A DNA stretch of 64,000 nt from Salinisphaera sp. T31B1. Its GTDB lineage: Bacteria > Pseudomonadota > Gammaproteobacteria > Nevskiales > Salinisphaeraceae. Numbering within the stretch: the first letter of the stretch is position 1; every line of letters starts with the position of its first letter. Location: contig NZ_APNH01000006.1 in assembly GCF_040361275.1 (NCBI RefSeq), positions 1 to 64,000 on the forward strand, written 5' to 3'. The position numbers and the translations under genes are program-made. Below are positions 1-64,000 of the stretch, piece by piece. Under the pieces are notes generated by a model. It did no database searches. It had not been told where the DNA came from and saw only the letters and a list, made by a program, of their open reading frames with translations.

Positions 1-69
1 CAGCTCGACCTGTTCAAAGCCGTCGGTGGCCAGTATCGCGATTTTCCTGCCGTTGAGTTCGTTGGACAT
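1..69 (-). CDS. DJ-1/PfpI family protein, 5' end of a second copy (cut by window edge)
   Basis: Only the first 23 codons are inside the window. They encode the same N-terminus (NGRKIAILATDGFEQVEL) as the complete DJ-1/PfpI gene that starts at 3864. The two stretches agree at about 66 of 69 bases, and the leader upstream of the ATG is also related. This is therefore a recent duplicate lying downstream of the FNT channel gene on the same strand. Whether the copy is intact cannot be seen. Confidence 0.75.
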   Translation of the reverse strand, partial: MSNELNGRKIAILATDGFEQVEL

Positions 70-259
70 CGTATGCTCCTAACTGGATATCAATGTTTTC
101 CCCCGTTAAGGGGGTATGAGTGCCATTCGGGTCTGACCCCTTTTACCTCGCCCCTTTTATCTTCGCTTTCAAGACACCTCCCGCTTACAAGCACCCAGCT
201 GAGAGCCGCGTGATCAATGGGGCGGCGCCCTCACCTGCGGCCGCCGCGGGTCGACGCAC

Positions 260-1261
260 CTAGGAGGTGTCTCTGTCTGCCTCACCGGTGGATTGCTCGG
301 TGTGCGGTGCCCGCGGGCGTGGTGTTCCGAAAGGCCGCCCGCCTTTCCAGCTGAACAACATATCCCTCAAGCTCAGCACGCGGACCTCTGGGTAGCGATG
401 CTGTTCGGATTGCACATAGCCAACCAGCGAGAAGGCGACAACGCCGCCTATTGTGTTGCCCAGACCCACGGGGAGCAGAAATCCCCAGGCAGCGGCGCCG
501 AGATCGATCCCGCTGCGGAAGTAGAGGAAGAACACCTCGCAGGTCGAAGAGATGATGTGGTAGAGACCCGTTGCGGTAATGGTGAAGAAGACGAAGTAGA
601 TGATCAGCACGCGCGAGATCGTGTCCCGTGCCGCGAAGCTGAGCCAGACGAGGCCGGCGACAAGCCAGCCAGCGAAAAAGGCCTTGAAGAACACCGACCA
701 CCAGCTCGTCGCCATGCTGTGCTCCAGCAAGGTCGCCGCCGCGTCGCCTCCGGCCTCAGAAACGACCTCCGCCTCGGCCAAGATGAAGGCGCCGCCTATG
801 GCGCCGAGCATGTTGGCTACCAGCACAACCGCCCACAGCCTAAGCAACAGCGGCAGGCTCGCCAACCTCGTAAGCACCAGCTTGACGGGCGGCAGCGTGT
901 TTTCTGTATAGAGCTCGTACCTCCCTAGAACGATATAGAGAAAGCCGATCGGATAAAGCAGCGAGCCCAAGAACGGGTTGTCCGGGAAGGCCGCCAATCC
1001 CGTGGTAAGGCCGAGAAATGTCAAGGTTATCGCGAACCCCGCGGTCAAGCCGCTGAAGAACAATATTCGGATTCTATGCGCGATTTCCTCATCGGCGCTC
1101 GCCAACAAGCGTTGATGGATTTCCTCCCAAGAGAACCGGTCACCTGTCGCCCACCCAGCGATAGGTGCGCCTGATGCCGCGCTGTCGCGCTCGCGCACTT
1201 CGATCGGCTGTTTTTCGGATCGTACCTTCGACGGGCGGTCAGAGTGTCGCGTGTCGGTCAT
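260..1261 (-). CDS. Formate/nitrite transporter (FNT) family channel, YfdC-like
   Basis: This is a 333-residue inner-membrane channel of the FNT family, which moves small monovalent anions such as formate or nitrite. A polar N-terminus of about 60 residues (rich in R, S, D, E) precedes six hydrophobic segments between roughly residues 65 and 285. The segment order and the GLGNTIGGVV motif near the last helix match the family. The long cytoplasmic N-terminus resembles YfdC rather than FocA. It is the last complete gene of a minus-strand block of stress genes, with a DJ-1 gene copy following. The ATG at 1261 has no strong ribosome-binding site, so the start is tentative. The substrate cannot be read from sequence. 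Confidence 0.85.
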   Translation of the reverse strand: MTDTRHSDRPSKVRSEKQPIEVRERDSAASGAPIAGWATGDRFSWEEIHQRLLASADEEIAHRIRILFFSGLTAGFAITLTFLGLTTGLAAFPDNPFLGSLLYPIGFLYIVLGRYELYTENTLPPVKLVLTRLASLPLLLRLWAVVLVANMLGAIGGAFILAEAEVVSEAGGDAAATLLEHSMATSWWSVFFKAFFAGWLVAGLVWLSFAARDTISRVLIIYFVFFTITATGLYHIISSTCEVFFLYFRSGIDLGAAAWGFLLPVGLGNTIGGVVAFSLVGYVQSEQHRYPEVRVLSLRDMLFSWKGGRPFGTPRPRAPHTEQSTGEADRDTS

Positions 1262-1298
1262 GAGCTTACGATAATTATCCAGGCTTACAATCCGGCGA

Positions 1299-1360
1299 CC
1301 GGCACGCGTGCCGGCCGATTTGGAAACCCCATCGCCGAGGTGCCCGCGGCGAGCCGCGGG
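1299..1360 (-). terminator. Pair of strong palindromes between two genes (possible terminator)
   Basis: Positions 1299-1314 form a perfect 16-bp palindrome (CCGGCACGCGTGCCGG). Positions 1343-1360 form a GC-rich hairpin with 8-bp arms (CCCGCGGC/GCCGCGGG). They sit just after the stop codon of the quinone oxidoreductase at 1373. There is no clear T-run, so intrinsic termination is only possible; RNA stabilisation is an alternative. Confidence 0.35.
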
Positions 1361-1372
1361 GGATTGGTGAAT

Positions 1373-2368
1373 TTAGCCGCCGACCGTGACAACGATCTTG
1401 CCGAATTGCTGGTTGGATTCCATATACTTGTGGGCTTCGACCATGTCCTCGAAGTCGAAAGTCTTGGACACCGTGGCCTTGAAATCGCCTTTTTCCAGGC
1501 CGTCGGTGACAAACTTCTTGCCGCGCTCGAAGCGGCCGGCGTCGCCGATGACCTCGAAAAGGGTATAGCCGCGCATGGTTAGCGCCTTGTTCATACCCGC
1601 GATCATCGGAAACGGCGTCGGCTTGCCGGCCAACGCGCCATAGATGAACACGATGCCGCCGGCGCCCATGGCGTCGACAAGCGTTTCGACCTGCGGGCCG
1701 GCCACCGGATCGAAGACCATGCGCGCGCCTTTGTTACCGGTGATACGCATAACTTCGGCAACAATGTCCTGTTCCTCGGTCGCCACGACATGGGCGGCGC
1801 CGGCTTTTTTCAGGTCGTCGGCTTTGCTCGAAGTGCGGGTTGCCGCGATCGACACCGCGCCGACGCTATTGGCGATCTGAATGGCGGCCAAACCAACACT
1901 GCTGGAAGCCGCCGGGATGATGACGGCGTCACCTTTGGTGAGCTGGCCCAATTCGATGAGTGCGCCGTAGGCGGTCAAAAACGGCATCCACACAGCCGAT
2001 GCCTGGACGGCGTCGAGACCTTTCGGCCGTGATGTGACTGCGTGTGCCGGCACAATCGCCTGTTCGGCGTAGAAGCTGTAGTCGTTCATCGAAAACGCCG
2101 GGATCACCGACACCGCGTCGCCTTCGGCCAGGCCTTCGACGCCGTCGCCGACCACCTCGACGGTGCCGGCGCCTTCGTAGCCGACGCCGGCGGGCAGCTT
2201 CGGGTCTTCCAGATAGGCGCCTTGGCGAAACATCGCCTCGGCGCGGTTCAAGCCGATGGCCTCGACGTTGATACAAACTTCGCCGCGGCCGGGCGCGCCG
2301 ATTTCGATGTCTTCGTATTGCAGAACGTCCGGGCCGCCGGTCTCGTGGAAACGAATAGCTCGGGTCAT
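1373..2368 (-). CDS. Zinc-type alcohol dehydrogenase / quinone oxidoreductase (MDR superfamily)
   Basis: The 331-residue product starts MTRAIRFHETGGPDVL, typical of NADPH:quinone oxidoreductases of the medium-chain dehydrogenase superfamily. The reading frame extends further upstream, but this ATG (2368) has a clear ribosome-binding site (AAGGAG) and the upstream part belongs to a broken hydrolase gene. The N-terminal GroES-like domain contains the GYEGAGTVEVVGDGV segment. The cofactor-binding domain contains an SSSVGLAAIQIA stretch where a Rossmann fold is expected. Cysteines for structural zinc are absent, which favours a zinc-free quinone reductase. It may detoxify quinones or reactive carbonyls together with its neighbours. 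Confidence 0.85.
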   Translation of the reverse strand: MTRAIRFHETGGPDVLQYEDIEIGAPGRGEVCINVEAIGLNRAEAMFRQGAYLEDPKLPAGVGYEGAGTVEVVGDGVEGLAEGDAVSVIPAFSMNDYSFYAEQAIVPAHAVTSRPKGLDAVQASAVWMPFLTAYGALIELGQLTKGDAVIIPAASSSVGLAAIQIANSVGAVSIAATRTSSKADDLKKAGAAHVVATEEQDIVAEVMRITGNKGARMVFDPVAGPQVETLVDAMGAGGIVFIYGALAGKPTPFPMIAGMNKALTMRGYTLFEVIGDAGRFERGKKFVTDGLEKGDFKATVSKTFDFEDMVEAHKYMESNQQFGKIVVTVGG

Positions 2369-2442
2369 ACGTGACTCCTTGTTGGGGCCTTTGGTGCTTT
2401 GCACGGTGCTGTGTTCAACCGTTGAGAAAAGCCAATAGGTCT

Positions 2443-2821
2443 TTAATTGAGTTGCTCGGCGTGGGTGACGATCAGCCCGTGCGGCGCGCCGTTCGTACTC
2501 CTTGAGCTCGGCGTTGCTGCCGATCGCCTTGGCGGCGGCGCGGCCGGTGGCGTCAATGGGCACGGTAGCATCGCCGGTGCCGTGCACCACTAGGGTGGGC
2601 ACATTGAAGGCATCCATATCGGGCCTGAGATCGGTGCGGCCGAAAGCGTCCACGCAATCCAGCGTGGCCTTGGGCGATGCCTGCATGGCCATCATCCAGC
2701 TCCAGCGCATCACGCCATCGCTGACCCCGCCAGCCTCGGTATCCTGACCGTAGACGTCTTGGATGGGCGGACGCGGCTCGGGTGCGGGGGATCGCGGCGG
2801 CGGGTTGGATACAATCTTCAT
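2443..2821 (-). pseudogene. Alpha/beta hydrolase (chloroperoxidase/esterase-like) remnant
   Basis: The fragment keeps the C-terminal third of a non-heme chloroperoxidase/arylesterase-type hydrolase, including NVPTLVVHGTGDATVPID with the acidic catalytic residue. The histidine motif (GAPHGLIVTHAEQLN) is present only in another frame, so a frameshift lies near 2490. The N-terminal half with the nucleophilic serine is missing. The remaining open frame runs on into the quinone oxidoreductase and could be mis-annotated as a 482-residue fusion. It is non-functional as a hydrolase. Confidence 0.75.
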
Positions 2822-2848
2822 AGCGTGCCTCGGTACAAAGCCCGGTAT

Positions 2849-3259
2849 TTAAAAAGCCTGGGCCGCCACCTCGGCGACGCTTTGGTCCTGGTCCCCGCTG
2901 CCGCCGCTTCCGCCAACCGCGCTCACCACGCGATCTACGCCTTGCAGCGGCACGCCGCCGGCAAAAGTCATGACGCGGCCGTGGTTGGACATCTGGATGC
3001 CGAAAAACTGCTCGCCCGGCTGCGCGTTCGCCCCCAGATCCTTGGTCGACAGATCGAAGGCGCGGCTGGTAAACGCCTTGTTGATGGCAATATCGACACT
3101 GCCGATCCAGGCGCCGTCCATCCGCGCATGGGCGACTTGGTTGCCGCCGGCGTCGACCACCGCGATATTTACCGGCTGGCCGATCTCCTGGGCTTTGTCG
3201 ATACCGGCGCCGATGACGCGCTGCGCGTCTTCCAGCGAAACGCCGTTGGCTTGGTGCAT
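2849..3259 (-). CDS. GlcG/HbpS family heme-binding-type protein
   Basis: This is a 136-residue single-domain protein of the GlcG/HbpS family (once DUF336). The family hallmarks are visible: PVNIAVVDAGGNQVAHARMDGA near residues 28-49, then a DIAINKAFTSRAF stretch and a glycine-rich GGVPLQ segment. Family members include a heme-binding, redox-linked sensor partner and proteins beside glycolate genes. No signal peptide is seen, so a cytoplasmic location is likely. It sits between a DJ-1 gene and a broken hydrolase on the same strand, so a role in oxidative or carbonyl stress is an inference from context. Confidence 0.8.
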   Translation of the reverse strand: MHQANGVSLEDAQRVIGAGIDKAQEIGQPVNIAVVDAGGNQVAHARMDGAWIGSVDIAINKAFTSRAFDLSTKDLGANAQPGEQFFGIQMSNHGRVMTFAGGVPLQGVDRVVSAVGGSGGSGDQDQSVAEVAAQAF

Positions 3260-3297
3260 GACAATTCCTCCGATTGGATAAGCGGGATAGGCAATCG

Positions 3298-3864
3298 CTA
3301 ACCGGTGGCCGACGCGCGATGCTTGCTTTCGGCGAATTCCTCGACCATCTTGGCGATGAACGCCGGGATATCGTCGGGGCTGCGGCTGGTGACCAGGCCA
3401 TGGTCGACCACCACTTCTTCGTCCACCCAGTTCGCGCCGGCGTTTTTCAGGTCGGTCTGCAGCGTGTGAAACGAGGTCATGCGCTTGCCGGACACCTGCT
3501 GCGCGTCGATCAGCGTCCAGGGCGCATGGCAGATCGCCGCGACCGGCTTGCCGGCTTCAAAGAACGCGCGGACGAACGCCAGCGCGGATTCGTCGCGGCG
3601 CAGGCTGTCCGGATTCATCACGCCGCCGGGCAGCAATAGGGCGTCATAATCGCCCGCATCGGCGCTGTCCAGCGTCACGTCGACGTCAACGCTGTCGCCC
3701 CAATCGGTGAATTTCCAGCCCTTGATGGACCCGTCCTTGGGCGCGACCACCACGGTCTCGGCGCCGGCGTCGATGAGGGCCTGGCGCGGTTCGGTCAGCT
3801 CGACCTGTTCAAAGCCGTCGGTGGCCAGTATCGCGATTTTTCTGCCGTTGAGTTCGTCGGGCAT
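3298..3864 (-). CDS. DJ-1/PfpI family protein (YhbO-like putative deglycase/peptidase)
   Basis: The 188-residue product is a class I glutamine-amidotransferase-like protein of the DJ-1/PfpI group. It begins with GRKIAILATDGFEQVEL, has the GGVMNPD loop and the nucleophile elbow AICHAPW with Cys112 followed by His113. Family members repair glyoxal-damaged protein or act as stress chaperones. Length is normal. The start codon region is nearly identical to the copy at 1-69, showing duplication. It is transcribed with genes for a DsbA-like protein and a peroxiredoxin. Confidence 0.88.
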   Translation of the reverse strand: MPDELNGRKIAILATDGFEQVELTEPRQALIDAGAETVVVAPKDGSIKGWKFTDWGDSVDVDVTLDSADAGDYDALLLPGGVMNPDSLRRDESALAFVRAFFEAGKPVAAICHAPWTLIDAQQVSGKRMTSFHTLQTDLKNAGANWVDEEVVVDHGLVTSRSPDDIPAFIAKMVEEFAESKHRASATG

Positions 3865-3911
3865 CGTATTGCGCCTGATTGAATATCGAAGTTCCCCCCC
3901 CCGCCAAGGGT

Positions 3912-4439
3912 TTATGCGCCTGCCTTTGTTATGGCCTGCGACAACGTATCGAAGTCGAAGTCGCCGTCGTGGCGTACGCCGTTGATGAAAAACGTCGGCG
4001 TGCCGTTGGCGCCGGCGCGCACGCCGCCCCGTAGATCGGCTTGCACACGCTTGTTATAGACCCGTTCGTCAAGTTCGCGCGCAAAGCGCTCGGTATCCAA
4101 TGCCAAATCCTCGGCGTAGCCTTTCAGGTCTTCGTATTCGAGGGCGCGCTGGTGCTCGAACAGGGCAGCATGCATCGCCCAGAATTGGTCCTGCGCGCCG
4201 GCCGCTTCCGCGGCCTGGGCGGCCTGCGCGGCGTGCGGGTGCACCTTGTTTAGTGGCAGGTGGCGAAAGGCGAAGCGCAAGTCATCGCCGTAGTCTCGTC
4301 TTAGCCGCTCGACGATCGGGTAGGCCTGGCCGCAGAGGGGGCACTCAAAGTCGCCGTATTCGATCAGGGTGACCGGGGCGTCATCCGGGCCTTGGGTATG
4401 ATCGGTTTCGTCGATCGGGGTGAGGGATGAAGCGTTCAT
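3912..4439 (-). CDS. DsbA-like thioredoxin-fold protein (FrnE/NhaA-thioredoxin type)
   Basis: This 175-residue protein has one thioredoxin-like domain with a CPLC redox motif at residues 33-36 and the cis-proline loop NGTPTFFING near residue 145. There is no signal peptide, so it probably acts in the cytoplasm, unlike classical DsbA. It is clearly paralogous to the N-terminal domain of the NhaA fusion at 10010-11836: they share DDPVTL-type, FRHLP, HPAAQAAEAA-like and GTPTFFI blocks. Its ATG overlaps the stop codon of the upstream peroxiredoxin (ATGA at 4436-4439), so the two are translationally coupled and may act as a thiol redox pair. Confidence 0.88.
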   Translation of the reverse strand: MNASSLTPIDETDHTQGPDDAPVTLIEYGDFECPLCGQAYPIVERLRRDYGDDLRFAFRHLPLNKVHPHAAQAAQAAEAAGAQDQFWAMHAALFEHQRALEYEDLKGYAEDLALDTERFARELDERVYNKRVQADLRGGVRAGANGTPTFFINGVRHDGDFDFDTLSQAITKAGA

Positions 4440-4954
4440 CGGGTGGCCTCCTGTTCATCCAAGTCTTCGAGCGCGGCCAGGATGCCGTCGGCGCCGGGAT
4501 CGACATCGATGGGCGAGACAGTGCTCCAGCGGATGACGCCGTCGCCGTCGATGACGAACAGCGCTCTTTCGGTCACGCCGTCGCTGTCGCGATAGACGCC
4601 GTAGGCCCCGGCGACCTCGCCCTTGGGCTCGAAATCGGACAGCAGATCGAATTCCAGATTCTTATCCTCGGCGAACGCCTTGTGGCACCAGACACCATCG
4701 ACCGAGATGCCCAGCAAGCGCGCGTCGAAGCGTTGGAATTCTTCCAGAATCTCATTGTACAGCGCCAATTGGCCACCGCATACCGGGCTCCAGTCGGCCG
4801 GGTAGAACACCAGTACCACCGGCTGACCGCGCAAATCGCCCAGCGACAGTGAGTCGTCGGGCGAGCGCGCCAAGTTGAAGTCCGGAGCGCGCTCGCCGGG
4901 CGATAACGCCGACTCGGCGCCCGGCGTCGTTTGCGTTGACTGACGCGTACTCAT
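4436..4954 (-). CDS. Peroxiredoxin (AhpC/TSA, AhpE/Bcp-like)
   Basis: The 172-residue product has the peroxiredoxin fold with the active-site signature PADWSPVC, placing the peroxidatic cysteine at residue 59 (Ser replaces the usual Thr). A second cysteine occurs in GVWCHKAF and may resolve the disulfide. The frame is open further upstream, but ATG 4954 is preceded by AGGAGG and fits the family length. It reduces peroxides using thiols; the coupled DsbA-like gene downstream could be part of its reduction path (inference). Confidence 0.88.
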   Translation of the reverse strand: MSTRQSTQTTPGAESALSPGERAPDFNLARSPDDSLSLGDLRGQPVVLVFYPADWSPVCGGQLALYNEILEEFQRFDARLLGISVDGVWCHKAFAEDKNLEFDLLSDFEPKGEVAGAYGVYRDSDGVTERALFVIDGDGVIRWSTVSPIDVDPGADGILAALEDLDEQEATR

Positions 4955-4985
4955 GACATGGGCCTCCTGAAAACCGGCGCGCCGG

Positions 4986-5279
4986 CTATTTCGCCGCCAG
5001 CACGTCGACCTTGTTGATTTGCGGCTGCTCGGCAAACAGGTCCGGGGCCTGGTTCATCAGCGCCTTGGCGACCTCGCCGGCCAGGTGGGCATCGCGGCCG
5101 GACTCGTTGTCAAACGTGTCGAAGATGCCGTAGGACGCCGGCCCCAGCTTGACGGCGTACCAGGTTTTGGTGCCGGGTTCGTTTTGGACCAGTTCAAGGC
5201 CGCTGTCGAGAAAAGCCTCGACATCGGCTTCCTTGCCGGGTTGGGCTTGCAGCGCAACCCAGAGTGCTTTGCGAATCAT
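4986..5279 (-). CDS. Putative quinol monooxygenase (ABM/YgiN-like)
   Basis: This 97-residue protein matches small antibiotic-biosynthesis-monooxygenase (ABM) domain proteins: it starts IRKALWVALQAQPGKEADVEAFL and contains TWYAVKLGPASYGIFDTF and the final PxIxKVDVLA strand. Such dimeric ferredoxin-like proteins oxidise quinols or act on reactive metabolites without a cofactor. It lies between formaldehyde dehydrogenase and peroxiredoxin genes in the same direction, 31 bp from the latter, so it is probably in one operon with them. Confidence 0.8.
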   Translation of the reverse strand: MIRKALWVALQAQPGKEADVEAFLDSGLELVQNEPGTKTWYAVKLGPASYGIFDTFDNESGRDAHLAGEVAKALMNQAPDLFAEQPQINKVDVLAAK

Positions 5280-5361
5280 ATTGCTTGTCCTATGCCATTG
5301 TTTTACCAGGCCGGGCAGTTACGAAAACCGACCAGGCCTGGGTCTATTAGCGGACGCTCGA

Positions 5362-6507
5362 TCAGGCTGCCGGCTTGAGCAGAATCTTCGTGTAGCCGTC
5401 CTCGTGGGCATCGAAACGGCGATAGCCCTCCGGCGCGTCGGCCAGCGGCATCTCGTGCGAGACGATGAACGAAGGCTTGGCGACGTCGCGGTGGATGAGA
5501 TCGCGCAGCTGGCGGTTATAGCGCTTGACGTTGGCCTGCCCGCAGCCCATTTTCTGGCCCTTGAACCAGAACTTGCCCATATCGAACGCAATTTGACCCT
5601 GGCGATGCATTTCGCTGTCGGCGCCAGGGTCGTGCGGCAGGAAAATGCCCACGGTTCCGATCTTGCCGGTAAAGCGAACGCTAGCCACGAGGTTGTTCAA
5701 GGTTAGATTGGGCTGTTCCTGGCCGTGGTGGTTGCAGCATTGATAGCCCACGCACTCGCAGCCCTTGTCTGCACCCCGGCCGTCAGTGAGCTCGAGTATC
5801 TGGTTGACGCTGTCGCCTTTGGAGTCATCGATGGGGATCGCACCCATCTGCTTGGCAAGCTTCAGCCGATCGGGTTCGCGATCGACGAGCATGACCAGCG
5901 ATGCGCTTTTCAGAATCGCCGAATAGGCGGCCATCAGCCCGACCGCGCCGCCGCCGTAAATCACTACCGATTCGCCCGGCTGTAAATCGGCCATTTCGGT
6001 GGCGTGCCACCCGGTGGGGAAGACATCGGAAACCAGCGCGTAGTCGTTTTGTTTTTCGCTCGCATCCTCGGGCAGACGCAGGCAGTTGAAGTCAGCGAAC
6101 GGTACGCGTAGGTATTCGGCCTGGCCGCCGGCGAACGGCCCCATGCCCGCGAAGCCGTAGGCCGCGCCGGCCATGTCCGGGTCTGGGTTTACGGTCAGAC
6201 AAAACGCGGTGTTGCCTGCCTCGCAGTTCCGGCAGAACCCGCAGCCGATGTTGAAAGGCAGTGAGACGTGATCGCCGACCCGGATGCGCTCGACGCCGCC
6301 GCCGACCTCCACGACTTCACCCATGTTCTCGTGGCCGATCACGCGGCCGGGTTCCAGGTCCGTGCGGCCTTCATACATATGCAGATCGGAGCCGCAGATA
6401 TTGGTGGTGGTGATCTTGACGACGACATCGGTGGGGCGTTCGATCTTGGCGTCGGCGACTTCCTCGACGGCAACTTCCTTCGGGCCTTTATAGACGACTG
6501 CTTTCAT
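5362..6507 (-). CDS. Glutathione-independent formaldehyde dehydrogenase (zinc MDR family)
   Basis: The 381-residue enzyme belongs to the zinc-containing formaldehyde dehydrogenase/dismutase group that oxidises free formaldehyde with NAD. Catalytic zinc ligands are visible at Cys38 (NICGSDLH) and His59-Glu60 (GHEN); the structural zinc cysteines are at 89, 92, 95 and 103. The insertion with GCECVGYQCCNHHGQEQ is characteristic of this group. The ATG at 6507 has an AAGGAG ribosome-binding site; the in-frame extension to 6543 is ignored. A sigma-54 promoter lies 70-86 bp upstream, and it is the first gene of the minus-strand stress block. Confidence 0.9.
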   Translation of the reverse strand: MKAVVYKGPKEVAVEEVADAKIERPTDVVVKITTTNICGSDLHMYEGRTDLEPGRVIGHENMGEVVEVGGGVERIRVGDHVSLPFNIGCGFCRNCEAGNTAFCLTVNPDPDMAGAAYGFAGMGPFAGGQAEYLRVPFADFNCLRLPEDASEKQNDYALVSDVFPTGWHATEMADLQPGESVVIYGGGAVGLMAAYSAILKSASLVMLVDREPDRLKLAKQMGAIPIDDSKGDSVNQILELTDGRGADKGCECVGYQCCNHHGQEQPNLTLNNLVASVRFTGKIGTVGIFLPHDPGADSEMHRQGQIAFDMGKFWFKGQKMGCGQANVKRYNRQLRDLIHRDVAKPSFIVSHEMPLADAPEGYRRFDAHEDGYTKILLKPAA

Positions 6508-6577
6508 GACGTATGCTCCTTGCTTGCATGTTCGCAACCCCATCCGAAGCGGAGTAGATGGTGTTTAGAACATGAAT

Positions 6578-6593
6578 TGCAAAGAGCGTTCCA
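6578..6593 (-). promoter_or_regulatory. Sigma-54 (-24/-12) promoter of the formaldehyde dehydrogenase operon
   Basis: On the minus strand the sequence reads TGGAACGCTCTTTGCA, one mismatch from the TGGCAC-N5-TTGCA consensus with exact spacing. Transcription should start near 6566, giving a leader of about 60 bases before the ATG at 6507. The three upstream repeats and a nearby sigma-54 activator gene support it. Confidence 0.8.
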
Positions 6594-6638
6594 GACTCCC
6601 GCTAACGCGCCATGAGATTCTATAAGCCTATGTTTCGC

Positions 6639-6739
6639 CAACGAATAATCGGCTTACCGGCCGCTGGTTTTGGTTTGCAAATAAGACCGTAGCGCTGCCG
6701 AAATGCCGAGTATTCGGCAGCGATGCCGACTATTCGTCA
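6639..6739. promoter_or_regulatory. Three 16-bp activator-binding (UAS) repeats
   Basis: TGCCGAGTATTCGGCA (6704-6719) is a near-perfect dyad. TGCCGACTATTCGTCA (6724-6739) starts exactly 20 bp further on, about two helical turns. A third copy, AGCCGATTATTCGTTG, lies on the minus strand at 6639-6654. All share GCCGA-N-TATTCG. They lie 45-160 bp upstream of the sigma-54 promoter, the usual place for enhancer sites, and are probably bound by the activator encoded at 7523-9079. Confidence 0.75.
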
Positions 6740-6998
6740 GTCACGATCAACCGCGACGCATTGCGTTGATTCATCAATCCCCTGCGGCTCCGCCTCGAGC
6801 AGCTCAACGACGGGTTTTGCAAAGGCGACAGGCGTGCACTCAGTCTTTTGGACGGCCAAGCGGTTGCATACCGTGCGGTCGAAAAACATTTTTGATTATG
6901 TTTCAAGCACAGTCGGGTCATGTTGCGGTCAGCCGGTTGTTCGAAAGCTGATACAGCATTGTCTTCGATCTGGCTTGGGGTTTCGCGCTGATGCGCGA

Positions 6999-7441
6999 GA
7001 GACTTATATTTGCTTGCCCAAATATAAGTCTCCAACAAAAGGGCACCCTGCACTGCGTCGATGCTTCGCATCGATTCCTTGCGCTGCTCGCCAGCAAGAG
7101 AACAGCCGGAAACTCGCCGCGCTACGCGCGACTCAGACATCCGGCTGTTTGATCCCTTCCTGGCTGCGCTGCTCCGCGCAGCGCCAAGGGGGTGAATACA
7201 GGCCAATACAGACAAGGCCGCGGCCTTTGTATTGGGTCCCGTGTGGAGCGGCGAGAAGCGCAGCACCGAAGGGTGTCCGATGCACAGCATCGGTGCGGCC
7301 AGCATGTCTGAGTGCCGCCAAAGCGGCGCGAGTTCTGGCCGCATCCCTTCGATGCGAGCATCGCAGTGGACCGGCGCAGCCGGCGCGTAACGCGGGTGTC
7401 CTTTTCTTTGCTTCCTTTCGTTTGGACGAGCAAACGAAAGG
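6999..7441. repeat. Long structured non-coding element with three perfect inverted repeats
   Basis: The 930-bp gap between the operator sites and the sigma-54 activator gene contains open frames in both directions, but none resembles a protein. It contains perfect inverted repeats: 13-bp arms at 6999-7011/7020-7032, 10-bp arms at 7101-7110/7140-7149, and 11-bp arms at 7414-7424/7431-7441 (CCTTTCGTTTG). The last hairpin with its TCCTTTTCTTTGCTTCC flank resembles a dispersed intergenic element I remember from many pseudomonads and xanthomonads. No function is known to me; a structured RNA or a repeat family is likely. Confidence 0.55.
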
Positions 7442-7522
7442 GAGTCGCGCAACAGCGCGAAACCTCAGTTTCGTCTATGTCGAAATGAACACGGATCCGA
7501 TCTCTATCAGGCTCTTGTTTGT

Positions 7523-9079
7523 TCAACCTGTAGCCGGTCGCTCTATACCCAGTTTGCGCATCCGGTATTGCAGCGTCGTGCGTTTCATGTCTAGACGCGC
7601 GGCGGCGCCTTGCGGGCCACCGACTGTCCAGTTACAGGCTTGCAACGCAGCCACGATATGGTCGTGTTCCACGTCTTTCAGAGCTCTGTTCTTGCGCCCA
7701 TCTGTCGGTGATTCGGGCGGGTGTTCTGGCCTGGAAGGTAGCGGGCCGAGTTCGGTCAGCGGTGCGTTGAGCTGCGTCCCCGACGACAGGATCACGCTGC
7801 GCTCGATGAAATTCTCCAGCTCACGAATATTGCCGGGCCAGGCGTAGGCACACAGAGCGCGCATGGTCACGGCGGTAATCTGCTCGACGGGTTTGTCGAA
7901 TTTGCGGGCGTAGATACGGGTGAAATGCTCGACCAGCGCCGGGATATCGTCTTTGCGCTCACGCAGCGCCGGCACCCGGATCGGGAACACATTGAGCCGA
8001 TAGTACAGGTCCTCGCGAAAGGCGCGCTCAGCCACCATCCGCGCCAGATCCCGATTGGAGGCGGCCACCAGCCGGACATCCACGCGCTGGGTGCGGGTAC
8101 TGCCCAGGCGCTCGAACTCGCCTTCCTGGAGCACGCGCAGCAACTTGGCCTGGAGTTCCAACGGGATATCGCCGACCTCGTCCAGAAACAGCGTGCCGCC
8201 ATCGGCGAGCTCGAAGCGGCCCACCCGCTGGGCCACCGCGCCGGTGAACGCGCCTTTTTCGTGGCCGAACAGTTCGGCTTCCAGCAACCCGGTCGGGATC
8301 GCCGCGCAGTTGAGTTTGACGAAGGCCTCGTCGTCGCGGCCGCTGCCGGCATGTACCGCGCGCGCGACGAGTTCCTTGCCGGTGCCGGTCTCGCCTTCGA
8401 TCAGCACACACGCGGACGTCGGCGCGACCTGCTCGACATGGGCGAGCACGCCGGCGAGCGCCGTACTCTCACCGATAATATCGCCGTGGCGCCTTTCGTC
8501 GTCGAGTTGCTCACGCAGGTAGATGTTGCGGGCGACCAGCGTATCGCGGCGGCGCTCGCTGTCCTCGGCGCGCTTTCGCGCCGCAAGCACCTCGGCGTGT
8601 TGCAGTTCGACTGCGGCCTGATTGGTCGCGACCCGCAGCAGTAGTCGCTCGGTGTCGTCGGGGAAATCCGTATTGCGCGAGGCCACGACAAGACGCGTCG
8701 CATGACCCAGCGGCAGCCGTGCCAGCGCCAGATCGCCTTCGTCCAACGGATGCGCGATAATCGCCTGGGTTTGCGTAGACTCGCCGGTCAACCAGACGTC
8801 GAGTCCTTCGGCCAGCCGCGCCGCCTGACGGCGATAACGCCTGGCCGTCGCGAGACGATAGACATCGACCGGCTTGGCCCCATCGGCCGGGGTAAGACGC
8901 GCGTAGGCCAACTCCAAAGGCATCAGGCGCATGAGCGCATCGAGCAATATGGCGAGCACGCGCTCGGGGCTTTGGTTTTGCCAAACCGAGGGCAGCGCGA
9001 GCACGCCGAGCAGGTCGCTGAGACAACTTTGCAGCCGTTGGACTTCGGTCGCGGATTCGTCGCCTCCGGATGCGGTCAC
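7523..9079 (-). CDS. Sigma-54-dependent transcriptional activator (GAF-like, AAA+, Fis HTH)
   Basis: The 518-residue protein has a GAF-like sensory region (about 30-170), a short coiled segment with AARKRAEDSERRR, then the AAA+ domain. Walker A (GETGTGKE), the sigma-54 contact loop GAFTGA, Walker B (GGTLFLDEVGD) and an R-finger region are all present. A Fis-type helix-turn-helix (GGPQGAAARLDMKRTTLQYRMRKLGI) closes it. The start is taken as GTG 9079, four bases after the stop of the MEDS gene; the frame is open further up inside that gene. The location suggests it activates the formaldehyde dehydrogenase promoter, with the MEDS protein as sensor. Confidence 0.88.
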   Translation of the reverse strand: MTASGGDESATEVQRLQSCLSDLLGVLALPSVWQNQSPERVLAILLDALMRLMPLELAYARLTPADGAKPVDVYRLATARRYRRQAARLAEGLDVWLTGESTQTQAIIAHPLDEGDLALARLPLGHATRLVVASRNTDFPDDTERLLLRVATNQAAVELQHAEVLAARKRAEDSERRRDTLVARNIYLREQLDDERRHGDIIGESTALAGVLAHVEQVAPTSACVLIEGETGTGKELVARAVHAGSGRDDEAFVKLNCAAIPTGLLEAELFGHEKGAFTGAVAQRVGRFELADGGTLFLDEVGDIPLELQAKLLRVLQEGEFERLGSTRTQRVDVRLVAASNRDLARMVAERAFREDLYYRLNVFPIRVPALRERKDDIPALVEHFTRIYARKFDKPVEQITAVTMRALCAYAWPGNIRELENFIERSVILSSGTQLNAPLTELGPLPSRPEHPPESPTDGRKNRALKDVEHDHIVAALQACNWTVGGPQGAAARLDMKRTTLQYRMRKLGIERPATG

Positions 9080-9083
9080 CGCC

Positions 9084-9707
9084 TTATCGAGCCCGCAACT
9101 CGGCGAGCATCTGCTCCGGCGGCACGAAAAACGGGTTTTCCTGCAGGGTCTCGCCGATGACCATGATCGGGTGGACACGCATGACATCGATTATCACGTC
9201 GGCGCGGAACTTGGCCAGATCGTAGACGCAAACCACAGGATTGCCCGGGTTGGGCTCGAGATTGAAACGGGTCTCGTATTCGAGCAGATCCTGCGTACCC
9301 GGATAATCCTCCAACGCCCAGTCCATGCGCGAGACCAGCCGCGTACGCGCATAACCCTCGTCACGCGCTTGCGTCATATGCGCCAGCATGGTTTCGAGTA
9401 CGCGCTGGTAATCGAACGTGCCATCGGCGAAATAGATCTCGTCCCAGGTGTGTAGATCGAGTTGGCCGCGCTCACGCGCCGCATCGACCGCGATATCCGC
9501 GTCGCGCAGATGCCCCAGATGATGATCGCAGCCCGCAGCACTTACGATATGAAACGCTTTCTCGCCGGCCTCGATACCCTCGCGGATGAACGGCGTCAAC
9601 ACACGGTAACCTTCGACATCGCTGTTAAAAAACGCGCACGCGTGCAACACGTCGCCCATCGGCGCGCCGGCGAGCGTGATCGGATTGCTGGGGGTCTGGA
9701 AGGTCAT
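9084..9707 (-). CDS. MEDS-domain (DcmR-like) sensor protein
   Basis: This roughly 207-residue protein fits the MEDS (methanogen/methylotroph DcmR sensory) domain: it has HACAFFNSDVEGYRVLTPFIREGIEAGEKAFHIV near the start, the DIAVDAARERGQL stretch, TRLVSRMDWALED and a CVYDLAKF segment before the end. MEDS domains are thought to sense small one-carbon or halogenated compounds. ATG 9707 is preferred; a TTG start at 9737 is possible. The downstream sigma-54 activator begins four bases after its stop, so they form a sensor-activator pair probably tuned to aldehydes. Confidence 0.82.
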   Translation of the reverse strand: MTFQTPSNPITLAGAPMGDVLHACAFFNSDVEGYRVLTPFIREGIEAGEKAFHIVSAAGCDHHLGHLRDADIAVDAARERGQLDLHTWDEIYFADGTFDYQRVLETMLAHMTQARDEGYARTRLVSRMDWALEDYPGTQDLLEYETRFNLEPNPGNPVVCVYDLAKFRADVIIDVMRVHPIMVIGETLQENPFFVPPEQMLAELRAR

Positions 9708-10009
9708 GCAAAGGCTAAAGAATTCTATGAAAATCAAGTAAACGCGAATGATCAGCGGCTGTCTAGCCGTTTTTCTCGGAGATAATCGGTTTCACCCAAC
9801 GTAATGGCCTGCGTCCGATTCCGCTTCGGAACGGATGAATAGCGCGTTACAGCATACTGCGAGCGTCTTTCTTGGCGCGGATCGAAGCGAGACCGGCCGT
9901 CAACCGGGGTACGAATCGGCGTGCCAATCGATACCTTCGAGAACAAGCGCCACCCGGTTTTGCGCCGAGTCTGGGCCGGTTACGTGGCGGATCGTCTTGT
10001 CGGTCGGGT
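9708..10009. other. Intergenic region between MEDS and NhaA genes
   Basis: No convincing gene is seen. A small hairpin CGGCT-GTCT-AGCCG followed by five Ts lies near 9763-9781, oriented to stop plus-strand transcription, which does not match the minus-strand genes on either side. The promoter for the MEDS/activator pair must lie here but is not obvious. Confidence 0.4.
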
Positions 10010-11836
10010 TCAAGCCGACGGCGAGGGCGCGCCGCGCAACAGCCACCAGCCGAGACCGGCTGCGAGCACGCAGGCGACCATGACGCTGACCTTGGCCAGC
10101 GCCAGCGGGCCGGAATCGGCGAACGCCGCGTCGGCGATAAAAATCGACATCGTAAAACCAATGCCGCACAGGGCGCCCGCACCCGCGACCTGGCGCCAGC
10201 TGAATTCAGTGGGTTGATCCGCCAGCCCCGCGCGCACCGCCAGCCAGGTCGCCAGCGTAATGCCCAACGGCTTGCCGATCACCAGGCCCACGATCACACC
10301 CAGGCTGACCGGCCGTAAAAAATCGAGGGTGCTCGGCGCCACCGCGATACCGGCGTTGGCGAGCGCGAACAGCGGTAGTATCAGATAGGAAGACCAGGGC
10401 CGCAGATCGCGTTCGAGCCGCTGGGCCGGTGAAAGCAGCCGCCGGACCAGGCTTTCCAGCGCGCGCACCGTGGCTTGGTAGCGGCTTTGATCGTTGCTCG
10501 CCACCGGCGGCGCTTGCAGACTATCAAACAACGCCGTGCTCTGGCTGTGCAGGCCCGGCATATTCGGCGGGCTGCGGGTGGGAATGGCCACCGCCAGCAA
10601 TACCCCGGCCAGCGTGGTATGTAAGCCCGAATAATACACCGCCGACCATAGCGCGATGCCGGCCAGGGCATAGGGCAGCGGCCTATAGACCCGGGCGCGG
10701 TTGAGCGCCAGCGCCGCGGCAAAACACAGCGCCGCTAACACCAGCCCCGCCACCGCGATGTCGGTGGTATAAAACAACGCCAGCACCAGAATGGCCCCGA
10801 CATCATCGGCGATTGCCAGCGCAGCGACGAACACCTTCAGCGCCAGCGGTACGCGCGAGCCCAGCATTGCCATGATACCGAGGGCGAAGGCGGTATCGGT
10901 CGCCATGGGCACGCCCCAACCCATGGCCTGTGCGCCGCCCCAGTTGAACAACGAATACAAAACGACCGGCGCGAGCATGCCGCCCGCCGCGGCCGCCAAA
11001 GGAAGCGCCGCGCGGCGCGGTTCACTCATTTGCCCGACCGTGATCTCGCGCTTGATCTCCAGCGTAACGACGAAGAAGAAAAGCACGATCAGGCCGTCGT
11101 TGATCCATTGATGCAACGACAGCGGCAGCGCGAACCGTCCCAGACGCACGGCCAGCTCGGTATTCCAGAGCGCGGTGTAGCTGGCCGCCCACGGCGAGTT
11201 GGCCCACACCAGCGCCACCACGGCGCCCAGCAGCATCAAAAAGCCTGCTGAGGCTGATAGACCAGCGAAATCCTCGGCAAACTGCCGGACCCGTCCGCCC
11301 AGCGGCCGGCGCATCGTATCCAGCACCGACTCGTCGTCCCAGGGGCCGTCATAACGACGCCCGTCGATGAAAAACGTCGGCGTGACGTGGACGCCGCTGG
11401 CCTGCGCGTGATCCAGATCGGCGCGCACCCGCGGTGCGTGGATCTGGTCGTCGAGCTCGCGCGCGAAGCGTTGCTGATCCAGTCCCAGCGTGGCGGCGGC
11501 GTCGACAAGGCTGTCGCGGTCGAGCGCGTCCTGATGCGCGAACATATAGTCGTGCATATCCCAGAACCGGCCTTGGGCGGCGGCCGCTTCGGCGGCTTCG
11601 GCGGCGCGCTGGGCGTCGGGGTGCAGCCGGGTATTGGGCAGGTGCCGAAAAACATAGCGGACCTGGCCAGGCAGATGTTGCTCGCGTATCCGCCGGATGC
11701 CTGCGTGCGCCCGCTGGCAATAGCCGCACTGGTAATCGCCGTACTCCAGCAGGGTTACGCCGGGGTCATCCGGCCCGTCCATATGGTCGCGTGCGGGATC
11801 CACCGGCGGGCTTAGCTGGCTCGGCTGTTCGGGCAT
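10010..11836 (-). CDS. nhaA: NhaA Na+/H+ antiporter with N-terminal thioredoxin-like domain
   Basis: The 608-residue fusion begins with a DsbA-like domain (residues 20-175; CGYC at 37-40; VTPTFFIDG cis-proline loop). A complete NhaA antiporter follows from about residue 185. Signature residues of NhaA are present: ATDTAFALG, the paired aspartates in ALAIADDVGAI that carry sodium and protons, and a lysine in GLVIGKPLGI. NhaA exports Na+ in exchange for protons, which suits a saline habitat. ATG 11836 is chosen since upstream residues do not fit the domain. The redox domain may regulate transport; its paralogue at 3912-4439 is free-standing. Confidence 0.9.
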   Translation of the reverse strand: MPEQPSQLSPPVDPARDHMDGPDDPGVTLLEYGDYQCGYCQRAHAGIRRIREQHLPGQVRYVFRHLPNTRLHPDAQRAAEAAEAAAAQGRFWDMHDYMFAHQDALDRDSLVDAAATLGLDQQRFARELDDQIHAPRVRADLDHAQASGVHVTPTFFIDGRRYDGPWDDESVLDTMRRPLGGRVRQFAEDFAGLSASAGFLMLLGAVVALVWANSPWAASYTALWNTELAVRLGRFALPLSLHQWINDGLIVLFFFVVTLEIKREITVGQMSEPRRAALPLAAAAGGMLAPVVLYSLFNWGGAQAMGWGVPMATDTAFALGIMAMLGSRVPLALKVFVAALAIADDVGAILVLALFYTTDIAVAGLVLAALCFAAALALNRARVYRPLPYALAGIALWSAVYYSGLHTTLAGVLLAVAIPTRSPPNMPGLHSQSTALFDSLQAPPVASNDQSRYQATVRALESLVRRLLSPAQRLERDLRPWSSYLILPLFALANAGIAVAPSTLDFLRPVSLGVIVGLVIGKPLGITLATWLAVRAGLADQPTEFSWRQVAGAGALCGIGFTMSIFIADAAFADSGPLALAKVSVMVACVLAAGLGWWLLRGAPSPSA

Positions 11837-12113
11837 ATAACGAAGCGTACCGGACCCCAGCCAAAGACGCACACAAAAGCCACCGACAGACCATGGCTTT
11901 CGCATAATAATCACGCGCCCTGATGTCATGTGTCTGATCATCAAGCAATCGTGTCCTTATCCGGAACGCCGTTTTCGTAAGGTTAAAAGCGCCGCAACCG
12001 GTTGAGCTTCGTTCGGCCGACGGCGCCGTCGCGCTCTAGCCTTCGGTGCCACTGATAACCGCACACACGCAGATCAACAGCATCTTTTTCAATCGATAGC
12101 GTCGGTTTTCTCG

Positions 12114-12448
12114 ATGCGAATCGTCGATACGGCCAGGCTCTACAACACGGTCACCGTGCTGACCCTGAGCGTCGCCGTCGTGGTTTATTACGTGTGCCTT
12201 TTGGGTTTGTTCATTCTCGCCGTATCCATCATTGTGCCCTCCAGCTTGCTGGAAGCGCGGTTGGGACATCCGATCGGGCTAAGCAATTACATCGTGCTGG
12301 CTTGGCTGGCCACTTCGGTGGCGACTATCGCGGGGGGGCGATTGGCGCGGGCCTCGAAGACGAGGATACCGTACGCAACGCCACCTACGGGTACCGGCAG
12401 AGGCAGCGTATTCAAGCGGTAAACGAACCGACCGAATCGAATTATTAG
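12114..12448 (+). pseudogene. Small two-helix membrane protein gene, frameshifted at a G-run
   Basis: The frame from ATG 12114 encodes two hydrophobic helices (around residues 18-42 and 58-75). After a run of seven Gs (12332-12338) it continues as low-quality sequence. One extra G would restore AIGAGLEDEDTVRNATYGYRQRQRIQAVNEP, a typical acidic/basic tail, ending at the stop near 12448. The reading frame is therefore broken by a homopolymer indel, either real, phase-variable or a sequencing error. I do not recognise the family. Confidence 0.55.
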
Positions 12449-12640
12449 CCGCGCCAAAATCGAACTTGCGAAAGTCAAAAAGGGCTCTGTCGTCTTTGAG
12501 TGTTGATAAAGGCATAAGTGGGTGATCGCGTTATTCAAGTTCCGTTCGACAACCATTGCCACACGGGCCATCAACAGCTAACAGTGACATAGCCTTAAAA
12601 AGTCGTCTATTGCAGCAGGACTTAAATCTACGAGCCCTAA

Positions 12641-12678
12641 GGGGTAGATTCAACACTCGTGTCACAAGCCGTCATTTG
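12641..12678 (+). repeat. Tn3-family left terminal inverted repeat
   Basis: It starts GGGGTAGATTCAACACTCGT and pairs with the reverse complement of 16472-16509. The central GTCGTGTCAC-like block is the best conserved part. The bases just outside are CCTAA. Confidence 0.85.
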
Positions 12679-12923
12679 GACGACCTTATCGGGTCTGTGA
12701 CGTGAGCGGCTGGCAGCAGTTTTGCTGAAGTTGAATCGGCGGGCATGGAACCAAGCCATATACCGAATTGGGTTACACCAGGTGCTGCTGTCGGAAAACA
12801 TCTGTTTGTCGACAGGCCAGCATTGGCCGCGGAAATCACCTCGTCGATGCCCTGAAAAATGTACGGAAAACTCTGTCGCCATGAGCCACTATGCAGAAAC
12901 CGCCTTTTGAGGGTTTTTCGTTT

Positions 12924-13514
12924 ATGTTGATCGGCTACATGCGCGTCTCGTCTGATTCGGATCGCCAGACCACGGACCTGCAACGCGACGCCTTGCTGAC
13001 GGCCGGCGTTGATTCCCGGCATCTGTTCGAAGACCACGCGTCCGGCGCCCAGGATAATCGGCCCGGTTTGGCTCAGGCGCTGGACTACGCCTGCGCTGGC
13101 GACGTGTTCGTGGTGTGGAAGCTGGACCGGCTCGGCCGCTCGCTGTCGCACTTGCTCGCCATCGTGAATGCATTGAAAGACAAGCAGGTGGCGTTCCGCT
13201 CGCTGACCGAAGGCATGGACACCACGACGCCCTCGGGCGAATTGTTATTCCACTTCTTCGGAGCGCTCGCCCAATACGAGCGGGCTTTGATCCAGGAACG
13301 CGTTGTCGCCGGACTGGCCGCCGCCAAGCGCCGTGGGCGAATCGGCGGCCGGCCGCCGACGATCGTCGGCGAGAAACTGGACGCGATCATTGGTGCACTC
13401 AACGACTGCATGTCGAAAGCGGCCGTGTGCCGCAACTTCGGCGTGAAACGCACCACCTTGATTGACACGCTCGCGCACATCGGCTGGCCGGAATCACACC
13501 AGCCGGAAACATAA
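12924..13514 (+). CDS. tnpR: Tn3-family resolvase (serine recombinase)
   Basis: The 196-residue protein starts [10 protein letters not shown], with the catalytic serine in the YMRVSS motif. It has the resolvase core ([28 protein letters not shown]) and a C-terminal helix-turn-helix ([19 protein letters not shown]). It resolves cointegrates at res, expected in the 245 bp upstream. The frame opens earlier at 12891, but ATG 12924 fits the family. Stop and tnpA start are four bases apart, so they are co-transcribed. Unlike tnpA, the gene is intact. Confidence 0.92.
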
Positions 13515-13518
13515 CCGG

Positions 13519-16469
13519 ATGCTGAAGGCGGGCAGCAGCACCGAAGATCTTTGGGCGCTGACATCAGCGGAATACGCGCTGATGATGACCAAGAACCGTG
13601 CTAACCGGCTAGGCTTCGCAATTTTGTTGGCGTTCTTCCGCGAGCGGGGCCGCTTCCCACGTGAAGAAGCGGAGGTGGAGCCACATGCGGTTAATGCGCT
13701 GATTCGGCGATTCGGTTTACCGTCGCCGAAGACTGCCAAGACGTTGCCCACTGGGCGCACGGCCGAACGCTTGCGTGCCGAAATCCGGACCCGGTTCGGT
13801 TTTCGCGAAGCCACGGTCGCTGACGCCGAGATGTTGACCGCTTGGCTGCGCGATCACGTCGCGGCAGAAGTGGGTAGCGAAATCGAGCCGTTGATCGAGC
13901 GTCTGGAGACACGTTGCCGCGAGTTGGCCATCGAACCGCCCACAGCCGACCGTGCAGGGCGCATTGTCCGCACCGCGCTACGCGCCCACGAAGAGCGCTT
14001 TCACGCGAGCGTGTATGAGCGGCTGTCGTCGGAGACGCGAGAACGGCTGGATGCCTTACTGCGTCCGGACAAGGCGGGTAGCGATAACGCGCGGGAGGAC
14101 ACGGGAGGCAGCGCGCCGGCCGTCCTGCTGAAGCTGCGCGGTAGCCCCGGCCGGCCCAGCCTGGCCAGCATGCAGGACGAACTGGCCAAGCTGGAACTCA
14201 TCCGACAGGTGGCGCTACCCGCCGACCTGTTTGACCGCACGCCGCCCCGCGAGTTGGAACACTGTCGGTGGCCTGTGTCGGTCGAAGCACCGCACGAGCT
14301 CCGCCGGCATCCCGACGCGGCACGCCTGACCTGGCTGGCTGCCTTCGTGTATTTGCGCGCTCGTAGCCTGACCGACGATCTGGTGGACTTGCTAATCGAA
14401 ACGATCCACCGAATCGGTGCGCGCGCTGAGCGCAAGGTTGAGCGCGAGCTGCTGGACGACCTCAAGCGGGTTACCGGCAAGCAGAACCTGCTATTTGAAC
14501 TGGCCGATGCCTCGTTGGCCCAGCCCGACGGCATGGTACGCGACGTGGTGTTTCCCGTGGTGGGCGAACAGAAACTGCGTGATCTGGTCAAGGAGTGGAA
14601 AGCCACCGGTCCGACCTATCGGGTCACGTTGCGCACCGTGATTCGCAACTCGTACCGAGGACATTACCGCCGTATGGTGCCCCAACTACTGGCCGCTTTG
14701 GAGTTTCGTTCCAACAACGACCGTCACCGGCCGGTCATGCAGGCGCTTGAACTGGTGAAACGCTTCGCGGATACCAAGGTGCATACCTTTCCGCCGGACG
14801 AAGTGGTGCCACTCGATGGTGTGGTGCGCGGGCTCTGGCGTGATGCCGTGTTGGAGACCGATGCCGCCGGCCTCGAACGGGTCAACCGGATCACATACGA
14901 AATAGCCGTACTGGAGGCGTTGCGCGAACAACTGCGATGCAAGGAAATCTGGGTGGTCGGCGCGAATCGCTACCGCAGCCCTGACGAGGACTTGCCGGCC
15001 GATTTCGACCAAAATCGGGACGCCCACTACCAGGCACTCAATCTCCCGCTCGACCCGGAGCGCTTCATCACCGATCTACAGGCCGAGATGCGCGACGCGT
15101 TGCGCATTCTCGACAACGGACTGAAGAGCAACCGTTTCGTTCGCCTGAGCAGTAAGGGCGGCGGCTGGATCACCCTGACGCCGCTCGATGCGCAGCCCGA
15201 ACCGGCCAGCCTGTCGGCGCTCAAGGCCGAACTTAACGCCATCTGGCCGATGACCAGCCTGCTCGATATGGTCAAGGAAGCCGATCTGCGGCTGGGGTTC
15301 ACTGAGGCTCTGAAAAGCCCGACGGCCTACGAAGCAATGGATCGCGGCGTATTACAACCCCGTTTGCTGCGGTGCCTCCACGGCATCGGTACCAATGCCG
15401 GCTTGCAACGCATGGCGAGCCAAGGCTCGGGCACGACAGCCAAGGATCTGGCCTATGTTCGCCGCCGCTACATCAGCGTCGATGCGCTACGCCGCGCTGT
15501 GGCCATTGTTGCCGACCGGACGCTGCGCGCCCGCAACCCGCTCGTCTGGGGTAGCGGCACCACCGCGTGTGCCGGCGACTCCAAGCATTTCGGGGCTTGG
15601 GATCAGAACCTTACGACGCAATGGCACGCCCGCTACGGCGGACGCGGCATTATGATCTATTGGCACGTCGAGCGTAATTCGCTGTGCATCCATCCCAGCT
15701 CAAGTCGCCCTCATCGTCCGAGGTGGCATCGATGATCGAGGGCGTGATCCATCACTGCACCGAGATGGAAGTGGATCGACAATACGTCGATTCGCACGGC
15801 CAGAGCACGGTGGCCTTTGCCATGTGTCGGCTGCTCGGTTTTCAGTTGTTGCCACGACTGAAAGCAATTCATTCGCAGAAGCTGTATCGGCCGGAAACTG
15901 GTAAAGCCGAGGCCTATGCGAATCTGCAACAGATACTGACGCGCCCGATCAACTGGGCACTCGTGCGCCAGCAGTATGACTAGATGATCAAATATGCCAC
16001 GGCGCTACGCTTGGGGACGGCCGAAACCGAAGCGATTATGCGCCGCTTCACCAAGAAGAACGTCCAGCACCCAACTTATAAGGCGTTCGCTGAACTCGGC
16101 AAAGCGGTCAAAACGATCTTTCTGTGCCGCTATCTGCACTCTGAATCGCTGCGTCGCGAGATTAACGAGGGGCTGAACGTGGTCGAACAATGGAACGGCG
16201 CCACGGACTTTGTGTTCTTCGCACGTCGCGGCGACATGGCCAGCAATCGCCGTGAAGATCACGAGGTCAGCATGCTCGCACTTCATCTGGTGCAAAACTG
16301 CATGGTCTATGTCAACACACTGATGATTCAGAAAGTGCTGGCCCAACCGCAGTGGCAAGGGCGGCTGACGCCGCGCGATTACGCCGCTTTAACGCCCTTG
16401 ATATGGGAACACGTTAACCCCTACGGCCGGTTCGAACTCGATATGGATGACAGACTGGTGTTGCTTTGA
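13519..16469 (+). pseudogene. tnpA: Tn3-family transposase, disabled by frameshift and amber codon
   Basis: Read through its breaks, the gene encodes about 983 residues, the normal Tn3 transposase length, starting [16 protein letters not shown]. The first frame carries the DNA-binding part and the first catalytic aspartate region ([14 protein letters not shown]). Near 15690 one base is missing (family SQLKS motif changes frame). After VRQQYD the codon TAG at 15981-15983 replaces what is normally Gln, followed by [11 protein letters not shown] and the final acidic-residue region ([28 protein letters not shown]). Two independent lesions make it inactive. Confidence 0.9.
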
Positions 16470-16471
16470 TT

Positions 16472-16509
16472 CAGATGGCGGCCGGTGACACGACTGTTGG
16501 GTTTACCCC
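16472..16509 (-). repeat. Tn3-family right terminal inverted repeat
   Basis: On the minus strand it reads GGGGTAAACCCAACAGTCGT and onwards, matching the left end at 30 of 38 positions. It starts just after the tnpA stop codon. The outer flank (ACCAC) does not repeat the left flank. Confidence 0.85.
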
Positions 16510-16787
16510 ACCACGTGAATGTCGAGACCGCAGATATTTGCGTTGAGCGCGTGCGTATTCGTGTCGCATTGGGCGGTCACGACGTGCCCGAAGAGAAGAT
16601 TCGACAACGCTACGAGCGAAATCAGCGTTATATCGCTGACGCCGCACGCCTGTGCGACGTGGCTTTGATCTACGACAGCTCCAAAACATTCCAACCACAG
16701 CGTTGGGTTCTCACGCTTCGCGACGGTGCTGTCGATGCAGTCGGCTCGGATCTACCTTCGTGGGTTCAGCGAATCTACGAGGTTTGA
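16510..16787 (+). pseudogene. Zeta-toxin/UNAG-kinase family ATPase, C-terminal remnant
   Basis: Immediately outside the transposon right end an open frame encodes about 92 residues: VETADICVERVRIRVALGGHDVPEEKIRQRYERN-type sequence with DVALIYDSS. This matches the C-terminal half of zeta-like kinases, with the GGHDVP substrate loop. The Walker A half is missing, so the protein is not active. A GTG inside the transposon repeat is in frame and could allow a short chimeric peptide. The truncation at the repeat marks the old insertion or deletion boundary. Confidence 0.7.
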
Positions 16788-17092
16788 GCCAGCACGATGG
16801 GGCCAACCAAAGGCGTGAGTGACAACTTGGCCAGTAAAGTCAGGCTGCGGGATACTCGGCGTTATGATGCAAACGAGCACGCTCAGGGGCGTAAATGTCG
16901 AAAGGCAGTTAGCGGCCAGAAGCGGCCGCCGTGATAATCAATTCGGGTAGTTTCCTATGACGCTGGAAACTCTAGATGGGTGCGTTGCTTGATAGCCGCG
17001 CATGGTCGAGGTGCCGCGGGGGTTGCCCCAGCTTCGAAAGCGGGCAAAGCCTGTAGTCGCAGAACCAATCGACAACTACAGGCATGTTCTTA
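16788..17092. other. Intergenic region with a copy of a dispersed CCGCTTCTGGCC motif
   Basis: No gene is seen. Positions 16912-16927 (GCGGCCAGAAGCGGCC) resemble, on the minus strand, the CCGCTTTTGGCC and CCGCTTTGGGTC motifs at 26677-26694, 25903-25919 and 39067-39083. The rest holds the end of the flavohemoprotein transcript and no strong terminator. Confidence 0.4.
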
Positions 17093-18319
17093 TCAGGCGG
17101 CGAGTTTCCCGCCAGGGCCGAAGAACTCGTAATGCACATCCTGTTCAGGCACGCCGCGTTCGCGCAGCAGTGCATGGACATGCTCGAGCATTGGTGTCGG
17201 GCCGCAAAAGTAATAGGCCGCTAGCTGTTCACCGACCATCTCGTCGAGTAGCGTTGCGTCGATCAGGCCCTCACTGTCGTGCAGCCCGGCGGCGCGATCG
17301 GCCTCGCGAGGCGCGTCGTAGCGCACATGAACGCTGAGGTTCGGGTGCTTGGTCTTCAGCGCCTTCAATTCGTCCGAAAAAGCTTGGACGGCGCCGTTGA
17401 GCGCACCTTGAATAAAAATGATCGGACGCGTGTTGTTCGAGTTTTCAACGGCAGCGTGCAGCATCGAGATGATGGGCGTTACCCCCACGCCGCCGGCGAT
17501 GAACACCAGCGCCTTATGATCGTTATCAGGCATTTCGAGCGTGAACTCGCCACAGGGCGGGCTGAGTTCTACGCGATCACCGGCACGAATGCGATCGTGC
17601 AGATAATTCGAGAAGATGCCGTTCGGTGCCTGCGCTGCGGCCGCGGGTTCGCGCTTGACGCTGATTCGGTAGTAATCGCTGCCAGGCGGATTCGACAGGC
17701 TGTAATTGCGCATGATCGCCTGGCCATTCGAAAGAGTCGCACGAATAGTAATGTACTGCCCCGGCGCATGGGCAGCCAACGGTTGGCCGTCCAGGGGCTT
17801 GAGATAGAACGACGTGATGTTGTCGCTGCTTTTCTCGCGCCGATCAACGATGAACGACTTGAAGCCGTGCCAGCCGTATACCGTGTCCTGGGTGCTGTAG
17901 ATCTGTTTCTCGCGGGCGATAAATATGTCCGCCAGTACGGCGTAAGCCGCTGCCCATGCGTCGATGATGTCGTCGGTCGCGGCTTCGCCGAGCACTTCGC
18001 GAATTGAAGCGAGAAGGTTGTCGCCGACGATCGGGTAATGCTCGGGCTGGATGCTCAGCGATGCGTGCTTCTGTGCGATCAGTTCGACGGCGTCGCCGAG
18101 CACGGCCGGGTTATCGATATGCTGCGCATACGCCAGGATCGCGCCGGCCAGAGCGCGCTGCTGGCTGCCCGAGTGCTGGTGCGCCGGGTTGAAATAGTCA
18201 CGTACCTCCGGATTGACGCGAAACATCCGTTCGTAGAAATGCCGTGTCAGCGTTTCGCCGTGCGCCTGCAATACCGGTACCGTCTGTTTGACGATCGATT
18301 TTTGTTGATCCGTAAGCAC
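17093..18319 (-). CDS. hmp: Flavohemoprotein, nitric oxide dioxygenase
   Basis: The 408-residue enzyme converts NO and O2 to nitrate in the cytoplasm. With the GTG at 18319 as start, the globin residues fall at Tyr29, Gln53 and His85, the same numbers as in E. coli Hmp, which decides the start; GGAG lies seven bases upstream. The FAD part shows RNYSLSNPP and the NAD part GGVGVTPIISML and YYFCGPTPML. An open frame to ATG 18346 would run into the operator and is rejected. The gene is divergent from nsrR and should be repressed by it in the absence of NO. Confidence 0.95.
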   Translation of the reverse strand: MLTDQQKSIVKQTVPVLQAHGETLTRHFYERMFRVNPEVRDYFNPAHQHSGSQQRALAGAILAYAQHIDNPAVLGDAVELIAQKHASLSIQPEHYPIVGDNLLASIREVLGEAATDDIIDAWAAAYAVLADIFIAREKQIYSTQDTVYGWHGFKSFIVDRREKSSDNITSFYLKPLDGQPLAAHAPGQYITIRATLSNGQAIMRNYSLSNPPGSDYYRISVKREPAAAAQAPNGIFSNYLHDRIRAGDRVELSPPCGEFTLEMPDNDHKALVFIAGGVGVTPIISMLHAAVENSNNTRPIIFIQGALNGAVQAFSDELKALKTKHPNLSVHVRYDAPREADRAAGLHDSEGLIDATLLDEMVGEQLAAYYFCGPTPMLEHVHALLRERGVPEQDVHYEFFGPGGKLAA

Positions 18320-18342
18320 CGTTGTCTCCAAATAGGTAAGTG

Positions 18343-18367
18343 ACATGCCAATTAATAATTGGTATGT
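18343..18367. promoter_or_regulatory. NsrR operator between hmp and nsrR
   Basis: ACATGCCAATT-AAT-AATTGGTATGT is an 11-3-11 dyad with one mismatch, of the size and AT-rich centre expected for NsrR sites. It lies 24 bp upstream of the hmp GTG and 30 bp upstream of nsrR ATG, so NsrR probably controls both. Confidence 0.8.
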
Positions 18368-18397
18368 TAGTTACCGAATTAAGAAAGTCAAGCCGTC

Positions 18398-18829
18398 ATG
18401 CAACTGACCACACATACGGACTATTCCCTGAGGCTGCTGATCTATCTGGCGGTTCGAAAAGAGGGCATGCCGGCGACGGTTCAGGCGGCGGCCGATCGCT
18501 ATCGTATTTCTGCGAACCATATGGCGAAGGTGGCTCAGACCCTTGTGCTATATGGCTATATCAACAGCCAGCGAGGCCGCGGTGGTGGGCTGTCGCTCGC
18601 AAAACCGGCGAGCCAGATCAATATCGGTGCGGTGGTTCGTCGTACGGAAAATCTCAGGCTGCTCGAATGCTTTGGCCCGAACTCGACCTGTCCGATCGAT
18701 CCCGCATGCCGGTTGAAGAATATTCTGGGCCGCGCGCAGACCGCATTTCTTGAGGTGCTCGATGAGTATTCGCTGGATGGTCTCGTAACCAACGAGGACG
18801 AATTACGGATGTTGCTCGGCGGCGCGTGA
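18398..18829 (+). CDS. nsrR: Rrf2-family NO-sensing repressor NsrR
   Basis: The 143-residue repressor starts MQLTTHTDYSLRLLIYLAV as in NsrR. A winged helix-turn-helix includes ISANHMAKVAQTL. Iron-sulfur ligands are Cys91, Cys98 and Cys104 (ECFGPNSTCPIDPAC), one or two residues off the E. coli spacing. NO damages the cluster and releases DNA. It is divergent from hmp across a 25-bp dyad. Downstream genes (AhpD-like, nitronate monooxygenase-like, DUF2945, DUF488) follow closely in the same direction and may be in its operon. Confidence 0.93.
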   Translation: MQLTTHTDYSLRLLIYLAVRKEGMPATVQAAADRYRISANHMAKVAQTLVLYGYINSQRGRGGGLSLAKPASQINIGAVVRRTENLRLLECFGPNSTCPIDPACRLKNILGRAQTAFLEVLDEYSLDGLVTNEDELRMLLGGA

Positions 18830-18870
18830 GCGCCACGGCGGTTTCCATTCACACCAAGCAGGAGCCAATA

Positions 18871-19188
18871 ATGAGCCAAACACCGGGACGAAAGCGCAAG
18901 GAACTGACACCGGGTGCCGAGCAGGCGTGGCGAACGTTTAGCAAGGCGGTCTTTGCCGAGGGCGAACTCGATGCCAAGACCAAGCAGCTGATTGCCGTCG
19001 CTGTGGCACACGTTACGCAGTGTCCACACTGTATCGAGGCGCATGCACCGGCGGCCAAGCGGGCCGGCGCGACCCAGGGACAGGTCATGGAAGCGATCTG
19101 GGTGGCCGCAGAAATGCGGGCCGGGGGCGCTGTCGCGCATTCACATCTCGCGCTGGATGCCTACGACAGCGCCCCAGGTGGCGCTTAG
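18871..19188 (+). CDS. Carboxymuconolactone decarboxylase/AhpD-like protein
   Basis: This is a 105-residue protein with the AhpD-type CPHC motif (Cys51, Cys54) followed by IEAHAPAAKRAGAT, and a helix EAIWVAAEMRAGGAVAH. Such proteins act as thiol-disulfide reductants for peroxiredoxins or as small decarboxylase-like oligomers. The ATG at 18871 has AGGAG nine bases upstream and is preferred to a GTG overlapping nsrR. Its stop touches the start of the next gene. Confidence 0.88.
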   Translation: MSQTPGRKRKELTPGAEQAWRTFSKAVFAEGELDAKTKQLIAVAVAHVTQCPHCIEAHAPAAKRAGATQGQVMEAIWVAAEMRAGGAVAHSHLALDAYDSAPGGA

Positions 19189-20163
19189 ATGTACAACGCC
19201 TTGAAAGAATTATTGGGTATCGAACATCCGATCCTGCTGGCGCCCATGGGCAACGTCTCGGGCGGCGCGTTAGCGGCGGTCGTGAGCAAGGCGGGCGGTC
19301 TAGGCTTGATCGGCGCGGGTTACGGCGATGCGGACTGGTTGGATCGCGAATTCCAGAAAGCAGGCGAAGCGAGGATCGGTGTCGGATTTATAACCTGGGC
19401 TCTAGCGCGCAATCCGTCACTGCTTGATCTGGCGCTCGCCTACGAGCCCGAGGCGGTGATGTTCTCGTTCGGCGACTGCACGCCGTTTCTACCCGCGGTG
19501 CGCGAAGCTGGCGCGAAGATCATCTGTCAGGTCCAGACGTTGGCGCAGGCGCGTGATGCCGCGGCTGCCGGCGCGGATCTGATCGTGGCCCAGGGTACGG
19601 AAGCGGGCGGGCACGGTGGGACACGGTCCACATTGACCTTGGTTCCGGCTGTCGTGGACGCCGTGGCGCCAACGCCGGTCGTCGCTGCCGGCGGTATCGC
19701 CGACGGGCGTGGACTGGCTGCCGTATGCATGCTCGGGGCTTCGGGTGCGCTGATTGGCACGCGGTTTTTTGCCAGCGAAGAGGCGCTGGGCCATGCCAAC
19801 GCGAAACGCTTTATCGTCGAAAGTCGAGGCGATGCAACAGTAAGAACGCGCGTGTTCGATATTGTGCGCGGCTATCCTTGGCCGGTGCATATCACCGGTC
19901 GCGTGCCGCTCAACCGCTTCTCGGAGCAGTGGCATGGGCGTGAAGATGCCTTGTCTGCCGATCTGGCCCATCAGCAGATACGCTACCGCGAAGCCGAAGC
20001 CGCGAACGATACCGATACCACGGTTGTGTTTGCCGGCGAGGCTGTGGATTTGATCGATACCATCGAGCCGGCGGAAGCGATCGTCGCGCGGCTCGCAAGC
20101 GAGGCGTACCGGCTGATGGGCATTCCTTCTACATCCGACGCGAAAATTGGGAGCGTGCGATGA
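19189..20163 (+). CDS. NAD(P)H-dependent flavin oxidoreductase / nitronate monooxygenase family
   Basis: The 324-residue TIM-barrel FMN enzyme starts ALKELLGIEHPILLAPMGNVSGG, with the family APM motif. It has AQGTEAGGHGGTR (phosphate loop and the histidine used in nitronate oxidation) and GGIADGRGLAAVCMLGASGALIGTRF. It probably oxidises nitronates or reduces quinones; position after hmp/nsrR suggests a nitrogen-stress role. It starts directly after the AhpD-like stop and overlaps the next gene by ATGA. Confidence 0.88.
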   Translation: MYNALKELLGIEHPILLAPMGNVSGGALAAVVSKAGGLGLIGAGYGDADWLDREFQKAGEARIGVGFITWALARNPSLLDLALAYEPEAVMFSFGDCTPFLPAVREAGAKIICQVQTLAQARDAAAAGADLIVAQGTEAGGHGGTRSTLTLVPAVVDAVAPTPVVAAGGIADGRGLAAVCMLGASGALIGTRFFASEEALGHANAKRFIVESRGDATVRTRVFDIVRGYPWPVHITGRVPLNRFSEQWHGREDALSADLAHQQIRYREAEAANDTDTTVVFAGEAVDLIDTIEPAEAIVARLASEAYRLMGIPSTSDAKIGSVR

Positions 20164-20372
20164 GCCAGAAATTCAAGGTTGGCGATCATGTCGCCTGGAA
20201 TTCCGAGGCCGGTCAGGTCAGCGGGCGTATCACCAAGGTCCATACGCGCGATTTCGAATACAAGGGCCATATGCGGCGTGCGTCCGTCGACGAACCGCAG
20301 TATGAGATCGAAAGCGACAAGACCGACCATATCGCGGCTCATAAGGAATCCGCGTTAACGCGGATCGAGTAA
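20160..20372 (+). CDS. DUF2945 / hypervirulence-associated TUDOR-domain protein
   Basis: This 70-residue protein (SQKFKVGDHVAWNSEAGQVSGRITKVHTRDFEYKG...) is the short TUDOR-like DUF2945 domain. The conserved parts are the KxGDxVxWxS start, a G-x-I-x-KV strand and the QYEIESDKT end. Molecular role is unknown. It overlaps the oxidoreductase gene by four bases, so it is translationally coupled. Confidence 0.85.
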   Translation: MSQKFKVGDHVAWNSEAGQVSGRITKVHTRDFEYKGHMRRASVDEPQYEIESDKTDHIAAHKESALTRIE

Positions 20373-20381
20373 AACAGCGCC

Positions 20382-20921
20382 GTGTCGAGTTCTGTCTTCT
20401 ATACCGTCGGCCATTCGACGCGTACGCAGGAAGAGTTGATCGATCTGTTGGGCGTGGGCGGGGTCGATCATGTTGTTGACGTGCGAGCCATGCCGCGTTC
20501 GCGCACCAATCCGCAGTTCAATCACGATGTCTTCGCGATGAGACTCGCGGCCTCGGGTATCGGCTATGACCATAGCGAGGCACTGGCCGGGCTGCGCAAA
20601 CGTTCGAAGACGGTCGCCGACGAGATCAACGGCTTTTGGCGCAACCGCAGCTTTCATAACTACGCGGATTACGCGCTGAGTACGCGCTATCAACAAGCGA
20701 TCGAATCATTGATCGAACTGGGCCAATGCCATGTCTGTGCGCTCATGTGTGCCGAAGCCGTATGGTGGCGCTGTCATCGACGCATCATTGCTGATCACTT
20801 GCTCCATCGCGGCGAGCGCGTCTGTCATCTGATGAACAAGGATCGTATCCAGCCCGCCGAGATGACCTCGGCCGCACGTACCGGCGACAATGGCATGTTG
20901 ATCTACCCCGCGGCCGAGTGA
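20382..20921 (+). CDS. DUF488 family protein
   Basis: The 179-residue product has the DUF488 signatures: YTVGHSTRTQEELIDLL at the start, VVDVRAMPRSRTNPQFN, and LMCAEAVWWRCHRRIIAD with a cysteine-rich loop. GTG 20382 is the start, nine bases after the DUF2945 stop. The function of the family is not established; it often lies with stress genes. Confidence 0.88.
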   Translation: MSSSVFYTVGHSTRTQEELIDLLGVGGVDHVVDVRAMPRSRTNPQFNHDVFAMRLAASGIGYDHSEALAGLRKRSKTVADEINGFWRNRSFHNYADYALSTRYQQAIESLIELGQCHVCALMCAEAVWWRCHRRIIADHLLHRGERVCHLMNKDRIQPAEMTSAARTGDNGMLIYPAAE

Positions 20922-21050
20922 GTGCCGGGCCGCCTCGCTTATGCGCTAGCACGGCGATACCCATACGCGGGACGCCGAGCACGCACAATTTGATCGCCCG
21001 GCAGGCGTACCAAGCGTTGCGTCTGGTCGAACGCCTGCCTACCCTGTGTC

Positions 21051-21115
21051 GTCGAGGCCACGACCTCTCCCAGCTATGGCCCGGAAACGACCGGGACGAC
21101 CCGGCACCGCAGGAG
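21051..21115 (+). ncRNA. Candidate guanidine-II (mini-ykkC) riboswitch upstream of sugE
   Basis: The leader contains CCGGG-ACGA-CCCGG (21091-21104), a perfect stem closed by the ACGA tetraloop that defines guanidine-II hairpins. It ends seven bases before AGGAG. An upstream hairpin GAGG-CCACGA-CCTC (21054-21067) also displays ACGA, although with two extra loop bases. A competing hairpin CCCGG-AAACGA-CCGGG (21080-21095) overlaps the second. Two ACGR hairpins just before the ribosome-binding site of a sugE gene is the classic arrangement. Confidence 0.6.
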
Positions 21116-21121
21116 AGACGC

Positions 21122-21442
21122 GTGCCCTGGATCATATTGTTCGCTGCCGGCCTGTTGGAGATCGTCTGGGCGTTCTCAATGAAGCAATCGGCCGGCTTTT
21201 CCCGACTCACCCCGTCGGTCGTAACACTCGTTGCGATGGTGGCCAGTTTTGGTCTGCTGGCGATTGCGATGCGCACGCTGCCGCTTGGCACGGCCTATAC
21301 GATATGGACCGGGATCGGCGCGGTGGGCGCGTTCTTCGTGGGCGTGTTGGTGCTCGGAGAATCGGCAAGCACACTACGCATTCTGGCGCTGATCCTGATC
21401 GTGGCTGGTCTTGTTCTGATGAAACTCGCGTCCGAAGGATGA
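21122..21442 (+). CDS. sugE: SugE/Gdx guanidinium exporter (SMR family)
   Basis: The 106-residue, four-helix protein matches SugE closely: IILFAAGLLEIVWAFSMK with the essential Glu13, GFSRLTPS, LPLGTAYTIWTGIGAVGAF and VLLLGES-like segments. SugE (Gdx) proteins are proton-coupled guanidinium exporters acting as dual-topology dimers. The start is GTG 21122, with AGGAG in front. The open frame from 20918 is only leader sequence. The probable guanidine-II switch upstream supports the substrate. Confidence 0.92.
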   Translation: MPWIILFAAGLLEIVWAFSMKQSAGFSRLTPSVVTLVAMVASFGLLAIAMRTLPLGTAYTIWTGIGAVGAFFVGVLVLGESASTLRILALILIVAGLVLMKLASEG

Positions 21443-21443
21443 T

Positions 21444-21662
21444 CTATCGCTGAGACGCGGATGGCTGCTCCGTCTTCTCATCGGATTCGGCGAGTGATTC
21501 CAGCGTTTCGGTTAAATTCAGCCTTCGTATCGCGCTGATAGCAACTTCCAGCGCGCCTTCGCCGCATAGCCCGGAGATCGACGCGTCCTCGTAGCCGGCC
21601 AGTGCCGCTTCGATACAGGCATCGCGCACGCCCGCGGCGATTGTCAGTTCATCCGGGCTCAT
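21444..21662 (-). CDS. Small acidic hypothetical protein
   Basis: This 72-residue protein (MSPDELTIAAGVRDACIEAALAGYED...) is a compact helical domain with a conserved-looking SGLCGEGALEVAISAIRRLNL core and an acidic, low-complexity tail. I recall similar short proteins in other proteobacteria but know no function. It lies 26 bp downstream of rnk on the same strand and converges on sugE. Confidence 0.7.
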   Translation of the reverse strand: MSPDELTIAAGVRDACIEAALAGYEDASISGLCGEGALEVAISAIRRLNLTETLESLAESDEKTEQPSASQR

Positions 21663-21688
21663 GGTTAATTCCTTGGCGCGAGTCGCAC

Positions 21689-22087
21689 CTACCGGCGGCG
21701 GGCTTCGGGTTGATCGCGCACCTCGAGCACACGCAGCTTGAGCGTGTCGCCGCCCGGCACCTGCCACTGGATCATCTGGTCGACCGCAAGACCGAGCAGG
21801 GCGCTACCCACTGGCGCGAGTATCGACACCTTTCCGGGGCTGCCGTCCATATCCTTCGGATAGACGAGCGCAAGCTCGAAACGTTTACCGCTATCGACGT
21901 TTTCGAACGCGATAGTGGAATTCATCGTCACCACATCGGCCGAGATTTCGTCGGAGCCTACGACATGGGCGCGGCCGAGTTCAGCCCGCAACTCGGGTAT
22001 GCCGGGCACGCTGTCGCCGGTTTTTTCGAGCAAAGCGTCGATACGTTCGTAATCGGTTTCGGTAACGATGATCGGTGGCTGATCCAT
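21689..22087 (-). CDS. rnk: Rnk, GreA/GreB-like nucleoside diphosphate kinase regulator
   Basis: The 132-residue protein has the Rnk layout: a short N-terminal coiled coil (TETDYERIDALLEK) and a GreA-C/FKBP-like domain (SDEISADVVTMNSTIAFENVD ... VSILAPVGSALLGLAVDQMIQWQVPGG). It binds RNA polymerase and affects Ndk levels in other bacteria. Length matches E. coli Rnk. It probably forms an operon with the small gene downstream. Confidence 0.9.
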   Translation of the reverse strand: MDQPPIIVTETDYERIDALLEKTGDSVPGIPELRAELGRAHVVGSDEISADVVTMNSTIAFENVDSGKRFELALVYPKDMDGSPGKVSILAPVGSALLGLAVDQMIQWQVPGGDTLKLRVLEVRDQPEARRR

Positions 22088-22282
22088 GAGACTATCCGAA
22101 GCTTGTCGCGCTATCAGCGCGACTTTATGAGTGGGTCAACCCGTTATTAAAGCATAGTACAGGCGGTGCCGGAACAAGGCATCGACAGGCAGTATCGCGG
22201 GCGCCGATTGGTTCCGATCCGTCGGGTTTCGACCGCTGGGGCTGCCATGAGCAGGCTTGCCGAGCGACAACCTTCCGCTAGG

Positions 22283-24031
22283 TTAGCTACCGGGCAAGAC
22301 GAAGCCGTCTTCATGCATCCCGCGCCGATGCGCGGCGATCACGGCGGCGCGATCGATATAGCCCACGAGTTTGCGATCGTCCTCGCGGCTGACGATCGGC
22401 AGACGGCCAATATCGTGATAGAGCATTCGGCGCACGGCTTCACGCACCGTTTCGTCGGGGTACGCACGAACGACGTCGGTTGTGCAGATCGTATGTGCGG
22501 TCAACCGGTCGGTCGCTGATTCCGACTGTGCGTGGAGTACGTCGCTGCGCGTGAGGATGCCGATCAGGGTGTTGTCGGCGTCGACAACGACCAGTGCATC
22601 GCTATGGCTTTGCGCTTCGGCTTCGAGGCCCAGGCGGGTCGCGACCGACGCCAGGGACGCGCTCGCGTCAATCGGCTCGAAATGAGTCTGCATTACCGAA
22701 GCGATATCGGCGCGCTCGAGCGGATCGACCTCGAATTCCTGGTTCACACGCAGGCCGCGGCGTGCCAGTTTCTCGGTCATGATCGTGGTGCGCATGTAGA
22801 GAATGCTTATTCCGGTTGCGATCACGCAGACCAGCATCAGGGGCAGTATCGCGTCGTAGTTGCGGGTGATCTCGAAGGCGAAAACGATAAGCGCGAACGT
22901 GGCGCGGGAAGCAGCGGCGAACAACGCCGCCATGCCAACCAACGCAAACGCCGCCGGCTCGAGCGGGGCGCCCGGCAATAGCGCGTTACCCACGATGGCG
23001 AACAGCGCGCCCAGCGCCGCGCCGGTCATGAACATGGGCGCCAGCAGCCCGCCTGACGTGCCCGAACCCAACGATACGAGCAACGCTGCGGTCTTGAATA
23101 CGGCGATCGACAGCAGTGCGGCGACCGCGAACTCATTGTTGAGCACGCCCGTGATCAGGTCGTAGCCCACGCCCAGCACCTCGGGTGCGAACAGCCCGAT
23201 CATGCCGAGGCCCAGACCGCCCAGGGCCGGGCGCCAGATATCGCCGATCGGCAGCGCCTCGAACGCGTCTTCGACCACGAACAGCAGCTTGCTGAAACCC
23301 ACGGCAACGAAACCGATTAGGATCGCGAACAGGACATATGCCGGGGCGTTGAACGGCAAGCCGAAGCTTACGGCATCCATCGCGAACAGCGGGCCGTCGC
23401 CGATGAGAGCATGGCGCAACGCGGTCGCCACTGCCGTAGCGATAACCAGCGGTATGAACGAGCGCGGACGGAATTCGAACAGCAACAGTTCTATTGCGAG
23501 GATCACGCCCGCAAGCGGTGTGCCGAAGATCGCGGCCATCCCGCCGGCCGCACCGCAGGCCAACAGCACCTTGCGCTCCGCTGCTGTTGTAGAAACCACT
23601 TGTCCGAGCAGAGAGCCCAGCGCGCCCCCGGTCTGGATGATCGGCCCTTCGGCGCCAAAGGGGCCGCCGCTACCGATCGCGACGACCGTAGATATTGGTT
23701 TGAAGATCGCTACCCGCAGAGAGATACGGCTGTCGCTGGTCAGCACGGCTTCCATGGCTTCGGGGATGCCGTGGCCCTTGATCTTGGGCGAGCCATAGCG
23801 GGCCATCAGCCCGACAAGCAATCCACCGATGGCGGGCACGATGACGATCCACGCGCCAAGGTTATGGTCCGCGACGCTCGGCAGTTCAAACGAAACGGCT
23901 TGCATGAACGTGACGTTGAGCGCGAGCGCGATGAGGTTGAACAAGGCGTACGCGACCAGCCCCGCCAGCAAGCCGGCCACGCACGCAAGCACCGACATAT
24001 GTACCGCGCGCAAACGTTCGTGGCGGCTCAT
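22283..24031 (-). CDS. ClC-type chloride channel/transporter with C-terminal CBS pair
   Basis: The roughly 582-residue protein has ten or more hydrophobic helices and the ClC filter motifs: GSGGPFGAEGPIIQTGG (gating Glu in GAEGP) and GSGTSGGLLAPMF. Two CBS domains follow from about residue 430 (ALVVVDADNTLIGILTRSDVL and RLPIVSREDDRKLVGYIDRAAV). It moves chloride, possibly against protons, for pH or osmotic control. The ATG at 24031 is used; a TTG at 24082 is less likely. Confidence 0.9.
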   Translation of the reverse strand: MSRHERLRAVHMSVLACVAGLLAGLVAYALFNLIALALNVTFMQAVSFELPSVADHNLGAWIVIVPAIGGLLVGLMARYGSPKIKGHGIPEAMEAVLTSDSRISLRVAIFKPISTVVAIGSGGPFGAEGPIIQTGGALGSLLGQVVSTTAAERKVLLACGAAGGMAAIFGTPLAGVILAIELLLFEFRPRSFIPLVIATAVATALRHALIGDGPLFAMDAVSFGLPFNAPAYVLFAILIGFVAVGFSKLLFVVEDAFEALPIGDIWRPALGGLGLGMIGLFAPEVLGVGYDLITGVLNNEFAVAALLSIAVFKTAALLVSLGSGTSGGLLAPMFMTGAALGALFAIVGNALLPGAPLEPAAFALVGMAALFAAASRATFALIVFAFEITRNYDAILPLMLVCVIATGISILYMRTTIMTEKLARRGLRVNQEFEVDPLERADIASVMQTHFEPIDASASLASVATRLGLEAEAQSHSDALVVVDADNTLIGILTRSDVLHAQSESATDRLTAHTICTTDVVRAYPDETVREAVRRMLYHDIGRLPIVSREDDRKLVGYIDRAAVIAAHRRGMHEDGFVLPGS

Positions 24032-24189
24032 GAAAGATTGATTGTTCACGGCGAGCGTAAGCAGAGGTTGAACGGATCGCAAATTCTGCCGGAGACTGAT
24101 GTTGATTGCAGGTATTAATCGACGGACCGTAGCGTTGCGTTTCTTATTAAAGGTAGGATGATTGGTTAATAGGTCATATAGGAGAGATC

Positions 24190-24867
24190 ATGAAGTTGGC
24201 CCAACTGTCGCGCGGCTCGCTCGTGGAGTTGGTGATAGACAGTCTTCGAGAAGCGATCGAAACGAAGCGGTGGCCCGTCGACGAACGCATTCCGACGGAG
24301 TCGGCCTTGTCCGAGCAGTTGGGTGTGAGTCGGAATACGGTCCGAGAGGCCGTACGCGTGCTGGCGCATGTCGGCCTGCTTCAGGTCCGCCAAGGCGATG
24401 GCACCTACGTGCGCGCGCAATGCGACCCGGGCGAAACCTTGCGCCGGATTGATCGAGCCGCGCTGCGTGATCGCATCGAAGTGAGGCTGACCCTGGAGGT
24501 CGAGGCCGCACGCTTGGCGGCCGCGCGACGCAATGATTCCGACCTGCGGGAGATGCGCTGCACGCTCGATGCCCGCCGCGACGCCGGCATGGATCTGTCT
24601 CAGCGCATCGATTACGACGAGCGATTTCATCACGCCGTAGTTGCCAGTGCGCGTAACAGTGCGCTCTCCGATCTTTACGCCTACTTCTCGCGCGCGATTC
24701 GGAACACGATCGAACGCACGGAGATCGATCTCGATCTGCCAGAGCCGACCCAGGCCGATCACGAAGCGTTACTGCAGGCGATCGAAGCAGGCGATGCAGA
24801 AGCAGCCGAGTCTGCGGCCCGACACCTCTTAACGCCGTCGCTGACGGCTCTGACATCCGAGCGTTAA
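24190..24867 (+). CDS. GntR-family (FadR-type) transcriptional regulator
   Basis: The 225-residue regulator has an N-terminal GntR winged helix (RIPTESALSEQLGVSRNTVREAVRVLAHVGLLQVRQGDGTYV) and a helical FCD effector domain with DYDERFHHAVV and the late metal-type histidine (ADHEALLQAIEAGD, ARHLL). A GGAGAG site precedes ATG 24190. It ends three bases before a bile-acid-symporter-family gene, so it probably controls that transporter. Confidence 0.9.
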   Translation: MKLAQLSRGSLVELVIDSLREAIETKRWPVDERIPTESALSEQLGVSRNTVREAVRVLAHVGLLQVRQGDGTYVRAQCDPGETLRRIDRAALRDRIEVRLTLEVEAARLAAARRNDSDLREMRCTLDARRDAGMDLSQRIDYDERFHHAVVASARNSALSDLYAYFSRAIRNTIERTEIDLDLPEPTQADHEALLQAIEAGDAEAAESAARHLLTPSLTALTSER

Positions 24868-24870
24868 ACC

Positions 24871-25860
24871 ATGCGTCGCTTTATCGATGGGTTCACCATG
24901 CTGTTGCTCGGCGCGATCGTGCTCGCCGCTTTTGTGCCCGCACGCGGCGACGCCGCGGACATGATGGGTGTGGCCGGGCAGGTCGCCGTCGCGCTGCTGT
25001 TCTTTATTCACGGTGCAGCGCTGTCGCGCGCGTCGGTGCTGACCGGCGCCGCGCACTGGCGGCTGCACCTGTTCATATTCGCGATTACCTTCGTCTGCTT
25101 TCCGCTCGTCGTACTGCCCATATCGGGGCTGGCACCAGTTTGGATACCACCCGAACTGGCACTCGGCTTTCTCTACCTTGGCGCCTTGCCGTCGGCGGTT
25201 TCTTCGTCGATAGCATTTACGGCAATGGCCGGCGGTAATGTGCCCGCGGCGGTCTGCAGTGCAGCGGCCTCGAACGTCTTCGGCATGATGATGACGCCGT
25301 TTCTGTTAATACTTCTTGCGCAGACTGCCGGCGGTGATGCATTCGCCGTGGGTGATGCCTTGCGGGATATCGTTGTGCAGCTTCTCCTGCCCTTTGCCGC
25401 GGGCCAGGCCATCAGGCCTTGGGTCGCCGACTTTATGGACCGGCATGAGGCACTTTCGTCACGCTACGATCAAGCAGTGATCCTGATGATCGTCTACGCC
25501 GCGTTTTCGAAGTCGGTGGCCAGCGGACTGTGGCACGACCTGCCGCTGGGTGCGATTGCACTCGCAATTGGTCTGTGTGCAGTTTTACTCGCGGCCATGA
25601 TCGGTATCGCAATGGGCTTGTCACGGAGACTTGGCTTCAACCTCGCGGACGAGACCGCAGCAGTATTTTGCGGCTCGAAGAAGAGCCTGGCGTCGGGTCT
25701 ACCCATGGCGAATGTTCTGTTTGCCAGCAATCCAGCGCTCGGTATGATCGTGCTGCCCATCATGGTCTACAACCAGATTCAGATCGTGGTCGGTGCGTTA
25801 CTGGCCAAAGCTTATGCGAAACGCTTGCGACGCCAGACGGTGAAGGAGCCGGACACATAA
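24871..25860 (+). CDS. Bile acid:sodium symporter family transporter (YfeH-like)
   Basis: The 329-residue membrane protein has about nine to ten helices. It shows the family blocks FFIHGAALSRASVLTGA, LGALPSAVSSSIAFTAMAGGNVPAAVCSAAASN and FCGSKKSLASGLPMANVLF. YfeH-type members transport unknown organic anions, not bile acids. It is the second gene of a GntR operon, so uptake or efflux of the regulator's ligand is likely. Confidence 0.9.
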   Translation: MRRFIDGFTMLLLGAIVLAAFVPARGDAADMMGVAGQVAVALLFFIHGAALSRASVLTGAAHWRLHLFIFAITFVCFPLVVLPISGLAPVWIPPELALGFLYLGALPSAVSSSIAFTAMAGGNVPAAVCSAAASNVFGMMMTPFLLILLAQTAGGDAFAVGDALRDIVVQLLLPFAAGQAIRPWVADFMDRHEALSSRYDQAVILMIVYAAFSKSVASGLWHDLPLGAIALAIGLCAVLLAAMIGIAMGLSRRLGFNLADETAAVFCGSKKSLASGLPMANVLFASNPALGMIVLPIMVYNQIQIVVGALLAKAYAKRLRRQTVKEPDT

Positions 25861-25902
25861 GTCTCGTACGGTACGCTTGTGTGAAGAACTTATCCAAGAG
25901 GT

Positions 25903-25919
25903 ATGTCCGCTTTGGGTCG
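25903..25919 (+). repeat. Dispersed motif copy, left flank of integrase element
   Basis: ATGTCCGCTTTGGGTCG is identical to 39067-39083. An inverted relative (ATAAGTCCGCTTTTGGCC on the minus strand) lies at 26677-26694 after the integrase remnant. The pair frames the integrase like element ends. Confidence 0.6.
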
Positions 25920-25980
25920 CTACCTGATCACGGGTAATCGGTCGGATATTGACGGTTCCGGTCATCAAAAAGGAATCGTC

Positions 25981-26621
25981 ATGGAGTATATCGACCAATG
26001 GAAAGGCACTTCTTCTAAAGGGTCCATCATTCCGTGGAACAAAGGCCGCCTAGTTGGTCCAAAGCCACCGCTAAAGCTCAAGGAGATCTGGGGCATTCGG
26101 GTACGGCTACAGCTTGCGACCCAGACGCGGGATCTCGCACTGTTCAACCTCGCGATCGACAGCAAGCTACGCGGGTGTGATCTGGTTAGGCTGAAGGTTC
26201 AAGACGTCGCGCACGGTGGCCGCGTACTGTCCCGCGCCGCGATTGTTCAGCAGAAAACGGGCCGACCTGTACAGTTCGAATTGACAGAGCAAACGCGTAC
26301 CTCAATCGAAGCATGGATAAGCGCCGTCGCGCTGCGACCCAATGATTATTTGTTTCCGAGCCGGCGTCGGGTTCTCCACATCTATCCACGCGGCAATACG
26401 CCCGAGTCGTTAAATCGTGGGTTGAGAGCATCGGCCTTGATCCTCTCGAGTACGGCACGCACTCGATGCGTCGCACGAAAGCGACGCTGATATATAGTCG
26501 AACGCGCAATTTACGCGCCGTGCAGCTCTTGCTGGGACATACGAAGCTGGAAAGTACGGTGCGCTATCTGGGCATCGAGGTCGATGATGCGCTCGAGATG
26601 TCGGAGCAGACAGAAGTATAA
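25981..26621 (+). pseudogene. Short tyrosine integrase, frameshifted
   Basis: The gene encodes a roughly 213-residue tyrosine recombinase of a short stand-alone type. Its first part has TRDLALFNLAIDSKLRGCDLVRLKVQDV with the catalytic Arg. After NDYLFPSR near 26364 one base is missing. The rest, in another frame, has YGTHSMRRTKATLIY (His-x-x-Arg box) and LRAVQLLLGHTKLESTVRYLGI with the catalytic Tyr, ending at 26621. Both halves look well conserved, so the break is recent or a sequencing error. Similar genes occur singly in many proteobacteria. Confidence 0.8.
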
Positions 26622-26632
26622 AGGGCATCGCT

Positions 26633-26663
26633 GCCGAACGAGTTAGCTCTAGGCTCGTTCGGC
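26633..26663 (+). terminator. Hairpin after integrase remnant
   Basis: GCCGAACGAG and CTCGTTCGGC form a perfect 10-bp stem with an 11-base loop, 11 bases after the integrase stop. No T-run follows, so it may be a recombination-site hairpin rather than a terminator. Confidence 0.5.
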
Positions 26664-26676
26664 GCGTACGCCTACC

Positions 26677-26694
26677 GGCCAAAAGCGGACTTAT
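26677..26694 (-). repeat. Dispersed motif copy, right flank of integrase element
   Basis: The minus strand reads ATAAGTCCGCTTTTGGCC, an inverted relative of 25903-25919. The following 190 bp up to the LysR gene hold no gene that I can see. Confidence 0.5.
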
Positions 26695-26889
26695 CGGTTA
26701 CTCTTTTGTATCTAGGGAGAGCGACGGTTTGCGCTTGCATTATTCAATTTAACGGGACCGTGCCAGCTAGGGCTGCTCGAACCATTTTGTCCACTTCCAG
26801 TCTAGTTTGGCTTTGGTTCTTAAATATCGAATTGAAGGTGGTAAGCAGGATCGCCGACTAAGCACTTGAAGCGAGATGTTTTTTGTCGT

Positions 26890-27789
26890 CTACGTTGGCC
26901 TGGCTTGAAGTGCTTGAGCGTCAAGTGTCTGTTCGAACGCGTCGATGAAATGCGAGCGGCTGCGCTCGTTGCTGTGGATACGCCATAGCGGACGCGTTAG
27001 TTCCAGCGTGCTCAGCGGCACCGCCTGGATATCGCCGCGTGTGATGGCGGGCTGTGTTGCGAGCGAGGTTACATAGGCCAGGCCTGCGCCCGCGGCCACG
27101 GCGCGCAGCAGGCCTTCGGGCTCGTCCATGACGAATTCGGGGTGCGGCGGGGCGTGGCCTGCCATGGCTATGCCGTGCTCGAAGACCGCACGCGTGCCCG
27201 AGCCGCGCTCACGGCCGATCCACGGCCGCTGTGTGAGTTCGGCGAGTGAGACGCTGTCGAGATTCCAGTTCGCCGGGGCAATGATCTGGACGTGGTCGGT
27301 CTGCCAGTGTTCGGCATCGATATCGTCGCGTGTCGGCGGGCCTTCGATGAAGCCGACGTCGGCTTCGCCGGCGGCCACCCGGCGCTCGGCCTCCACGCTG
27401 TTGCCCGAGCGCATATGCACCCCGAGGCGCGGATGCGCGGCGCGCAGATCAGCCAGAATCGATGGCAGCAGATAGCGGGCGAGCGTGGTTGAGGCGGCAA
27501 CGCGTACCTTGCCCACCAGATCGTCCGATCGCACCTGCAAGCGATCGGGCAGCGCGTCGAGCTGTGCCAACGGGTTTTCGATGAAGCCGCGTAGCCGACG
27601 CGCGTCGGCCGTGGGTTCGAGCCAGCGGCCGCGACGCTCGAACAGGGGAGTGTTCAGTCCGTCGGCGAGCTCGCGTAGCGTCTGGCTGACCGCGGCTTCA
27701 CTGAGATGCACCCGCTCGGCCGTACGCCTGACCTGGCCAGTTTCCATCATGACGGCGAAGACGTGGAGCTGTCGGAGGGTGAACTTCAC
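26890..27789 (-). CDS. LysR-family transcriptional regulator (CysL/CbbR-like)
   Basis: The 299-residue regulator starts KFTLRQLHVFAVMMETGQVRRTAERVHLSEAAVSQTLRELADGL, the LysR helix-turn-helix, followed by a periplasmic-binding-like effector domain (VRVAASTTLARYLLPSIL ... GEADVGFIEGP). The start is GTG 27789 with AGGA upstream. Sequence resembles the CysL/CbbR branch, which senses sulfur or carbon metabolites. It is divergent from the sulfite exporter, so it probably activates the sulfite island. Confidence 0.9.
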   Translation of the reverse strand: MKFTLRQLHVFAVMMETGQVRRTAERVHLSEAAVSQTLRELADGLNTPLFERRGRWLEPTADARRLRGFIENPLAQLDALPDRLQVRSDDLVGKVRVAASTTLARYLLPSILADLRAAHPRLGVHMRSGNSVEAERRVAAGEADVGFIEGPPTRDDIDAEHWQTDHVQIIAPANWNLDSVSLAELTQRPWIGRERGSGTRAVFEHGIAMAGHAPPHPEFVMDEPEGLLRAVAAGAGLAYVTSLATQPAITRGDIQAVPLSTLELTRPLWRIHSNERSRSHFIDAFEQTLDAQALQARPT

Positions 27790-27807
27790 TTAAGTCATTC
27801 CTAAGTG
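27787..27807. promoter_or_regulatory. Dyad at the LysR start codon (candidate operator)
   Basis: CACTTA-N9-TAAGTG is a perfect 6-bp dyad that covers the GTG start of the LysR gene and lies about 100 bp before the divergent exporter gene. A T-N11-A style site here fits LysR autoregulation. Confidence 0.5.
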
Positions 27808-27904
27808 TCATACAAGCAAGGTTTGATTGTAATGCATTGGGCGCCGGATCAAGGTAGAGCCTAGAAATCTAACGATCGACCGAATCACACGGTCTGTTTT
27901 CACC

Positions 27905-29056
27905 ATGTCGACCGCGCCTCTGACGCACCTCAGCCACCCGCGTGAACTGATCCGTCATTTCACGCCGAACTGGTTCACCGCCACGATGGGCACCGGGATT
28001 CTCGCTTTGGCGCTGGCCGCGTTTCCGTGGGCGATACCGGGGCTCGCGGCGCTCGCCGAGGGCCTGTGGTTTTTCAATATCGGCCTGTTCGTGCTGTGCA
28101 CGCTGCTTTACGCCGCGCGGTGGATTTTCTTTTTCGATAGCGCGGTTCGTATTCTTAACCACGGCGTGGCCTGCATGTTCTTCGGCGCCATCCCGATGGG
28201 TCTGATTACGCTGGTCAACGGGTTTCTAGTATTCGGCATCAATCACTGGGGCGATACGGCGGTGCGTATCGCGGCTGATCTGTGGTGGCTCGACGCCTTC
28301 ATGGCGCTGGCCTGTGCCTGGTTCGTGCCGCTTTTGATGTTCACGCGCCAGGAACACGCGCTCGAGAATATGACGGCGGTGTGGCTGCTGCCCATTGTGG
28401 CCGCGGAGGTCACGGCCGGCTCGGGCGGGCTGGTGGCGCCGCATCTCGGCGCCACGGATGAAGCGCGCGCCATGATCTTTTTCAGCTATGCGCTGTGGGC
28501 GACGTCGGTCCTTCCGGCGATGGGTATTCTGGTCATCCTGTTTCTGCGCATGGTCCTGCACAAGCTGCCGGGCAAGGACATGGCCGTCTCGAGCTGGCTG
28601 TCGCTCGGGCCACTGGGCACCGGCACCCTCGGTCTGCTCACACTCGGCAGCGCCGCGCCCGAAGTGCTCTCGCAACCCGCCATTGCCGATGCCGCCTACG
28701 GTTTCGGCATCATCGGCGGCGTCATTCTCTGGGGCTACGGGCTGTGGTGGCTGGTCGTGGCCATGCTCACCACGCTCGTGCAGCTGCCCATGGGACTGCC
28801 GTTCAACATGGGCTGGTGGGGGTTCACCTTTCCGCTGGGCGTGTATTCGGTCGCCACGCTCAAGCTCGCCGAGCTGACCGGCATTGCGTTCTACGAGGTG
28901 TTGGGCGGGCTGTTCGTGATCCTGCTCGCCGGTTTCTGGCTGCTGGTGACCGCCCGCACCGTGCCCGGCATCTATCACGGCTATCTCTTCCAGGCGCCGT
29001 GCCTGTCAAACGAAACCGGGCTGCACGATCCGGACGCGCCTGAGGCCGCGCGGTGA
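27905..29056 (+). CDS. TDT-family (TehA/SSU1-like) membrane transporter, probable sulfite exporter
   Basis: The 383-residue protein has about ten hydrophobic helices and the TDT signatures PNWFTATMGTGIL at the start and NMGWWGFTFPLGVYSVATLKLAELTG near the end. The family includes yeast SSU1 (sulfite), TehA and malate permeases. Being first in an operon with sulfite-oxidising enzymes, sulfite export is the best guess. It is divergent from the LysR gene. Confidence 0.85.
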   Translation: MSTAPLTHLSHPRELIRHFTPNWFTATMGTGILALALAAFPWAIPGLAALAEGLWFFNIGLFVLCTLLYAARWIFFFDSAVRILNHGVACMFFGAIPMGLITLVNGFLVFGINHWGDTAVRIAADLWWLDAFMALACAWFVPLLMFTRQEHALENMTAVWLLPIVAAEVTAGSGGLVAPHLGATDEARAMIFFSYALWATSVLPAMGILVILFLRMVLHKLPGKDMAVSSWLSLGPLGTGTLGLLTLGSAAPEVLSQPAIADAAYGFGIIGGVILWGYGLWWLVVAMLTTLVQLPMGLPFNMGWWGFTFPLGVYSVATLKLAELTGIAFYEVLGGLFVILLAGFWLLVTARTVPGIYHGYLFQAPCLSNETGLHDPDAPEAAR

Positions 29057-29240
29057 TGCCTGTGCGCCACGCACGTGCTGTGCCGTACACGGCGGCGCAT
29101 GAGCGCGGCTATGACTTCAGTTTTCGGCCGGCGTTTCCCGGGTGCCGGCACGGCGCGGCGCCCGCGGCCCGCTCTTTTCCGCTCTCTCAATACAAGAACA
29201 ATCAGGCATCGCCTGCGCGATCTGATCGTCGAGAAAGCCT

Positions 29241-30794
29241 ATGCTGAACGAAAATTCCGATACCGAACGTCCCATGCCCCGCTGGGCCAAGGTGCTCGAC
29301 CAAACCACCTGTATCGGCTGTCATGCCTGCACCACGGCCTGCAAGGCCGAGAACGAGGTGCCGCTGGGTGTCTCGCGGACCTATGTGAAGTCGGTCGACG
29401 TCGGCGAGCATCCCGATGCGCGCCGGGCCTTCCAGGTCACGCGTTGCAACCAGTGTGTGGATTCGCCCTGCACGGATGCCTGTCCGACCGGCGCCATGCA
29501 CACTCGCCCCGACGGCATCGTGGATTTCAACAAGGACATCTGCATCGGCTGCAAGGCCTGTATCGCGGCCTGTCCGTATGACGCGATCTTCATCAACCCG
29601 GAAGACAACTCGGCCGAGAAGTGCAACTTCTGCTCGCACCGGATCGACTCCGGGCTGGAGCCGGCCTGTGTGTCGGTCTGCCCGACCCAGTCGATCATGG
29701 TCGGGGACTTGAACGACCCGGAATCCCGCGTCGCCCAGATGGTCAACCGGGATCCGGTATCCGTACGTAAGCCGGAAAAAGGCACCCAGCCCAAGATGTT
29801 CTACAAGGGCGCGCATCAGGCCACCCTCGACCCACTCGCCGCGGCTCGTCCCGATGGGCCGAACTATGCCTGGGCGCAGGCGCCGCAGAATTCGGGTGCG
29901 TTTAACGACGGCACGGTGCCCGCGGGTAACCCCCTCGGTGGCAATTCCTCGGCCGCGGCCAAGCTATCCTACGACCAGCCGCACAAGCGACCCTGGGACT
30001 GGCGCGTCTCGGCTTATACCTGGACCAAGAACGTCGGCAGCGGAATTTATCTGCTGGCACTGATGCTGGTAGCGACCGGGCTGATCGAGCCGAGTAACCC
30101 GCTCTGGCGCTGGGTCGCACCCATTGGCGGCGGCTTCTTCGTGGCCGTGACCTGTCTGCTGCTTGTGGCCGATCTGTCCCATCCGTTCCGGTTCTGGCTG
30201 ATCTTCTGGCGCCCGCAATGGAACAGCTGGCTGGTGAAGGGCGGGGTGATTCTCGTGGCCTACAGCACGCTGCTGGCTGTCCATTTCGTGCTGAGCATCT
30301 TGGGTTTCAATACCGTAACTGCTTGGCTCGGCCTCATCGGCGCGCCGTTGGCCGTGGCCAGCTCGATCTATACCGCCTGGCTGTTCGGCCAAGCCAAGGC
30401 CCGCGATCTATGGCAGAACCCGATGCTGGCCCCGCACCTGCTCACCCAGGCGATGGCCGCCGGCTCGGCGATCGCGGTGCCGTTTGCCATGATCTTCGCC
30501 AATGAGGCGGCCGTGGATTTTGCCTGCTGGTGGACAGCCGGCGCCACACTGCTGCATCTCGCGTTCGTGGCCAGCGATTTCGCCTCGCCATCGCCCAGCG
30601 AACATGCTCGAGTGGCCCACTACGAGATGACGCGCGGGCGCTTTTCACGGTTTTTCGCTGCCGGCGTGGCGCTGTCGGTGATCGGCCTGGCCGCGCCTTG
30701 GCTGGGCGTCTGGGTCTGTGCCTTCGCATTCCTCGGTCCGCTGGCCTATGAGCATGCTTTCGTCCAGGGCGGCCAGGCCGTGCCGCTGGCCTGA
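29241..30794 (+). CDS. SoeB-SoeC fusion: four-cluster ferredoxin plus NrfD-type membrane anchor
   Basis: In the 517-residue protein, residues 15-190 hold four cysteine groups (CIGCHACTTAC, CNQCVDSPCTDAC, CIGCKACIAAC and CNFC...CVSVC) typical of the iron-sulfur subunit of DMSO-reductase-family enzymes. A Gly/Pro/Asn-rich linker (about 205-250) joins a seven- or eight-helix DmsC/NrfD-like quinone-reacting anchor. In SoeABC of Allochromatium these are separate proteins. It would pass sulfite electrons from SoeA to quinone. SoeA starts 18 bp after its stop. Confidence 0.85.
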   Translation: MLNENSDTERPMPRWAKVLDQTTCIGCHACTTACKAENEVPLGVSRTYVKSVDVGEHPDARRAFQVTRCNQCVDSPCTDACPTGAMHTRPDGIVDFNKDICIGCKACIAACPYDAIFINPEDNSAEKCNFCSHRIDSGLEPACVSVCPTQSIMVGDLNDPESRVAQMVNRDPVSVRKPEKGTQPKMFYKGAHQATLDPLAAARPDGPNYAWAQAPQNSGAFNDGTVPAGNPLGGNSSAAAKLSYDQPHKRPWDWRVSAYTWTKNVGSGIYLLALMLVATGLIEPSNPLWRWVAPIGGGFFVAVTCLLLVADLSHPFRFWLIFWRPQWNSWLVKGGVILVAYSTLLAVHFVLSILGFNTVTAWLGLIGAPLAVASSIYTAWLFGQAKARDLWQNPMLAPHLLTQAMAAGSAIAVPFAMIFANEAAVDFACWWTAGATLLHLAFVASDFASPSPSEHARVAHYEMTRGRFSRFFAAGVALSVIGLAAPWLGVWVCAFAFLGPLAYEHAFVQGGQAVPLA

Positions 30795-30812
30795 TTGTTC
30801 GGAGTAAAGACG

Positions 30813-33725
30813 ATGAAACCAAGCCATCTCATCAAGACGCTCAACAAGCGTATTGCGGCCTTTCGGGCTGATACGGAGGCCCGCGGCGAGACGTTCTATC
30901 AGGGACCGAGCCGGATCAACCTGGCCGGTTTCCCGCCCAAGGAACACTGGGACGACTGGATCGCGCTCGAGCCCGTCAAGGGCACAGGCAAGCGCCGCGA
31001 GAAGCACTATATGCTCGTGCCGACCACCTGCTTCAACTGCCAGTCCTCGTGTGGCCTGCTGGCCTACGTGGATCGAGAGACGATGGAAGTCCGCAAGTTC
31101 GAGGGCAACCCCGAACATGCTGCCTCTCGTGGGCGCAACTGTGCCAAGGGGCCAGCCACGCTCAACCAGATCACCGACCCGGACCGCATCCTCTACCCCA
31201 TGCAGCGCGTGGGCGAGCGCGGGGAAGGGCGCTGGAAGCGCATATCCTGGGACGAGGCACTCGACCAGCTGGCTACGCGCATCCGTGCGGCGATCGTCGA
31301 GGATCGCAAGCAGGAGGTGATGTATCACGTCGGCCGCGAGGGCGAGGATGGATTCACCGAGTCCATTTTCCAGGCCTGGGGCATGGATAGCATCAACACC
31401 CATACCAATATCTGCTCGGCGGCCGGGCGCACGGGGCATCAGTACTGGATGGGGTTTGATCGGCCGTCCAACGACTTCGCCAATGCCGAAGTCATCCTTC
31501 TGACCAGCGCGCATCTGGAATCCGGCCATTATTTCAACCCGCATGCCCAGCGCATCATCGAGGCCAAGAAGCGCGGCGCGCGGCTCATCGTGGTCGATGT
31601 GCGGATGTCCAATTCGACCACGCATGCCGATCACTGGGTCTCGCCGTATCCGGGCAGCGAGGCCGCGATCTTCCTGTCGATCGCCCGGCATCTGATCGAA
31701 ACCCGAACCTACAACCGGGATTTCGTCGCCCGCTGGTGGAACTGGCGCGAGTTCATGGCGGCGCGATATCCCGATGATCCCGACACCTTTGAAGCGTTCG
31801 AGGCGCGGCTGGCGGAAACCTACGCCGAATACACCTTCGAGTATGCCGCCGCCGAGGCACGTATCGATGTCCGCCAGTTGGTGGCGGTGGCCGAGACGGT
31901 GGCCGGCGCCGGCACCAAGCTCTGTACCCAGAACTGGCGTTCGGCTGCGGCCGGCAATCTCGGCGGCTGGCAGGTGCCACGCACCTTGTTCCTGCTCAAT
32001 GCGCTGATGGGTGCGGTGGCCACCGAGGGCGGCATGGCGCCGAACGCCTGGAACAAGTTCGTGCCCAAAAACCCGATGGACACCGAACATCCGGACTGGT
32101 GGAACGATCTCATCTTCCCGGGCGATTTCCCGTTATCGGTCAACGAGATGTCGTTCCTGTTGCCGCATTTCCTGAAACAGGGCCGCGGCAAGCTCGATAC
32201 TTATTTCACCCGCGTTTATAACCCGGTCTGGACCAACCCGGGCGGCTTTGACTGGGTCGAGGCGCTGTCGGACGAGTCCAAGGTGGGCCTGCACGCCGCC
32301 CTCACCCCCACCTGGAACGAGACCGCCCACTTCGCCGATCTGGTGTTGCCGATGGGTCATGCCTCCGAGCGCCATGATCTGGTGTCGATGGAAACCCACG
32401 ACGGCCGCTGGATCTCGTTCCGCCAGCCGGTGGCGAGAGCGGCCCGCGTGCGGCTTGGCGAGACCATCACCGACACGCGCGAGACCAATCCCGGCGAAGT
32501 CTGGGAAGAAAACGAATTCTGGTTCGATCTCACCTGGCGAATCGACCACGACGGTAGCCTGGGCATCCGCCAGCACGTCGTCTCCAAGACCGACCCCGAC
32601 CGGCCGATGACCCAGGACGAATACTACGCCTGGATCTTCGAAAACTCGGTGCCGGGCCTGCCCGAGGCCGCCGAGGCCGAGGGGCTGTCGCCGTTGGCCT
32701 ATATGCGTCGCTATGGCAATTTCCAGGTCGGCCTGGGCCCGGATCAGCACTATGAAGACGAAATCGTAGGCGACGCGCTGGGCGAGGCATACACCGATGG
32801 ACGCGGGCGCGTCTTTACCACGGCGGCGGTCGATTATGGCGACGGCCCGACGCCGGAAGCCGACGCCAAAGGGCGTTTGCCGGTCGGCGTAGAGATCGAC
32901 GGCGCGGTACGGCGCGGTTTCCCCACGCCGAGCGGGCGGCTGGAGTTCTATTCGGCCACACTGGCCGCCTGGGGCTGGCCGGAATATGCGCTGCCCGCCT
33001 ATATCAAGAGTCATATCCACGCCGACAACCTGGCGTCCGACCAGATGCCGCTGGTGCCGACGTTCCGCCTGCCCACCCAGATCCATACCCGCGGGGCGAA
33101 CTCGAAGTGGCTGGACGAGCTGGCCCACAACAATCCCGTCTGGATGAACCCGGACGACGGCAAGCGCTTGGACGTGGCCGACGGGGATCTCATCCGGGTG
33201 CACGCCGATTTGGGCTATTTCGTCGGCCAGGCGTGGATCACGCCCGGTATCCGCCCCGGCGTGATCGCCTGTAGTCATCACATGGGGCGCTGGCAGTTCA
33301 CGCCCGGCGGCAATCGTGAACAGCGCACCATGGAAACCGATATCGCCCGCGCCGGCGACGATTGGACGCTCACACCCGTGGCCGATCACTCGCCCATGGC
33401 GCCGCAGGAAGGCCAGGATGCCGCCCGGGTCTGGTGGACGGCCGTGGGCGTACACCAGAACCTGACCTTCGGCGTGCATCCGGATCCGATCTCCGGCCAG
33501 CACTGCTGGCACCAGGGCGTGCGCGTGACGAAGGCAGAAAGCGGCGACCAGCCCGGCCAGGTCCATGTCGATCGGTCGAAATCCACCGATGTCTTCTACG
33601 AGTGGATGGGGCGTACGCGGCCGGTGGTCACGGTATCGCCGGACGGCAACCGTCGCCCGCGCTGGATGCTGCGCCCGATGAAGCCTCGCGGGGATGCCTA
33701 CAAGCTGCCCGAGGGGTCGGCATGA
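30813..33725 (+). CDS. soeA: SoeA-like molybdopterin sulfite dehydrogenase catalytic subunit
   Basis: The 970-residue protein belongs to the DMSO-reductase family. An N-terminal 4Fe-4S site is seen in TTCFNCQSSCGLLAYVD and GRNCAKG. Molybdopterin-guanine-dinucleotide domains follow (SAAGRTGHQYWMG, LILTSAHLESGHYFNPHA-like, NPVWTNPGG) and a C-terminal molydopterin-binding domain. There is no Tat signal, so it faces the cytoplasm, as known for SoeA. ATG 30813 has GGAG nine bases upstream. It oxidises sulfite to sulfate and gives electrons to the fused SoeBC subunit. Its stop overlaps the chaperone gene (ATGA). Confidence 0.85.
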   Translation: MKPSHLIKTLNKRIAAFRADTEARGETFYQGPSRINLAGFPPKEHWDDWIALEPVKGTGKRREKHYMLVPTTCFNCQSSCGLLAYVDRETMEVRKFEGNPEHAASRGRNCAKGPATLNQITDPDRILYPMQRVGERGEGRWKRISWDEALDQLATRIRAAIVEDRKQEVMYHVGREGEDGFTESIFQAWGMDSINTHTNICSAAGRTGHQYWMGFDRPSNDFANAEVILLTSAHLESGHYFNPHAQRIIEAKKRGARLIVVDVRMSNSTTHADHWVSPYPGSEAAIFLSIARHLIETRTYNRDFVARWWNWREFMAARYPDDPDTFEAFEARLAETYAEYTFEYAAAEARIDVRQLVAVAETVAGAGTKLCTQNWRSAAAGNLGGWQVPRTLFLLNALMGAVATEGGMAPNAWNKFVPKNPMDTEHPDWWNDLIFPGDFPLSVNEMSFLLPHFLKQGRGKLDTYFTRVYNPVWTNPGGFDWVEALSDESKVGLHAALTPTWNETAHFADLVLPMGHASERHDLVSMETHDGRWISFRQPVARAARVRLGETITDTRETNPGEVWEENEFWFDLTWRIDHDGSLGIRQHVVSKTDPDRPMTQDEYYAWIFENSVPGLPEAAEAEGLSPLAYMRRYGNFQVGLGPDQHYEDEIVGDALGEAYTDGRGRVFTTAAVDYGDGPTPEADAKGRLPVGVEIDGAVRRGFPTPSGRLEFYSATLAAWGWPEYALPAYIKSHIHADNLASDQMPLVPTFRLPTQIHTRGANSKWLDELAHNNPVWMNPDDGKRLDVADGDLIRVHADLGYFVGQAWITPGIRPGVIACSHHMGRWQFTPGGNREQRTMETDIARAGDDWTLTPVADHSPMAPQEGQDAARVWWTAVGVHQNLTFGVHPDPISGQHCWHQGVRVTKAESGDQPGQVHVDRSKSTDVFYEWMGRTRPVVTVSPDGNRRPRWMLRPMKPRGDAYKLPEGSA

Positions 33726-34687
33726 ATCCCTTGAGTGCGCCCTCGGCCGATCTCTGGCGGCTGCTGGCCCGTGCGATGGATACGCCGACCCGCGAACATA
33801 TCGGGCTGTTCGACGCACTCGGCCTGGCCGCACCCGAGGCGCTCGAGGCCCTGCAGGCGGCCCACGCCGAGGCGTTTGTCACCCAGTGCGCGCCTTATGT
33901 GTCGGTCTATGTCGGCGAGACCGGCCAGATCGGCGGCGAGGCCGCTGCCCGTGTGGCCGATTTCCGGCGCCTGCTCGGAGCCGAGGTCGACGCCGATGCC
34001 TCGGATGCCATCGCCGACGTGCTGGCCGACTATGCCGATCTCGTGGCACTGGCCGCCGACGATGCCCAAGCCGCGCATGCCCGAGTGGCCCTATTTTGGG
34101 AACACATCGCCCCCTGGGCCGGCGTATTCGCCGATGCACTGATCCGCAGCGCGCCGGCGCCCTACGATGGCTGGGCCGGGCTGTTCCAGGCCGCTCTGGG
34201 CGCCGAGGCCGTGAATCTGCCTGCACCTACGGCGCTGGCGCTGCACCTGCGGGCGGCGCCCGGATGGCAACCGCCCGCAGACGACGCCACCCACGCCGAT
34301 GTCGCGCGTGCGCTGCTCGTGCCCGTGACCACCGGCGTCGTACTCACCCGCGCGGATCTGGCCACGGCCGGTGCCGAGCTTGGCATCGCCTTGCCGGTCG
34401 GCGGGCGGGCGTTTTTGCTCGAGACCCTGTTCCGCGCCGATACGCCGGCCACTGAAGCCTGGCTGGCTGGCGAAGCGGCGCGTCAGGCCGACGCGCGGGC
34501 CGTCGACGTCGAAACCTTGGGCGAGACGGCGCGTTTCTGGGTCGAACGGGCCTTTGCCGCGGAAGAGCGCCTGTCCGCGGCCGGCGATCGTCGTCTCGGC
34601 CCGCGCGCCGCGCACCGAAACACGCGCGGGCACGGAAACGCCTCCAATGAAGCGTCAACGCCCGGCCATGAGGAATTGATGTCATGA
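33722..34687 (+). CDS. TorD/DmsD-family molybdoenzyme chaperone
   Basis: The 321-residue, alanine-rich helical protein fits the TorD/NarJ chaperone family: N-terminal LWRLLARAMDTP, EAFVTQCAPYVSVYVGETGQIGGEAAARVADFRRLLG, and DYADLVALAA with later ALFWEHIAPWAGVF. It overlaps soeA by ATGA and so is translationally coupled. It should help insert the cofactor into SoeA. The C-terminal third (after about 200) is longer than in classical TorD. The open frame upstream to 33362 is only soeA in another frame. Confidence 0.82.
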   Translation: MNPLSAPSADLWRLLARAMDTPTREHIGLFDALGLAAPEALEALQAAHAEAFVTQCAPYVSVYVGETGQIGGEAAARVADFRRLLGAEVDADASDAIADVLADYADLVALAADDAQAAHARVALFWEHIAPWAGVFADALIRSAPAPYDGWAGLFQAALGAEAVNLPAPTALALHLRAAPGWQPPADDATHADVARALLVPVTTGVVLTRADLATAGAELGIALPVGGRAFLLETLFRADTPATEAWLAGEAARQADARAVDVETLGETARFWVERAFAAEERLSAAGDRRLGPRAAHRNTRGHGNASNEASTPGHEELMS

Positions 34688-35061
34688 GTGAATCCGAGTC
34701 CGGAAAGCGGGATACGCAAGAACACGAGCCGGATTACCGCTTCACCCTGGCCAACGAGCGCACCTTTCTGGCCTGGATTCGCACTGCGCTGGCGCTGCTG
34801 GCCGGCGCGGTCGCGGTGGTGCATCTGGTGCCCAGCTTCGCGTTCGACTGGACGCGCGAGGCCCTCGGCGGTTTGCTCGGCATCATCAGCGTGGGCGTGA
34901 TCGCTGGCAGCGCACTGCGCTGGCGGGCGGCCCAGAATGCCATGCGCCGGGATGCACCGCTGCCTTCGACCCTGATGCCCTGGCTGCTGGCTGGGGCCGT
35001 GATTCTGGTCGGGCTGATCGTACTCGGGCTCATGATTGCCGTGGTGGCCACGAAACAATGA
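34684..35061 (+). CDS. DUF202 membrane protein 1 (YidH-like)
   Basis: The 125-residue protein carries the DUF202 signature YRFTLANERTFLAWIRTALALLAGAVAV and three hydrophobic helices. It overlaps the chaperone stop by four bases and the next DUF202 gene by four bases. Function is unknown. A tandem DUF202 pair (YidH/YidG-like) in a sulfite operon is notable. Confidence 0.88.
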   Translation: MSESESGKRDTQEHEPDYRFTLANERTFLAWIRTALALLAGAVAVVHLVPSFAFDWTREALGGLLGIISVGVIAGSALRWRAAQNAMRRDAPLPSTLMPWLLAGAVILVGLIVLGLMIAVVATKQ

Positions 35062-35411
35062 GCGCGCCGCAGCACGCCGGGGGTTCGGAGGGTTCGTCCA
35101 TCGCCGACCGGGCCGGTCTGCAAGCCGAACGGACCGACCTGTCTTGGGTGCGCACGGGGCTGGCTGTCCTGGCGAATGGTGGCCTGCTGATGCTGCGCCA
35201 GGACACAACGCATCCCAGCACGCTGCAATTGATCGCCGGCGCGATCGCGCTGGTGCTCGCCCTGCTGACACTGGCGATCGGCTGGTGCCGAAAACGCGCG
35301 CTCGGTGCGCGGCCGTTGCCTAGCGCCTTGGCGGCGTCGGTCGAAGTGGCCCTGCTCGCTGCGGGCGCCGTACTCCTCGTGGGTGCCAGCCTGATCGCGC
35401 TTTTGTGTTAG
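35058..35411 (+). CDS. DUF202 membrane protein 2 (YidG-like)
   Basis: The 117-residue protein has [27 protein letters not shown], the second type of DUF202 motif, and three helices. ATG 35058 overlaps the previous stop. It and its partner probably form a membrane complex. A gap of 155 bp precedes the sulfite oxidase, so the cistrons may still be co-transcribed. Confidence 0.87.
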
Positions 35412-35566
35412 TGAGAATATGGATTGGCGATGACAAGAACCGGACATCGACGCTGGTAACGCAGCGAACCGGCGTGGAACGTAGGCGGCTTCATTGGGAC
35501 GCGGATGTGCCGTCGGCGCAAACAGAAGCCGGCAAGGCTACGAGCAATATAAAAGGGAGGAAAATC

Positions 35567-36877
35567 ATGAAAGACGATCACAATACAACCGACTTGCAGC
35601 GCCGTGCGCTATTGCGTGGCGCGGGTTGGGGCGTGCTCGGCGCTGCAGCCATCGGGCTGGGACCGGGTCGCGCTTCGGCGGCCGTGTCGAGCCAGACCGG
35701 CGAAGCCATGCCGGCCTATATCGGCCCGCAGGCGAACCCGCACTGGAATTCGATCGGCCCCTACGTGGCTTATCCGCAGAAGCGCCCGCTGCTGCGGCTG
35801 ACCGACCGGCCGGTGCAGATCGAGACCCCGCGTGCCTATTTCGACCGGGCGTTTACGCCCAACGACGCTATGTTCGTGCGTTATCACCTGCCGGGCGAAC
35901 CCAATCATGTGGATCTCGCCAAATGGCGGCTGGAGATTTCCGGCCAGGTCGACAAGTCCATGTCGCTGTCGCTCGCGGATCTGCTCGGCCAATACGAGCC
36001 GCACGACGTGGCGGCCGTGCTGCAGTGCTCGGGCAACAGTCGCAGCTATTTCACGCCGCGCGTGGGCGGTGGCCAATGGGGCAACGGCGCCATGGCCAAC
36101 GCCAAATGGACCGGTGTGCGTCTGCGCGATCTGTTGGACGCCGCCGGCATCACCGACAAAGCAGTACAGATCCAGTTCCAGGGGCTGGATTTCGGCAAGG
36201 GCCCGGCCGGCTACGGCTCGCATGCCTTTTTGAAGTCCTGGAATATCGATGATCCGGTGTTGGACAAGGCGATCGTGGCCTATGCCATGAACGACGCGCC
36301 GCTGCCCATGCTCAACGGCTTTCCGGTGCGCATGGTGTTTCCCGGCAAGTTCGCCACCTACTGGGTCAAGCACGTGACCTGGATCCGTGTGCTCGACCAC
36401 GAGGACACCAATTTCTGGATGGCCAAGGCCTACAAGATTCCGGATACCGAAGATGGCGCGACCACGCCGGAGGCGGTGGCCAAGGGCGAGGTCAACATGG
36501 TGCCGATCGGCGTGGCTGAGCTGCCGGTGCGTTCGTTTATCGCCACACCCGACGGCGCCACCAAGGCCGTGGCCGGCCTGCCAGTGACCGCACGCGGCGT
36601 GGCGTTTTCCGGCACCGGGCCGGTCACCCAAGTGGAGTTTTCCACCGACGGCGGCAAGCACTGGCAGGCCGCCACACTCGGCACGGACCACGGCCCCTAC
36701 AGCTTCCGCGAGTGGCATGCCGTATTCACGCCCGACAAGCCCGGCGAATACGAGCTCGCCGTGCGCGCGACCGACGCCGCCGGCCATGTGCAGCCGGATC
36801 ACGGGTTGTGGAATCCCGGCGGTTATCTCTGGAACAAGATCGAAACCCAGACGCTGACCGTCGGACCGGCCGTTTAA
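35567..36877 (+). CDS. Tat-exported SorA/SoxC-like sulfite oxidase
   Basis: The 436-residue enzyme has a twin-arginine signal ([14 protein letters not shown] at 12-13, cleavage near residue 38). The sulfite-oxidase fold follows, with the molybdenum-binding Cys154 in [14 protein letters not shown] moco-dimerisation domain (after about 330) holds [28 protein letters not shown] 35567 has GGGAGG upstream. It acts in the periplasm, probably oxidising sulfite and giving electrons to the cytochrome c encoded next. SoxC is the alternative, but no sox genes are near. Confidence 0.88.
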
Positions 36878-36894
36878 ACAAGGGGAGAAACATC

Positions 36895-38841
36895 ATGATG
36901 ACAAAACGCGATTTCTTCGCGGGCCTGGGACTGGCTGTAGCGCTGGTCGGGCTTGCCTCGGCCGCCTGGGCCTACGAATCCGATGAAGCCGGTGCCAATC
37001 TCAACGCGCCGGACTATGTCAGCGAGGGCCAGTACGAGACCGGCCGTCTTGGCGAGGTCGACCAGCCGCAGCCGCAAGGCTTCGATACCGGCTCCAGCTA
37101 CGGCATCAACGGCGCCTGGCCAACCTATGTGCCGGCGCTCGCCGACGGGGCAGGCAAGCAGAAGGTCCAGGCCTACTGCTCGGTGTGCCACAACACCACC
37201 TATATCAGCATGCAGCCGCCGTTACCGAGTGAAAAATGGGCCGAAACGGTGCACAAAATGCTCAACACCTTCGGCGCCAAGCAATATATCCCGAGCGAGG
37301 CGGGGCCCGAGATCATCGATTATCTGCAGGCGCACTACACGCCGGAGACGATCGGCAACAACACCTATAGCGACGACACGCAAGGTGGTGATTCGGCCGG
37401 CGACTCCAAGCCCAATGGCGCCGACAAATCGAAGACAAATGCGGCAGATGCGGCCGTGGCCCCGGCTGACAGCGACTCGCAGGGCGCCAAGATCTACGCG
37501 CAGAACTGCGCGGCCTGCCACCAGGCCAACGGCGCCGGTATTCCGGGTGCCTTTCCGCCCCAGGCCGGACACACGCCCGCGCTGCTGGCGGCCGACGGCG
37601 GACGCGACTACCTGGCCCATGTGCTGCTGTTCGGGCTGAACGGGCGGATCACGATCGAGGGCAAGACCTACAACGGACAGATGCCGGCTTGGGGTGCTGC
37701 GCTCGACGATGCCGACATCGCGAAGGTGCTTAACTATGTGTTGACGGCCTGGGACAATAACGAGTCACTGCCGTCCGGATTCAAGGCTTATGACGCCGCC
37801 GAGATCGCCACGGCACGCAAGACAAAGCTCTCTGGAAAGGATGTACACAACGCGCGCAGCGAGCTTGGGTTGGATGGCGCCGGTAGCGCTGAATCGACAA
37901 CGTCTCACAAGCAGGCGCCAAGCAAGCCTTCACAGGCGCAAGTCTCGCTTACCACGGCCGTGCCCGAGCCGGTGTACGCGACGTTGCAAAACAGCAGCGC
38001 GGTCCAGGGTTTGGGGACAGACAGGCGATGGTCGGATATAGGCAGCGCACATTACGATGCCATTGGCCCGAATGGCCGCGAGTTGCTGGTCGGCAATATA
38101 GATACCGGTGCGGTTTATCTTCTGGATACTGCGACTGGCCGTAAGCGAGTGACTTTCGACCTTGGTCAGCCGACTCAGGGCGTTAAAATTTCGCCTGACG
38201 GAACGCGTGGCCTCGCTATCGTTCCAGGCGCCGGGATCGCTGCGGTATTTGATCTCAAAGCCGGAAAGTTGATCAAAAAGATCAAGGTCGGAAAAACACC
38301 ACACAATGCAAAATTCTCCGCCGATGGCTCGACGGCATACGTCACGTTACAAGGTGGCGGCGCGATTGCCACGATCGACATGGAGAGCCTGCAAAAGACC
38401 GGTGAGATACCGGTCGCCGGCATGGCTCAGCCGCATAATCTTGATTTGTCGGCCGACGGCAAGCGCCTTTGGGTACGCGACTTCATCGGGCATGTGGCGG
38501 TAGTCAACATCGCTAGTGCCGAAGTGCTGGCACGGATCGATATCGGCCCAAGCCACGGCGGTATCGATGTCGTGCCCGGTGGTCGTCTAGTGGCCACCGA
38601 TGCTATCGGCGGCCGTAGCGTCGTTCTTATCAATGCCCAGACTTACGAAAAGGTTGCAACTATCGACGTCGGTCAAGGCCCACATGGCGTGCGCGCGAGC
38701 GCCGACGGACGTTGGCTTTATGTCGGCGTTACCGGCGAAAACAAGGTAGCGGTCATTGATCTTGCGAAACACAGTGTCGTGAGGGATATCGGGACCGACG
38801 GCGAGTTTCCATTTTGGCTCGCGGTTGCTGGCAATTCATGA
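36895..38841 (+). CDS. Secreted diheme cytochrome c fused to YVTN beta-propeller
   Basis: The 648-residue protein has a signal peptide (cleavage near 26), a heme c site CSVCH (95-99) in a SorB-like domain, a second site CAACH (205-209) in a class I cytochrome domain, a polar linker (300-370), and a YVTN/NHL-type propeller (375-648) with repeats such as VGKTPHNAKFSADGSTAYVT and VGQGPHGVRASADGRWLYVG. Spaced 17 bp after the sulfite oxidase, it should accept its electrons. Base composition and codon choice become more AT-rich after about 37780, suggesting a late fusion. The propeller partner is unknown. Confidence 0.82.
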   Translation: MMTKRDFFAGLGLAVALVGLASAAWAYESDEAGANLNAPDYVSEGQYETGRLGEVDQPQPQGFDTGSSYGINGAWPTYVPALADGAGKQKVQAYCSVCHNTTYISMQPPLPSEKWAETVHKMLNTFGAKQYIPSEAGPEIIDYLQAHYTPETIGNNTYSDDTQGGDSAGDSKPNGADKSKTNAADAAVAPADSDSQGAKIYAQNCAACHQANGAGIPGAFPPQAGHTPALLAADGGRDYLAHVLLFGLNGRITIEGKTYNGQMPAWGAALDDADIAKVLNYVLTAWDNNESLPSGFKAYDAAEIATARKTKLSGKDVHNARSELGLDGAGSAESTTSHKQAPSKPSQAQVSLTTAVPEPVYATLQNSSAVQGLGTDRRWSDIGSAHYDAIGPNGRELLVGNIDTGAVYLLDTATGRKRVTFDLGQPTQGVKISPDGTRGLAIVPGAGIAAVFDLKAGKLIKKIKVGKTPHNAKFSADGSTAYVTLQGGGAIATIDMESLQKTGEIPVAGMAQPHNLDLSADGKRLWVRDFIGHVAVVNIASAEVLARIDIGPSHGGIDVVPGGRLVATDAIGGRSVVLINAQTYEKVATIDVGQGPHGVRASADGRWLYVGVTGENKVAVIDLAKHSVVRDIGTDGEFPFWLAVAGNS

Positions 38842-39241
38842 AACGGCCAACCGATATTAGTTAATTGAGTCTGTATAGCGCGTGCGAAGGAAATGCCGGT
38901 ATGTTCTTGAAGTACCGGCCTCGACGGTAGCTTAGTGGAAAACTTTGAAGTGCTCGGTGGTGGTAGCATCCTATTCACGATCGTCGATATAGAAAATTGA
39001 AGATATAGAGCAGCGTTTTTACAAAGAAGGTCAAGTGCGCTTATTGACCCTGGTAGTCGATAGTAAATGTCCGCTTTGGGTCGATTCCTGTCGTTAGCAG
39101 ACTGCGACCTACCGCTGGCCGCTCTTAGCACTACTCCTAAACTCTCACCAGCGGCAATCTACTGACCGTAGGAACCCCGATATTCGAACCCCGAACTCGC
39201 GCGCATCGTGAGCGGCTCTATTTCGATGCAACGGCAATCGC
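38842..39241. other. Intergenic region with hairpin and a dispersed 17-bp motif
   Basis: GCCGGTA-N11-TACCGGC (38895-38919) can fold and may end the sulfite transcript, though no T-run follows. ATGTCCGCTTTGGGTCG at 39067-39083 equals the copy at 25903-25919. No gene is seen. Confidence 0.5.
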
Positions 39242-39682
39242 ATGGTTACTTTGGTCGGTCATGAAGGCGATCTCACCGATCTGCTTTGGGATCTGATTCG
39301 GCTCGATTACGACGCGATCGACGCATACGACGCGGCGATCGAGCGGCTCGAGGACACGCGGGCAAAGGAAGCCCTAGCGTCGTTCCGCAAGGATCACGAA
39401 CGCCATATAAGCGATTTGACACCTCATCTGCGCGATATGGGCGGCGACGTGCCTACGGGTAGCGGCCCGAAGAGTCTGTTGACTCAAGGCAAGGTCAAGT
39501 TCGCCAACATCGGTGGCGATTCCGCGATTCTCACGGCCATGGCGACGAACGAGGTGGAAACCGAAGCTGCCTATCGCACGGCCAGTGCGCGTACCGATAT
39601 CGACGATCGACTCCGCGCCAAGCTTGAGGAAGCCATGGCAGACGAGGCGCGTCACAAACAGTGGATGAAAGAGCGCGCGTAG
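39242..39682 (+). CDS. DUF2383 ferritin-like four-helix protein (PA2169-type)
   Basis: The 146-residue protein fits the DUF2383 four-helix bundle: LWDLIRLDYDAIDAYDAAIERL, SFRKDHERHISDL and VETEAAYRTAS, with Glu/His pairs spaced like ferritin ligands. The start is ATG 39242. It lies 58 bp before a manganese catalase on the same strand, so an oxidative stress role is likely by context. Confidence 0.82.
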   Translation: MVTLVGHEGDLTDLLWDLIRLDYDAIDAYDAAIERLEDTRAKEALASFRKDHERHISDLTPHLRDMGGDVPTGSGPKSLLTQGKVKFANIGGDSAILTAMATNEVETEAAYRTASARTDIDDRLRAKLEEAMADEARHKQWMKERA

Positions 39683-39739
39683 TACCTCACGCGTCAGTTT
39701 CGCTGTGCAACTCTTCCTTTCAAATACCGAGGACTCACT

Positions 39740-40564
39740 ATGTTCCGTCATTCTTCCAAGCTTCAGTACCCGGTCAAGGTAGACAAGCCCGACCCGCAGT
39801 TCGCCATGCTGCTCCAGCAGGCGATCGGCGGTGTCGAGGGCGAGATCCGCGTGGCCATGCAGTATTTCTTCCAGGCCATGGGCGCCCGCGGCGACGATCG
39901 GATCCGCGATCTGCTGATGTCCACGGCCACCGAAGAGCTGTCGCATATCGAGATGCTCGGCCATGCGGTCGCGCTCAATCTCGAAGGTGCGCCGCTGTCC
40001 TATCAGGAGGAATCCGCCAAGGACCCGGTCATCAACGCCATCCTCGGCGGCATGAACCCGCGGCACCTGCTCTCATCGGGCCTGTCGGCGATGCCGGTCA
40101 ACGCCAACGGCGTGCCGTTCGACATGAGCCATGTCTATGCCACCGGCAATATCGGGGCCGACATGATGTGCAACGTGGCAGCCGAGGCCGGCGGCCGGGT
40201 GCTTGCCTCGCGGCTCTACAACTGGACCGACGACAAGGGCATGAAGGACTTTCTGTCGTTCCTGATCGCCCGCGATACTTACCACCAGCAGCAGTGGCTG
40301 GCGATCATCGAAGAACTGGGCGGCATGGAAGAACAGCTGCCGATTCCCAACTCCACGCCCGACGACCACGAAGCCAAGGAGCATTCCTACTACTACCTCA
40401 ACACCCTGCTGGACAAGCAGGCGCCGGAAGGCCGCTGGAGCCAGGGTCCCTCGCTGGACGGGCGTAGCGAATACTCGATGAAGCAGGAGCCCGAGCCGCT
40501 GGGTCAGGAACCCTCGCTCGGCAAGGCGCGTGAAGGCGCGCGTGCCCAGAAGGAACAGATGTAG
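39740..40564 (+). CDS. Manganese catalase
   Basis: The 274-residue protein is a di-manganese catalase: AIGGVEGEIRVAMQYFFQAMG (first Glu ligand), TEELSHIEMLGHAVAL (Glu-x-x-His), NVAAEAGGRVLASRLYN, and RDTYHQQQWLAIIEEL (second ligand set). It breaks down hydrogen peroxide without heme. Length is normal. A strong terminator follows. The DUF2383 gene upstream is probably in the same transcript. Confidence 0.95.
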   Translation: MFRHSSKLQYPVKVDKPDPQFAMLLQQAIGGVEGEIRVAMQYFFQAMGARGDDRIRDLLMSTATEELSHIEMLGHAVALNLEGAPLSYQEESAKDPVINAILGGMNPRHLLSSGLSAMPVNANGVPFDMSHVYATGNIGADMMCNVAAEAGGRVLASRLYNWTDDKGMKDFLSFLIARDTYHQQQWLAIIEELGGMEEQLPIPNSTPDDHEAKEHSYYYLNTLLDKQAPEGRWSQGPSLDGRSEYSMKQEPEPLGQEPSLGKAREGARAQKEQM

Positions 40565-40578
40565 TTCCGGTACGACAG

Positions 40579-40617
40579 GCTGCCGCGCCGGCTACCGCCG
40601 GCGCGGCAGTTTTTTTG
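40579..40617 (+). terminator. Strong intrinsic terminator after manganese catalase
   Basis: CTGCCGCGCCGGC-TACC-GCCGGCGCGGCAG is a perfect 13-bp stem followed by seven Ts. Confidence 0.92.
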
Positions 40618-40668
40618 CTTAACTCGCCGGCGTTTGCGCCAGCGGTCAGCCTGAAGATTGCTATCCCC

Positions 40669-41301
40669 ATGTGGCAGTGGATTAACCAGAACGCGCAAGC
40701 GCTATCCTTTTTTGCCAGCGTCGGTACGCTCGGCGTGTGGCTGTTCTATGCGCACCTGCTCTATGCCGGTTTTCGTCGCCAGCGCCAGGCTCGAATCCTG
40801 ATCAATCAGGGGTGGGGGCAACAGGTCGATTCGGTGTGCCTGATCAGCAACATGAGTCAGGAGCCGATCTATATTCACAGCATCAATCTGACCATTCGAG
40901 CCAGCGATAACGAATATACCGAGTCGGTGACCGACTTCGACAATGCGAAGCCGAAAGATAGCGAGGACCGGCCGCAGGAAATTACACGGCAGGGCCCGCT
41001 ACGTCCGGGCGAGCAGATCAATCTCGGCACCTTCCGCTCGTTGCTTCGACAGACGGCAGAGCGACACAAGGAATTGAGCGCCGACGAGTCGCAGCTGCTA
41101 CGCGACCTCGACGTGAACAACTTCAAGATCACCGTCATCGCCAGCTATGGCCCCGAAGGCGGGATTATAGGCGCGCAACGCAAATTCCTCGTTCGAGGCG
41201 ACGACAACCAGCTACTCCGACCGGTTGCGATCAACACGAAGCGGATGGCCAAACGCTCGGCGCGCCAGAAGCTCCAGAGTTGGTTAAAGCAGCAGATCTA
41301 A
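40669..41301 (+). CDS. Single-helix membrane protein of unknown function
   Basis: The 210-residue protein starts MWQWINQNAQALSFFASVGTLGVWLFYAHLLYAGF (one N-terminal transmembrane helix). The remainder is a soluble domain with ILINQGWGQQVDSVCLISNMSQEPIYIHSI. I recall similar proteins in halophilic gammaproteobacteria and pseudomonads but know no function. Upstream extension to 40615 is terminator sequence, so ATG 40669 is used. Confidence 0.72.
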   Translation: MWQWINQNAQALSFFASVGTLGVWLFYAHLLYAGFRRQRQARILINQGWGQQVDSVCLISNMSQEPIYIHSINLTIRASDNEYTESVTDFDNAKPKDSEDRPQEITRQGPLRPGEQINLGTFRSLLRQTAERHKELSADESQLLRDLDVNNFKITVIASYGPEGGIIGAQRKFLVRGDDNQLLRPVAINTKRMAKRSARQKLQSWLKQQI

Positions 41302-41421
41302 TTGACCATGTAGATAGCGCACGACTTGTTAGTTCACTAATAGCCATACCTGTATCGCGAATGTTTCGCTAAGCTTCATTCCGGAGTGCGGCCATGCGCG
41401 GACAACCATCGGATACGGGCT

Positions 41422-41739
41422 ATGACCAGGCGACAAAAAGAATTAACGGGTCTCGCTCTGGGCGAGGTTCTTGATGCAGCCGCCGAACGAATACACGAGA
41501 TGCGCCAGTGGCTCGCCTCCGACGACCCTGCCGCAGCTGCACATTTCTTCGCGGCCATCGAAGACGCAGAGCAGGCCCTGAAGTTCGCCAGGCACACCGC
41601 GTTTGAGCCCCTTAAAGACCAGGATGGCAAACCCCGCTTCAGGAGTGGGATTGTATGCAGCGCCAGCCCTTTACCTGCCGCGCGAGACGTGGCCGGTATG
41701 CGCGTTGATAAAGCTGAAGCTACTGGTGATCCAACCTAA
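41422..41739 (+). CDS. Hypothetical protein, helical N-terminus
   Basis: The 105-residue frame begins MTRRQKELTGLALGEVLDAAAERIHEMRQWLASDD, a convincing alpha-helical segment with normal codon use. After about residue 75 the sequence becomes less protein-like, while another frame gives LYLPRETWPVCALIKLKLL, so a frameshift near 41650 is possible. Not recognised. Confidence 0.4.
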   Translation: MTRRQKELTGLALGEVLDAAAERIHEMRQWLASDDPAAAAHFFAAIEDAEQALKFARHTAFEPLKDQDGKPRFRSGIVCSASPLPAARDVAGMRVDKAEATGDPT

Positions 41740-41796
41740 AGCGCGACGACGGGCGACGAAAAGCGTCGATAGCGGCGCGTTGTTCTGTTCAGGCCG

Positions 41797-42066
41797 CTAA
41801 TCTTGAGCCGGAGGCAGTTCCAGCCACGCCGGCAGCGGATCTCGTTCTGGAGCGAACAAATGCTCGACCAGCTTCACGATCGCGACATCGCGCTCATCGC
41901 CCACGAACTCCTCGAGTAGTGCGCTAGCGGGCTGGCGGGCATTGAACTTCGTGTCGAGGCGCGACAACGCCCCCTGGTAGATCGCTCGCAGCTCCTCGTT
42001 ATCCAGGCGCGGGCCTATCTCGGCTGGAACGCCCAGGTACTGCTGCAGATCATCCCTATCCCGCAT
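41797..42066 (-). CDS. Hypothetical protein
   Basis: This 89-residue, acidic, mostly helical product (MRDRDDLQQYLGVPAEIGPRLDNEELRAIYQG...) has good codon use and the form of a small regulatory or antitoxin-like protein, but I do not recognise it. It converges with the gene before it and is divergent from the antitoxin-like gene after it. Confidence 0.5.
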   Translation of the reverse strand: MRDRDDLQQYLGVPAEIGPRLDNEELRAIYQGALSRLDTKFNARQPASALLEEFVGDERDVAIVKLVEHLFAPERDPLPAWLELPPAQD

Positions 42067-42262
42067 GAATCGACTTCCTTGCTAGATCGACCGTGAACAC
42101 GTCTATTCCGCTCGTTCTGCCTGCCTGAGTCAACGCTAGGACTGTCACGACAGATGCCCCCGTACGGTGTCCGAGGGAAGCGCACAGCAAGATCCCGTCG
42201 CCGTGCGCTCGTTCGAGCGATCATATAGCTTTATGTGAACGCATTGCGTTTGTAGCCTTTCT

Positions 42263-42691
42263 ATGGAAGACGTCACTGCCGTTGAACGCGTCCTCGGACT
42301 CGAACACTCCGAACGCTCATCCGTGCTGCTCATGGCTGAGCGCATACAGCGCGGGTTCCCGGTGAACACGCTCATGCACCTGCAACGCGCCGTGGCACCC
42401 GAAGACAAGGGGTTCGTGCATCGCATCGTCGCGCGGCCCACGCTTCAGCGCCGGCGCAAGATGCAGCAACCCCTGAATCCTTACGACAGCGAGAGGGCGT
42501 ATCGCGTCGCGCGAGCCTGGACGGCAGCGGTTCGTGTCTACCAGGACGCTGAAACCGCCAGGGCCTTCCTCGAGCGTAAACACCCCTTGCTCGACGACCA
42601 GGCACCGATGACAGTCGCGATGCAGAACAGCGCCGGTCTGGAAGCCGTTGAGGATCTGCTGGGACAGCTGGAGCATGGCAGCGCCCTGTGA
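42263..42691 (+). CDS. Xre/MbcA/ParS (DUF2384) antitoxin-family protein, orphan
   Basis: The 142-residue protein has the layout of type II Xre-MbcA-ParS antitoxins: an N-terminal helical region (AERIQRGFPVNTLMHLQRAVAP) and the toxin-binding C-terminal part (SERAYRVARAWTAAVRVYQDAETARAFLERKHPLLDDQAPMTVAMQNSAGLEAVEDLLGQL). These normally precede a RES-domain toxin. Here the next gene is the FitA-like antitoxin, so no RES toxin is present. Confidence 0.8.
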   Translation: MEDVTAVERVLGLEHSERSSVLLMAERIQRGFPVNTLMHLQRAVAPEDKGFVHRIVARPTLQRRRKMQQPLNPYDSERAYRVARAWTAAVRVYQDAETARAFLERKHPLLDDQAPMTVAMQNSAGLEAVEDLLGQLEHGSAL

Positions 42692-42754
42692 GCGACCAGC
42701 GGCTCGATTAAGTGCTTGATCGTCATCCAGTGCGCGCTAGCGGGTAATGGATTA

Positions 42755-42790
42755 TGCTAGCACTGCAAGCAATGCGCAGGAGTGCTAGCA
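42755..42790. promoter_or_regulatory. FitAB-type operator dyad
   Basis: TGCTAGCACT (42755-42764) and AGTGCTAGCA (42781-42790) are perfect inverted copies, 16 bp apart. FitAB binds TGCTATCA-type inverted repeats. The right arm overlaps the ribosome-binding site, so binding would block expression of the pair. Confidence 0.75.
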
Positions 42791-43024
42791 GTGTCAGCCG
42801 TCACCATTCGCAACCTTTCCGAAGAAACGCACCGTGCGCTCAAGGTGCGAGCTGCAAAGCACGGCCGCAGCATGGAAGCTGAACTGCGCGCCATTCTCGA
42901 AAGTGCCGTGCGCCCGAAGACGCGCCTTGGCACAGCGCTCGCCGAGTTCGGCCGAGAAATGGGCGGCGTGGAGTTGCCGACGAACCGCGACGATTCACCC
43001 CTCGAGCCAGCGGCGTTCGAGTGA
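42791..43024 (+). CDS. FitA-like ribbon-helix-helix antitoxin
   Basis: The 77-residue protein starts SAVTIRNLSEETHRALKVRAAKHGRSMEAELRAILESAV, the FitA/Arc ribbon-helix-helix pattern, with a C-terminal toxin-wrapping tail (LGTALAEFGREMGG). GTG 42791 has AGGAG eight bases upstream. Its TGA overlaps the toxin GTG (GTGA). It should bind the dyad upstream and neutralise the PIN toxin. Confidence 0.88.
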   Translation: MSAVTIRNLSEETHRALKVRAAKHGRSMEAELRAILESAVRPKTRLGTALAEFGREMGGVELPTNRDDSPLEPAAFE

Positions 43025-43440
43025 TCATTCTCGATACCAACGTCGTCTCAGAACCCATGAAGCCCCAGGCGAACCCGCTGGTAACGCAGTGGCTGGATCG
43101 CCAAGCGCCCGAGACGCTCTACCTTACGGCCGTCAACCTGGCTGAACTGTTGGCGGGCGTGGAGCAGATGCCGGTAGGCCAACGCCAGAATGATCTGCGG
43201 CATGGCCTGAGCCGTTTGTTACGGACGTTGTTCGACGAGCGCATTTTGCCGTTCGACCAGCGGGAGGCTGAGGTGTTCGCTCAGATGAGTGCAACGGTCA
43301 GGGCCGGCGGTCGTGTATTGCCTATGGCTGATGGTCAGATCGCCGCGATTGCCGCGACGCACGGTTTCAGCGTCGCAACGCGCGACATCGAACCGTTCGC
43401 GGCTGCTGGGGTGCCCGTCATCAACCCGTGGGCCGAGTAG
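43021..43440 (+). CDS. FitB/VapC-like PIN-domain toxin
   Basis: The 139-residue PIN ribonuclease has ILDTNVVSEPMKP (first acidic residue), NLAELLAGVEQMPVGQR (Glu) and LPMADGQIAAIAATHGFSVATRDIEPF (further acidic residues). All expected catalytic acids are present, so it looks active. It is co-translated with the FitA-like antitoxin. Confidence 0.9.
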   Translation: MIILDTNVVSEPMKPQANPLVTQWLDRQAPETLYLTAVNLAELLAGVEQMPVGQRQNDLRHGLSRLLRTLFDERILPFDQREAEVFAQMSATVRAGGRVLPMADGQIAAIAATHGFSVATRDIEPFAAAGVPVINPWAE

Positions 43441-43485
43441 GGCGGCGTTCGCGTATGAAGGCCATGACCGCCACGAGCGATACCC

Positions 43486-44262
43486 ATGTGCAGCTCAGCC
43501 CCCGCTAATCCCAGACCGGCGTGCCCGGAGTGCGAGGAACCGCTGGTGCTCGAGGATGCCTCGGCCGACCACTACCACTGGCGCTGTCGTGAGCCGTTCT
43601 GCAAGGGCGCGCGTCTGATAGCTCGGAGCGAACAGCTTACGGGCGATGCCATTGCCCGCGACATGGCGGATAAGCGATCCCGCGTCGGCATATTCGCGAC
43701 CAGCGATGAACGGCGGAAGGAACAAGCCGCATTTCGCCGTGTGGCATCCACGCTGCGTGCGGATCACCCGTTGTATCGATACCTCTCCGAAAAGGAACGC
43801 GAGGCGATGGCCACGGCCGCCGGCGCGCTTCGCCGGCTGGCGCGTGCCACGGAGACAGCCAAGGACATCATGACGCGGCGTGAGTCGCACGAACGAAAAG
43901 AACGTGAGCAGCGCAAGCGCGTCGAGAACGAACAGGCGTTTCAGACGATCATCGCCCAGGAGTTCGACCCCGACACGGTTCTGCTTCGCTGTGAGGCCAT
44001 GGCCGACCTTTTCGATATGCGCGACCTCTACGGTGCGGATATACGGAGCGAGGTGAATTACTTCCGACGAAAACCCGATAAGGCGAGTTGGAGCCAGCTC
44101 GTACAGCGGATCGGGGGACGTTTGACGGGTGATATGTTTGCAGGTGGGTGGACGCTCGACTTCGAAGGCTACTGGCGCCAGTGGAAAGCAAAGCGTCGCG
44201 TTCGGGATGCGATCAGTCAGGCCCAGAACAAAGGCATGAGAGAAGGTGATCCCGATGCGTGA
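43486..44262 (+). CDS. Zinc-ribbon protein of unknown function, coupled to a recombinase
   Basis: The 258-residue protein has an N-terminal zinc ribbon (CPECEEPLVLEDASADHYHWRC...C) and a long charged helical part (RRESHERKEREQRKRVENEQAFQ) and a conserved-looking end (GGWTLDFEGYWRQWKAKRRV). It overlaps the tyrosine recombinase gene by eight bases. I do not recognise the family; a recombination accessory or replication-type role is suggested by the pairing only. Confidence 0.6.
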   Translation: MCSSAPANPRPACPECEEPLVLEDASADHYHWRCREPFCKGARLIARSEQLTGDAIARDMADKRSRVGIFATSDERRKEQAAFRRVASTLRADHPLYRYLSEKEREAMATAAGALRRLARATETAKDIMTRRESHERKEREQRKRVENEQAFQTIIAQEFDPDTVLLRCEAMADLFDMRDLYGADIRSEVNYFRRKPDKASWSQLVQRIGGRLTGDMFAGGWTLDFEGYWRQWKAKRRVRDAISQAQNKGMREGDPDA

Positions 44263-45358
44263 AATCGCTGACAGCAGCCACGAGCTGGTACCCGCGCTGA
44301 CAACGCCGCACGAGCACGCGCCGCCGGAGCGGCTTATCCGTGCCGAAACCGACGAACAGGCAGTCGCTGCCTGGCTGCAAGCGCGCGCCGCGAACAGCGA
44401 GTCCACCTTCGATCGCTACCAACGCGAAGCTCGGCGATTCCTCGAATACATCCAGAAGCGCGGCCGCTCGCTCAACATGGTCACGATCGAGGACGTGCGG
44501 GCCTACGAGCAGGATCTGTTGGCCGGTAAGGTCACAGGCAAGCCGCGTAGCCGCGCGGCCGTCGATGGCGTGTTCTCCGTACTGGCTTCCCTGACGGGCC
44601 TGCTTTCCGCTGCCGGCTATCTGCGAGCGAACGTTCTCGTGCTGCGCAGCAAGCGTAAGAAGAAGGAGGGCGGGGTGCGCGTCGAGCGGTTCTTGTCGAA
44701 CGAGGAGCTACGTGTGCTGTTCGACGAGGCCGCGACATTGAGCGGCGCCCCGCGCGACGAACGCATTCGCTTCACGCTCGTGTGGTTTCTATCGACCGGA
44801 TCGCGAATCAGCGAGACACTCAAGGCGCCGATGAACAGCGTCTATCTCGCCCAGGAGGCCGGACACTCCGAATGGGTCTGGCGTGTTGTGCGCAAGGGCG
44901 ACGTGGAAATGGACGTGCCATTGCGACACGACGCCATTGACGGCCTTGTTCGGTATCGACGCTCACTGGGTCTGCCGCACTATCCGGCGCCCGATCAGGA
45001 GGAAGGGTTCCTGGTGTGGCCGCTACGCGGCAAGTCCGAAGCGCCGCTGTATCGCGGCACGATCAGTCAGGAGCTCAAGGTGTTCTTCGAGCGTGCAGCG
45101 CAGCGCCTGGATAGCGTGGGGCAACGCCGGCACATGGAACAGGCGACAACGCACTGGCTACGGCACACCGCGGCCACACAGCTGCTGGACGCGGGCACGT
45201 CTATCCGGTTCGTGTCCTGGTTGCTCGGGCACGCCAGCCAGTCGATCACCTCAAGGATCTACGATCATGCGGACCGAGCCACATGGCGGCGAGAGCTGTT
45301 ACGCGGGCGAGATTACAAGGTGAGCATAAAACCTGGCCATGAAAGAGAGCCCACGTAA
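44255..45358 (+). CDS. Tyrosine recombinase / phage-type integrase
   Basis: The 367-residue recombinase has a SAM-like core-binding domain (STFDRYQREARRFLEYIQKRG, residues 50-130) and a catalytic domain: FLSTGSRISETL (Arg I), THWLRHTAATQLLD (His-x-x-Arg), LLGHASQSITSRIYDHADR (His/Tyr). All catalytic residues are present. It is translationally coupled to a zinc-ribbon protein. It could integrate an element or resolve plasmid multimers; no att site was found. Confidence 0.88.
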   Translation: MREIADSSHELVPALTTPHEHAPPERLIRAETDEQAVAAWLQARAANSESTFDRYQREARRFLEYIQKRGRSLNMVTIEDVRAYEQDLLAGKVTGKPRSRAAVDGVFSVLASLTGLLSAAGYLRANVLVLRSKRKKKEGGVRVERFLSNEELRVLFDEAATLSGAPRDERIRFTLVWFLSTGSRISETLKAPMNSVYLAQEAGHSEWVWRVVRKGDVEMDVPLRHDAIDGLVRYRRSLGLPHYPAPDQEEGFLVWPLRGKSEAPLYRGTISQELKVFFERAAQRLDSVGQRRHMEQATTHWLRHTAATQLLDAGTSIRFVSWLLGHASQSITSRIYDHADRATWRRELLRGRDYKVSIKPGHEREPT

Positions 45359-45390
45359 ATATTTATCTTCGAAAGCGAACGCGACGGGTG

Positions 45391-45639
45391 GCAGTGGCCG
45401 ATCATCAGGCCGTTATCACCGGGTCAGGCGTTGCCGCCGTTCAGTATCCGAAGTTCGAGAGCGTGAACATCTCGCTGAACAACCGAAAGAACGCCACATC
45501 GGGCTCATACGATGGGTTCAAATTCGCCAAGTACGCACCGCATTGTCTCACCGATCTCCAGTATCGCTTCAATCGACGCTACGACCTGCGGGCGATCCTA
45601 GGTCATGTGAACGGTGATACGGCACGGACAAAACCCTAG
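45391..45639 (+). pseudogene. IS1595-family (ISXO2-like) transposase C-terminal fragment
   Basis: About 80 residues survive (QAVITGSGVAAVQYPKFESVN ... CLTDLQYRFNRRYDLRAILG). They match the C-terminus of IS1595-type transposases (HPKFxxVN...YLAExQYRFNRRFDL). The N-terminus and catalytic core are missing and no inverted repeat pair was seen, so this is a relic. Confidence 0.72.
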
Positions 45640-45964
45640 CCCGAACGCCTTCTTGGAATAGCAGAGTTTCGGGCCTAATCAAGCTCCTTTGTCTTACCGC
45701 TATTGCCTTTAAGCATTGGAGCGCCAAACAATGGCATGATTTTAGGAGTTTATCCCGAAAGTGCGCCTGCGTTCAAAACAACATTTCGCATAGTGAATCA
45801 CGATGGGACACTTCTGATTAGTAACTCTATGATTAGAAATAAAGTAGTTCGCGCGACGTCTCTATGTGCCCCGTGCGCATTCCAATATCAGTAAAACTCT
45901 AGCTTTGCGGTTTATTTATTAAATGTGCTAACCGTGCTGTTCCATAACCAGAAAGGAGTTGGAA
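45640..45964. other. AT-richer intergenic region
   Basis: GC content falls below that of the neighbours. A 63-codon frame at 45703-45894 has no ribosome-binding site or recognisable content. A good AAAGGAG site at the end belongs to the next gene. Nothing else is seen. Confidence 0.4.
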
Positions 45965-46717
45965 GTGCGTCAGTTAAATTTGTTGATCGTGACTTTAACC
46001 TTGTCTATGTCGGTCACAACCGTCTGCGCGTAGACTAGCGATGCCGGGCGAGTAGCAGACAGCTATACAACGGTGGAAAGCACGGGTGAAACGCTCCTAC
46101 ATCGCACGCTCGTGTTGCCAAGTCTTGATAATGGCGATGATGAGATCTATCAACAGACTTTGCGACAGAATGGAGACGGTTCGCTCACCACAGTTCCTAC
46201 GATGGTGTCACCGAAACTAAAGAAACGACATGAAAAGATATGTGCGGCCATGGGCGGCAAAGATGCGTCTGACCAAGGAGTCACAACAATTTCCAGCGAC
46301 ATGGTCGATGCGTATCAGTGCGACCTCCCACCTACTAAAAGCGGGCTGGACGGAAGCCAGTCATCCGCGAATGAGGTCTCGCCTGAAGCGACCGCAGCGG
46401 GCGGCAGCACAATAACCCAGATTAGTGGTACTGGAATAACCAACGCGTCGCCGGGTCAAAATATTAACCAAACCGGAGCCTATGCGGTTTCCTGGTTTGG
46501 TGGCTCCGTTACAGTGCGGGCGAATTTGAATGCAGGATTTTGCCGTTATAACAACCAGCAATTCTACCCGGGACCTTCAGGTAGCAACAGTCGTGCATTC
46601 GGAGGGGTATGCCAAGTCGGCCGAGCAACTGAGCCAGGCACAATTCAGACTGTCGTTCAAGCCTGCCCATCAACTGGTTCGTGCCGCAGCGCGACAGGCG
46701 CAATTATTGTTCAATAA
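45965..46717 (+). pseudogene. Secreted protein gene with amber codon at the signal-peptide end
   Basis: A strong ribosome-binding site (AAAGGAG) precedes GTG 45965, which opens a signal peptide (RQLNLLIVTLTLSMSVTTVCA). Codon 23 is TAG (46031-46033), then the same frame continues for 227 codons to 46717. The remaining sequence is rich in Ser, Thr, Gly and Asn with four or more cysteines (AGFCRYNNQQFYPG, GGVCQVG, QACPSTGSC), typical of an exported, disulfide-bonded protein. The stop should abolish it unless it is read through. The family is not recognised. Confidence 0.6.
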
Positions 46718-46828
46718 TTTCGTAACTGATTACTCTGAGGGCGCAGAAGTTCGTAGACCTAGGGTAATTAGCATTGGCGCTTGTTTGGCCGATCGACGCG
46801 AGAGACGACTGTAGAAAAATTCCTTACT

Positions 46829-46970
46829 TAATAGGCTCGAAGCTCACCAGGTCTGTACGACTGCGGTTAGAGCGTCTGCATACGCGGTAGTACGCGCTTC
46901 ACCATCTTTACATCGTTAGAAAGCTTCGGAGGCGTACTGACGGGAGTCCGATGAGTTTCGAGCCTAATCA
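46829..46970. repeat. Nested inverted-repeat element of about 140 bp
   Basis: TAGGCTCGAAGCTCA (46831 on) and, inverted, TAGGCTCGAAACTCA (46952-46966) form imperfect outer arms. Further inside, AGTACGC and GCGTACT, and CGAAGCT and AGCTTCG, also pair. The element lies between two genes in a decayed area and looks like a MITE or a folded recombination site. Confidence 0.4.
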
Positions 46971-46989
46971 GGTAGTAAGGTGTGCTGCG

Positions 46990-47367
46990 CTATGTGTGAG
47001 TCCTGCGCGCCCGCTTGGCGGGCGTTCGCTGCTGATATTCACCGATATACAGAACTGCACCATTGTCGAAGATCACTCGTAGCTTGGCGCGCTCGTCATC
47101 GGCACTCACCTCAGCCACGCGCTGTCCGATCTGAGCCACTAGCTGTGACGCGAAGCGTTGTTGCCTGCGCGGATACAACAACCCACGACGATAGAGCGAG
47201 CTGTTTGTATCGAGGCGGCGATCGCCGCTATCGAACCCTATTACGATCTGACGCTGCTTGAACTCGACCCGCTCAAGTACGGCGCCGATCTGAATGTCGT
47301 CGTGCCCGGAACAATTGGTCTGCATCGATCTATAGTCGCGCAACAACCCGGGTTGCGCCAAATTCAC
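46990..47367 (-). CDS. Hypothetical protein, third gene of the Tus-like operon
   Basis: The 125-residue product starts with GTG 47367, which overlaps the TGA of the (broken) gene upstream (GTGA), so coupling supports reality. It contains VEFKQRQIVIGFDSGDRRLDTNSSLYRRGLLYPRRQQRF and AKLRVIFDNGAVLYIGEYQ, an alternating strand-rich pattern. Not recognised. Confidence 0.55.
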   Translation of the reverse strand: MNLAQPGLLRDYRSMQTNCSGHDDIQIGAVLERVEFKQRQIVIGFDSGDRRLDTNSSLYRRGLLYPRRQQRFASQLVAQIGQRVAEVSADDERAKLRVIFDNGAVLYIGEYQQRTPAKRARRTHT

Positions 47368-47812
47368 CAGGCTTCATAGCTGAGCATCAGATCGGTAATG
47401 ATCTGGAGGCGATTGCGATCAAGGTGTGCGGCCAATTTACCAGGCTGCTCGGTTTCGCCATGTACGCGACATAGTTCGGCCGCGGATTCGCGATTGAAAG
47501 AGCTCAATAGTGCGACGATGAACTGCCTCTCGCCGGCGGAGAAAATGGCCGCACTGATCGCGGTCGTGTCAGGCCCGAGCTGGTTCTTGTCGGTGGCCGA
47601 ATCGATCGATTCAGCATCGATCTTGAAAACTGTGGGCCGGCGGCGCGCACCGCCACCTTCCAGGTATCCAGAAAGATGCTGCGTGCGTCATTGGCCTAGC
47701 GCATCGCACTGGCCATGCGTTGAAGGAAATGCGGACTGTCGCCGAACGCCACCCGGCCATCCGGCAGCGCCAGTTCCCAGCTGCCATCGGGCAATTGCAC
47801 AGGCTTAGACAT
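47364..47812 (-). pseudogene. Second gene of the Tus-like operon, broken by amber codon and frameshift
   Basis: Starting ATG 47812, overlapping the Tus-like stop by eight bases, the frame gives SKPVQLPDGSWELALPDG, then FLQRMASAMR, then TAG (47696-47698), then ANDARSIFLDTWKVAVRAGP. Near 47631 a frameshift occurs, and another frame continues VFKIDAESIDSATDKNQLG, FSAGERQFIVALLSSFNRESAAELC and LQIITDLMLSYEAW to TGA 47364-47366. The intact protein would have about 150 residues. No simple open frame reveals it. Function unknown. Confidence 0.6.
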
Positions 47813-48992
47813 TGGTCGTTTCTCCTGCGTTCGATTCGGACAATCCAGCGCTTAAATCTCTCAACGGCACGCGGTAGACATTCTGTTCGCTATCGACGAG
47901 ATACATATGTGCACGGTTAGCGGCTACGATACGAAACGCGCCCTGCGCATCAAGTGCTAGGTGGCCGGGTATCGGGCCACGCGCTTTGTTGACCGTAGCC
48001 ATAATGTCCGCTAATGCAGCTTCGCTCGGCCGTGCCAGAAACTGGCGAACCTGCTTATTCGGCGTGAGCGCGAGGTTAACGCCCTTAAATGTTACACGCG
48101 TATTCACTGGATCCGCAGGCAGGCAAAAGCGGTAGGGCGCCCGATAGCGCCACGCGTGCCAGTGCTCGACAAGTAGGGTCTCGATCGCCAGATCGTCACG
48201 CCTGGCTCGCGTACTCTCTCCGAGGATAAAGTCGCCCAGCGAGCCGATCGCCGGCATCGGCTCCGGCACGATCAGGGGCAGGGCGGTCTTTACCAGCCGC
48301 CGGCGGCCGCTGAAGTTCACAATATTCGCGACGGGATTCGGGGCGACGGGCTTACGGATGACCACCACCTCGTTCGGATCGAACCCGGCAAGCATCGCTA
48401 GCTCAGCCTCGATGTGGACGTGTCCATGGGTGCGGTTCTGTCTTTCCAGCCGCGCCATCAGCGCACCGATGCGCAGCTGCTCGATGCCATGACTATGCCC
48501 TGTCCAGCTCAGCCCTACGCGGCGTAGAGGCGACTCGAGCGCGTGCCACTCGCGATAGGCTTGCAAGCGATTGAGATGGGCCCAGTCGGGTAGATTCCCG
48601 CGCCAGGTGTACCAACCGCTGGTGCCAAAGGCCGACATCGCCGCGCGCAGTTCACGCTTGCGCGTATTCAGTTCGTTTACGACGTCCTGCACGTCGCCAT
48701 CGACCACGAGCACACCCGGACAACGCACCGTGGCCATGGGGTGCTGGCATTCCGAATAGTCGAGTGCGGCCAGTGCTGCCAGCGCGGCTTGTATGCCAGC
48801 ATCATTCGAACGCAACGTAACTCCGGTCGTAGGCGGCAGCGGCTCACGCTCATCCTGTACCGGGATTTCGAACACCGTGGCATCCACGGCGCAAGCGCGC
48901 AGTCGGTCTAGGGCATTGCGCGTTGCTTCTCGTACGGCCTGCGTGGCTGCGATCGCCGCCATACGCGCTTGGTTGTCGTTCGCTCCCGCCAT
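47805..48992 (-). CDS. Tus-like DNA replication terminus site-binding protein
   Basis: The 395-residue product aligns by eye with E. coli Tus along most of its length: VFEIPVQDEREPL, VRCPGVLVV (Tus VRLPGVL), LPDWAHLNRLQAYR (Tus LPGLITLNAYR), VGLSWTGHSHGIEQLRIGALMARLER (Tus [23 protein letters not shown]) and VVIRKPVAPNPVANIVNF (Tus KIKRPVKVQPIARVWY). It has about 130 extra residues at the C-terminus. Tus traps the replicative helicase at Ter sites. ATG 48992 has TGGAG upstream. On a plasmid-like region it may stop replication forks or regulate a plasmid locus. Confidence 0.72.
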   Translation of the reverse strand: MAGANDNQARMAAIAATQAVREATRNALDRLRACAVDATVFEIPVQDEREPLPPTTGVTLRSNDAGIQAALAALAALDYSECQHPMATVRCPGVLVVDGDVQDVVNELNTRKRELRAAMSAFGTSGWYTWRGNLPDWAHLNRLQAYREWHALESPLRRVGLSWTGHSHGIEQLRIGALMARLERQNRTHGHVHIEAELAMLAGFDPNEVVVIRKPVAPNPVANIVNFSGRRRLVKTALPLIVPEPMPAIGSLGDFILGESTRARRDDLAIETLLVEHWHAWRYRAPYRFCLPADPVNTRVTFKGVNLALTPNKQVRQFLARPSEAALADIMATVNKARGPIPGHLALDAQGAFRIVAANRAHMYLVDSEQNVYRVPLRDLSAGLSESNAGETTNV

Positions 48993-49602
48993 GCCGCAAC
49001 TCCAGTTCAAATCAAGCGCAATTTATACCATCCCCAAAAGCGAAGCGCTCCAACCCTGCGGGTTGGGTCCGCTCTTGCGTCATAGCGAGCTGGTGGGGAC
49101 TTTACGTCTTCCTTATTGGCTCTTTTATCAATCTATTCGGGCCGACCTAGAACCGCACCAGCAAGTTGACGGGAGGTCAGTATCAACACAATAAGTCGGC
49201 GAGCAAAAGTGGTTACGCAACCGGATTGGCGGTCAGTCTCGATTTGGGGGATGGTATAAACCCGCGAGAGGGTTCGTCCTGAAAGGGGACTGAAGAGCCG
49301 GGTGTGTGGCGTCAGCAAATGCCGGCGATAAGTTGGCAAATCACGCGTTTTACGATCGTATGTTGAGCCCAGATTCCGCTAGTCTGACCGCAATCTCGTT
49401 CGTCTAGAACGATACGCCGCCTGCGTATGTAACAAGGCCTCGATAGCTGATCGAGTAATAAGCAACAGCACGACGAACCCTGTTGGGGTGGTGATGCCGC
49501 CCCAACAGGGGAGCTGCGTCTCCATCCCGACGGTACTTCACCGCGCGGGACGCCGCGATTCCGGTGATTACAACGCCGGGACGCCGGTTACGGAGGTGCG
49601 AA
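48993..49602. promoter_or_regulatory. 610-bp divergent control region with several dyads (possible oriT or Ter region)
   Basis: No gene is seen between the divergent Tus-like gene and a small membrane gene. It holds CTCGAT-AGCTG-ATCGAG (49439-49455), AACCC-GCGAGA-GGGTT near 49248-49263, the 11-bp hairpin at 49478-49510, and GTATGTTG (49359-49366), which equals the core of E. coli TerB. It is a reasonable place for a transfer origin, a Ter-like site or promoters. None is proven. Confidence 0.4.
49478..49510. repeat. Perfect 11-bp inverted repeat
   Basis: CCCTGTTGGGG and CCCCAACAGGG are exact inverted copies around an 11-base loop. No T-run follows, so a terminator is unlikely. An operator or an oriT hairpin is possible. 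Confidence 0.6.
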
Positions 49603-49815
49603 ATGAGACTGCGGTTTCGAAGGCATGTGCGCGACAGTCTTGCCACTCAGCTCATCAGGCTTGCCTGGTGGATAGTGGGTGGCACCGGCCTCAGCACGGT
49701 CTTCTTCACGAGTCCAGCCTGGGTTATCGGTACAACCGTATGCGCCTGGATCGCCCTACAGGCGATCGCTCATGCGCTGCTGGCGCTCGACGATGACGAA
49801 GCAGACCGACAATGA
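49603..49815 (+). CDS. Small two-helix membrane protein
   Basis: The 70-residue protein starts MRLRFRRHVRDSLATQLIRLAWWIVGG and has two hydrophobic segments (about 15-35 and 41-60) and an acidic end. A CGGAGG site precedes ATG 49603. Small membrane proteins of this kind are common next to conjugation genes. Not recognised. Confidence 0.55.
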   Translation: MRLRFRRHVRDSLATQLIRLAWWIVGGTGLSTVFFTSPAWVIGTTVCAWIALQAIAHALLALDDDEADRQ

Positions 49816-49895
49816 ATGCCTCATCTGAAAAGATGGGGCCCCTACAGGCACGGTTTTGCTATTCTCATCCTGAAAGCTCGTAGCGGAGACATGCT

Positions 49896-50066
49896 ATGGC
49901 GACATATGTGATCGTGGCGATCCAGATCCTTGCCGTTCTTCTTGGTGTTGGTGTGCTGTATATATCAGTAATTTCCAAACGCGAAGAGCTGCAAGCACGT
50001 CAACGTCGTGACGACTCGTCCAAACACTCACGATTGGACGATTGTACGTCCCGACCTGGAAGCTGA
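49896..50066 (+). CDS. 56-residue single-helix membrane protein
   Basis: ATG 49896 opens MATYVIVAIQILAVLLGVGVLYISVIS followed by KREELQARQRRDDSSKHSR, that is, one membrane helix with a positive tail. GGAG lies eight bases upstream and a strong terminator follows the stop, which supports a real small gene. Function unknown. Confidence 0.6.
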   Translation: MATYVIVAIQILAVLLGVGVLYISVISKREELQARQRRDDSSKHSRLDDCTSRPGS

Positions 50067-50077
50067 TGAAAGACCGG

Positions 50078-50110
50078 CCCGGGGCACTATCAAGTGCCTC
50101 GGGTTTTTTT
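50078..50110 (+). terminator. Intrinsic terminator
   Basis: CCCGGGGCACT-ATCA-AGTGCCTCGGG with one mismatch is followed by seven Ts. It ends the short plus-strand transcript of the 56-residue gene. Confidence 0.88.
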
Positions 50111-50125
50111 GTCTAACGCCTCAGC

Positions 50126-50458
50126 TCAGTGCTGGCTCGGCGCATCCTTTAGCTGCTGCATCTTGTATCGCGCAAAGGTCCGCATTGTGTCGCCGAGTCG
50201 ACTAGAGCCGATTGCATCCATGGCATCGGATACACCTGCGACGTATTGGTCGAAGCACACGCGCGCCAGTTCGGCGCTATTTTCCCCCTGTTTACCTGCG
50301 TCATGGCAGATGGCCGCCTTCTCGGAAACCAAACGCTGGCATACGCTGATGACGTCCTCCACGGACGCTCGTACCTCGGGCAAACTATTCCCCATTTTCT
50401 TACCCTTTCTTGAACCGACAATATCGGCGGTTCGTTCAGGCTGACGACCTCGATTCAT
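50126..50458 (-). CDS. Hypothetical protein downstream of lytic transglycosylase
   Basis: The 110-residue product is mainly helical (SVEDVISVCQRLVSEKAAICHDAG, ARVCFDQYVAGVSDAMDAIGSS) with three cysteines; the likely start is GTG/ATG near 50395-50458. It touches the stop of the transglycosylase gene, so they form an operon. Not recognised. Confidence 0.6.
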   Translation of the reverse strand: MNRGRQPERTADIVGSRKGKKMGNSLPEVRASVEDVISVCQRLVSEKAAICHDAGKQGENSAELARVCFDQYVAGVSDAMDAIGSSRLGDTMRTFARYKMQQLKDAPSQH

Positions 50459-51099
50459 TAGAGCGAGGCCACGCGAGCACTGTCGTAGGATGACAATACG
50501 CGAGTCACATACGATTTTGTTTCATCGGGGCAATGTCGATCGATCCAATCCAAAACTTCGCCGCGGGTAAGCATCTGAGGCGGCTTGGCATGCAGCATTC
50601 TCCCGATGCCCCAATTGTACGCGGCTAGTACAAGTGGGATGCGCACCTCACGCGCATAATCGCTGAAATATTGGCGCTCGAGCAGCTGGAGATACGCCGT
50701 TCCTAACCAAACGTTGATGTCCGGGCGCATCAGACTGGCTTGGGTAGGCTGCCCAGCACGGCCATAAAGGTGCGCATAGGCATCGGCCGCGCCGCCGTCA
50801 GGAACGAGTTGCATCAGGCCAATCGCATTCGCACTACTTACAACGTCGGCTCGATAATTACTCTCTCGATAGATCACCGCATCGACGAGAAAGGCATCCA
50901 TGCCCAGTGCCTTCGAAACACGAGCGATCAGCGATCCATAACGTCCTGCTGGGACAGCGGCGCGCTCCTGCACCGCGATGTCGGGAAAAATCGCTCTGAC
51001 CTCGCTTTCAGTTAGACCAGTCAAATCACTGGCGGAAGCGCTGTTGATAGCAGTCAACAGAAACGCCGCGTAGATTCCAGCGCGCATCATCGTGGACAT
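50458..51099 (-). CDS. Lytic transglycosylase (SLT domain), conjugation-associated
   Basis: The 213-residue protein has a signal peptide (about 23 residues) and an SLT lysozyme-like domain: VDAVIYRESNYRADVVSSANAIGLMQLVPDGGA with the catalytic Glu in YRESNY, and PLVLAAYNWGIGRML. It locally opens peptidoglycan for the transfer channel, as VirB1/TraL-type enzymes do. It lies about 1 kb before the TraF/TraH/TraG genes, divergent from them. Confidence 0.88.
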   Translation of the reverse strand: MSTMMRAGIYAAFLLTAINSASASDLTGLTESEVRAIFPDIAVQERAAVPAGRYGSLIARVSKALGMDAFLVDAVIYRESNYRADVVSSANAIGLMQLVPDGGAADAYAHLYGRAGQPTQASLMRPDINVWLGTAYLQLLERQYFSDYAREVRIPLVLAAYNWGIGRMLHAKPPQMLTRGEVLDWIDRHCPDETKSYVTRVLSSYDSARVASL

Positions 51100-51142
51100 A
51101 TCTCAGATCCAATCGAGTTTTATAAGCACGGCCGCAGACGGC

Positions 51143-51700
51143 CTATAACAGCCAGCCAAGCAACGCTGCACCGATGCCGATGCCCAGCGAGTAACCCAAT
51201 TCGCGTACCCCGCCAGTGCTGTAGAGACACAGCGAGTAACGTCCGCCGAACGGGTTGAGCAATGGAATGCCGCTCATTGAACCCATATCGACAAAGATAT
51301 GGAGCGCGCCTGACAAGCTGAAACCGAGCCATTGGTAAGCGAATAGCAGACCCCAGCCTTGGGTCTGAGCGAGCGCAATGACGCCGCCGCATATAAATGC
51401 GATCCACAACCAGGGCGAATGAGTCACGGTTCGATGCGGCAAGAGCGATACACGACCGATAAGCCGCCCGAAAAGAGGAAATTCCATCTGGTCAGGAGCC
51501 GACGCGCCAAAAATCAGGCCACTGGCGCACGCCATGGCGAGCCCGGTAAGAGGCGGATCTGACATATCGCCCGACGCGCCGGCCGCGGCAAACCAATCCA
51601 GGGTCTCCAAGATGCCCAGTTGGGGATCGTCACCAGCAAGCAACCGGTACGCGAGGACGCTGAATCCGGCCGACGTCACGAAATGGCCAAACTTCGTCAC
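51143..51700 (-). CDS. YdjM-like membrane-bound metal-dependent hydrolase (DUF457)
   Basis: The 185-residue protein has four or five hydrophobic helices and the YdjM-type motifs FGHFVTSAGFSVLAY, PDQMEFPLFGRLIGRVSLLPHRTVTHSPWLW (the HRxxTHS histidines) and HIFVDMGSMSGIPLLNPFGGRYSL. GTG 51700 overlaps the TGA of the gene before it. In E. coli, YdjM is an SOS-linked membrane protein. Role here unknown. Confidence 0.82.
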   Translation of the reverse strand: MTKFGHFVTSAGFSVLAYRLLAGDDPQLGILETLDWFAAAGASGDMSDPPLTGLAMACASGLIFGASAPDQMEFPLFGRLIGRVSLLPHRTVTHSPWLWIAFICGGVIALAQTQGWGLLFAYQWLGFSLSGALHIFVDMGSMSGIPLLNPFGGRYSLCLYSTGGVRELGYSLGIGIGAALLGWLL

Positions 51701-51936
51701 GGTGCTGCTGCGAGTCGTACAGCATCCATCCCGCGGGGCGTAATTCGCCACTGGCCGTCGGCACTCCAGATCGCTTCACCTTTCACTGCCAGACACGACA
51801 GCAACGCGTGCACGCGACTCTCATGTCGCGTGAAGCTGACTTTCTGAACGAGCGTACTCAGAACGCTCGAATTCTGTTCGAGCAGAACAAGGATTTCGTA
51901 TTCGCGTGCCCGGGGCTGCGGTGTCTTGGTTTTCAT
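51697..51936 (-). CDS. Small winged-helix-like protein
   Basis: The 79-residue protein (AREYEILVLLEQNSSVLSTLVQKVSF...GEAIWSADGQWRITPRG) has a helix-turn-helix plus wing pattern typical of small plasmid regulators. Its stop overlaps the YdjM-like start. It is divergent from the transfer operon, so it could regulate either side. Not recognised. Confidence 0.55.
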   Translation of the reverse strand: MKTKTPQPRAREYEILVLLEQNSSVLSTLVQKVSFTRHESRVHALLSCLAVKGEAIWSADGQWRITPRGMDAVRLAAAP

Positions 51937-51966
51937 GCGGCAAAGACTAGCCGCGTCACAGCCAGG

Positions 51967-52049
51967 CCAGGGGTGTGAAAAACGTCAATTTCGAGCGTTT
52001 TACGAGACCAGGGAGCAAAGCCTTGCGATAGACACTAGCCGCACCCCTG
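51967..52049. promoter_or_regulatory. Inverted CAGGGGTG motifs upstream of the transfer operon
   Basis: CCAGGGGTGT at 51967-51976 and CACCCCTG at 52042-52049 are inverted relatives, each followed by an A-run (GAAAAA). The ten-base form also occurs at 59739-59748. They are candidate sites for the FlhDC-like activator encoded at 62476-63230. Confidence 0.4.
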
Positions 52050-52065
52050 AAAAATCTATTCCAAG

Positions 52066-53001
52066 ATGCTGAATCCCGATCGCGAATCTCGCTTCATCAA
52101 CTCGACTACAGTGATGGCCATCCTGGCTCTGGCCGTTCTCAGTGCGTTGCTCCTTTGTGCGGCGTTTACCGCCGGAGCGCTCACGACCCGTCTCTATCAC
52201 CTCGAGTCGCAAGCGAATACGTCGGCACTAGCACCAATCGATGATGAACAGCTCGAGGCTCTGATTAAGAAACTCATCGGCGTTGCGATGGAAGCGGCTG
52301 GTACCGATGACGAAGCGCTGGACCGACGCGTGCGAGAGTCGATTCGCAAGATCGCCCAGTCGAGCGCGGAGAAGCACGGCCAACGACGGATCGTTCCGAG
52401 TGCCGGCAACACGCTGGGCACCCCGGTTTCTCGCGTACGGGCCGTCGATAGCGAACGCGACCATATTCTCGGCGACCCAAATGCACCGGTCAGTCTGATC
52501 GTTTACGACGATTTCGAATGCCCATTCTGTAAGCGGCATCAGGACACGATCAAACGTGTGCCGGATCTCTACGACGGCCGCGTCAATGTGGTGCTGCGCC
52601 ACCTCCCGCTGGCCATGCACAACCCGGTCGCACAGGACGAAGCGTTGCTCAGCAAATGCGTCGCCCGCCAAGGCGGTAACAATGCCTTCTGGCAGTTTGT
52701 CGATTCAGTTTTCGAGCACAGTGGCGGCAACGGTCGCGGCCTATCACGACAGGCAGTGGATACCGCCATCACGCAACTTGATCTCGATCCTCAGGATATT
52801 CGGGATTGCGTCGACGACAATCGTGCCGAGCTGATCGCGGAGGTCGATGCTGACGTGCACGAAGCATCTGTTATCGGTGTTCAAGGCACCCCCGGCAATG
52901 TCGTCATCAACAATAGTAGCGGCCAAGCGCTCCGACTAAACGGTGCTCGGCCACTGGCGCATTTCTCCCCGCTGTTCGAACAGATGCTCGGTGGGGCCTA
53001 A
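52066..53001 (+). CDS. DsbA-like thiol:disulfide protein of the conjugation system
   Basis: The 311-residue protein has an N-terminal membrane helix (residues 15-40), a helical spacer (60-105) and a DsbA-type domain with CPFC (152-155) in LIVYDDFECPFCKRH and the GVQGTPGNVVIN cis-proline loop. It starts the operon with traF, traH and traG, like the redox proteins of F (TrbB) and SXT (DsbC). It should form disulfides in the pilus-assembly proteins. Confidence 0.85.
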   Translation: MLNPDRESRFINSTTVMAILALAVLSALLLCAAFTAGALTTRLYHLESQANTSALAPIDDEQLEALIKKLIGVAMEAAGTDDEALDRRVRESIRKIAQSSAEKHGQRRIVPSAGNTLGTPVSRVRAVDSERDHILGDPNAPVSLIVYDDFECPFCKRHQDTIKRVPDLYDGRVNVVLRHLPLAMHNPVAQDEALLSKCVARQGGNNAFWQFVDSVFEHSGGNGRGLSRQAVDTAITQLDLDPQDIRDCVDDNRAELIAEVDADVHEASVIGVQGTPGNVVINNSSGQALRLNGARPLAHFSPLFEQMLGGA

Positions 53002-53003
53002 AT

Positions 53004-53969
53004 ATGGCTATCCATGCAACTGGGGCATTCGTCGTAGGTTGCACAACGCTGTGCCTCTCCCTGGCAGCGACAGCAGCTGATCTGAACGGGATCGAAAATC
53101 ACGGCTTCTATGGCAAGCACGCCGAAGGCTGGTTTTGGTACGAGCCGGAACCTGAACCGATCGAGCCCGACCCGATCGAAGAACCCGAGGCGGCGGTGGT
53201 CGAGGCCTCGCCGACAGCTCGGCCGGAGCCAGAGCCATCGGGCCCTGAGCCACTGTCCTCGGCCTGGTTGGCGGTCAATCTGCCTAAGTACAGACAAAAG
53301 GCCATTGACGCGCCGACCGAAACGAATATCCGAGCCTACCTTTACCTACAGCGTGTCTCGATGGACAAGGCCGAGCGTTTTGCAACGGCCACGCAGCGGG
53401 TCGTCAACGGTGACGCTCTGCTCGACGAGTACGCTCAATACCCACAAGGAACGGCCTTCATTCAGACAATGCAGCAACAGGCCACGCTGACCCAGGATGA
53501 TTTGCTCCGGGAGATGTCCGGTCAGACGGGGTTGATGTTCTTTTTCGAGTCGAATTGTGGCTACTGCGCCATGCAGGTTTCCGTGCTCAAGACGCTCGAA
53601 CGTCTCTATGGGACGCGGATCGTTCCCGTTTCGACCGACGGGCTGCCATTGCCGGGCAATCCGTTTCCCGATTTCGTGCCCGATCGCGGCGTAGCGAAGC
53701 AGCTCAGGATACGAACGACGCCCGCTCTCGTACTAGCCCATCCTCCGAACGGTATGCAGGTCGTAGCACACGGGCTCATGAGCGTCGAGGAACTCAAGGC
53801 CCGAATGCTGGCAGTCGCGGCACAACGCGGCTGGATCAGCCCGGCCCGCTATCAGCAGACACGTCCTTCTACTAAGCACCGGGGTGATTTTGCTGAGATC
53901 GCAGTCAGCGAAGAGGTCACAGCAAGCCCCGCACGATTGGTCGAGTCAATCGACAATGCCACCCGGTAA
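53004..53969 (+). CDS. traF: TraF, F-type conjugal transfer pilus assembly protein
   Basis: The 321-residue protein has a signal peptide (to about 25), a proline/glutamate-rich section (48-82) and a thioredoxin-like C-terminal domain with CGYC at 185-188 in FFFESNCGYCAMQV. This keeps the cysteine pair, which F TraF lacks. It lies two bases after the DsbA-like gene and ten before traH. It acts in the periplasm in pilus assembly. Confidence 0.9.
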   Translation: MAIHATGAFVVGCTTLCLSLAATAADLNGIENHGFYGKHAEGWFWYEPEPEPIEPDPIEEPEAAVVEASPTARPEPEPSGPEPLSSAWLAVNLPKYRQKAIDAPTETNIRAYLYLQRVSMDKAERFATATQRVVNGDALLDEYAQYPQGTAFIQTMQQQATLTQDDLLREMSGQTGLMFFFESNCGYCAMQVSVLKTLERLYGTRIVPVSTDGLPLPGNPFPDFVPDRGVAKQLRIRTTPALVLAHPPNGMQVVAHGLMSVEELKARMLAVAAQRGWISPARYQQTRPSTKHRGDFAEIAVSEEVTASPARLVESIDNATR

Positions 53970-53978
53970 GCCATCCAT

Positions 53979-55364
53979 ATGTTCGTAAAGCGTCTGGTTT
54001 TTTCTTTGTCCCTCCTGCTCTTATCGTCGGTACCCGCATGGGCCGACCTAAACGATGAGATGGAAGGGATGCTCAACGATATGTCCAACTTCACCGCGCC
54101 GGGCGTGTACGAAACGCAACGGCGCGGCGTCATTTCCGGCGGCTCGTACAGCGGACGCAACAAGATCATGAACGAGAACCTGCTCTCGGTCGTACCCCCA
54201 TCTGTGGGCGCAGGCTGTGGCGGCATCGATCTGTTCGGTGGCTCTTTCTCCTATATAAGCGCCGACCGGCTAGTGAATCTTTTTCGTTCTGTCGCTTCAA
54301 ACGCCAAGAGCTACGCCTTTCAAATCGCACTCAAGGAGATGTGTGAGACCTGTATGGCCACCATCGAATCCCTTCAGAAAAAACTTCAGGCGCTCAATCA
54401 GATGTCGCTGAACTCTTGCGAGGCGGCGCAGGGCATCGTCACCGATTCAGCCAAGGCGATGAAGGGCACGCTTACCAAGGAAAACAGCATGATCGCCCAG
54501 ACCGCCGGCAACTTCGGCGACACCTTCCAGTCAATGTTCGACAGTGACCCGTCCAAGATAGCCCAGGACACGGCACCGGAAGCAACGAGCGAACGCATCA
54601 CCGGCAACTTGGTCTGGCGAGCGCTTAACAAAGGGGCAGTGCAGTCTTGGTTCACCTACGGCGACACAAGCATGCTCGAGGCCATCATGTCGATGACAGG
54701 CACGGTCATCGTTCAGAACAGCGTCGAGTCGGACGATGAGGGCGAATCTAACCCGACGATGACGGCCCCGAGCACGATCGATCTACAGGATCTCATCGAA
54801 GGCGGTCAGGTCACGGTTCTCGATTGCGTGGACTCGGACAACTCGGCTAACGGCTGCCTCGAGGTGCAGACCCGTACCGTGCAGCTCAAAGGACTTGGCA
54901 AACGAATCGAGGAAATGCTGCTTGGCACGAGCACAAACCCGGGAATCATCCACAAGATGACGCATCTCGATTCGTCACCGCTCAACCAGGAGAAGGCATT
55001 CATCATTGCGCTGCCGGGTTCCTACGGCACTTTCCTGCGAAAGCTCGCCTCGGCCAATGAGGCTGCGGCCGTGATGTTCGTCGAAGAGACCTCACGCTAC
55101 ATCGCTCTCGATATGGCACGCGAACTTCTGCTATCGGCGACAAAGGCCGCTCAAACAGCTGCTGCATCAGAAGAACACGCCTACGCCCAGCAAGCCAATG
55201 AACTCATCTACCAGGCTCGGGTAGCGATTCAGCGCGACGCGATGATGTTCGAAGACAAGTACGCAAAGACCGATCTGCTCACCAAGTACCAGGCCTATTT
55301 GTCTGAACAGAGCGTTCGACCATACCTGGCGACCGGCTCTCAGCAGAACGTCTCGATCAATTAA
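53979..55364 (+). CDS. traH: TraH, F-type conjugal transfer pilus assembly protein
   Basis: The 461-residue protein has a signal peptide and the TraH hallmarks: DLNDEMEGMLNDMSNFTAPGVYETQRRGVISGGSYSGRN and VGAGCGGIDLFGGSFSYISADRLVNLFRSVASNAKSYAFQIALKEMCETC. It is a periplasmic part of the F-pilus machinery, working with TraF and TraW-type proteins. Length is normal. Next comes traG after 20 bp. Confidence 0.95.
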   Translation: MFVKRLVFSLSLLLLSSVPAWADLNDEMEGMLNDMSNFTAPGVYETQRRGVISGGSYSGRNKIMNENLLSVVPPSVGAGCGGIDLFGGSFSYISADRLVNLFRSVASNAKSYAFQIALKEMCETCMATIESLQKKLQALNQMSLNSCEAAQGIVTDSAKAMKGTLTKENSMIAQTAGNFGDTFQSMFDSDPSKIAQDTAPEATSERITGNLVWRALNKGAVQSWFTYGDTSMLEAIMSMTGTVIVQNSVESDDEGESNPTMTAPSTIDLQDLIEGGQVTVLDCVDSDNSANGCLEVQTRTVQLKGLGKRIEEMLLGTSTNPGIIHKMTHLDSSPLNQEKAFIIALPGSYGTFLRKLASANEAAAVMFVEETSRYIALDMARELLLSATKAAQTAAASEEHAYAQQANELIYQARVAIQRDAMMFEDKYAKTDLLTKYQAYLSEQSVRPYLATGSQQNVSIN

Positions 55365-55384
55365 TCTCGGAAGGGCCGGCAGTC

Positions 55385-58300
55385 ATGTGGGACATCTATT
55401 CGATCGGTGACGGTGAATTTCTCGCCGGGATACTCAACGCAGTAGCAATGGTCACAGGCACAGGCGACTTCGCCACGCTTGTACGCATTGGCTTCGGGCT
55501 CGGAGTGCTTCTCATCGCACTTCAGGGCGTGCTCTCCGGCGGGCGCGGAGTGCAATGGCAGGAAGCTATGCTCGGGCTCGCGATCTATCTGGTCATGTTC
55601 GGGCCGCAGGTCCGCGTCAATGTCGAGGATATGTACTCGGGTCAGGTCTACCCGGTCGACAACATTCCGTTCGGCGTCGCGGCCGCGGGCAGTGTTCTGT
55701 CACGCGCTGGGTACAGTATTACGCAGCTGTTCGAGACGGGGTTCAGCACGCCAGCGATGACCGAGCAAAGCTACGGCATGAGTCTGAAACGGCTTCAAGC
55801 CGCACGCGAAGCAATGCTGAACCGTATCAATACAGGCGAAGCCAATAGCCCGATACCCGGATCGGATGTTGAGAAGTCCTGGTCTAACTATGTGCGTGAA
55901 TGCACGCTCACCGCCGTCGACCTCCACGACCAGAACCCTAGTGTTGGTATGAGCCTTGATGAAGTGCTGAACCGCCCATTACCAGAAGCACTACATTTCG
56001 CGAACGACGACTTCTATTACACCGAGATCTATATCGGTGGCGCTCCGCAGACACTCAGCTGTGATCGCGCCTTCGTGACGCTCGAAAACTTCACTAATGC
56101 GGTCTTCCTGCCGGCAGCGAAGACAAATATCAAGGCGTACATGGCGCCTGACTCTTTCCTAAGTACAGATCAACTGCTTCAAAACGCGATGGATGGCATC
56201 GAGCAGTTCGGCGTCAATATCGACACGTACCTGAAGGCGGTCTATCTCACCCCGATCTATGGCGACTCCGTAGTGCAGAAGCACCTCGGCTCGAAACAGA
56301 ATGTGATGGCAGCGATCGTCAACGAAGCCGTTCAGCGGCGAAACGCTCAATGGCAGGCACAGAAGAGTGTTTTCGAAACGAGCGTTCAGCCGTTCATGAC
56401 CTTTATGGAAGCCCTGTTCTATGCGCTGACGCCAATCATGGGCCTTGTCATTGGGCTCGGCGTCATGGGTATGAAGATGATCGGCAAGTACCTGGTGCTC
56501 GCGCTGTGGATTCAGATGTGGATGCCGGTCATGGCGATCGTGAACCACTACATGCATGCCGCTACTGCGGGCAAGATCAGTTCGGTATTAGCGGCGGTGG
56601 TCTCGGAACCGATGAGCATTACGGGGATGTCTCAGTTCGACGGCATCATTCAGAATCAGCTGGCTGTCGGCGGCATGCTCGCATCGAGCGTACCGATCAT
56701 CGCGCTGTTTATTGTGAGCGGAAGCTACTACGCACTTACGAACGTAGCCGGCCAGATGACAGGCCAAGATCATGTCGATGAGAACAAAGCCGCCCCGAGC
56801 ACGTCGGCACCGGCTCAATTCGGCGCGATGCAGCAGTGGGACGCAGAACGCGGGCTGCACGGCACAGGTGCTGAGGGCACTATGACGTCGTTCTCATGGT
56901 CAGCGCAGGACGCTGAACATACAGCATCGACTCAGGCCGCCATGCAATCGGCGAATTCGAATTTCAGCTCGATGCTCGGCCAACGTGTTAGCTCGATGTC
57001 AGGCTCGTCCGAGAAAGGTGGACAATCGTTCAGCTTCGGATCGGGCACACGAGTAGGCAATTCACAATCTGAGAGCATGCTCCAATCGAAGGGGCAATCG
57101 CTCGCTGACCGGTGGTCCCATAGCCAGGGGATATCTTCGGATCAGATCGCATCTTTCGGTGCGTCGGCGGCGACAGGGGCCCAATCTACACCGCAGTTGT
57201 CCGCGTCCATCCAGGCTCAAACACGGCTCAATGAGACTGAAGCTGATCAACTCGCAAACGATCTCCAGCAGACGTTTAAAGAAGACGAAAGCTGGAACGC
57301 ATCCTATAACCAACAAGTCGCCAAAGAATTTTCCCAGGGCTCCGAGAATATATATACCCGGGGCACTGGATTGTCGGAAGACAAGCAGCTCCAACAGGCG
57401 GCCCAGGAAAGCTATCAAGCATCTCAGTCATACAATGAGGCCGTATCGAGCGGTGTAACCCGTGGCACACGCCAAGACGTGGACGGCGTGAAAGCGGGCA
57501 AAAACCTTTCTGCGAACAGCGCCGCCAATGCTCGCCTTCAGGACGCGATCACCAACGCCGGCTATAACGGTGCTGTCGATCAGTGGATGGCCTCCACCTC
57601 GGGTGAGGATGCAATCCGACAGATGGGTGGGGACGAACAGGCGGCGCGCTCATATGCAATGTTGCTGACGGCCAACGGTCAGAATCTCTATGCCGATAAG
57701 GACCAGCTGAGCGGGGCCGAACAGGGCATGCTGCAAGATTCCGCGAATTCAGCATTGGCACAAACCTTCGGCCAGGCCGGCGCACCGGCCTTTGGCGATC
57801 GCGCTTCTGCAAATGAATCTGTTGCGGCTGGACAGCTACCTGATCAGGGTGGCGTGCGCGGCCAGGTTGAACAGGCAGTCGGAAGCATGAATGTGCCAGA
57901 CGCCGGGCAGGTGCGCGGTAATGCAGCCGCAGGCCTTACAGCTGCGCAACACGCATCGCGCGGCCCGAGCGACGCAGCCTTGGGCGATGATTATGAAGCT
58001 CGAAACGATCATATTCGAGACGCATCACAGCCTGCGTATGCATCGTTCAAGGGCAAAGACGAGGCAATGACTCGAGGGATGATCGACGAGCAGAACAGTC
58101 GCGGATCCATCGCAGATACCCAGACGCAGGGCGCCCATGCGGGCAAAGATTTTCTCGGCAATGTCGGTGCTATCGGCAGCGCTGCGTGGACATCACTGAT
58201 TGATAGCGATAAGAGCTTCTCTGACGTTCGTTCGGAGCAAATGGCAGCTGAGTATCAATCCCACTATGACTATGCGAAAGGGAAAGATCTAACCGACCAA

Positions 58301-58882
58301 CTGGCTGATGTCTACGCGCGTACCGCGAGCCTTGGCGCTCTTGAAGACCGTGCTGTCGATTGGCTTGGTAACAACGTAAGCCCCGGTATTGCTGAAAGCA
58401 TCGGCTGGCAGCGCGAATACACGGAAGAAACGGAAGCACTCGCCAGCAAACTCGACCCTCAGATTCGAGAAAGTATTCAGAAAGCCGCATACGAGGGCCC
58501 TGGACAGAACGGCAGCCGCCTGGACCGTGTAGCAGATCTCAACAACCCCGACCGCCATTTTCCAGATCGAGCCGGCGTCGAAACGGCCGAAACCCCCAGC
58601 GATCAGGACAGCTCCGGCATTCGCCCATACATCGAGACTGCCGACGTCGGGCCGTTTATGCCAGACCGTCAGCCTTCCAACGTCGATTTGTCCGACAGCC
58701 AGCCTGTCGACGATGGCAAACCCGGCAATGAACTGTCTTCGTTCGAAGGCAAGAACGATCAACGCCAGGCGGCTGCGCGTGCGAAGCAGGACGCTGAGGA
58801 ACGAGCAATCCTCTTGGAACCGATTACGGTGCAGGGCAGCGTGCCGGCAACAGGCGTCGGGCAGAACATGGGGCGATCATAG
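55385..58882 (+). CDS. traG: TraG, F-type mating-pair stabilisation/exclusion-recognition protein
   Basis: The 1165-residue protein has the TraG N-terminal domain (1-480) with hydrophobic helices near 20-75 and 350-470, then a long hydrophilic, Ser/Gln/Ala-rich part (480-1165) expected in the periplasm. TraG works in pilus assembly, mating-pair stabilisation and recognition of recipient exclusion proteins. The C-terminal part is the least conserved region of the family. The gene after it is convergent. Confidence 0.92.
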   Translation: MWDIYSIGDGEFLAGILNAVAMVTGTGDFATLVRIGFGLGVLLIALQGVLSGGRGVQWQEAMLGLAIYLVMFGPQVRVNVEDMYSGQVYPVDNIPFGVAAAGSVLSRAGYSITQLFETGFSTPAMTEQSYGMSLKRLQAAREAMLNRINTGEANSPIPGSDVEKSWSNYVRECTLTAVDLHDQNPSVGMSLDEVLNRPLPEALHFANDDFYYTEIYIGGAPQTLSCDRAFVTLENFTNAVFLPAAKTNIKAYMAPDSFLSTDQLLQNAMDGIEQFGVNIDTYLKAVYLTPIYGDSVVQKHLGSKQNVMAAIVNEAVQRRNAQWQAQKSVFETSVQPFMTFMEALFYALTPIMGLVIGLGVMGMKMIGKYLVLALWIQMWMPVMAIVNHYMHAATAGKISSVLAAVVSEPMSITGMSQFDGIIQNQLAVGGMLASSVPIIALFIVSGSYYALTNVAGQMTGQDHVDENKAAPSTSAPAQFGAMQQWDAERGLHGTGAEGTMTSFSWSAQDAEHTASTQAAMQSANSNFSSMLGQRVSSMSGSSEKGGQSFSFGSGTRVGNSQSESMLQSKGQSLADRWSHSQGISSDQIASFGASAATGAQSTPQLSASIQAQTRLNETEADQLANDLQQTFKEDESWNASYNQQVAKEFSQGSENIYTRGTGLSEDKQLQQAAQESYQASQSYNEAVSSGVTRGTRQDVDGVKAGKNLSANSAANARLQDAITNAGYNGAVDQWMASTSGEDAIRQMGGDEQAARSYAMLLTANGQNLYADKDQLSGAEQGMLQDSANSALAQTFGQAGAPAFGDRASANESVAAGQLPDQGGVRGQVEQAVGSMNVPDAGQVRGNAAAGLTAAQHASRGPSDAALGDDYEARNDHIRDASQPAYASFKGKDEAMTRGMIDEQNSRGSIADTQTQGAHAGKDFLGNVGAIGSAAWTSLIDSDKSFSDVRSEQMAAEYQSHYDYAKGKDLTDQLADVYARTASLGALEDRAVDWLGNNVSPGIAESIGWQREYTEETEALASKLDPQIRESIQKAAYEGPGQNGSRLDRVADLNNPDRHFPDRAGVETAETPSDQDSSGIRPYIETADVGPFMPDRQPSNVDLSDSQPVDDGKPGNELSSFEGKNDQRQAAARAKQDAEERAILLEPITVQGSVPATGVGQNMGRS

Positions 58883-58894
58883 ATCGCCCCATGT

Positions 58895-59500
58895 TCAAAT
58901 CTCACTACGCTTGGCTGGATCTTCAAGCGTAGCGAGAACCGTCGTGAGATTATCGTCGTAAAACTCATACTCGAATGCGCTGCGCTGGCTATCCGACATG
59001 ATCGGATTGAATCGTGCACGAGCCGACCCACCACTCGCGTTGCCGGCGTCTTTCGACATTACCCAGCCGTATGACGACTCTCGAGTGATATCCATGGCAC
59101 GCATAGCAGCAAAGAACGCCAGCACGCCACATACTGGGACGAACAGGCCGGACGGTTCTGTATCGAAAATCAGTGCGGCAAGATAGCTGAGCGGCACCAC
59201 TGCGACAAAGCTGAACACCCAGACGCTGAATTTGTCCGCTCGATCCGCCCGCTTGCCATTTCCAAGACCGCATCGGGCCCGTGAGCCGCGACCCACCTGG
59301 ACCAAAAGGGCGTACCAGCCGGTTACGCCTGCCGCTACTACCGCAGACAGCAGCCCGGCTCTACCCAAAGCAAGTGCCTGCACTGACCCAGACAGGCTAA
59401 GCGCATATCCAACGGCGGTCACAACCAGGCTCAAGCCCAGCCAGAGCAGCTTATATCGCCAGTGCGGCTTTTGAATCGCGCGTCGAAGATCGGCTTTCAT
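58895..59500 (-). CDS. Membrane protein of unknown function, convergent to traG
   Basis: The 201-residue protein has four hydrophobic segments between residues 15 and 125 and a soluble, charged C-terminus (DSQRSAFEYEFYDDNLTTVLATLEDPAK). It begins MKADLRRAIQKPHWRYKLLWLGLSL at ATG 59500. In SXT and IncC elements the entry-exclusion gene lies next to traG, so exclusion is a possible role. There is no sequence similarity that I can recognise. Confidence 0.6.
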   Translation of the reverse strand: MKADLRRAIQKPHWRYKLLWLGLSLVVTAVGYALSLSGSVQALALGRAGLLSAVVAAGVTGWYALLVQVGRGSRARCGLGNGKRADRADKFSVWVFSFVAVVPLSYLAALIFDTEPSGLFVPVCGVLAFFAAMRAMDITRESSYGWVMSKDAGNASGGSARARFNPIMSDSQRSAFEYEFYDDNLTTVLATLEDPAKRSEI

Positions 59501-59802
59501 TATTCTAATTCCTCTGGTCGATAGCTCATTTTCCCATGATTGCGCCAAACCGCCAGAAGTAAGCGAAATTGCCGTTTTCCAGACGCCACGAGGTGTATGT
59601 AGGTGCAAGACTGACAGGAATCATCCTCTTGATTGCCTCGTGCTCAAGAGTTTGCCATCCGCTGCATGCGCGCGGATTCACTCTGTCCTAACGGACCACG
59701 TTAGCTGAACGTGTCATAAGAACAGCATTCAACCGGCCCCAGGGGTGTATCACCCCAAGGGGGTGACTCCGATGGGCTCAACAACCGTCACTGGAGTTCA
59801 CT
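59501..59802. promoter_or_regulatory. Intergenic region with GGGGTG dyads
   Basis: Positions 59739-59770 contain CCAGGGGTGTATCACCCCAA then GGGGGTGA: GGGGTG-TAT-CACCCC and TCACCCC-AA-GGGGGTGA are alternative dyads. The first ten bases are shared with 51967-51976. It lies 35-65 bp before the next gene and may be an activator site. Nothing else is seen. Confidence 0.45.
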
Positions 59803-60066
59803 ATGGCATCGCTCGTCTTTTTCACCGCTTTCTTCATGCTCTACTCGATCAATGAGCTGGGGAAGCTTTCAAGACAGTCTGCTTCCCGGCCCAAATCGTT
59901 CGTATTTAAGAAGGCCGTTCAAGCTATCTCTGACGTTGTGTCGAAGCTCAAGGCGAAGCTCAAGACATCTCAGACAGAGAAACCAGCCGAACCGGAGTAT
60001 CCGGAAGAACTGGTAGCCAATCCGGACTGGAGTGTCTACGACACACCATCCTTCCGCCGGATCTGA
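59803..60066 (+). CDS. Small membrane-anchored, lysine-rich protein
   Basis: The 87-residue protein has one N-terminal hydrophobic helix (ASLVFFTAFFMLYSI) and a basic middle (KKAVQAISDVVSKLKAKLKTSQ). TGGAG precedes ATG 59803 and a strong terminator follows. This is a stand-alone unit with its own control region. Not recognised. Confidence 0.6.
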   Translation: MASLVFFTAFFMLYSINELGKLSRQSASRPKSFVFKKAVQAISDVVSKLKAKLKTSQTEKPAEPEYPEELVANPDWSVYDTPSFRRI

Positions 60067-60075
60067 TCTGGCAAA

Positions 60076-60112
60076 CCCACCCACCGACTTGTCGGTGGGT
60101 GGTCCTTCCTTC
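60076..60112 (+). terminator. Intrinsic terminator
   Basis: CCACCCACCGAC-TT-GTCGGTGGGTGG is a perfect 12-bp stem followed by TCCTTCCTT. It ends the small plus-strand gene and may also serve the convergent minus-strand nuclease gene. Confidence 0.85.
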
Positions 60113-60133
60113 ATTCCCAGCCGTAATTCCCGA

Positions 60134-60841
60134 TTATTTGAGTCGCATGATTGCTTCAACGGCTCTAGTAATTACGGCCTCATCAAGCGTCCGGACATTC
60201 GTGCCGAGCAGGGCAGTTTCGATCTGACGCGTCTGCAAAGGCACGATAGGCACGTGACGAATATGCTCGGCCCGCCAGTGCGTTTTTCGACTGCCGGCGA
60301 CGACGAGCGTATTCACCCACACGCTGATATCTCTGGTGCCCAGGTATTGCCGCAGAGCGCGCGCCTGGCCCGTAACCTGCCGAACCGGATTGCGCATCTG
60401 TGTGTAGTAAACCGTCCCGCGGCGGCCGATCTTCTGAACTGGCCAGGATTGATCCCGCGCCCCGCCGGCGATCACCGTACCGATATTGCTCTTGATCTCG
60501 ATCACAGTCACGCCAGTTGGACCAACAACGATCGCGTCGATCTCTGTCGCGCCTGTACGGGACCATGAATTCGGTACCGCGACCTGATTAAAGAGGGCGT
60601 ACCCGTCTGGCAGAACGCCGCTAATCTTCCTGACTGCCGCGATCTCCCCCCGGTAACCCACCCGCCGAGCGGTCGGTACACTAATCCAGCTCAGCGTCAG
60701 GCCACCGAATACGAATAGTGCCAGGAGTTCGTCTGTACCTAATGCGAGGCATAGGCTGGGCAACACGAACACCAAGAATAGAGTCAGACGCCAACGCTGA
60801 CGAACAAAGTCTCGAGGGTATGAAATCAAAGAGGGAGCCAT
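60134..60841 (-). CDS. NERD-domain membrane-anchored nuclease-like protein
   Basis: The 235-residue protein has two N-terminal hydrophobic segments (17-33, 40-54) followed by a NERD domain: TGATEIDAIVVGPTGVTVIEIKSNIGTVI shows the Asp and Glu-x-Lys of the restriction-endonuclease-like fold. NERD proteins are DNA-processing nucleases. It lies 88 bp downstream of the UvrD-like helicase on the same strand, so the two may act together in DNA processing or defence. Confidence 0.85.
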   Translation of the reverse strand: MAPSLISYPRDFVRQRWRLTLFLVFVLPSLCLALGTDELLALFVFGGLTLSWISVPTARRVGYRGEIAAVRKISGVLPDGYALFNQVAVPNSWSRTGATEIDAIVVGPTGVTVIEIKSNIGTVIAGGARDQSWPVQKIGRRGTVYYTQMRNPVRQVTGQARALRQYLGTRDISVWVNTLVVAGSRKTHWRAEHIRHVPIVPLQTRQIETALLGTNVRTLDEAVITRAVEAIMRLK

Positions 60842-60929
60842 GCCGGTTTCCAGTAATGCGATACAGAACGCATCGCATTGGGCGATAACTCATAATCGCC
60901 CGTGTTCAGGTTTCCGCAACAGCTCGCGT

Positions 60930-62435
60930 CTACTGATTCGTCACATAGCCAGTGCGGCTCATCAGGCCCGCGCGTATGGCAATGTTGGATAGATATTCAC
61001 CCTGAATGTTCAGATTCTCGGTCGCACGCGTGACCGCCACATAAAGAAGATTAAGCTCCTCCTCCCTCGCTCTGACACCAAGGCTGTACTGATTCTCTGC
61101 GTTGAGTGTTTGATCGAAGTCGCCCATTACGACCACGTTTCGCCACTCGGCCCCCTTCGCCTTATGTGCCGTCGTCAGTACAACAGAATTGGCATCCTGT
61201 GCTTCACAGTCGTTGCGTTGCTTGAGCATGCTCAAAAGCTCGGCAAACCGCGGCGCGAAGTCCGTCAGTATTCGAACGATCTGACGAAGCTCTCGAGCGA
61301 AAGGCCCATTTCCTTTCGACGCTGCGATCAGCGATGAATAGGACTTGAACCCCCGAACTAGCGGATCACGCACAAGCCGCCGATCACCGCCCGCTAGAGC
61401 GTCGACAGACTCAAGTTGACGAGCAAGTTCGCTCATATCGCCGTTGAGCAGCACATTAAGGCCGCTGTCGCGGAGAACGAACGAGTCGGCGATGAGCTGA
61501 TAGTTAGTACGATATATGCGCGTGCACGGCGTAGGTGGGGGCCTGTGCACAATACTCGTGTTCAAACGCGGATAGCCTTGCAGGGGATACCTGAGCTTGG
61601 TCTTCTTTTTTTCGCAAAGAATCGCATTAGCGAGATCGGCGATGACAGGGCCGAAGCGAAACGAATGCGTCAGCGGTAGCTCGAGCGCCGTGATTTTCTG
61701 CATCGCATCCACCGCGCCACGGAACGAATAGATCTGCTGATGCGTATCGCCCACGTAAATGACACGGCGCCCAGCCAGTGCAGCTAGAACTACGGCATTC
61801 GAGTCCTGCGCTTCATCGAGCAGAACGACGTCATAACGATCAAGCCCAGGCGTACCGATTACCTGCCAGTATTTCAGATAAAGATCGTGGGGCAGGGGTA
61901 GGCGAGATTTCTCTCCAGGCGCGGCAGCATGGAACAAATCCTGCGCGTGTTCGACAACCTGTTCTATCAAATCATCACAGCCAAGTTCTGTACGCACTCG
62001 TCCCGGTACGCACGCTGCTGTGACAATGGGATCGCCAGATTGCTCGTAGGCAGTGAGCGTTGTCACGATTGCATGAGCATATGCGTAGGCCGATAGACCA
62101 GCTATCTCGCCATCGAGCCCAAGCAGTTCCATGACGTGACGGGGGAAGATACGCCCGAGTTGTCGCTGCCGCGTATCGACTTTGATGTTGAGTTCCGCGT
62201 ACGCGATTCCGTGCGCTGTATACACGTCAGCAGTCGCACCGAATTTCCGCTGCGCCTCCTGCTTGAGCGCACGGTTGTAGGCTAAATAAACGACGCGCTG
62301 CCCAGCTGCGCTCAACGCTTGAGCTACGGCGCAAAGCGTTGAGGTCTTACCGCAGCCCGCGCCGGCCGGCACGAGTAACGACTCGTGACCGGCGACGGCG
62401 TGGTCTACGACTGCAACCTGTTGCTCACAAAGCAC
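60930..62435 (-). CDS. UvrD/Rep-like superfamily 1 helicase
   Basis: The roughly 501-residue helicase has Walker A (VPAGAGCGKTSTL), motif Ia (VVYLAYNRALKQEAQRKF), motif II (DVVLLDEAQDSN), motif III (VIYVGDTHQQIYSFRGAVDAM), motif IV (THSFRFG), motif V (VVLTTAHKAKGAEW) and motif VI (ELNLLYVAVTRATENL). GTG 62435 (LCEQQVAVVDHA) fits family starts; the frame extends to 62516, overlapping the FlhC-like gene. It is smaller than UvrD, like phage or plasmid helicases. Confidence 0.85.
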   Translation of the reverse strand: MLCEQQVAVVDHAVAGHESLLVPAGAGCGKTSTLCAVAQALSAAGQRVVYLAYNRALKQEAQRKFGATADVYTAHGIAYAELNIKVDTRQRQLGRIFPRHVMELLGLDGEIAGLSAYAYAHAIVTTLTAYEQSGDPIVTAACVPGRVRTELGCDDLIEQVVEHAQDLFHAAAPGEKSRLPLPHDLYLKYWQVIGTPGLDRYDVVLLDEAQDSNAVVLAALAGRRVIYVGDTHQQIYSFRGAVDAMQKITALELPLTHSFRFGPVIADLANAILCEKKKTKLRYPLQGYPRLNTSIVHRPPPTPCTRIYRTNYQLIADSFVLRDSGLNVLLNGDMSELARQLESVDALAGGDRRLVRDPLVRGFKSYSSLIAASKGNGPFARELRQIVRILTDFAPRFAELLSMLKQRNDCEAQDANSVVLTTAHKAKGAEWRNVVVMGDFDQTLNAENQYSLGVRAREEELNLLYVAVTRATENLNIQGEYLSNIAIRAGLMSRTGYVTNQ

Positions 62436-62475
62436 GGAAGGAGCCTGTCGGCGGGAACGCTGACGGTGCCAACAA

Positions 62476-62943
62476 TCAGCAATGCGAGCATGCGGGCGCG
62501 TAATGCTGGCGCGCAACTTCCAAATATCTGGCCGTACACTTGGGGCATGTCACAAGGCGCGCTTCGGCCGAACGCAAAGCTCTAGCGAGAACCCAGGTCT
62601 CGTTGAGCGTAATGCAGTGACTCGCAGGCGGATTGTCCTCGAGATAAATTCGATGAGCTGCCATGACAGCCTCGGGGTCAACACCCGACTCGTAGTTCGG
62701 CGCGAGTTCACAGTAGAAGGACATGATGCAGCTCGCGGCCATGAACTCTCGGCGTGTTCGAACGATGCTATCTGCATCACGCATCTGCCCTGAGCGCGGC
62801 GCTACGCCGTGGAGCTCTCGGTAGAGCGCGCGTGCTTTGGGTTTTGTAATACCCGTTTCAAGAACTACGATGCACGGGCGTAAGTTCTGGGTCAGCATTT
62901 TGATGGCTCGATGCTGCACGAGATGATCCATGTGTCGATTCAC
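62476..62943 (-). CDS. FlhC-family transcriptional activator (SetC/AcaC-like)
   Basis: The 155-residue protein resembles FlhC: HRAIKMLTQNLRPCIVVLETGITKPKARALYRELHG, REFMAASCIMSFYCELAP, VMAAHRIYLEDNPP, and NETWVLARALRSAEARLVTCPKC...CSHC. The zinc cysteines are 133, 136, 152 and 155. GTG 62943 overlaps the TGA of the FlhD-like gene. In SXT and IncC elements FlhDC-like pairs switch on transfer genes. The neighbouring TraF/H/G genes make that the likely role. Confidence 0.85.
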   Translation of the reverse strand: MNRHMDHLVQHRAIKMLTQNLRPCIVVLETGITKPKARALYRELHGVAPRSGQMRDADSIVRTRREFMAASCIMSFYCELAPNYESGVDPEAVMAAHRIYLEDNPPASHCITLNETWVLARALRSAEARLVTCPKCTARYLEVARQHYAPACSHC

Positions 62944-63230
62944 GACAACCCCCGTGCCAGCTGACGCAGGCGTGAATCCGGATCCTTCGCATCGTCAAAT
63001 ATTTTCAGGTCAACTTTCTTGACCCGGAACTGCATCAGCGAGGCGCTGGCCAGAACGTTCAAATCGCTAAGCGAGCAATCTTTGATCCGCTCAGCCGTCT
63101 GCTGCGTCACACCGTAGCGCAACGCGGCTTCTGCGACACTTTCCAGCGCGAGTTCGCGCAAGCTGTACCAATACAGCCGATTGATTTCTTGTATGTCACG
63201 TGCTCGCACGCTTACTGATTCAGTCTTCAT
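62940..63230 (-). CDS. FlhD-family transcriptional activator (SetD/AcaD-like)
   Basis: The 96-residue protein fits FlhD: RDIQEINRLYWYSLRELALESVAEAALRYGVTQQTAERIKDCSLSDLNVLASASLMQFRV, matching the FlhD dimer core and the late SxxLVCHFR-type motif. ATG 63230 (MKTESVSVRAR) has GGGACCGGGG upstream; the frame to 63275 is also open. It is co-translated with the FlhC-like partner and should form a heterohexamer that binds transfer promoters. Confidence 0.82.
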   Translation of the reverse strand: MKTESVSVRARDIQEINRLYWYSLRELALESVAEAALRYGVTQQTAERIKDCSLSDLNVLASASLMQFRVKKVDLKIFDDAKDPDSRLRQLARGLS

Positions 63231-63305
63231 CCCCGGTCCCTTTTCCCTTGCATGAATGTACCGCGCCAACTCCACGCGCGGCTTAATCCCTAGCGTTGTC
63301 TCCTA

Positions 63306-63530
63306 TCAGCATCCGGCTAAAAGTCGGCGCTTGATATTGGAGAAGTCGCCCTCGCTTGAGCCATTTGGTTGTACCGCGGCCGGCTCAGGTTCCGCGTCTT
63401 GTAATAGGCTTGCACGCAGTCCGATTTCCGCAAGCAACCGCAAACGCCCAGCGCGATCGCGTGGGGCGTAGCGACCGAGCTCCGCGATGAGTTCGGTATG
63501 ATGTTCAGGCACGCTGACTTTTATCTGCAT
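63306..63530 (-). CDS. Small ribbon-helix-helix/ParR-like protein next to ParM-like ATPase
   Basis: The 74-residue protein starts MQIKVSVPEHHTELIAELGRYAPRDRAGRLRLLAEIGLRASLL, a strand plus two helices as in ribbon-helix-helix DNA-binding proteins. It begins 11 bases after the stop of a ParM-like ATPase. That order (parM then parR/stbB) is usual in type II partition loci. Its binding site (parC) is not identified. Confidence 0.7.
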   Translation of the reverse strand: MQIKVSVPEHHTELIAELGRYAPRDRAGRLRLLAEIGLRASLLQDAEPEPAAVQPNGSSEGDFSNIKRRLLAGC

Positions 63531-63541
63531 CGCTAGAACTG

Positions 63542-64000
63542 TCAGGTGCCCAATGTCCAGAATCCACGAGCATTTGCGTTTACGGGATCGTCAATCTTCT
63601 GTACCCGCGTACCCGGGAACACAGCTCGCGCGGCATCCTCGTAGTAGCCAGCCCCGCCGCCGACAAGCAGCAGAAGGTCAAACCCGCTCATATCACCTCG
63701 AAGCGATTGCCGAAGCTCTCTCAAAGCGCTCGACGTCGTATCGGCAGCGGCATGCGCAATTACAGGGTGAAGCGCAATTTTTTTCCCGCCGATAAAAATA
63801 TTCTCTCGACCCTCTCGAATCGTTTGCTCGATTCGGTGCATGCCATAACGCTGGCCGTACTGTTCGAATAACAGATCGTCCGCGGCGGCGAGGAGCATCG
63901 ACATCGCTTTGACGCTTGAACCGGAAGCGGTATGCCGGATTTCGCCCCCTTGGATTGCCACCCAATCAACCGAATAGAATCCCGGATCGATGATCAGGAT
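63542..64000 (-). CDS. ParM/StbA-like plasmid segregation actin-fold ATPase (C-terminal part, cut by window)
   Basis: About 152 residues are visible and the frame is open to the window edge. They begin ILIIDPGFYSVDWVAIQGG (actin-fold phosphate strand) and hold SGSSVKAMSMLLAAADDLLFEQYG, ENIFIGGKKIALHPVIAHAA and DLLLLVGGGAGYYEDAARAVFPG (adenosine motif), ending ANARGFWTLGT. This is the pattern of ParM/Alp-type segregation filaments. It implies a plasmid or a plasmid-derived element. Confidence 0.82.
   Translation of the reverse strand: MLIIDPGFYSVDWVAIQGGEIRHTASGSSVKAMSMLLAAADDLLFEQYGQRYGMHRIEQTIREGRENIFIGGKKIALHPVIAHAAADTTSSALRELRQSLRGDMSGFDLLLLVGGGAGYYEDAARAVFPGTRVQKIDDPVNANARGFWTLGT

Follow-up and report, generated by a model that had tools for sequence, protein, structure and literature searches.

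Transfer in the SXT/IncC superfamily of mobile elements relies on FlhDC-type switches, and the few elements that have been studied come chiefly from pathogens. In Salinisphaera sp. T31B1 two overlapping genes resembling those of the flagellar master regulators FlhD and FlhC lie within a 64,000-bp stretch of DNA (the window), which raises the question of whether they belong to the flagellar system of the host or to a conjugative element. The window comprises bases 1-64000 of contig C6 (NZ_APNH01000006.1; 180,063 bp) in a 4.36-Mb genome of 9 contigs. An initial annotation had suggested that the pair, set among conjugation and partition genes, may belong to a divergent relative of the superfamily that uses SetCD (SXT/R391) and AcaCD (IncC plasmids).

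The FlhD/FlhC-like pair

62940-63230, minus strand: FlhD-like subunit gene, 96 aa (Pfam FlhD sub-threshold; SetD and Azospirillum FlhD by BLAST)
62476-62943, minus strand: FlhC-like subunit gene, 155 aa, with four zinc cysteines (Pfam FlhC; match to 2avu)

Both open reading frames were found where they had been proposed, at 62476-63230 on the minus strand, with an overlap of 4 bases. The flhC-like frame starts with GTG, and the flhD-like frame yields 96 aa from its ATG, with an alternative GTG start further upstream in frame. In the profile search the FlhC-like protein exceeds the cut-off of Pfam PF05280 (43.3 bits against 27), and its residues 13-155 match E. coli FlhC of 2avu with an E-value of 1.1e-8. 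The proposed FlhD resemblance holds in part: the match to PF05247 (21 bits, E 4e-4, cut-off 27) is sub-threshold on its own, but SetD and Azospirillum FlhD are matched by BLAST. Among Pfam domains, FlhC stands alone in one subunit, and FlhD is accompanied by a weak HTH_28 in the other. The four predicted zinc ligands, Cys133, Cys136, Cys152 and Cys155, are invariant in all 12 aligned FlhC proteins of mobile elements, as are Tyr77, Ala96, Trp117 and Arg124.

Against a small BLAST set of eight references for each subunit, the FlhC-like protein is 34-35% identical to Azospirillum FlhC, 34% to SetC, 29% to E. coli FlhC, 28% to the host's own flagellar FlhC and 24% to AcaC. The FlhD-like protein is 34% identical to Azospirillum FlhD over 82 aa, 25% to SetD over 91 aa and 20% to AcaD; within the same eight references E. 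coli FlhD reaches an E-value of 0.56 only, and the host's own flagellar FlhD gives no match. A tblastn search of the plasmid records with the FlhD-like protein returned nothing at E 0.01. The flhC-like gene was not picked on composition by a simple in-house gene caller and is taken as real on the basis of its conservation and position. AlphaFold models built from single sequences (pLDDT 38 and 63.6) were too poor for use, and a fold search with the FlhD model brought up nothing significant, E. coli FlhD (1g8e) ranking 50th with an E-value of 8.1.

Phylogeny and distribution

The flagellar flhDC genes of the host sit on a different contig (C1), beside motA. In a tree of 46 FlhC rows, from which three short rows (L083, L096 and L093) were omitted, the flagellar clade (support 97/98) holds the host's own FlhC and not the FlhC of the window, and an AU test against placing the latter in this clade gave a marginal p of 0.033. 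The window FlhC groups with two Azospirillum rows at a modest support of 92/83 (not starred), one of which comes from an FlhC-family gene whose neighbors are Tad pilus genes and not transfer genes. AcaC, AqaC and AsaC form a 99/99 clade that excludes it, and it falls in no supported clade with SetC. The tree supports a separation from the flagellar clade without establishing the mobile rows as a single clade.

Of 72,556 plasmid records, 32 gave a tblastn match to the FlhC-like protein at E 0.01. Matches were present in 8 of 85 genomes of the order, all of the host genus and with one match each apart from the host, which has two, and in 26 of 370 genomes of a class sample that includes the host. 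Scans of genome contigs and viral contigs with the same protein gave no relative, and a megablast of 52000-64000 against plasmids returned nothing. Among 32 stretches examined, an FlhC-family gene stands beside transfer genes in four (L071, L072, L076 and L098). Twelve FlhC-like rows (L081, L084-L092) form a clade of their own (100/99); most have an adjoining FlhD match, none has a tra or MotA reference match nearby, and three have ParM-like matches. Several copies occur in one genome (G300), and one 9-kb stretch shared by genomes of two families (L086/L092) is 96.9% identical. On plasmid p2 of Azospirillum argentinense (L022:11983-12558) an FlhC-family gene adjoins Tad pilus genes, with no FlhD annotated alongside. 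A Hydrocarboniclastica plasmid (L103) carries an SXT/IncC-type transfer operon and slt, yet is absent from the 32 FlhC-matched plasmid records, so that it may use another activator or have lost its own.

The element on contig C6

47805-48992, minus strand: Ter (Tus-like) replication terminus protein gene (Pfam PF05472, 42.9 bits)
50458-51099, minus strand: slt lytic transglycosylase gene (MltC and EmtA model matches, below cut-off)
52066-53001, plus strand: DsbA-like gene, first in the traF operon (Pfam Thioredoxin_4/DSBA)
53004-53969, plus strand: traF (TIGR02740, 271.9 bits, over cut-off)
53979-55364, plus strand: traH (NF010279, E 1e-44, below model cut-off)
55385-58882, plus strand: traG (NF010295, E 1.7e-21, below model cut-off)
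60930-62516, minus strand: UvrD-like helicase gene, directly downstream of flhC (Pfam UvrD)
63306-63530, minus strand: 74-aa gene, called parR, in the place of a small partition partner (position only)
63542-64000, minus strand: ParM-like actin gene, 3' part, running on to C6:64618 (PRTRC_D, MreB-like_C)
C6:65276-65764: MobI (PF19456, 93.8 bits)
C6:70121-76822: PRTRC set (ParB, B and ThiF over cut-off)
C6:94255-95637: Rep3 initiator
C6:106036: MOBH relaxase (382 bits, over cut-off)
C6:108338: SXT-type TraD (SXT_TraD, 614 bits, over cut-off)
C6:125924: TraC (620 bits, over cut-off)
C6:132237: TraN (over the cut-off of one model)

The setting proposed for the pair is borne out: traF, traH, traG and a lytic transglycosylase gene are all present in the window, ParM-like and MobI genes lie close by, and once the sequence is extended over C6 the remaining transfer genes, MobI and a Rep3 initiator are found on the same contig. 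The slt gene is displaced from its usual spot adjoining flhD and lies about 11 kb from the pair. The in-window part of the ParM-like protein exceeds the MreB-like_C cut-off in Pfam, and the whole protein scores 144.7 bits against PRTRC_D, below the cut-off of 214.8; the 74-aa protein has no match in Pfam, NCBIfam or PHROGs. On the rest of C6, TraE, TraK, TraL, TraV, TraU, a signal peptidase and a DUF4400 protein pass Pfam cut-offs and TraA passes that of NCBIfam, whereas TraB, TraW and a DsbC match fall below; the set comprises an F-type pilus operon. The TraD of C6 shares 52% identity with its counterparts on R997 and on a Klebsiella grimontii plasmid, and most of the others among the matches listed come to about 49-50%. 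The transfer genes run in the order known from IncC and SXT elements; as in IncC, a giant gene follows traA and an EAL gene precedes traU.

The Rep3 initiator and the PRTRC set argue that the element is a plasmid, and it does not look like an ICE. Pieces of a DJ-1/PfpI-like gene at both ends of C6, with a whole copy at 3298-3864, suggest that the contig is a circle broken at a repeat; when the two end pieces are joined the frame is not open. ParB-like proteins are encoded at C6:70121-71902 and 92219-93142.

Several other features of the contig were seen. The giant gene is an open reading frame of 2,891 aa (C6:116130-124805) between traA and dsbC with a box (see below) of its own, and giant genes occupy the equivalent site in pVCR94, where the product is Ig-like, and in Hydrocarboniclastica. 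The EAL-domain gene (c-di-GMP phosphodiesterase type; C6:130402-131130) lies within the pilus operon, and pVCR94 also has one. A three-gene block occurs twice in opposite orientation (window:39242-41301 and C6:152442-154586; protein identities 74%, 97% and 87%), and a tyrosine recombinase gene (window:44255-45358) lies a few kb ahead of the first box. On Methylomonas pUP202 an FlhDC-like pair and a PRTRC set are found together.

A recurring box at C6 promoters

51979-52001, plus strand: predicted operator box in the gap separating the traF operon from the divergent slt operon (28.3 bits on one strand, 29.2 on the other)
49329-49351, plus strand: predicted box (20.0 bits)
59556-59578, plus strand: predicted box upstream of a small ORF at 59803 (22.0 bits)

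A 23-bp dyad box, about AARNYGNCNAAAATCGNCGYTTTNC, is a candidate operator; it recurs at C6 promoters and was first spotted upstream of transfer operons. The first matrix was seeded from 11 sites picked by eye, and the symmetry of the box is partly built in, since the matrix was refined on matches from both strands. An unbiased EM search of 105 upstream regions of C6 recovered the same motif at widths of 23 and 27, but not at 19; at width 23, the one at which nulls were run, the log-likelihood (LL) was 136.4 against 87.3-105.4 for eight nulls (EM, gene caller and nulls are our own scripts). Scanning C6 with the matrix gave 36 matches above 14 bits against a null mean of 1.6 and maximum of 4, and 34 of them are intergenic on a contig of which 15.5% is intergenic. 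Above 12.5 bits there are 23 distinct box centers between 49340 and 141468, all but one outside called genes, the exception lying at the start of the traV call. Boxes precede mobH, traL, the giant gene, dsbC (three), ssb and the primase and DUF3150 genes, and a further one lies between parM and mobI.

Leave-one-out scores of the sites range from 13.4 to 32.1. With a related matrix two positions in the cargo score above 12, the cargo maximum being 14.1, so that the weakest site is inseparable from background. Nine places in the host genome fit an exact degenerate pattern designed from the C6 sites; all nine lie on C6, and 16 other genomes of the family have none. The idea of a box elsewhere in the genome that would mark a hijacking island was dropped: with one mismatch allowed, 16 of 20 matches lie on C6, and the four elsewhere equal the four of a reversed-pattern control.

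Promoter geometry and predicted feedback

Across 25 promoter directions on C6, a -10-like hexamer peaks at position 52 from the box start with a mean score of +0.66, the next-best offsets reaching -3.0 and -4.1 and the maximum of a phase-jitter null (5000 trials) -1.87, and no -35 signal is seen over the same directions. These were hand-picked toward nearby genes from 22 boxes, three of which were used both ways, with two other directions (mobI_d and g112b) excluded, and the -10 and -35 weights were entered from general knowledge. The per-site list of -10 hexamers takes the best of three offsets, a choice that does not enter the averaged profile. The position upstream, the fixed -10 and the lack of a -35 element point to a class II geometry, as described for AcaCD in the available text of the published work.

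One box, at C6:64724 on the minus strand and with the -10 hexamer TATAGT, reads into parM, the 74-aa gene, flhD, flhC and uvrD, which share one strand. When C6:62399-65399 was scanned with consensus sequences, neither a sigma-70 promoter (1.6 on average in shuffles) nor a terminator on the minus strand was found; the finding of no other promoter or terminator weakly suggests that flhDC may be expressed from this box. The presence of a box before parM-parR-flhD-flhC-uvrD predicts positive feedback. Such feedback is known for BisDC of ICEclc (PMC7423338, available text), and for the SXT regulatory module no SetCD site is reported in the available text of PMC4542580.

Boxes on other plasmids

The AcaCD core is given as GCCCAAAATGGGC, with no obvious -35 and a -10 located 22-24 bp past the site (PMC5058578, available text), and the site as a 13-bp repeat with 5 and 10 flanking bases (PMC4605294, available text). 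These published data would place the AcaCD -10 at about 51-53 in the C6 register. As a positive control, EM was run on pVCR94; it returned the AcaCD core as published (LL 222, nulls up to 104), with 32 of 32 matches intergenic, some of which resemble hairpin leaders rather than AcaCD sites; the best -10 was at 53 (mean -1.16, next -3.24), a modest peak. On the Azospirillum oryzae plasmid, of which bases 1-179303 of 305146 were analysed, a different but similar box was found (LL 386 against 112; 44 of 44 intergenic), and its -10 falls at 54 in the register used for C6 (mean +1.16, next -4.15). The Methylomonas plasmid has a box with another half-site (LL 185 or 181 depending on the seed, against 109; 20 of 24 intergenic) and a modest -10 peak at 52 (mean -1.26, next -2.78); seven matches score above 33 bits, and the remaining ones among the matches listed score below 23. 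On R997 neither a clear box (LL 103, nulls up to 89.5) nor any phasing of the -10 emerged from EM, so that the box geometry is not extended to SetCD.

The C6 matrix itself has 39 matches above 13 bits on the A. oryzae plasmid (36 intergenic), seven on pVCR94 and five on R997, where it scores 21.2 bits inside a gene. The published half-box of E. coli FlhDC, AAYGSSNNAAATAGCG (PMC9962212, available text), resembles the C6 box as judged by eye only.

Comparison with known systems

The available text of PMC4542580 places SetCD, AcaCD, SgaCD, AqaCD and AsaCD all near traG, a lysozyme-like gene, the SrpRM partition genes and mobI. Counterparts of traG, slt, a ParM-type gene and mobI are all found on C6, and related layouts around FlhC-family genes occur on plasmids of A. 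oryzae, Methylomonas, Thiodictyon, Klebsiella, Pseudomonas, Aeromonas and Photobacterium as well as on pVCR94 and R997, the exception being A. argentinense p2 with its Tad pilus neighborhood. A UvrD/3'-5' exonuclease gene follows flhC on C6 and on the PA83 and P. mandelii plasmids, and lies beside traF in pVCR94 and pAQU1; a Tus-like Ter gene near traF is shared by C6, pVCR94 and pAQU1.

By BLAST, SetCD of SXT/R391 (R997, NZ_KY433363) is among the best relatives of known function (SetC 34%, SetD 25%); it shares the short FlhD of about 100 aa, and R997 has an slt-D-C-traG neighborhood. However, C6 is a contig of its own with a Rep3 initiator rather than chromosomally integrated, and the operator match was not recovered on R997. 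Membership in the SXT/R391 ICEs was rejected on the separate contig with Rep3 and the lack of a supported clade with SetC. The IncC plasmids (pVCR94 with AcaCD), taken together with pAQU1 (AqaCD) and pAsa4 (AsaCD), have the transfer operon and operator geometry seen on C6, but AcaC is 24% identical, AcaD has about 200 aa against 96, the half-site is GCCC in IncC and ACGTC-like on C6, and flhDC on C6 is collinear with parM and the 74-aa gene, unlike in IncC. Membership in IncC was rejected because the activator lies outside the AcaC clade (99/99).

The A. oryzae plasmid (NZ_CP054622) has the closest FlhC (34-35%) and FlhD and the most similar boxes. There, in contrast to C6, slt still adjoins flhD, and parM is on the opposite strand and separated by mobile elements; no box precedes slt-flhD among the matches listed. 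Its transfer genes run in the C6 order, except that traA is followed by two large genes and that an EAL gene is absent from those listed. SetC, SetD and slt of the IncT plasmid Rts1 are likened by description only and belong to a different plasmid lineage; deletion analysis of that plasmid shows that transfer depends on the FlhC-domain gene and on its partner (PMC10838148, available text). BisDC of ICEclc is likewise described as an FlhC-resembling activator with a positive feedback loop, BisC carrying DUF2857 and BisD a ParB domain (PMC7423338, available text). Membership of the C6 pair in the BisDC group was dropped, since it matches the FlhC and FlhD models and has neither DUF2857 nor a ParB domain. 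Identity with flagellar FlhDC was rejected on the position outside the flagellar clade and on the neighbors, which are not flagellar.

Proposed model and alternatives

The pair very probably serves as the plasmid's own master activator of conjugation, in the manner of SetCD and AcaCD, and acts via the 23-bp boxes. The relationship put forward by the initial annotation is supported by the tree, the gene context and the 34% identity to SetC, with the role as transfer switch being predicted from these. What the sequence itself shows is the protein pair, the transfer system, the boxes and the box-to--10 spacing; from these we infer box binding by the pair, activation and feedback in the following way. 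The FlhD-like and FlhC-like subunits would form a complex that binds the dyad box just upstream of the -35 position. The complex would then recruit RNA polymerase to target promoters for transfer and maintenance genes that have no -35 element, and the box before parM-parR-flhD-flhC-uvrD would close a positive feedback loop.

The boxes could instead be operators of another plasmid regulator, such as a KorA/KorB/KfrA-like repressor or a partition protein, with the pair acting elsewhere. ParB-like proteins and further regulators are indeed encoded on C6, and dyads at many backbone promoters would suit a global repressor as well. This reading is nevertheless improbable, as a box that precedes the -35 position, keeps a constant spacing to the -10 and comes without a -35 element is activator-like, the geometry matches that published for AcaCD (available text) and recovered on pVCR94, and the plasmid with the closest FlhC (34-35%) has the most similar box set. 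A flagellar regulator, stray or copied by horizontal transfer, that cross-talks with the host flagella and plays no part in conjugation is a highly improbable identity for the pair: the tree excludes it from the flagellar clade that holds the host FlhC, SetC and Azospirillum FlhC outscore the host's flagellar FlhC, and the neighborhood is that of transfer activators, even if the protein family is the same, with 28% identity to the host's flagellar FlhC. That the pair has decayed into a functionless remnant, as could be suspected from the FlhD score below the Pfam cut-off and the failure of the gene caller to select flhC, is harder still to reconcile with two open frames that overlap stop to start, with the retention of the four cysteines and other invariant residues, and with a coherent box set kept at backbone promoters.

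Meaning and novelty

Activators of the SetCD/AcaCD kind are already known; what is likely new is the divergent pair, its predicted regulon, and a common spacing combined with diverged half-sites. Among the papers listed in open-access searches for FlhDC-type transfer activators, none deals with the C6 plasmid or describes operator spacing as a rule that holds for several lineages. Tentatively, FlhDC-type activators on plasmids of Alpha- and Gammaproteobacteria might share an operator architecture, in which the dyad center precedes the start of the -10 by 40-42 bp and no -35 is present, and the half-sites might have diverged to give each plasmid a private regulon; with an activator that has its own box, as predicted here, all-or-none transfer per cell would be possible. 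A divergent member with a readable regulon, together with the spacing on four plasmids, would allow operators to be predicted for uncharacterised relatives, and how FlhDC-type activators shift their DNA specificity would become directly testable.
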